From Dehalococcoidales bacterium (lineage in GTDB: Bacteria > Chloroflexota > Dehalococcoidia > Dehalococcoidales > UBA5627): 7,230 nt of DNA. The stretch's first letter is position 1, and every line of letters begins with the position of its first letter. The position numbers were made by a program, and so were the translations under genes. Of this stretch, positions 1-7,230 are shown piece after piece. The notes beneath the pieces were generated by a model. The model was not told the origin of the DNA. It saw only the letters and a program-made list of their open reading frames with translations, and did not search any database. The DNA lies in assembly GCA_012719115.1 (NCBI GenBank), contig JAAYAZ010000263.1, positions 1 through 7,230 of the forward strand, written 5' to 3'.

Positions 1-1
1 A

Positions 2-247
2 AAAGCACTCTCCGAAATCAGTCGTGTTTTAAAACCCGGAGGCTACGTTGTTTATGCCGAGGTTATATATCCGGAAGGAATATCCGAGATGGATAAAGTT
101 TCCAGATTCAGCTTCGGGCTTGAAAGCATAGATATAGATGAAGTTCAGGACTTTTTTGATACCAATGGCTTTGAGGAGATTCATTCGTTACTGGAAAAAT
201 CTCTTGTATGTCAAAATTATGAAGCGGTTTACAAAAAAAGTGCTTAA
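2..247 (+). CDS. SAM-dependent methyltransferase, C-terminal fragment (5' end outside window)
   Basis: The frame is open from the first base and ends at TAA, leaving 81 residues. The fragment begins KALSEISRVLKPGGYVVYAE. This is the typical post-motif III strand of class I (Rossmann-fold) SAM methyltransferases of the UbiE/Methyltransf_11 type, in which L..I.RVLKPGG..... follows the SAM-binding motifs. The rest (about residues 21-81) is a mixed helix/strand tail ending in YEAVYKK, as is common for the last beta strand of this fold. The SAM-binding GxGxG motif and the substrate-determining N-terminus lie outside the window, so the substrate cannot be named. It lies 69 bp upstream of leuD on the same strand. 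No clear terminator separates them, so co-transcription is possible. Confidence 0.8.
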   Translation, partial: KALSEISRVLKPGGYVVYAEVIYPEGISEMDKVSRFSFGLESIDIDEVQDFFDTNGFEEIHSLLEKSLVCQNYEAVYKKSA

Positions 248-316
248 TACACAGTCTATCATCTGATACTGAATATAAATTGGTTAAGTATATTATATAA
301 AGGAGCTGTCCTCTTA

Positions 317-811
317 ATGTTAAAAGGGAAGGTTTTTAAGTACGGAGAAAATGTCGATACGGATGCTATTATTCCGGCACGCTATCTGAATGTTTCCGAA
401 CCGTGCGAGCTTGCAAAGCACTGTATGGAAGATATAGACCTTGAATTTGTCGGTAAGGTCAATAGTGGCGATATCATAGTTGCCACTACCAATTTTGGCT
501 GTGGCTCCTCCAGAGAGCATGCGCCGATAGCCATTAAAGCTTCCGGTGTTTCATGTGTTATTGCTAAAAGTTTTGCACGCATTTTCTTCCGCAACGCCAT
601 AAATATCGGTTTACCGGTACTTGAATGCAGTGAAGCTGTGGATAACACAAACAGCGGCGAGATTCTGGAAGTTGATTTATCAAATGGTAAAATTAAAAAT
701 TTAAATAACGGAAAAGAGTTTACCGCTGAGCCTTATCCGGATTTTATGGCGGAATTGATTTCAGCCGGCGGACTTATCGAATACACAAGAAATAGATTGG
801 AGAAGGATTAA
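317..811 (+). CDS. leuD: 3-isopropylmalate/(R)-2-methylmalate dehydratase small subunit
   Basis: This is the small (swivel-domain) subunit of the aconitase-family dehydratase. It pairs with the 4Fe-4S large subunit LeuC to isomerise 2-isopropylmalate to 3-isopropylmalate (leucine), and usually also citramalate to 3-methylmalate (isoleucine). Its 164 residues match the short LeuD form. Visible motifs are [11 protein letters not shown] (14-24), the signature [11 protein letters not shown] (60-70) and [19 protein letters not shown] (85-103). The specificity loop reads YLNV (23-26), which does not settle isopropylmalate versus homoaconitate on its own. LeuB and CimA downstream favour the branched-chain pathway. 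The start is supported by AAAGGAG at 299-305, with a slightly long 11-nt spacer, and by the family-typical [10 protein letters not shown] opening. Its stop codon directly touches the leuB start, so translational coupling is likely. The LeuC partner is not adjacent upstream. Confidence 0.93.
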
Positions 812-1900
812 ATGAAATTTAACATTGTTGTTTTGCCCGGTGACGGCATAGGCCCGGAGATAATTGATGAATCGGTAAAAGTAATGAATGCCGTCGGCAA
901 AAAATTCGGGCATGAGTTTAATTGTGAATACGCCCTTATCGGTGGCGTAGCTATTGATGAAGAGGGAACTGCCTTATCACAGGAAACTATAGATAAATGT
1001 AAAAAGAGTGACGCAGTATTATTAGGCGCTGTCGGTGACCCGAGATTTGACGACCCACAGGCGCCTGTTCATCCGGAAGATGGTTTACTGGCAATCCGCA
1101 AGGAACTGGGTTTATTTGCCAACCTGAGACCAGTGTGTTCCTATCCTTCATTGTTGGACCACACCAATTTCAAACCTCAGGTGCTAAAGGATGTCGATTT
1201 CATTTTCGTCAGAGAGTTGACAGGAGGTTTATACTTCGGGCAACCCAAAAAGAGGTGGGAAGATAGTGACGGCAGGTGGGGGATTGATTCGATGTTGTAT
1301 TCCGAACATGAAATCGCGCGTATAGTAAGAGTTGCTTTCGAGATTGCACGCACCCGCAAAAAGAAATTGATATCTGTAGATAAGGCTAACGTTCTTCAAT
1401 CCTCAAGATTATGGAGACAGGTTGCTGTTGAAATTTCAAAGGAATACCCGGATGTTGAATTGGAACATATGCTGGTTGATGCCTGTGCCATGAGGCTTAT
1501 ACAGAATCCAAGATATCTTGATGTCCTGGTTACCGAGAATACATTCGGCGATATATTGACCGATGAAGCATCTATGCTTGGCGGTTCGCTGGGAATGTTG
1601 GCATCTGCCAGCCTGGCGGGTGTCCCAAAAGCCGGCGAAAGAACACTCGGAATGTATGAGCCCAGCCATGGCAGCGCACCGCGTCATAAAGGACTCAATG
1701 ATGCCAATCCGATTGCTACAATTTTAAGTATGGCTATGATGCTGAATTATTCATTCGGACTCTCAAAAGAAGCAGCGGCTGTTGAGGATGCCATCAGTAA
1801 GGTTCTATCAGAAAATTATGCAACTTATGATATAATGGGTGAAGGCTCAACTAAAGTAACCACTAGCCGGATGGGTGATTTAATCGCCGAAAGGATATAA
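812..1900 (+). CDS. leuB: 3-isopropylmalate dehydrogenase
   Basis: Beta-decarboxylating dehydrogenase (isocitrate/isopropylmalate dehydrogenase family). It oxidises 3-isopropylmalate to 2-oxoisocaproate and, in the citramalate route, 3-methylmalate to 2-oxobutyrate. It has 362 residues, the normal length. Visible are the N-terminal LPGDGIGPEI (8-17) and substrate arginines R96, R106 and R134 (in RELTGG). Also present are catalytic Y141 and K191, and Mg-binding D223, D247 and D251 (ENTFGDILTDE). The start ATG directly follows the leuD TAA, with a GGAGAAGGA Shine-Dalgarno inside the end of leuD. One oddity is the cofactor loop, which reads GSAPRHKG (287-294) where NAD-dependent LeuB enzymes normally have GSAPDIAG. 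The Asp that binds the NAD ribose is therefore replaced by Arg291. The alternative of isocitrate or homoisocitrate dehydrogenase is less likely given the neighbours. Confidence 0.95.
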   Translation: MKFNIVVLPGDGIGPEIIDESVKVMNAVGKKFGHEFNCEYALIGGVAIDEEGTALSQETIDKCKKSDAVLLGAVGDPRFDDPQAPVHPEDGLLAIRKELGLFANLRPVCSYPSLLDHTNFKPQVLKDVDFIFVRELTGGLYFGQPKKRWEDSDGRWGIDSMLYSEHEIARIVRVAFEIARTRKKKLISVDKANVLQSSRLWRQVAVEISKEYPDVELEHMLVDACAMRLIQNPRYLDVLVTENTFGDILTDEASMLGGSLGMLASASLAGVPKAGERTLGMYEPSHGSAPRHKGLNDANPIATILSMAMMLNYSFGLSKEAAAVEDAISKVLSENYATYDIMGEGSTKVTTSRMGDLIAERI

Positions 1901-1912
1901 GGTAAAAGTTAT

Positions 1913-3490
1913 ATGTCTATACAGCTTTACGACACAACTCTGAGAGACGGAGCGCAAAAAGAAGGGATATCCTTTTCTGTTGTCGATAAGCTGAATATTG
2001 CCGGTAAACTTGATGAGCTGGGTATTCATTACATAGAAGGCGGATGGCCCGGTTCAAATCCCAAAGATATCGAATTTTTTAATAAAGCACATGAATTGAA
2101 TTTAAAAAATGCCAAACTGGTTGCTTTTGGAAGCACCAGAAGGGCAAACGGAAAAGCAGAGGACGACGCGACACTGGCTTCACTTGTTGAAGCTAAAACC
2201 GATATTGTCACACTTGTTTCAAAATGTTCAGCCCGACAGGTAACGCAGGTGCTGGAAACCACCCTGGAAGAAAATATAAATATGATAACGGATTCAACCG
2301 AATACCTGAAAGGCAAAGGGATATCCGTTTTTATTGATGCCGAACATTTTTTCGATGGTTTTAAAGATAATCAACAATATGCTCTGGATGTTCTTATCGC
2401 TTCCGAAAAAGCGGGGGCTGATTGTCTGGTATTATGCGACACGAACGGAGGCACTCTGCCGGATGAAGCGTTTGACGCTGTTAAAAAAGTGTGCGAGGTA
2501 ACTTCGATACCAATAGGTATTCATGCTCATAATGACAGCGAACTTGCGGTTGCAGTTACGCTTGCCGCAGTGAAAGCCGGCGCTACACATGTACAGGGGA
2601 CAATTAACGGTTTCGGAGAGAGATGCGGAAATGCCAACCTTTGTTCAATCATTCCCAATCTTAAACTTAAAATGGACATAGATTGCATCAGCGATAACAA
2701 TCTGACAAAACTCTCTGAAGTAGCCAGTTATATAAATGAAACGGCTAATCTTAAACCAAATCCGTCACTGCCATATGTCGGTAGCAGTGCTTTCAGCCAC
2801 AAAGCAGGATTACATGTTTCCGGTTTAAGCAAGTGGTCAGGCAGTTACCAGCATATAGACCCGGCACTGGTAGGCAATAAATCACGCATGTTAATATCCG
2901 AGCTGTCAGGCAGATCCAATATTGTTCACAGAGCCAGTCAAATCGGTGTTTCATTACCTCCCAAGGGGAAGGAAGCGCAGCAATTGCTGGAGAAGGTCAA
3001 GGACCTTGAAAGCCGTGGTTTTCAATATGAAAATGCCGAAGCATCCTTCGATTTGCTGGTTCACAGAGCCCAGTCAGATTATCAATCACCTTTTGAACTG
3101 GTCGATTTCATGGTAATAATAGAAAGCCGGAGGCGTTCACCCACAACTCATAATAGTGACGAAGCGCTTTCCGAAGCAATGGTAAAAGTCAGAGTTGACG
3201 GTCAAATAATGCATACTGCATCAGAGGGTAACGGCCCGGTCAATGCTATGGACAAAGCCTTGAGGAAAGCATTGATACAATCATATCCACAGCTTTCCTG
3301 CATTCAGCTTGTGGACTATAAAGTACGCATACTGGATTCGAAAAATACTGCATCACAGGTGCGGGTGCTTATAGAATCTACCGACGGTGCAGACCACTGG
3401 AACACAGTAGGAAGCTCGGCAAATATTATCGAGGCAAGCTGGCTGGCACTGGCAGACAGCCTCGAGTACTGGCTGATAAAGAATAAATAG
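1913..3490 (+). CDS. cimA: (R)-citramalate synthase
   Basis: Condenses pyruvate and acetyl-CoA to citramalate, the first step of the threonine-independent route to 2-oxobutyrate and isoleucine. It is 525 residues long, the usual length for the CimA branch of the isopropylmalate/homocitrate synthase family. The TIM-barrel domain (about 1-280) carries LYDTTLRDGAQ (5-15, with metal ligand D12), IEGGWPGSNPKD (41-52), HAHND (204-208, metal-binding histidines) and GFGERCGNANL (233-243). The IEGGWPGSNP segment is characteristic of this branch rather than of LeuA. FSHKAGLH (294-301) lies in the linker. The C-terminal LeuA-type regulatory dimer domain (about 370-525) contains GNGPVNAMDKALRKAL and the terminal NIIEASWLALADSLEY block. 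That domain usually binds the feedback inhibitor; isoleucine here is inference. It starts 12 bp after leuB, with a weak AAGG ribosome site at 1899-1902. Confidence 0.93.
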   Translation: MSIQLYDTTLRDGAQKEGISFSVVDKLNIAGKLDELGIHYIEGGWPGSNPKDIEFFNKAHELNLKNAKLVAFGSTRRANGKAEDDATLASLVEAKTDIVTLVSKCSARQVTQVLETTLEENINMITDSTEYLKGKGISVFIDAEHFFDGFKDNQQYALDVLIASEKAGADCLVLCDTNGGTLPDEAFDAVKKVCEVTSIPIGIHAHNDSELAVAVTLAAVKAGATHVQGTINGFGERCGNANLCSIIPNLKLKMDIDCISDNNLTKLSEVASYINETANLKPNPSLPYVGSSAFSHKAGLHVSGLSKWSGSYQHIDPALVGNKSRMLISELSGRSNIVHRASQIGVSLPPKGKEAQQLLEKVKDLESRGFQYENAEASFDLLVHRAQSDYQSPFELVDFMVIIESRRRSPTTHNSDEALSEAMVKVRVDGQIMHTASEGNGPVNAMDKALRKALIQSYPQLSCIQLVDYKVRILDSKNTASQVRVLIESTDGADHWNTVGSSANIIEASWLALADSLEYWLIKNK

Positions 3491-3492
3491 CA

Positions 3493-4398
3493 TCAACTCT
3501 GCTTTGTCCAGAAATTGAGGCTCAGGTATTTCCAGCCACCGTCGGGAAGCACTGCCACAATGTTTCCTTCTTCGATGCTATTTGCGATTTTAACTGCCTG
3601 ATGTATCAAAGCACCTGAGGACTGCCCGCAAAAAATCCCTTCAGTTCTCAACAGTGTTTTGGCAGCTTCGTTAGCCTGCGTGCTGGTTACGCATACCCTC
3701 TCGCTGACAAAACTCAAATCCAAAACGGGTGGTATGAATGTTTCAAGGCATCTTAGTCCCTGAATGCAATCTCCGGGCGGCGGCTCTACTCCGATTGTCT
3801 TAACTTGTGGGAAATTTTCTCTTAGCCTTTTAGTTACTCCGACAATTGTCCCGCCCGTTCCGATACCGGCAATAAGGTAATCGATTTTATCGTAAGGAAA
3901 GTCATCAAGTATTTCCACACCGGTAGTTTCATAATGAGCTATTGGATTGGCGGGATTGGCAAACTGGTCGGGCATGTAATATTTATCGCTTTTAGAAACC
4001 ATTTCCTTAACCGTGTTCATTGAACCGAGCACCCCTTTATCGGCTTCCGTTAAAATAAGCTCAGCCCCGAAAACCCTTATAAGCTGCTGCCTTTCTTTAC
4101 TCATATTTTCCGGCATAACAATTGTGACATTGTAACCCATTTTTTTACCCAGCCAAGCCAAAGATATTCCGGTATTTCCGCTGGTCGCTTCGATAATAGT
4201 TTTATCCTCATTAAGCTGACCTGTTTTTACAGCTGTATCCAGCATATATTTCGCTACGCGGTCTTTAGTGCTGGCGCTACCTCCCAGGTTTTGCCCTTCC
4301 AGTTTTGCTAATATATGAACTTTTTTATTTTTGACAATATCGGGCAGTTCTACCAATGGTGTATGTCCAAGGGCTTCGAGAGCATTATTGAAATACAT
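3493..4398 (-). CDS. cysM: cysteine synthase, CysM-like (PLP-dependent)
   Basis: Fold-type II PLP enzyme that makes L-cysteine from an activated serine (O-acetylserine or O-phosphoserine) and a sulfur donor. I start it at the ATG at 4398 (301 residues) because GGAGG at 4407-4411 sits 8 nt upstream. The frame stays open to a TTG at 4413, but that codon overlaps the Shine-Dalgarno. Motifs are ALGHTPLVEL (9-18), SASTKDR with PLP lysine K45, TSGNTG (72-77), MPENMSKERQQL (95-106), QFANPANPIAHY (145-156), the phosphate loop GTGGT (180-184), EGIFCGQSSGA and a C-terminal DGGWKYLS. The last motif and GLR (R216) look like CysM of Mycobacterium and E. coli rather than CysK. R216 aligns by eye with mycobacterial Arg220, which recognises O-phosphoserine. 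Around K45 the loop NLGGSASTKDR is two residues longer than the common NPGGSVKDR. Convergent with cimA, 2 bp apart. Confidence 0.9.
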   Translation of the reverse strand: MYFNNALEALGHTPLVELPDIVKNKKVHILAKLEGQNLGGSASTKDRVAKYMLDTAVKTGQLNEDKTIIEATSGNTGISLAWLGKKMGYNVTIVMPENMSKERQQLIRVFGAELILTEADKGVLGSMNTVKEMVSKSDKYYMPDQFANPANPIAHYETTGVEILDDFPYDKIDYLIAGIGTGGTIVGVTKRLRENFPQVKTIGVEPPPGDCIQGLRCLETFIPPVLDLSFVSERVCVTSTQANEAAKTLLRTEGIFCGQSSGALIHQAVKIANSIEEGNIVAVLPDGGWKYLSLNFWTKQS

Positions 4399-4423
4399 TG
4401 CATTATCCTCCAATATTGCGTAG

Positions 4424-4452
4424 ATTATAACATCAATAGTATCAGGATTAAA
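4424..4452 (-). promoter_or_regulatory. candidate sigma70-type promoter for the cysteine synthase gene
   Basis: On the minus strand a perfect TATAAT (plus positions 4424-4429) is preceded by TGT, giving an extended -10 (TGNTATAAT). Seventeen bases further upstream lies TTTAAT (4447-4452), a weak -35. Transcription would begin close to 4417, leaving a leader of about 20 nt that contains the GGAGG ribosome site. The assignment is by consensus matching only. Confidence 0.55.
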
Positions 4453-4474
4453 AATATCTAATACAGCTTTATGA

Positions 4475-4501
4475 TTGCAAACTAATTTGTTATAGTATAA
4501 A
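4475..4501 (+). promoter_or_regulatory. candidate promoter for the hypothetical two-gene operon
   Basis: TTGCAA (4475-4480) and TATAAA (4496-4501) are reasonable -35 and -10 elements, but their spacing is only 15 bp, shorter than the usual 17. The predicted start lies about 35 nt before the downstream ATG. The site is divergent from, and does not overlap, the candidate cysteine synthase promoter. No better pair is visible in this short intergenic stretch. Confidence 0.4.
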
Positions 4502-4540
4502 TGTAACCATTAAAATAATAAATAGTAAAGGATTGGAGTT

Positions 4541-5131
4541 ATGGCTGATATCAAAAGCTTTCGCGAAATTGCTATGGAGAAGATTGCCGCAATCGAAGAG
4601 GCCTCTGAAGAAGAGCAATTAAAGTGGAAATTCATACCCGAAGGCGAGAAGCTGGCAGCGGTATGTCTGGATAAAGGTAAGGAAATCAAATCCGAAATAG
4701 AGAAGTATGATGAGAAGTTAAGGCTATTCGTTTTACAGGGGGCAGAGAGGGTATTTATCAGTAATATCAACCTGCCTAAAAACGATATTCTTAAGGAGAA
4801 AAATGAGAAGGCCATGAATAACCTGCTTTTTATAAAAAAGGATAAAAAGGCAGTAACGGATGTATTCGACAAGATTAAATATATCTTTGAACATTACAAC
4901 ACGCAGGGCAAACAACAGAAAGAACAATCCTACGAACTGCTAAAAAACGATTTTCAGAACAAAGTAGAGCAGGCACTTGCACAAAAGGTTGGAGCGGGTA
5001 ACAATATCGAGCTGAATATTGAAAGTTTGCCCCAGTTCCAGGAAGAGTGGAGTAAGGTTTTAGTTCAAATCGATAGTCAGTATAACAACTATCTGAATGA
5101 ATATAAACAAAATCTGAAAGAAATAAAATAA
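4541..5131 (+). CDS. hypothetical protein, charged and helical (196 aa)
   Basis: I do not recognise a named family with certainty. The 196-residue protein is rich in Lys, Glu and Gln, has a single cysteine (C42), no signal peptide and no hydrophobic membrane-length segment, so it is probably cytosolic. The start of the protein (5-30) and residues 80-150 look strongly helical, with stretches that could form coiled coil. A short run at 58-78 (EKLRLFVLQGAERVFISNINL) is more hydrophobic. The ATG is supported by AAAGGA at 4527-4532 with an 8-nt spacer; the nearer GGAG at 4535-4538 is too close to be the main site. The gene is followed after 10 bp by another hypothetical gene, so the two probably form an operon. 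The length and the ribosome site argue for a real gene rather than chance. Confidence 0.8.
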   Translation: MADIKSFREIAMEKIAAIEEASEEEQLKWKFIPEGEKLAAVCLDKGKEIKSEIEKYDEKLRLFVLQGAERVFISNINLPKNDILKEKNEKAMNNLLFIKKDKKAVTDVFDKIKYIFEHYNTQGKQQKEQSYELLKNDFQNKVEQALAQKVGAGNNIELNIESLPQFQEEWSKVLVQIDSQYNNYLNEYKQNLKEIK

Positions 5132-5141
5132 ATCCATTTTT

Positions 5142-5858
5142 ATGCGAAAGACAATGAGCAACTACAACGATAGAATAGAATACGCAGCAGACAATACTAA
5201 AATAATAAGATTTCCAAAGCAGAAATTGTCTACTTTCGGGCAAACCAATATCAAATATTATATGGTTACCGAACCTATATACGGCGAGTTTGAAGCAACT
5301 GATGCTGAAACGATAGTCAGACAGGGCTATGTCATAGCTGAAAAGCCCAGAATAATAACACCATATTATATGTCCCGATTGGAAGGATTCAGTTCTGAAG
5401 CAAAGAATTATTTTTCTAAAATCGGCCAATTATACGGCGCCGACTCGCCCGGAATATACTATTCTTATAGCAATCAATCGAAAAATCTCTCCATTCTTTC
5501 AGAATGCATTGAATCAGTTGTGGATAAACTTAATGAAGAAATCGAGGGCAAAGCAGAAAATCTATCAGCCATCATAGTAGGGCAGGATGACCTTTGGGAC
5601 GTTTCCCTTTTAAAATTCATTTACGAACTCACTCAGAGTTCCCTGTATAATAATCTTAACCAATTCGAGGCTATGGGTTTATTAAATATTGATTCTTCGG
5701 GGATACCGAATGATGCCCGATTAATAATAGAAGAGTTATTTGAAAAACTTGCGAGGGGGAAAATTACACCGGGTATTTTGAAAAAAGAATTACAACACTG
5801 GGGATTATTTGAGATATACCAGGACCGCTTTTTTGCTGCTCTGCAATCCGGTAAATAG
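5142..5858 (+). CDS. hypothetical protein with a possible winged-helix-like segment (238 aa)
   Basis: No family name can be given with confidence. The 238-residue protein has no signal peptide or membrane segment. An N-terminal part (about 10-75) looks strand-rich, including TKIIRFPKQ, IKYYMVTEPIYGEF and EKPRIITPYYM. A middle helical part follows (about 115-135). The block DLWDVSLLKFIYELTQSSLYNNLNQFEAMGLLNID (150-184) resembles the helix-helix-recognition helix spacing of winged-helix domains; this is only a by-eye impression. The C-terminus (190-235) is amphipathic helix. The start at 5142 has no clear Shine-Dalgarno. The ATG at 5154 (residue 5, MSNYNDRIEY) has a weak GAAAG just before it and is an alternative. 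It lies 10 bp after the preceding hypothetical gene, and its stop codon abuts the stop of the convergent degV gene. Confidence 0.8.
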   Translation: MRKTMSNYNDRIEYAADNTKIIRFPKQKLSTFGQTNIKYYMVTEPIYGEFEATDAETIVRQGYVIAEKPRIITPYYMSRLEGFSSEAKNYFSKIGQLYGADSPGIYYSYSNQSKNLSILSECIESVVDKLNEEIEGKAENLSAIIVGQDDLWDVSLLKFIYELTQSSLYNNLNQFEAMGLLNIDSSGIPNDARLIIEELFEKLARGKITPGILKKELQHWGLFEIYQDRFFAALQSGK

Positions 5859-6710
5859 CTATTGATAATAAGCCAGCGCAAGTGTGCCTCTCCCGATAGA
5901 ATATCCGATTACGGGACTAACCTCCGTAATAAATAATTCCGTGCAGTTAAACTCTCTTTCCACTTTCTTTTTAAGATTGTTTGCCTCTTCGGATACATCT
6001 GTATGCATTACAGCCATATGAACACTGTTACCTCCGACCTCACGTTTGATTATTTCTAGCATTTTACTAATACCTCGATTGCTGCTTCTGACAGCGCTAA
6101 CAAAATGAACCACTCCGTCAGATATTGTTATTAAAGGCTTAACACCCAGCACTGAACCCATTTGTGAAGCTATTTTTGGGATTCTGCCTGTACGATAGGC
6201 GTGTTCAATAGTGTCAAGAACCAGATATACCTTAACCCTTTCCTTTATTCTTTTTGCAGTACTCAATACACTTGCCAAATCTTTGTTTTGCGCAGCTTGT
6301 TTTGCCGCTTCCATCGCTATAAACCCCTGTGATGCCGTAGCATTCGCTGAATCCAATATCTCAATTTGGGCGTCAGGCACCGCTGTCTTTACATTATCGG
6401 CAGCAATTCTGGCTACATTATATGTAGTGCTCAACTGCGAGGAAACGGTGATACATAATATGTCATAGCCCTTTCTTGCCTTTTCGGTAAATATGTCGAT
6501 ATAGTCAACCGGGTTTGAGGGTGCAGTAGAAAATGAATCCGGGCTTTTTTCCAGAAACCTGTATGCTTCTTTAGAAGATAAGTCGATTCCGTCCCTGTAT
6601 ATAATTCCATTGTAGAGTATTTTCATCGGGACAATCTCTATTTTGTGCTTTTTAGCCTGCTCATGGGTTAAACATGCCACACTGTCCGTAATATCACAGA
6701 CCTGTTTCAT
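5859..6710 (-). CDS. DegV family protein (fatty-acid-binding, FakB-like)
   Basis: DegV proteins bind a fatty acid in a two-domain alpha/beta fold. In Firmicutes (FakB) they present it to the kinase FakA to make acyl-phosphate. The 283 residues match the family length. Visible landmarks are ITDSVACLT (7-15), FSTAPSNPVDY (60-70, equivalent to the T-S-Q-P loop), VSSQLSTTYNVA (89-100), ILDSANATASQGF (118-130), LDTIEHAYRTGRIPK (165-179), LGVKPLI (188-194), VRSSNRGI (207-214) and PVIGYSIGRG (266-275). In typical members the last motif is close to IGxHxGPG. Here His is Ser271 and Pro is Arg274, so ligand carboxylate or phosphate handling may differ. The start ATG has a GGGTGG-like ribosome site 6 nt upstream. 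No FakA/DhaL gene is in the window. It is convergent with the hypothetical operon and divergent from moaA. Confidence 0.9.
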   Translation of the reverse strand: MKQVCDITDSVACLTHEQAKKHKIEIVPMKILYNGIIYRDGIDLSSKEAYRFLEKSPDSFSTAPSNPVDYIDIFTEKARKGYDILCITVSSQLSTTYNVARIAADNVKTAVPDAQIEILDSANATASQGFIAMEAAKQAAQNKDLASVLSTAKRIKERVKVYLVLDTIEHAYRTGRIPKIASQMGSVLGVKPLITISDGVVHFVSAVRSSNRGISKMLEIIKREVGGNSVHMAVMHTDVSEEANNLKKKVEREFNCTELFITEVSPVIGYSIGRGTLALAYYQ

Positions 6711-6764
6711 AGTAAACCACCCAAATAAGACAACATTATACAGGGGATTTATTGTTGCGATTGT

Positions 6765-6792
6765 ATTATATCACAATCTATAGTGTATTCAA
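6765..6792 (-). promoter_or_regulatory. candidate promoter for the DegV-family gene
   Basis: On the minus strand TTGAAT (plus 6787-6792) and TATAAT (6765-6770) are separated by 16 bp. The -10 carries an upstream TGA, giving an extended -10 (TGNTATAAT). This predicts a leader of about 48 nt before the degV ATG. A second TATAAT lies nearer the gene (6735-6740) but lacks a convincing -35. Confidence 0.6.
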
Positions 6793-6818
6793 TCGGGTAT
6801 ATTCATTCCAGTATATTG

Positions 6819-6847
6819 TTGACATGATTCGTATAAAATAGTATATT
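6819..6847 (+). promoter_or_regulatory. strong sigma70-type promoter for the moaA leader
   Basis: A perfect TTGACA (6819-6824) and TATATT (6842-6847, five of six matches to TATAAT) are separated by the ideal 17 bp. Transcription is predicted to begin around 6853-6855, about 37 nt before the riboswitch aptamer, giving a leader of about 240 nt before moaA. A 9-bp direct repeat, AGTATATTG, occurs at 6810-6818 (just upstream of and touching the -35) and at 6840-6848 (covering the -10). Confidence 0.75.
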
Positions 6848-6874
6848 GAACAAAAGTATTCGGTAATCTTAAAA

Positions 6875-6888
6875 AGTTATTAATAACT
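6875..6888. repeat. 14-bp perfect palindrome in the early moaA leader
   Basis: AGTTATTAATAACT is a perfect inverted repeat lying between the predicted transcription start and the aptamer. It is too A/T-rich and loop-free to be a stable RNA hairpin, so a dimeric DNA-binding regulator is the more natural reading. It does not clearly match the published ModE operator, and chance is possible in A/T-rich DNA. Confidence 0.5.
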
Positions 6889-6891
6889 AAA

Positions 6892-6990
6892 CCCTCCGAG
6901 TTGTAAGTGCCTAACAGCTTTATGCTTATGGATTACAGCCGGTTAAGGTATATGGGAAACTTCTATACCGCCCGTGTTTGGAAAGGGGGG
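6892..6990 (+). promoter_or_regulatory. Moco riboswitch aptamer, short (possibly Tuco-type) form
   Basis: This structured leader resembles the molybdenum-cofactor RNA motif that precedes moaA in E. coli and many anaerobes. P1 pairs CCCUCC (6892-6897) with GGGGGG (6985-6990). A hairpin follows, with UUGUAA (6901-6906) on UUACAG (6933-6938), CC (6910-6911) on GG (6930-6931) and AGC/GCU at its tip. Next come GCCGGUUAA and a second hairpin, GGUAUA (6947-6952) on UAUACC (6964-6969). The 3' side reads CGCCCGUGUUUGGAAAGG, closely matching the E. coli GCCUCCCGUAUCUGGAAAGG as I recall it, in the same place after a hairpin and before the P1 3' strand. Only about 37 nt lie between P1 and the GCCGG segment. 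One of the hairpins present in the E. coli aptamer is therefore missing, as in P3-less variants proposed to bind tungsten cofactor. It lies directly upstream of moaA, the usual partner. Confidence 0.82.
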
Positions 6991-7021
6991 ATAATATTTT
7001 GTGTTGATTTATTATGCCTCC
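6985..7021 (+). promoter_or_regulatory. antiterminator helix of the moaA riboswitch
   Basis: GGGGG (6985-6989) can pair with CCUCC (7017-7021). After a single G/G mismatch (6990/7016), AUAAUA (6991-6996) pairs with UAUUAU (7010-7015). The result is eleven base pairs with a 13-nt loop. The helix uses the 3' strand of aptamer P1 and the 5' arm of the downstream hairpin, so it is mutually exclusive with both. It is the expected ligand-free form; the pairing is read directly, the role is inferred. Confidence 0.65.
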
Positions 7022-7039
7022 TTCGGGAGGTATTTGTTT
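7014..7039 (+). terminator. conditional intrinsic terminator of the moaA riboswitch
   Basis: AUGCCUCC (7014-7021) pairs with GGAGGUAU (7026-7033) through eight pairs, one of them G-U, capped by the very stable C(UUCG)G tetraloop. It is followed by TTTGTTT (7033-7039), a T-run interrupted by G. The hairpin lies 24 nt after the aptamer and 57 nt before moaA. It can form only when the antiterminator is not used. The interrupted T-run leaves some doubt about how efficient termination would be. Confidence 0.7.
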
Positions 7040-7086
7040 GAGTAGCATTTGTAAGACAAAATAACAATCAATATCAAAAATAAGCC

Positions 7087-7091
7087 GGAGG
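7087..7091 (+). promoter_or_regulatory. moaA Shine-Dalgarno, complementary to two leader elements
   Basis: GGAGG sits only 4 nt before the moaA ATG. The surrounding CGGAGG (7086-7091) is perfectly complementary to CCUCCG at the P1 5' strand (6893-6898). GGAGGC (7087-7092) is perfectly complementary to GCCUCC in the terminator 5' arm (7016-7021). Sequestration of the ribosome site is therefore possible in addition to transcription control. Confidence 0.6.
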
Positions 7092-7095
7092 CATC

Positions 7096-7230
7096 ATGAC
7101 ACAACTTTTTGATACTTATCATCGCAATATCAATTATATGCGTATTTCTATTACAGACCGTTGCAATATGAGATGCATATACTGCAATTCACACCTCGCA
7201 CCGCATTTAAATCACGATGAGATATTAAGA
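7096..7230 (+). CDS. moaA: GTP 3',8-cyclase MoaA, N-terminal fragment (3' end outside window)
   Basis: Radical-SAM enzyme that converts GTP to 3',8-cyclo-GTP, the first step of molybdopterin (Moco/Tuco) synthesis. Forty-five codons are visible, running off the window edge. The opening, [30 protein letters not shown], contains the MoaA-typical R.INYLRIS.TDRCN.RC.YC block. The CxxxCxxC cysteines that bind the first 4Fe-4S cluster are at residues 23, 27 and 30. After the last cysteine the usual MPxxG is replaced by NSHLAPHL, then a NHDEIL segment matches the family's H.(D/E)IL region. The C-terminal second cluster motif is outside the window. The riboswitch upstream supports the identification. 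Confidence 0.9.

Follow-up and report, generated by a model that had tools for sequence, protein, structure and literature searches.

At the end of a 7,230-nucleotide stretch of Dehalococcoidales DNA (the window; contig C258 of the 1.25 Mb, 84.7% complete genome G000), moaA, a gene for synthesis of the molybdenum/tungsten cofactor, is preceded by a structured RNA. How could this RNA govern the gene, and which metal form of the cofactor does it sense? Its family can be assigned directly: RF01055 of Rfam matches with 53.3 bits against a gathering cut-off of 36 (E 6.9e-11), the whole model (positions 1-135) is covered, and the element lies 5' of moaA, which starts at 7096. At E values up to 1, the window gave no match to any other Rfam family. 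The internal CCTAA and TATGG halves of P2 are presumably receptor-like. An earlier, sequence-only reading had proposed a Moco-family RNA before moaA, to be checked by a covariance search with RF01055, and the significant match confirms it. The same reading called the riboswitch complete and of Moco type. The core and P1 (six pairs, one of them U-G) are seen as described, but the absence of P3 had been overlooked. The window RNA therefore falls outside the P3-bearing, Moco-type subclass and has the P3-less form of the Tuco type, which Regulski et al. 2008 (PMC2408646) assigned to the tungsten cofactor. With a probability of roughly 0.8, a figure that excludes the metal, we regard the window RNA as a P3-lacking member of RF01055 and a probable OFF-type transcriptional riboswitch for moaA. 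The switch itself is ordinary and expected, and the RNA type is already known.

Table 1. Features of the moaA leader in the window, with the evidence for each
Feature	Position	Strand	Evidence
Sigma-70-like promoter, TTGACA-17-TATATT	6819..6847	+	11 of 12 consensus matches
Moco/Tuco RNA aptamer (RF01055), P3-lacking form	6882..7004	+	cmscan
P1 5' strand, CCCTCC	6892..6897	+	Rfam alignment; pairing in 98.3% of 60 cells from 10 leaders
P2 hairpin with internal CCTAA/TATGG halves	6900..6939	+	Rfam alignment
Junction at the usual place of P3, P3 hairpin absent	6940..6946	+	13 model positions deleted in the Rfam alignment; 16 nt spacing
P4 hairpin, GAAA tetraloop at 6956-6959	6947..6969	+	Rfam alignment
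P1 3' strand, GGGGGG, common to P1 and antiterminator	6985..6990	+	Rfam alignment, folds, leader alignment
Antiterminator hairpin, 6985-6989/7017-7021 and 6991-6996/7010-7015	6985..7021	+	-12.6 kcal/mol locally; in the ligand-free minimum-energy fold
Intrinsic terminator-like hairpin, ATGCCTCC-TTCG-GGAGGTAT	7014..7033	+	Scan; -11.5 to -12.0 kcal/mol; 4 of 6 genus leaders
Interrupted U-rich tail, TTGTTTGAGT	7034..7043	+	Terminator scan
Shine-Dalgarno-like GGAGG of moaA	7087..7091	+	Read from the sequence
Start of moaA, 45 codons up to the contig end	7096..7230	+	TIGR02666, 49.1 bits on the fragment

The promoter is the best of 17 such sites in 3400-7230, where shuffled sequences lead to an expectation of 12.7. 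Its two elements, TTGAC[AT] and TAT[AC]TT, recur with at most one base changed upstream of all six moaA leaders of the genus set, which consists of the window (G000) and five genus-mates (G001-G005). The moaA fragment scores below the whole-protein cut-off of TIGR02666; the full-length genus homologue L045 reaches 364.7 bits against that cut-off of 284.05, and four full MoaA homologues of the genus score 360-365 bits. Behind moaA comes moaC in G001, G002, G003 and G005, the four genus-mates with enough sequence downstream (208.3 bits to TIGR00581 in G002, cut-off 141.5); by analogy, the window switch probably also governs moaC. Elsewhere in the window, two adjacent reading frames of 196 and 238 amino acids (4541-5131 and 5142-5858) have no Pfam match; they are flanked by a cysteine synthase-like gene of the PALP family on one side and a DegV gene on the other.

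The pairings behind the proposed control are largely as the sequence-only reading drew them. The antiterminator has the 11 pairs claimed for it, formed around a single G-G mismatch (6990/7016), so that only five of the six bases said to pair between 6985-6990 and 7016-7021 do so; the UUCG-capped terminator is present as a stem of eight pairs. Since bases 6985-6990 are common to P1 and the antiterminator, and 7014-7021 to the antiterminator and the terminator, P1 and the terminator exclude the antiterminator, as had been stated. In sequence and predicted folds this is the arrangement of a transcription-attenuating OFF riboswitch, whose terminator arm also serves an antiterminator in competition with P1. 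Shuffles lead one to expect 3.1 terminator sites in 3400-7230 and 2 were found, so the hairpin taken singly does not exceed chance; the antiterminator segment, taken slightly longer than 6985-7021, has a z-value of -4.4 against 60 dinucleotide shuffles.

Predicted energies fit an ON default which the ligand must overturn. The ligand-free minimum of 6854-7040, at -52.5 kcal/mol, includes the antiterminator, and forcing P1 and the terminator on the same segment gives -42.8 kcal/mol, 9.7 above the minimum. When the terminator 3' arm is not yet made (6854-7024), the antiterminator state stands at -42.7 against -34.1 kcal/mol for the P1 state. Taken locally, the antiterminator and terminator hairpins are about equal in energy. 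The two states are also nearly equal in a longer fold, 6854-7130 (-61.7 vs -61.2 kcal/mol), which concerns the stage after polymerase has passed the decision point. The cost of P1 would have to be met by the ligand, tertiary contacts or folding kinetics. An AU helix at about 6994-7009/7066-7081, which appears in the fold of 6854-7100, was rejected, being by eye not kept in G002 and G003.

We propose that without ligand the antiterminator, as the stable predicted fold, would let polymerase read into moaA. The ligand would be a metal-loaded molybdopterin cofactor; its binding would close P1 and take the G-run away from the antiterminator, the freed CCTCC (7017-7021) would pair with GGAGG (7026-7030), and transcription would end in the U-rich tail near 7034-7040. 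That the cofactor turns moaA off by transcription had been suggested before. We infer the same rather than see it directly: an OFF-type attenuator is likely, and its arrangement recurs in relatives.

Conservation is what supports the terminator, because the hairpin alone is not beyond chance. A scan recovers it in four of the six genus leaders (G000, G002, G003 and G005), which keep the hairpin, the arms and the spacing; the following 45 nt or so differ in G002 and G003 and are close to G000 in G005. The UUCG loop is not conserved and is replaced by UUUG, UGCG and others in relatives. The G001 terminator has one broken stem pair. The moaA leader of G004 (L047; C53:9699-9823) has no such terminator platform and a ribosome site close behind the RNA, so that this gene must be controlled in another way or have lost the control. 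In this respect two of the five genus-mates depart from the window.

A broader comparison draws on 194 RF01055 hits, those listed under stricter filters from overlapping sets of 61 and 393 genomes, out of a total of at least 194. They occupy 185 stretches from 135 genomes, tandem RNAs having a stretch in common; two (G058 C43 and G003 C102) score below the RF01055 cut-off, and one, in which no P1 3' strand was recognised, does not enter the terminator scan or the shuffle z-values. Ten of the 17 listed moaA leaders, from four families, were aligned, leaving out G004, four leaders of family f9 and the two P3-bearing ones. In this alignment, a check that the sequence-only reading had proposed, all 50 cells of the antiterminator core are paired. 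Covariation does not appear: neither P1 nor the antiterminator core has a compensatory change, none being available because the strands are nearly invariant. Covariation was accordingly dropped as a proof. With the antiterminator partner slid by +3 columns, 96% of cells are still paired, so the pairing count does not discriminate. Together with the interrupted U-tract, the broken stem of G001 and the missing platform of G004, the lack of compensatory change makes the earlier description of a readable mechanism an overstatement.

Antiterminator segments have a mean z of -2.23, with 11 of 13 below -1, in 13 of the 15 P3-lacking moaA leaders (G001 and G004, which have no scanned terminator, are out, and the value for G055 was taken on an inner, wrong hairpin). 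The mean is -0.47 for P3-bearing TupA-like leaders (n=16) and -1.20 for all 112 segments, and the one P3-bearing moaA leader that was scored has +1.05. The best fold of G032 does not pair the P1 3' strand with the terminator arm. CTCC is the partner of the P1 3' strand. It occurs in the 5' half of 61 of the 117 terminator-like hairpins found within 60 nt of an aptamer among the listed hits, with GGAG in 3 of 117, an effective number below 117 because many loci are related; distant hairpins of the same stretches, deduplicated, have CTCC and GGAG in 15 of 284 each. The nearest named MoaA relatives of the genus-mates are metagenome genomes of Dehalococcoidales and Dehalococcoidia. Scanning the 80 nearest MoaA loci of named relatives gave RF01055 above its cut-off at 12 and no RF01055 at 68; 11 of the 12 RNAs lie within 300 nt before moaA and have P3-lacking lengths (119-124 nt), and at least four of these 12 loci coincide with the genus set, which leaves little independent evidence. 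For the f9 moaA leaders, automatic gene starts directly behind P1 had at first suggested translational control; this reading was rejected, as the MoaA sequences point to likely starts at a greater distance, where weak hairpins are found.

Could the window leader act on the ribosome instead? The arm 7014-7021 might mask the Shine-Dalgarno region and so gate translation, since GGAGGCAT at 7087-7094 is its perfect 8-base complement, the predicted accessibility of the site differs between the two states, and the ribosome site of the E. coli Moco RNA lies in P1 according to Regulski et al. (PMC2408646). Any GGAGG site, however, matches a CCTCC arm. The match is weaker in G003 (GGAAGC), by eye no GGAGG precedes the start in G031, G055, G059, G056 or G032, and of the two states it is the one with P1 that is predicted to leave the site more accessible, opposite to repression by a ligand; we consider translational control very improbable here. 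A decaying platform, with a real aptamer and termination too weak to exert much control, would match the U-tract, G001 and G004. Yet four genus leaders keep their hairpin, arms and spacing while the sequence just behind differs in two of them, and moaA leaders of other families have U-richer terminators, which makes decay an improbable account as well. A transcriptional OFF switch thus remains our reading of the platform, and the metal is a separate matter.

The spacing between P2 and the P4 loop is bimodal among the 194 listed hits, with 15-19 nt in 109 and at least 29 nt in 85; the window belongs to the short class. We sorted the genes downstream into single-linkage clusters, with representatives checked by profile. 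Counted as P3-lacking/P3-bearing, the listed hits precede MoaA in 15/2 cases, WtpA-like genes in 10/4, AOR in 4/0, formate dehydrogenase (FDH) in 1/6, a permease only in 7/4 (11 hits) and other genes in 22/26 (48 hits). The count for TupA is 48/32, where TupA means TupA-like, as the representative has 158.7 bits against a cut-off of 400; for ModA it is 2/11, seven of the 11 P3-bearing hits coming from the genus of the window and two from one tandem stretch. P3 loss is therefore common before moaA (15 of 17 listed) and tungsten-type genes (62 of 98) and rare before ModA and FDH (3 of 20). The contrast between ModA plus FDH (3/17) and TupA plus WtpA plus AOR (62/36) has p 0.0001 by loci, and p 0.011 when counted by family and gene class (3/8 vs 34/12). 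The P3/tungsten trend of 2008 recurs in this class. Exceptions exist: TupA- or WtpA-like genes lie behind 36 of the listed P3-bearing RNAs, and in four genomes of f9 moaA has a P3-lacking RNA and the TupA- or WtpA-like transporters have P3-bearing ones. Of the 15 genomes in which the moaA RNA lacks P3, 14 have a further listed RNA; 11 of these have one or more that are P3-bearing, in 10 of the 11 on an uptake gene class.

G000 itself has two other RF01055 copies, both P3-bearing. The copy on C113 precedes a ModABC-type transporter, with ModA (200.4 bits) and ModB (252.7 bits) above their cut-offs; the ATPase, at 240 bits to WtpC and 224.6 to ModC (both below the respective cut-offs), is slightly closer to WtpC, so the transporter might also carry tungstate. 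AOR, TupA and WtpA have no match in this 84.7% complete genome. Over the six genus genomes AOR is found in three, a TupA-like protein (below the family cut-off) in one and WtpA in none. TIGR01591 identifies the single PF00384 protein of G000 as the alpha subunit of a formate dehydrogenase (851.2 bits, cut-off 666.25). Behind the second copy (L001:1501-1631; C78:9717-9847) lie the genes for the substrate-binding protein of an SsuA/NMT1-like ABC transporter (SsuA_fam 137.3 bits, below the cut-off) and for a permease-like protein, possibly an unrecognised importer of an oxyanion or a cofactor-related compound.

By the P3 rule, we lean slightly towards a window ligand that is Tuco, or both metal forms, rather than Moco alone. 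The same RNA and the same attenuation could also sense Moco or any metal form, with P3 loss not setting the metal, an account to which we give somewhat less than even odds. In its favour, the ModABC-type transporter of G000 stands under a P3-bearing RNA, none of the three tungsten-type genes searched was detected in that genome, and in four f9 genomes the TupA- or WtpA-like transporters have P3-bearing RNAs while moaA has a P3-lacking one. Against it, P3 loss tracks tungsten-type genes across the class, Regulski et al. (PMC2408646) report the same trend, and the ATPase on C113 leaves room for tungstate transport. A further reading, tentative and on balance doubtful, is that P3 in Dehalococcoidales tracks the job of the gene and is not a simple metal code: moaA has P3-lacking RNAs in five families, and in most of the same cells uptake genes have P3-bearing ones, even before tungstate-type transporters. 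If true, two aptamers of different tuning would report on the cofactor pool of one cell, the first shutting down cofactor synthesis and the second metal import. One genome and its genus have P3-lacking (moaA) and P3-bearing (ModABC-type transporter) versions side by side, a natural pair on which to test whether P3 decides between the molybdenum and the tungsten cofactor, as was proposed in 2008.

Several other leaders deserve mention. In seven genus ModA leaders (L003, L038, L039, L041, L042, L043 and L046) the called start lies 77-197 nt from the aptamer end, and a 130-nt scan found no terminator-like hairpin; several have a pyrimidine-rich stretch able, by eye, to pair with the P1 3' strand. 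Theirs is a different, unexplained platform. A DUF364 (putative heavy-metal chelation) protein follows the ModA-class protein behind a P3-bearing RNA at L039:1621-2376, with a matching gene in L041, from a second genus genome (the Pfam assignment was made for the L039 gene). Close pairs of RF01055 RNAs precede TupA-like genes in L122, L077 and L129, a WtpA-like gene in L116, a ModA-class gene in L048 and a PKD-domain gene in L183. At L189:312-1535, a molybdate transporter of the MOT1 type (PF16983) follows an RNA that is P3-lacking by spacing; a very short hairpin could fit into the junction of this RNA.

The E. coli moaA Moco RNA (RF01055) has the same aptamer core, P1, P2, P4 with GAAA loop and place before moaA as the window RNA, and the OFF logic that we infer for the window is alike. 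It differs in having P3 and a ribosome site in P1, as described in PMC2408646, whereas the window lacks P3 and has a terminator-like hairpin downstream. Premature termination at E. coli moaA is described as Rho-dependent in PMC7815308 (see also PMC12121620). Regulski et al. 2008 found 58 of 176 RNAs to be without P3 and tied these to the tungsten cofactor, a proposal resting mainly on gene associations; tungstate evoked no response from the P3-bearing E. coli RNA, and removal of P3 abolished its regulation without switching the metal (PMC2408646). The putative Tuco RNAs of that study resemble the window RNA in lacking P3 and preceding molybdopterin synthesis genes, some with putative intrinsic terminators downstream (PMC2408646); G000 differs in having no detected tungsten marker and two P3-bearing copies. 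Our literature search found no paper that treats P3 or the type of platform in Dehalococcoidales. A close known case comes from three Dehalogenimonas strains, in which a Moco riboswitch precedes moaA and moaC (PMC13390414), where the passages on the riboswitch discuss neither P3 nor the expression platform and the word "tungsten" is not found in the main text. Its target genes and position are as in the window, and the strains likely belong to the same order; family f9 of our comparison may be their group. With these Dehalogenimonas cases, a switch of this kind has already been published for the order (PMC13390414).
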